Below are positions 1 to 7,699 of a DNA stretch of 7,699 nt, piece by piece. Position 1 is the first letter of the stretch. Every line of letters starts with the position of its first letter. The position numbers and the translations under genes were made by a program. Under the pieces are notes generated by a model that was not told where the DNA came from, searched no databases, and was given only the letters and a program-made list of their open reading frames with translations. This stretch comes from Alphaproteobacteria bacterium UBA2723 (GTDB lineage: Bacteria > Pseudomonadota > Alphaproteobacteria > RF32 > CAG-239): the NCBI GenBank assembly GCA_002353835.1, contig DEKL01000093.1:1-7699 (forward strand). The letters run 5' to 3'.

Positions 1-792
1 TATTTTGAAAATGGTAATTTAGAGGCCGAAATCCCATATAAAAATGATGAATTGGATGGTGAGGGAACTTTTTATAATGAAGACGGAACACTTAATCTGA
101 CGGTTACTTATAATGATGATGTGCGTAACGGTATGGCAAAAGCATATTATCCGGATGGAAAAGTTAAGGTTACGGTTAATTATGATAATGATGTCAAAAA
201 TGGTGTAGAAAAAGAATATTATGAAAACGGTGTCGTTAAGGCTGAGCTACCTTATCAAAAGGGTGTTGTTGAAGGTATCGGGCGTGAATATTATGAAAAT
301 TCAGGCCTAAAAATGGAAATGCCTTATGTTAATTCTCTGGCAAGCGGTATTGCTAAGTTTTATGATGAAAGCGGTAAGTTGACAACAGAAGCAATGTACA
401 AAAAAGGTAAAAAAGACGGTGTTCAAAAGGAATACAACAGCGAAGGTGTACAAATTGCCGAAAGCATCTATCAAGATGATTTGCTTAATGGCGAATATAA
501 AGAATTTTATGATGACGGCAAAATTAAATCCACAGCTAATTATGAGAACGGTATGTTAGAAGGTCTTTCTCTTGTATATGATGAGGAAGGTAATCTTGCT
601 TATGAGGTTCCTTATGTTAAAAATCGCAAAGAGGGAAAGGTTAAGCGTTATTATCCTTCCGGCAAAGTTATGGGTGAGGTTTCTTATGAAAAAGGCAAAA
701 AGCATGGTATGTTAGATGCCTATAATGAAGATGAAACGTTAATGGCTAAGGTCTTGTTTAATAAAGATGAGGCTATTAAGGGGTATAGCTTA
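1..792 (+). repeat. Eleven in-frame 72-bp tandem repeats (MORN_2-like)
   Basis: Units start at 1, 73, 145, 217, 289, 361, 433, 505, 577, 649 and 721, each exactly 72 bp with no insertion or deletion. Each opens with an aromatic residue and usually a Gly at unit position 5 (for example YYPDG, YYENG, FYDDG, YDEEG, YYPSG). Unit 5 (YYENSG) has its Gly shifted by one, and unit 11 (YNEDE) has lost it. Nucleotide identity between units is only moderate, so the array is old and conserved at protein level rather than freshly duplicated. More units probably lie upstream of the window. Confidence 0.85.
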
Positions 793-858
793 GATCATGG
801 TAATAATCCGGTTTTGATGAGTGCTGAAGATTTAGAGCTGATAAACAAGGCTTATTAA
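1..858 (+). CDS. MORN_2/YwqK-type repeat protein, 5'-truncated
   Basis: The reading frame is open from the first base and the repeat pattern continues unbroken into it, so the start lies upstream; a TTG at 52 falls inside a repeat and is not the start. The visible 285 residues are eleven 24-residue units of the form Y-Y-x-x-G-x-[LV]-x-x-x-x-x-Y-x-x-x-x-x-x-G-x-x-x-x, followed by a short tail (HGNNPVLMSAEDLELINKAY). Repeats like this (MORN_2, as in YwqK-family proteins) form beta-hairpin arrays. Many bacterial members are labelled 'YwqK-family antitoxin', but the biochemical role is generally unknown. No signal peptide can be judged because the N-terminus is missing. The protein is strongly acidic and Tyr/Gly/Lys-rich. 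It ends at a terminator shared with the convergent ugd. I am confident of the repeat class, not of a function. Confidence 0.85.
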   Translation, partial: YFENGNLEAEIPYKNDELDGEGTFYNEDGTLNLTVTYNDDVRNGMAKAYYPDGKVKVTVNYDNDVKNGVEKEYYENGVVKAELPYQKGVVEGIGREYYENSGLKMEMPYVNSLASGIAKFYDESGKLTTEAMYKKGKKDGVQKEYNSEGVQIAESIYQDDLLNGEYKEFYDDGKIKSTANYENGMLEGLSLVYDEEGNLAYEVPYVKNRKEGKVKRYYPSGKVMGEVSYEKGKKHGMLDAYNEDETLMAKVLFNKDEAIKGYSLDHGNNPVLMSAEDLELINKAY

Positions 859-874
859 AAATAGCATATAAAGA

Positions 875-905
875 AACAGCCCCCGATAGCAGGGGCTGTT
901 CTTTT
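875..905. terminator. Bidirectional Rho-independent terminator
   Basis: A perfect 9-bp stem (AACAGCCCC at 875-883 with GGGGCTGTT at 892-900) encloses an 8-base loop. A short T run (CTTTT) follows on the plus strand, and an A-rich run (AAAGAAA) before the stem becomes a T-rich tail on the minus strand. It sits between the convergent stop codons of the MORN-repeat gene and ugd, so it can end both transcripts. Confidence 0.85.
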
Positions 906-920
906 AGTTGAAGTTTTTTA

Positions 921-2225
921 TTAGAGCTTGCGTCCGAGGCTCTTTATCTCAAAGCCTAATTCTTTAGCTTTTTTGCAATCAAATATATTGCGGTAGTCAG
1001 CAATTTGCGGACGAGCCATTAGCTGTTTGATTTTAGCTAAATCAAGGGTTCTAAATTCATCCCAGTCGGTTAAAACAGCTAGAACATCTGTACCACCGAT
1101 AGCTTCATAGGCAGAATTGCAATAAGTTACCATATCTTTTAAGATAGCTTTAGTGTTATCCATAGCTTTCGGGTCGTAAAGCTTAATTTTGGCATCATGA
1201 GCGAGCAAGATTTCTATAATCTGCAAAGCCGGAGATTCACGGCAGTCATCCGTACCACCTTTGAAAGCGCTGCCTAAAACACCGATGGTCGGGTTTTTAA
1301 CATCTTCAACCATATCCAAAATACGCTTGGCCATATTGATTTTACGGCGGTCGTTACCTTTAATGGTTGTTTCAATTAAAGATAAATCAACCCCGTTGAA
1401 TTTACCCATGTAAGCCATGGCGTTGGTATCTTTCGGGAAGCAGAATCCGCCATATCCCGGTCCCGGAACAAGGAATTTAGCACCGATACGGCTGTCCAAC
1501 CCCATACCTTTGGCAACTTCGTAAATATCCGCACCGGAAGTTTCGCAGAAATCCGCCATTTCGTTAATGTATTGAATCTTCATAGCCAAGAAAGCGTTAG
1601 ATGCATACTTAATGGTTTCGGAAGATTGACGGGCTACATATAATATTGTGCACTTGTTTTCAAAAGGTTTGTAGAGTTCGGCAACAACATTGCGTGCGCG
1701 TTCCGTATTAGCGCCGACAATAATTCTGTCCGGATTAAAGAAGTCTTGCACGGCAAAACCTTCGCGTAAAAATTCCGGCAAAGAAATAACATCAAAGTCC
1801 GCATTCGGGTTTGTGCGACGGATAATTGTTTCAACCATGGTGCCGGTATTAACCGGAACGGTTGATTTAACGGCAACAACGGTATAACCGCTTAAATGAT
1901 GAGCCAATTCTTCGGCAGCCGCTTTGATATATTTCATATCGGCTTCTTTGGTAATCGGGTTCGGCGGGGTACCGACGGCAATTAAGATGATATCCGCTTG
2001 CGGAATACTCTCGGCAAAAGAAGTTGAAAAGGTAACTTTGCCGTTTTTGGTATTTTTTTCAAAAAGCTCTTCCAAACCTTCTTCAAAAATGGTCAGTTTG
2101 CCGGCTTTAAGCATATTTATTTTATTTTCATCAACATCTAAACAAATAACATCATTACCAAGTTCTGCCAGACCGACACCCGTAGGCAAGCCGACGTAAC
2201 CTGTTCCGATAACCGTTACTTTCAT
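921..2225 (-). CDS. ugd: UDP-glucose 6-dehydrogenase
   Basis: This cytosolic enzyme oxidises UDP-glucose to UDP-glucuronate with two NAD+, supplying precursor for capsule, exopolysaccharide or LPS sugars. At 434 residues it is full length for the UDP-Glc/GDP-Man dehydrogenase family. The N-terminal Rossmann motif is GTGYVGL (residues 7-13), with an acidic residue ending beta-2 (CLDVDE, 28-33). Other family blocks are GTPP (85-88), STVP (121-124), LPEFLREG (149-156, Glu151), ETIKYASN (203-210, Lys206), the catalytic-cysteine block GGFCFPKD (259-266, Cys262, Asp266) and FKGGTDDCRESP in the C-terminal UDP-binding domain. The usual Ser before the catalytic Cys is Phe here. The ATG start is supported by AGGAG (minus strand, 2233-2237) 7 bases upstream. 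GDP-mannose or UDP-HexNAc dehydrogenase is a less likely alternative. The gene stands alone, convergent with the repeat gene and divergent from the Spy-like gene. Confidence 0.93.
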   Translation of the reverse strand: MKVTVIGTGYVGLPTGVGLAELGNDVICLDVDENKINMLKAGKLTIFEEGLEELFEKNTKNGKVTFSTSFAESIPQADIILIAVGTPPNPITKEADMKYIKAAAEELAHHLSGYTVVAVKSTVPVNTGTMVETIIRRTNPNADFDVISLPEFLREGFAVQDFFNPDRIIVGANTERARNVVAELYKPFENKCTILYVARQSSETIKYASNAFLAMKIQYINEMADFCETSGADIYEVAKGMGLDSRIGAKFLVPGPGYGGFCFPKDTNAMAYMGKFNGVDLSLIETTIKGNDRRKINMAKRILDMVEDVKNPTIGVLGSAFKGGTDDCRESPALQIIEILLAHDAKIKLYDPKAMDNTKAILKDMVTYCNSAYEAIGGTDVLAVLTDWDEFRTLDLAKIKQLMARPQIADYRNIFDCKKAKELGFEIKSLGRKL

Positions 2226-2343
2226 TTATAATCTCCTATTATTTTTAATTCTAGGGGGAGGCTATCTTATTTAAAACCAAAATGCAAGGGTAAAAATATT
2301 TGTGGTTTATAAGCCTAAATTGCAAACAGGGGTTAAATATCCG

Positions 2344-2371
2344 TTGCAGTTTTTAATCATCATGATATTAT
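2344..2371 (+). promoter_or_regulatory. Possible sigma70-like promoter of the Spy-like gene
   Basis: A TTGCAG -35-like element (2344-2349) and a TATTAT -10-like element (2366-2371, 5 of 6 to consensus) are 16 bases apart and lie about 30 bases upstream of the start codon. The -35 matches only in its TTG. No other candidate in the 175-base divergent intergenic region is better, and I found no convincing promoter for ugd on the other strand. Confidence 0.35.
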
Positions 2372-2388
2372 CACATCATCAAAGTTTT

Positions 2389-2394
2389 AAGGAG
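2389..2394 (+). promoter_or_regulatory. Ribosome binding site fixing the Spy-like start
   Basis: AAGGAG ends 6 bases before ATG 2401. It decides for this start over an in-frame GTG at 2302, whose extension would put 33 residues in front of a clean signal peptide. Confidence 0.8.
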
Positions 2395-2400
2395 AGTATA

Positions 2401-2676
2401 ATGAAAAAAATATGGATGATGGTTGTTGCAGGGTTGATGGCTTTTAATGCCAATGCTATGGAAATTAACGCGGAAAGTCTTAATTTAACGCCGGAGCAAA
2501 ACCAAAAATTGACGGAGATGAAAGCTAATCTTAAAGCCGAAATAGAGCCGATTTGGGAAGAAATTCAAGCCGGTCGTGAACGGATGACGGAAATTGAAAA
2601 GCGTTATTTTGAAGAATTTTGGAGTATGCTGACCGAAGAACAACGAGCAGCTTTTACGCAACAGAATCAGCAATAA
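2401..2676 (+). CDS. Small secreted LTxxQ-motif (Spy/CpxP-like) protein
   Basis: This is a 91-residue protein with a signal peptide: Lys-Lys at 2-3, a hydrophobic core MMVVAGLMAF, and a likely cleavage after NANA at residue 19. The mature part, about 72 residues, is predicted helical and highly charged. It carries two LTxxQ motifs, LTPEQ at 29-33 and LTEEQ at 77-81, the signature of the Spy/CpxP family of periplasmic chaperones and metal or stress sensors. It is roughly half the length of E. coli Spy, so it would form a minimal helical hairpin. There is no lipobox and no membrane segment beyond the signal. It has its own terminator and sits just upstream of dnaK, but as a separate unit. Family assignment rests on the motifs and the charged helical character; chaperone function is inferred. 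Confidence 0.75.
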   Translation: MKKIWMMVVAGLMAFNANAMEINAESLNLTPEQNQKLTEMKANLKAEIEPIWEEIQAGRERMTEIEKRYFEEFWSMLTEEQRAAFTQQNQQ

Positions 2677-2701
2677 TTGCGGGTAAATCGGTTTATAAAG
2701 T

Positions 2702-2730
2702 AAAGGGGTGCCGACGGGCATCTCTTTTTT
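2702..2730 (+). terminator. Rho-independent terminator after the Spy-like gene
   Basis: The stem AAAGGGGTGCC (2702-2712) pairs with GGCATCTCTTT (2717-2727) over 11 bp with two G·T wobbles and a GACG loop. It runs into six T residues (2725-2730). It separates the small gene from dnaK transcription. Confidence 0.8.
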
Positions 2731-2763
2731 ATGATTATTTTTTAATTTTTTTGGCTTTTCCTA

Positions 2764-2792
2764 TTGCTTAACGAAAATGTGCTTCCTATATA
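2764..2792 (+). promoter_or_regulatory. Candidate dnaK promoter
   Basis: TTGCTT (2764-2769) and TATATA (2787-2792) are spaced by 17 bases, 49 bases before the dnaK start. The downstream element reads CCTATATAA, which also resembles the -10 of alphaproteobacterial RpoH (heat-shock) promoters, but the matching CTTG -35 box is not clear. No CIRCE inverted repeat (HrcA operator) is present. Which sigma factor is used cannot be decided from sequence alone. Confidence 0.4.
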
Positions 2793-2841
2793 ACACGGTA
2801 GATAGTTTTTTTATTAACGTCTTGAAAGAAGGATTTTTGAT

Positions 2842-4770
2842 ATGAGTAATAAAGTATTAGGTATTGACCTTGGTACCACAAACTCCTGTTTTGCCATTAT
2901 GGAAGGCGGCGAGCCGAAAGTTTTGGAAAACTCCGAGGGTGCCAGAACAACACCGTCTATGGTTGCATTTACAGATACAGATCGTTTGGTCGGCTATCCG
3001 GCAAAACGTCAAGCTGTTACCAATCCGGAAAATACGCTGTTTGCGATTAAGCGTTTAATCGGTCGTCGTTTTGATTCTCCGGAAGTTGAGAAAGATAAAG
3101 ACCTTGTACCGTTTAAGATTGTTCCGGGTGATAACGGCGATGCTTGGGTTGAAGTTAAGGGTACAAAATATGCCCCGTCACAAATTTCTGCTATTGTTTT
3201 GCAGAAGATTAAGGAATTTGCCGAGAGCTATTTAGGCGAGAAGATTGAAAAAGCCGTTATTACGGTTCCGGCATATTTTAATGACAGCCAACGTCAAGCA
3301 ACAAAAGATGCCGGTAAAATTGCCGGTCTGGATGTTTTGCGTATCATTAACGAGCCGACTGCTGCCGCGCTTGCTTATGGTATGGATAAGAAAGCTTCCG
3401 GTACGATAGCGGTTTATGACCTCGGTGGCGGTACGTTTGATATTTCTATTTTGGAAATCGGTGACGGTGTGTTTGAAGTTAAGTCCACAAACGGTGATAC
3501 GTTCCTCGGCGGTGAAGACTTTGACCAACGCTTAGTTAACTACTTAGCCGAAGAATTTAAGAAAGAAAACAATATTGATTTGAAGCAGGACAGACTTGCT
3601 TTACAACGTTTGAAGGAAGCTGCCGAAAAAGCAAAAATTGAACTTTCTTCCGCAACACAAACCGAAATCAATTTACCGTTTATTACGGCAGATATGAGCA
3701 CCGGTTCTCCTATTCCGAAGCACTTAAACATTAAATTGACACGTGCTAAATTGGAATCCATTGTTGAAGATTTGATTGAGCGCACGGTTGAACCTTGTAA
3801 AAAAGCAATGGCAGATGCCGGTATCAGTTCTTCAGATATCAGCGAGGTTATCCTCGTCGGCGGTATGACTCGTATGCCGAAAGTACAGGAAAAAGTTAAA
3901 GAAATCTTTGGTAAAGAACCGCATAAAGGCGTTAACCCGGATGAGGTTGTTGCCGTTGGTGCCGCAATTCAGGGCGGTGTCTTGATGGGTGAAGTTAAAG
4001 ACGTTCTTTTGCTTGATGTTACCCCGCTTTCTTTGGGTATTGAAACATTGGGTGGTGTGTTCACCAGATTGATTGATAGAAACACAACTATTCCGACACG
4101 TAAATCTCAGGTATTTTCTACTGCAGAAGACGGTCAGACGGCTGTTACTATTCGCGTATTTCAAGGTGAACGTGAAATTGCCGCACACAACAAGCTGTTA
4201 GGTCAGTTTGATTTGGTTGGTATTCCGCCGGCACCGCGCGGTATGCCGCAAATTGAAGTTACCTTTGATATTGATGCCAACGGTATTGTTAACGTTTCGG
4301 CAAAAGATAAGGCAACAAACAAAGAGCAAGCTATTCGTATTCAAGCTTCCGGTGGTTTGTCTGAAGCCGATATTGAAAAGATGGTCAAAGATGCGGAAGC
4401 CAATGCCGAAGCCGATAAGAAGAAGAAAGAGCTTGTTGAAGCTAAGAACCAAGCCGAAGGTTTGATTCATACCACAGAGAAGACCTTAAAAGAAAATTCT
4501 GATAAGATTTCTTCTGCGGATAAAGATGCGATTGAGCAGGCCATTACTGCATTGAAAGGTGTTATTGACGGCGAAGACGTTGAAGCGATTAAGTCTAAGT
4601 CAGATGCTTTAATGCAGGCTTCTTTGAAGTTAGGTGAAGCCATGTATAAGGCGCAAGGTGCTGATGCGGCGGCTGCCGGTGCAAGTGCCGGAGCTGAACA
4701 GGGCGCACCTGAGGCTGAAGCTAAAAAAGACGACAATGTCGTTGATGCTGATTTTGAAGAAGTTAAATAA
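2842..4770 (+). CDS. dnaK: Chaperone DnaK (Hsp70)
   Basis: This is the cytosolic ATP-dependent Hsp70 that folds and remodels proteins with DnaJ and GrpE. It is 642 residues, full family length. The ATPase domain (about 1-385) shows phosphate-1 motif GIDLGTTNS (7-15), the Hsp70 signature DLGGGTFD (193-200, with autophosphorylation-type Thr198) and the third signature around [12 protein letters not shown] (337-348). The interdomain linker is [10 protein letters not shown] (387-396). The substrate-binding beta domain follows to about residue 505, then the helical lid, an Ala/Gly-rich linker (about 608-625) and the acidic tail [11 protein letters not shown]. The long N-terminal insert near 80-100 fits Gram-negative DnaK. 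AAGGA (2829-2833) lies 8 bases before the ATG. A strong terminator follows directly and no dnaJ is adjacent, unlike the common dnaK-dnaJ order. Confidence 0.98.
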
Positions 4771-4789
4771 CAGACTTTCTTTTAAGACG

Positions 4790-4818
4790 AAAAAGCCGTG
4801 GTTTTCCACGGCTTTTTT
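4790..4818 (+). terminator. Rho-independent terminator after dnaK
   Basis: A perfect stem, AAAAGCCGTGG (4791-4801) with CCACGGCTTTT (4806-4816), extends by one more A-T pair. It has a TTTT loop and ends in a run of six T (4813-4818). It lies 20 bases past the dnaK stop, so dnaK is transcribed separately from what follows. Confidence 0.93.
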
Positions 4819-4848
4819 GTTGTGTAGGCGAGAATAAATATTTTTTAG

Positions 4849-4876
4849 TTGATATTTAAGTTTTATAAGCTAGACT
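4849..4876 (+). promoter_or_regulatory. Promoter of the intergenic structured RNA
   Basis: TTGATA (4849-4854, 4 of 6 to the -35 consensus) and TAGACT (4871-4876, 4 of 6 to the -10 consensus) are 16 bases apart in an A+T-rich stretch just after the dnaK terminator. Transcription would start near 4883, right before the first RNA hairpin. The fit between promoter, hairpins and downstream terminator is the main support. Confidence 0.5.
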
Positions 4877-4882
4877 GACAGC

Positions 4883-5099
4883 AGGTGCGAAAATTTCGTA
4901 CCAGCGCCGGAGACGGTGCGGGGCTTTGAACGGCCTTTATTGAGTGCGGTGTTGGATATGGCACCGATAATGCATATATCCCCGACTTGGTCGGGGAGCT
5001 TTTAGCGTATGTCCAAGGGTAACCCAAAAGGCTAAAAGAGTCATTTCACTCAATATGATTGTTCAACTCCCCTGCCGCCTTTTTTAAGGTGGTTTTTTT
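4883..5099 (+). ncRNA. Structured noncoding RNA or leader, family unknown
   Basis: The segment of about 217 bases between promoter and terminator lacks a convincing ORF and is clearly G+C-richer than the intergenic DNA around it. By eye it folds as follows. Hairpin 1 is GGTGCGAA (4884-4891)/TTCGTACC (4895-4902). Hairpin 2 is GCGCCG (4904-4909)/CGGTGC (4914-4919) with a GAGA (GNRA) loop. Outer helix A is GGGG-ct-TTGAAC (4920-4931) with GTTCAA-ct-CCCC (5061-5072). Inner helix B is TATTGAGTG (4938-4946) with CACTCAATA (5047-5055). Inside B are hairpins CGGTGT/GCACCG (4947-4966), CCCCGAC/GTCGGGG (4980-4996) and CTTTTAGC/GCTAAAAG (4999-5038). It closes with an intrinsic terminator. I see no RNase P, SRP, tmRNA-tag or common riboswitch core. 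6S RNA was considered, but a multibranched fold fits it poorly. It could be a trans-acting RNA or a leader of the glycosyltransferase operon. Confidence 0.7.
5075..5099 (+). terminator. Rho-independent terminator of the structured RNA
   Basis: CCGCCTT (5075-5081) pairs with AAGGTGG (5086-5092) through one G·T wobble and a TTTT loop, followed by seven T residues (5093-5099). It ends 25 bases before the glycosyltransferase start codon. With no clear promoter in that gap, read-through may be needed to express the operon. Confidence 0.85.
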
Positions 5100-5108
5100 G
5101 CTATTAAC

Positions 5109-5114
5109 AAGGGA
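5109..5114 (+). promoter_or_regulatory. Ribosome binding site fixing the glycosyltransferase start
   Basis: AAGGGA lies 10 bases before ATG 5125. It supports this start over an in-frame TTG at 5059, which would place 22 extra codons across the RNA helix and terminator and ahead of the conserved GT2 N-terminus. Confidence 0.65.
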
Positions 5115-5124
5115 TTTTGAACTA

Positions 5125-6051
5125 ATGCCTGAAATATCGGTTATTATGCCAGTCTATAACACAGCTTCTTATTTAGCGCAAAGCATAGAGAGTGTGCTTA
5201 ACCAAACATATTCGGACTTTGAGTTGATTATTGTTGATGATGGCTCAACAGATGATTCATTAAAGATTATAAACAGTTATGCCGCCAAAGATAAGAGAAT
5301 AAAAGTCATTACACAGGAAAATCAAGGTTTATCTGAAGCTCGTAATAGTGGTATAAAAATAGCCGGTGGAGAGTATATTGCCTTTATAGACAGTGATGAT
5401 TTCTATGCAAAAAATTTTTTAGGACAGCTTGTTCATGCTCAAAAGAAAACAAATGCAGATATAGTGGGTTGTGATTTTAAGAAGATTCGGTCTTCTAAAG
5501 ACCATATCAAGGTTGTTAATAGGTTTTCTTATGTGGTTTATCCTAATGCGTTAGAGGTATTACTTCATAAAAATAATTTTATTCATTTTAACGTGTGGAA
5601 CAAACTTTATAAGCGAGAGGTTATCGGAGAGATTCGGTTTGTTCCGCATATTTATTATGAAGATTGGGTTTTTAATTGCTGTGTGTTTGAGCGAGCAAAC
5701 TGCTTTGTTTGGATAAAAGAGAGACTCTATGGCTACAACTATTCTGATAATTCCATTATGCGTAGCGCTTTTACTGAGAAGAAATTAACAGATTATGTGA
5801 CAGGTATCAAAGAAGTTCATCGCTATTTTATGAAAAATGCACCGGAGAAGTGGGAACAGGTAAAAAGAACGCGTGTTTCTCGCACTGTCAAAATGTTGAT
5901 GAACGGTACTTTGCGAAGCAAGGATAAAAATTTACGCCTCAAAACTGCACTTGCTCTGCAAGAGCTTAAGGCTGATGAGTTGATTACTTATGCAGGATTA
6001 TCATTAAAAAACAAACTTAAACTGTATTATTTTCAAAATTTGAAAGGATAG
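5125..6051 (+). CDS. GT2-family glycosyltransferase
   Basis: This is a 308-residue GT-A fold, family 2 transferase that moves a sugar from a nucleotide-sugar donor, probably onto a surface glycan. The start chosen gives the classic N-terminus PEISVIMPVYN (2-12). It is followed by the nucleotide-binding block IIVDDGSTDDS (35-45), the GLSEARNSG block (68-76), the metal-binding DSDD (89-92) and YYEDW (177-181), whose Glu-Asp is the likely catalytic-base region. No transmembrane segment is visible, so it is cytosolic or peripheral. The C-terminal third is Lys/Arg-rich, as in many capsule and LPS GT2 enzymes. The donor and acceptor cannot be read from the sequence. It is followed after 2 bases by the HAD-domain gene, clearly one operon, and preceded by the structured RNA and its terminator. 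Confidence 0.9.
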   Translation: MPEISVIMPVYNTASYLAQSIESVLNQTYSDFELIIVDDGSTDDSLKIINSYAAKDKRIKVITQENQGLSEARNSGIKIAGGEYIAFIDSDDFYAKNFLGQLVHAQKKTNADIVGCDFKKIRSSKDHIKVVNRFSYVVYPNALEVLLHKNNFIHFNVWNKLYKREVIGEIRFVPHIYYEDWVFNCCVFERANCFVWIKERLYGYNYSDNSIMRSAFTEKKLTDYVTGIKEVHRYFMKNAPEKWEQVKRTRVSRTVKMLMNGTLRSKDKNLRLKTALALQELKADELITYAGLSLKNKLKLYYFQNLKG

Positions 6052-6053
6052 AC

Positions 6054-7613
6054 ATGTCATTATTAGAACAAATCAAGCCAGAGATTGATAAACATCAAGT
6101 TATTTCATTTGATATTTTTGATACGTTGTTGCTCAGACCATACGTCAAACCAACAGATTTGTTTTTGCATTTAGAAAGATTGGAAAATGCTAAAGGTTTT
6201 GCTAAAGCAAGAATAGAAGCAGAAAAGCAGGCTCGAAAAACGCATAGCGATTTAGAGGATATAAATATTGATGAAATATATGATGAGATTGCAGATAAAT
6301 ACAAAGGCTTAAAAGAAAAAGAAATGGCATTAGAAGCGGAGGTTTTGACTGCTAATCCCGAGATGAAAGAAGTATATGATTATGCCATAAAGCAAAAAAA
6401 GAAGATTGTCATTATTTCAGATATGTATCTGCCAGACAACTTTTTGCATGATGTTTTAACTAAAAATGGATATACTAATTTTCGTCTTTATGTTTCGGGG
6501 GATAAAAGAAAGAAAAAGGGGACAGGAACAATATATCAGTATGTGCTTAAAAAATTAAATATAGAACCTAAAAGCGTTATACATATTGGTGATAATAAAC
6601 AAACAGATTATGAAGTGCCACAAAATTTAGGAATATCTGCATATTGGTATGAACAAGTTCTTAGTCGTTATCTCAAACAAAATGAAAAAGCCAAAATTTT
6701 CTTGGATAAATATAAAGATAATTTGGAAGCTTCTGTCATGATAATGAGCTTTGCTCTTCATTGGTTAACACATCAAGATGAAGATTTTTGGTCACGTATC
6801 GGCTATGAGTATGGTGGACCAATGTGCTATGCCTATATGCGTTGGGTAGAACAACAGGTTCTAGAAAAAGGTATCAAGGAAATATTGTTTGTTGCTCGTG
6901 ATGGTTATTCTCTACAAAAGGTTTTTGATAGTTTTGGGCATAAAGACATCAAAACACATTATGTTTATGCACCGAGACAAGTTTTTGTAAATTGTTTTAT
7001 GAAGCAAGCGATTAAGCAGGGAAGGGTACTGTCAATATTGTATTCTTATAAAAATAGAGATAAAACAATAACTGAAGATTGCAAAAAAATAAGAACAAAT
7101 TTAGAAGCTGAAAAATTTATAAAAAAACATGAAAATTCTTTTAAGAATATAGAAAAGGAAGAAAGGAAAGAATATAAAAAATATATAGAATCAATGCATT
7201 TGGGGAAAGGTAATATAGCCGTTGTTGATACAATTTCTGCTAATTTTTCATCTATACAATTATTAAAAAACTTCATTCCAAATAAGTTTTATTGTTATTT
7301 TTGGCATCTTTTAAAAGAATCTAAAAAATATGCACACAAATACAATAAATATTGTTTTAATTCTACTTTTTTTCCTAATAATATATTGTGTTGGGATTTC
7401 TATGAATATATGATGACATCACCGGAATCACCAATTCAAGGTATTAAAAATATTGCAGCTATATATTCTGAAGCACAAAGCATTGAAATAGAAAGACAGG
7501 AACATTATGCAAGTATATATCCTAATATATTAAGTTTTAGTGATAATATTCAAAAAAATAAAAAAATATTTTTTTCGTTTTTAAATAATAAAAATTTCTC
7601 ATTACATGAATGA
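6054..7613 (+). CDS. Two-domain HAD-superfamily protein (COG5610-like)
   Basis: This 519-residue protein has an N-terminal HAD hydrolase-like domain (about 14-200). It shows motif I SFDIFDTLL (18-26, nucleophile Asp20), motif II IISDMYL (120-126, Ser122), a Lys-rich motif III segment (SGDKRKKKGTG, 148-158) and motif IV HIGDNKQTDY (177-186, Asp180 and Asp185). The second domain begins near 245 and includes LFVARDGYSLQKVFD (278-292) and AVVDTISANFSSIQ (389-402). This arrangement is seen in COG5610-type proteins of polysaccharide clusters, often next to or fused with glycosyltransferases. The position two residues after the nucleophile is Phe rather than Asp, as in haloacid-dehalogenase-like members, so phosphatase activity is uncertain. 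ATG 6054 has AAAGGA (6043-6048) upstream and lies 2 bases after the glycosyltransferase stop. The last third is very A+T-rich. The family is fairly sure, the reaction unknown. Confidence 0.8.
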   Translation: MSLLEQIKPEIDKHQVISFDIFDTLLLRPYVKPTDLFLHLERLENAKGFAKARIEAEKQARKTHSDLEDINIDEIYDEIADKYKGLKEKEMALEAEVLTANPEMKEVYDYAIKQKKKIVIISDMYLPDNFLHDVLTKNGYTNFRLYVSGDKRKKKGTGTIYQYVLKKLNIEPKSVIHIGDNKQTDYEVPQNLGISAYWYEQVLSRYLKQNEKAKIFLDKYKDNLEASVMIMSFALHWLTHQDEDFWSRIGYEYGGPMCYAYMRWVEQQVLEKGIKEILFVARDGYSLQKVFDSFGHKDIKTHYVYAPRQVFVNCFMKQAIKQGRVLSILYSYKNRDKTITEDCKKIRTNLEAEKFIKKHENSFKNIEKEERKEYKKYIESMHLGKGNIAVVDTISANFSSIQLLKNFIPNKFYCYFWHLLKESKKYAHKYNKYCFNSTFFPNNILCWDFYEYMMTSPESPIQGIKNIAAIYSEAQSIEIERQEHYASIYPNILSFSDNIQKNKKIFFSFLNNKNFSLHE

Positions 7614-7699
7614 ATATAAAATCCTTCTTTTTTATCCTTGGTTTCTTTTAATTTTAACATATAAGAAAAAATACATTTATTTTTTTCAATAATTAATTT
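7614..7699. other. A+T-rich tail without a supported gene
   Basis: Only very short ORFs occur here. One is a 28-codon frame from ATG 7606 to TAA 7692 that overlaps the previous stop by 8 bases, and another is a 13-codon frame from 7610. No clear hairpin terminator or promoter is visible before the window ends. Confidence 0.5.

What the first reader, a model, noticed from the sequence alone, without database searches (positions are those of the whole stretch)
4883..5099. Unassigned highly structured RNA between dnaK and a glycan operon
About 217 bases bounded by a promoter-like pair and an intrinsic terminator form two 5' hairpins, nested long-range helices (4920-4931 with 5061-5072; 4938-4946 with 5047-5055) enclosing three more hairpins, and a GNRA tetraloop. 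The segment is G+C-richer than neighbouring intergenic DNA, as expected of a functional RNA in an A+T-rich genome. It does not show the cores of RNase P, SRP, tmRNA or the usual riboswitches that I can recognise.
Basis: partly seen in the sequence, partly recalled or inferred. Interest (0 to 1): 0.75.

Follow-up and report, generated by a model that had tools for sequence, protein, structure and literature searches.

The report
Widespread RNA switch before surface genes
This stretch of a bacterium's DNA is predicted to be copied into a knotted RNA whose relatives sit at the start of many other genes in two bacterial phyla; it likely switches the next gene on or off, and it appears to be a full-length relative of an RNA catalogued so far only as a short piece.

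Summary
4883-5099 folds far better than shuffles (z -6.7). It is one copy of a large RNA family: 87 of 101 genomes searched in the same bacterial family carry it, some with at least 24 copies. It also occurs elsewhere in Alphaproteobacteria, on conjugative plasmids, in viral contigs and in Acidobacteriota. On 28 copies, 44 of 63 proposed pairs change on both sides, three pseudoknots included. It is best read as a 5' leader: a same-strand start codon with Shine-Dalgarno follows within 110 nt in 41 of 43 family copies, against 2 of 43 in a mirror control. A 3' 'pivot' strand can pair upstream (antiterminator) or be freed for the terminator; in distant copies it complements the Shine-Dalgarno. 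This is the anatomy of a riboswitch with unknown ligand. It is not wholly unassigned: it is a distant relative of sRNA-Xcc1 (RF02221), whose 87-nt Rfam model covers only the 3' half. The window copy scores 15.8 bits against a cut-off of 53, so it is no formal member. c-di-GMP is an unlikely ligand: no GGDEF domain was found in this genome. Transcription, ligand binding and switching are inferred.

The parts
4849..4876 (+). promoter-like pair TTGATA-16-TAGACT (weak)
   Evidence: 9 of 12 matches; 1.5 such sites expected by chance; not evidence of function
4904..4919 (+). P0 hairpin 5' of the core (4904-4909/4914-4919)
   Evidence: fold; a hairpin at this place in 115 of 121 distinct copies not fetched as family f1 (crude script without a chance control)
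4920..5078 (+). conserved RNA core, end-to-end match to covariance model R1
   Evidence: 162 bits (this copy is one of the 28 in R1, so it matches by construction); R1 hits in 87 of 101 genomes of the family
4921..4936 (+). P1 hairpin (4921-4924/4933-4936)
   Evidence: 100% of cells paired, 3 of 4 pairs change on both sides
4926..4931 (+). PK1, loop strand; pairs with 5061-5066
   Evidence: 4 of 6 and 6 of 6 pairs change on both sides
5061..5066 (+). PK1, 3' strand
4938..4946 (+). P2, 5' strand; pairs with 5047-5055
   Evidence: 9 of 9 pairs change on both sides
5047..5055 (+). P2, 3' strand
4947..4966 (+). P3 hairpin (4947-4953/4960-4966); its loop 4956-4959 forms PK2 with 4976-4979
   Evidence: P3; PK2: own partners 12.3 against swapped 9.0 (sd 0.33) in 46 rows outside f1
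4980..4996 (+). P4 hairpin (4980-4986/4990-4996)
   Evidence: 98% of cells paired
4999..5038 (+). P5 (4999-5006/5031-5038) with P5a (5017-5019/5023-5025); near-invariant unpaired A5009 U5010 and A5027-A5029
   Evidence: 8 of 8 pairs change on both sides; conservation
5039..5060 (+). P6 (5039-5043/5056-5060), crossing P2
   Evidence: 99% and 96% of cells paired
4989..4998 (+). upstream partner of the pivot strand (predicted antiterminator, GGUCGGGGAG)
   Evidence: 98.4% of cells paired on 90 rows, 5 of 10 pairs with changes on both sides; 9 of 10 pairs possible in the window copy
5067..5076 (+). pivot strand (CUCCCCUGCC): shared by antiterminator, terminator and, in distant copies, the Shine-Dalgarno
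   Evidence: T5073 is G in 98% of 88 copies
5074..5099 (+). intrinsic terminator (stem 5074-5093, then T run)
   Evidence: a terminator-like site within about 60 nt in 43 of 44 distinct f1 copies (crude script)
5109..5127 (+). Shine-Dalgarno-like AAGGGA (5109-5114) and ATG (5125-5127)
   Evidence: sequence
5125..6051 (+). predicted target gene: family 2 glycosyltransferase, 308 aa
   Evidence: PF00535, 150.9 bits
6054..7613 (+). next gene, 2 nt on, probably the same operon: HAD-like hydrolase domain protein, 519 aa
   Evidence: PF00702, 28.6 bits (cut-off 26.4)

Best explanation
The segment is a conserved 5' leader, a distant relative of sRNA-Xcc1, that likely controls the glycosyltransferase gene behind it as a riboswitch-like attenuator. 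The core has one hairpin whose loop is pseudoknotted to the 3' end, a closing helix, inner hairpins and two more pseudoknots. The 3' pivot strand (5067-5076) has two possible fates. If it pairs with 4989-4998, P4 is opened, the terminator arm is occupied and transcription would run on (ON). If P4 forms, the pivot is free, the terminator 5074-5093 forms and transcription would stop (OFF). Outside the family, the pivot and the neighbouring PK1 strand complement the Shine-Dalgarno of the next gene, so the same choice would act on translation. An unknown signal, likely a small molecule bound near the invariant P5 internal loop, would choose between the folds. Shown: structure by covariation, position, conservation of both competing pairings, spread. 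Inferred: transcription, switching, its direction and the signal.
For: Structure. Leader position: same-strand ATG with Shine-Dalgarno 8-110 nt downstream in 41 of 43 f1 copies and 76 of 104 other copies, against 2 of 43 and 8 of 104 in a mirror control. Switch anatomy: P4 and the pivot helix share a strand and each keeps about 98% of its cells paired. Terminator-like sites: 43 of 44 f1 copies. Shine-Dalgarno pairing in 38 copies outside f1: own 14.97 against swapped 13.41 (sd 0.28), 0 of 500; on two Agrobacterium plasmids it is an 8-bp UCCAACCC/GGGUUGGA at traM. Family link: in 20 genomes searched with RF02221, its hits coincide with R1/R2 hits at 11 places in 11 genomes, two of them above RF02221's cut-off (G622, 69.9 bits; G701, 61.6 bits). 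7 of 10 RF02221-type copies that I looked at carry an upstream hairpin whose loop matches the PK1 strand over 8-9 nt, own 19.7 against swapped 15.4, 0 of 2000.
Against: No transcript, ligand or reporter datum exists for this copy. The pivot helix is so conserved that its both-sided changes rest on few sequences (1-3 cells for each of 5 pairs). In a nested energy model the pivot fold of the window copy is much weaker than the P4-plus-terminator fold (-52.7 against -69.5 kcal/mol; pseudoknots are not counted), and T5073 breaks one of its ten pairs. In f1, Shine-Dalgarno complementarity is barely above swapped controls (5 of 500 as high). Published work calls sRNA-Xcc1 a trans-acting sRNA of 88 nt. 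28 of 104 copies in the second group failed the simple downstream start test. In the window's own genome the three RF02221 hits (best E 6e-4) lie elsewhere than the three elements. R2 missed the RF02221 copies of L266-L269, and 3 of the 10 copies lack the PK1 hairpin. The shuffles do not correct for relatedness of the copies.
Confidence: 0.72

Rival explanations
1. A trans-acting small RNA: transcription ends at 5099 and the free RNA of about 180-215 nt, or its 3' half, pairs with other mRNAs, as proposed for sRNA-Xcc1 in Xanthomonas and Xylella.
For: sRNA-Xcc1 is a distinct ~100-nt northern band, mapped as 88 nt (PMC2996969, passages). An 89-nt sRNA-Xcc1 has many RNA-seq reads and little ribosome coverage in one E. 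coli data set (PMC5331693, table passage). f1 copies end in a terminator-like site.
Against: Fixed short distance and strand to a start codon; Shine-Dalgarno complementarity that changes with the pivot; in Xanthomonas cassettes it also lies upstream of symE (PMC12444791, passages). A terminated or processed leader could give the same northern band.
Confidence: 0.15
2. The same leader and switch, but driven by a protein, a tRNA or a passing ribosome rather than a small molecule.
For: Very diverse target genes and no common pathway; a predicted kissing pair of outer hairpins in plasmid-type copies would suit a protein-bound particle.
Against: No partner gene was sought, so this is weakly tested; the invariant internal loop (A5009 U5010, A5027-A5029) also suits a small ligand.
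Confidence: 0.28
3. A repeated mobile DNA element, such as an integron or REP-like repeat, that happens to fold.
For: Many copies in some genomes (at least 24), clustered copies (L017), presence on plasmids and viral contigs, and of sRNA-Xcc1 in integrons (PMC12444791, passages).
Against: Covariation in all ten proposed helices, pseudoknots included, fixed leader position, and divergence: most long matches are 65-82% identical to the window copy, unlike recent transposition.
Confidence: 0.04

Closest known systems
sRNA-Xcc1 (RF02221)
   Same: Rfam's 87-nt model aligns end to end with 4989-5084: its outer helix is the pivot helix, its inner hairpins are P5 and P6. Of ten RF02221-type copies in other genomes, 7 have an upstream hairpin with the PK1 match. 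Both lie before genes, and many copies of both are on mobile elements.
   Different: The window copy is far below the cut-off (15.8 against 53 bits). The present RNA is about twice as long, with P1-P4, PK1 and PK2 outside the Rfam model, and is read here as a cis leader rather than a trans sRNA.
c-di-GMP riboswitches (GEMM; their gene range is recalled, from no call)
   Same: Many copies per genome before pilin, adhesin and polysaccharide genes, phage copies, terminator platforms.
   Different: No Rfam match on the element, and no GGDEF domain found in the window's genome or in G017, which has 13 copies.
Atu_Ti1 (RF02506)
   Same: An RNA on the same Agrobacterium plasmids, in the tra region.
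   Different: It lies about 1.4 kb away on the other strand and is a different RNA.

Membership tests
sRNA-Xcc1 (RF02221) | score at or above the gathering cut-off of 53 bits | tested here: not met
   window copy 15.8 bits, E 3.4; three of 13 loci scanned give 32.5, 24.6 and 23.5 bits on the element
sRNA-Xcc1 (RF02221) | outer 9-10 bp helix enclosing two hairpins | tested here: met
   pivot helix, P5 and P6 in the alignment; counts
sRNA-Xcc1 (RF02221) | an independent model of the new family finds true RF02221 places | tested here: met
   two above-cut-off and nine below-cut-off RF02221 hits coincide with R1/R2 hits; but R2 did not find the RF02221 copies of L266-L269 at E 0.1
sRNA-Xcc1 (RF02221) | acts in trans as an sRNA | not testable with these tools
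   literature claim only, by the title of Chen 2011 as cited in PMC12444791
riboswitch (general kind) | conserved complex RNA domain in 5' leaders of many genes | tested here: met
   that it is transcribed with the gene is inferred
riboswitch (general kind) | mutually exclusive pairings that reach a terminator or Shine-Dalgarno | tested here: met
   as conserved pairing potential, not as measured switching
riboswitch (general kind) | direct binding of a small ligand | not testable with these tools
   needs in-line probing or binding assays
c-di-GMP riboswitch | match to the known aptamer models | tested here: not met
   cmscan E<=10 gives only a 17.8-bit c-di-GMP-I-UAU match on the other strand at 4762-4821, outside the element; none
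c-di-GMP riboswitch | host makes c-di-GMP (GGDEF domain) | tested here: not met
   none found in G000 (97.5% complete), G017 and G004; found in 30 of 33 genomes of the family

The most novel reading that the evidence does not exclude
This is a new, very widespread riboswitch class with an unknown ligand. sRNA-Xcc1 is merely its 3' half in the antiterminator fold. Bacteria in two phyla use it in front of surface genes, and plasmids and phages use it in front of their decision genes: traM on conjugative plasmids, symE, phage antirepressors, Cro/C1-type regulators.
Probability: 0.5. Interest if true: 0.9.

Novelty: new variant of a known kind. Interest (0 to 1): 0.78.

Why it matters
An RNA catalogued as an 88-nt trans-acting sRNA would become the 3' end of a large cis-acting sensor shared by Pseudomonadota and Acidobacteriota, by conjugative plasmids and by phages. 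On Agrobacterium plasmids it sits directly before traM, the antiactivator that holds back quorum-controlled conjugation (role of TraM recalled). If it senses a molecule, that molecule would be a signal that hosts and their mobile elements both read. The structural model gives exact bases to test, so the question of what sRNA-Xcc1 does becomes directly testable.

Tried and rejected
Rfam classes: no match to the element at the gathering cut-off in the window (which lists matches to E 10), in the distant loci (19 of 20 fetched; L092 was left out) or in the plasmid loci. Most of the weak hits between 4712 and 4888 (STnc430, RefA9 and others) lie over the dnaK terminator. The second weak hit on the element, rpfG (12.0 bits, E 3.2), was not pursued: it recurs nowhere.

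c-di-GMP as ligand: rejected for this genus by the missing GGDEF domain; not tested for other carriers.

Nested-only structure as folded by energy: replaced, because comparative counts favour P1 plus PK1 over one long helix at 4920-4931.

radC motif, Rhizobiales-2, STAXI (named in PMC2864571, passages): considered from their taxon columns; no cmscan match at E<=10.

A small RNA of the tra region (Atu_Ti1): a different RNA.

Rows dropped: alignment A1 used 28 of the 32 loci L001-L032 (L012 and L029 truncated or divergent, L016 and L020 near-duplicates). The Pfam scan used 49 of the 62 proteins (13 short or doubtful ones left out), that used 39 of 41. One search used 10 of the 12 RF02221 hits over 47 bits; the two left out (G610 C8 and C23) had not been fetched.

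Not followed: a systematic search for a partner protein; R-scape could not be run here; Chen 2011 (RNA Biol.) is not held, so how far it already described homologues in Alphaproteobacteria is unknown to me. Searches for a prior description of a leader or riboswitch role; none of the listings or passages that I read says so, but most subscription papers are not held.

Full report
WHAT IS THERE. The window is contig C57 of an unnamed 1.61-Mb genome. The class is Alphaproteobacteria: the 'same class' genome G294 has a contig of 2,837,007 bases, the length of BAOK01000001 (Alpha proteobacterium Mf 1.05b.01), and the element lies at the same place in both, 1934354-1934511. Between dnaK (2842-4770) and a glycosyltransferase gene (ATG 5125) the stretch 4883-5099 folds with z -6.7. 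Rfam gives nothing there at its cut-offs. BLASTN found matches in 41 of 90 genomes, the window's own included, often several per genome; the own genome has three clear copies.

STRUCTURE. 28 copies were aligned and a structure was written by eye from the alignment. Of 63 pairs, 44 have changes on both sides; 93.9% of cells are paired; 0 of 500 shuffles reach this; sliding a strand by one base drops pairing to 38-43%. The structure was derived from these sequences, which favours it, so it was counted again on 92 copies aligned by a covariance model. The helices used in the model hold in 96.4% of cells, which leans towards the model by construction. PK1, P6 and the pivot helix, which the model did not use, hold in 95.4%, with 14 of 21 pairs changed on both sides. 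PK2 (loop of P3 with the bases before P4) was tested sequence by sequence: in the 46 rows outside the family, own partners score 12.3 against 9.0 (sd 0.33, best of 200 swaps 9.8); inside the family the sequences are too alike for more than a small difference (14.87 against 14.49, sd 0.09). Near-invariant bases of the P5 internal loop are A5009, U5010 and A5027-A5029.

DISTRIBUTION. Model R1 hits 87 of 101 genomes of the family and 130 of 153 of the order; listed counts reach 24 per genome, the number of candidates scored. In the class it hits 30 of 385, and the broader model R2 hits 48 of 385. In the phylum R2 hits 26 of 398, 8 of them outside the class. A pattern scan of named genomes returned 118 stretches and stopped at its limit (titles). 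They include Rhizobiales, Rhodobacterales, Sphingomonadales and Caulobacterales (orders by the titles and my knowledge) and Acidobacteriota such as Granulicella rosea and Terriglobus albidus; a Nevskia and a Rickettsia endosymbiont are among the 38 seen by pattern only. R2 was run on the first 80 of the 118 and matched all 80 at E<=0.001, some weakly (L198 33.6 bits, L138 cut by an end). 251 plasmid records match a chromosomal copy, 209 of them typed conjugative, and 360 match an Agrobacterium plasmid copy. 18 viral contigs carry the pattern; R1 found the element in 17 of these 18 at E 0.1 (none for L110) and in all 5 plasmid loci.

POSITION. In 48 family copies the chosen start codon lies 23-77 nt behind the core in 45; the exceptions are L021, L024 and L066 (counted by me from the list). 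With a stricter test and a mirror control: 41 of 43 against 2 of 43 in the family, 76 of 104 against 8 of 104 in the other copies. Some of the 104, named only as rumen or gut MAGs, may also belong to this family. Copies with under 350 nt of flank, short matches and duplicates were dropped before that count. What follows, by eye in the 48: 16 secreted proteins with a shared signal-peptide start, 7 type IV pilin-like proteins, 10 lipoprotein-like, 3 glycan enzymes, 3 Cro/C1-type regulators, 9 others. Pfam on 39 of these proteins: outer-membrane barrel 3, carbohydrate-binding Cthe_2159 3, glycosyltransferase 2, HTH_3 2 and others. Pfam on 49 proteins behind named copies: TraM 5, RovC_DNA-bd 5, HTH_3 2, and singles such as an autotransporter and a nuclease. 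On two Agrobacterium plasmids the element sits between a traH-family gene and traM; TraM was confirmed in Pfam for one.

SWITCH ANATOMY. The pivot strand CUCYCCGACC pairs with the P4 3' arm GGUCGGGGAG in 98.4% of cells, while P4 itself pairs in 98.1%. Both cannot exist at once. In the family, 43 of 44 distinct copies have a terminator-like hairpin behind the core; outside, 19 of 44 by the same crude script. In 38 copies outside the family, with or without such a site, the Shine-Dalgarno region complements the pivot and PK1 strand better than swapped partners do: 14.97 against 13.41 (sd 0.28), 0 of 500; in 41 inside the family 5 of 500 swaps reach the observed value. In the second group of copies a 5' hairpin region with ACGC and a 3' region with GGGCG occur together (42 both, 5 and 1 one only, 56 neither), which predicts a kissing contact; relatedness was not corrected for. 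For the window copy the energy model favours P4 plus terminator by 16.8 kcal/mol over the pivot fold, pseudoknots ignored. So the default would be OFF and the ON fold needs help from pseudoknots, timing or a ligand. The direction of the ligand effect is not determined.

KNOWN FAMILY. A permissive scan of 13 bridging loci gave sub-cut-off RF02221 hits on the element, same strand, in three: L243, L170 and L153. The window copy itself gives 15.8 bits, E 3.4, next to an rpfG hit of E 3.2. RF02221 was then run on 20 genomes: 17 have a hit at E<=1, 4 above the cut-off; of 14 control genomes 2 ring, none above. Its hits coincide with R1/R2 hits at 11 places in 11 genomes: above the cut-off in G622 and G701, below it in G748, G695, G608, G678, G629, G693, G065, G224 and G294. 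In the window's genome its three hits lie elsewhere. Of ten RF02221-type copies (8 above cut-off, 2 just below) 7 have an upstream hairpin whose loop matches the PK1 strand over 8-9 nt. Three of those ten (L265) precede SymE-type proteins by eye, one of which was checked in Pfam; another (L264) precedes a P22-type antirepressor, and the R2-only copy L271 a Bro-N protein. Literature, passages only: sRNA-Xcc1 is an 88-nt RNA seen on northerns (PMC2996969) and in RNA-seq (PMC7694677); it lies upstream of symE in Xanthomonas integron cassettes (PMC12444791); Xylella has seven copies, five clustered (PMC12189769); Rfam release 15 revised its structure by two covarying pairs (PMC11701678). A cis leader would account for symE and for clustered copies without a trans target.

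LIMITS. No expression or binding data exist for this copy. R1 and R2 contain many of the copies counted, and E-values are rough. RF02221 also gives 35 weak hits in G033 and 16 in G224; apart from one in G224, those that I compared lie at other places than the listed R1/R2 hits and remain unexplained (the hit lists were cut).

Noticed in passing
L017 (G043:C3), 1451-2117: Three copies of the RNA within 667 nt; the third match has a large gap over P4 and P5. A partial second copy also follows the element in L081, and L107 has two copies about 2.9 kb apart.
   Followed up: partly
L118, L101, L116 and others, just before and after the core: A 5' hairpin with ACGC in its loop and a 3' hairpin with a GGGCGY loop occur together in many plasmid and Acidobacteria copies, suggesting a kissing contact.
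   Followed up: partly
G033, G224 and G000: Many weak sRNA-Xcc1 hits at places other than the listed model hits (one in G224 coincides); cause unknown.
   Followed up: no
window 4792-4819: A terminator-like hairpin follows dnaK; no dnaJ lies downstream in the window, where glycan genes begin.
   Followed up: no
window 837-904: Sub-threshold ohsC-like hit (29 bits, cut-off 50) that is mostly a terminator-like hairpin behind the first open reading frame.
   Followed up: no
L098-L115 (IMG/VR contigs): In several viral contigs the element lies 13-21 nt before very small open reading frames, some near lysin-like genes (by eye).
   Followed up: partly
window 5073: T here and in the C35 copy, where 98% of 88 copies have G; it breaks one of the ten pivot pairs.
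   Followed up: partly
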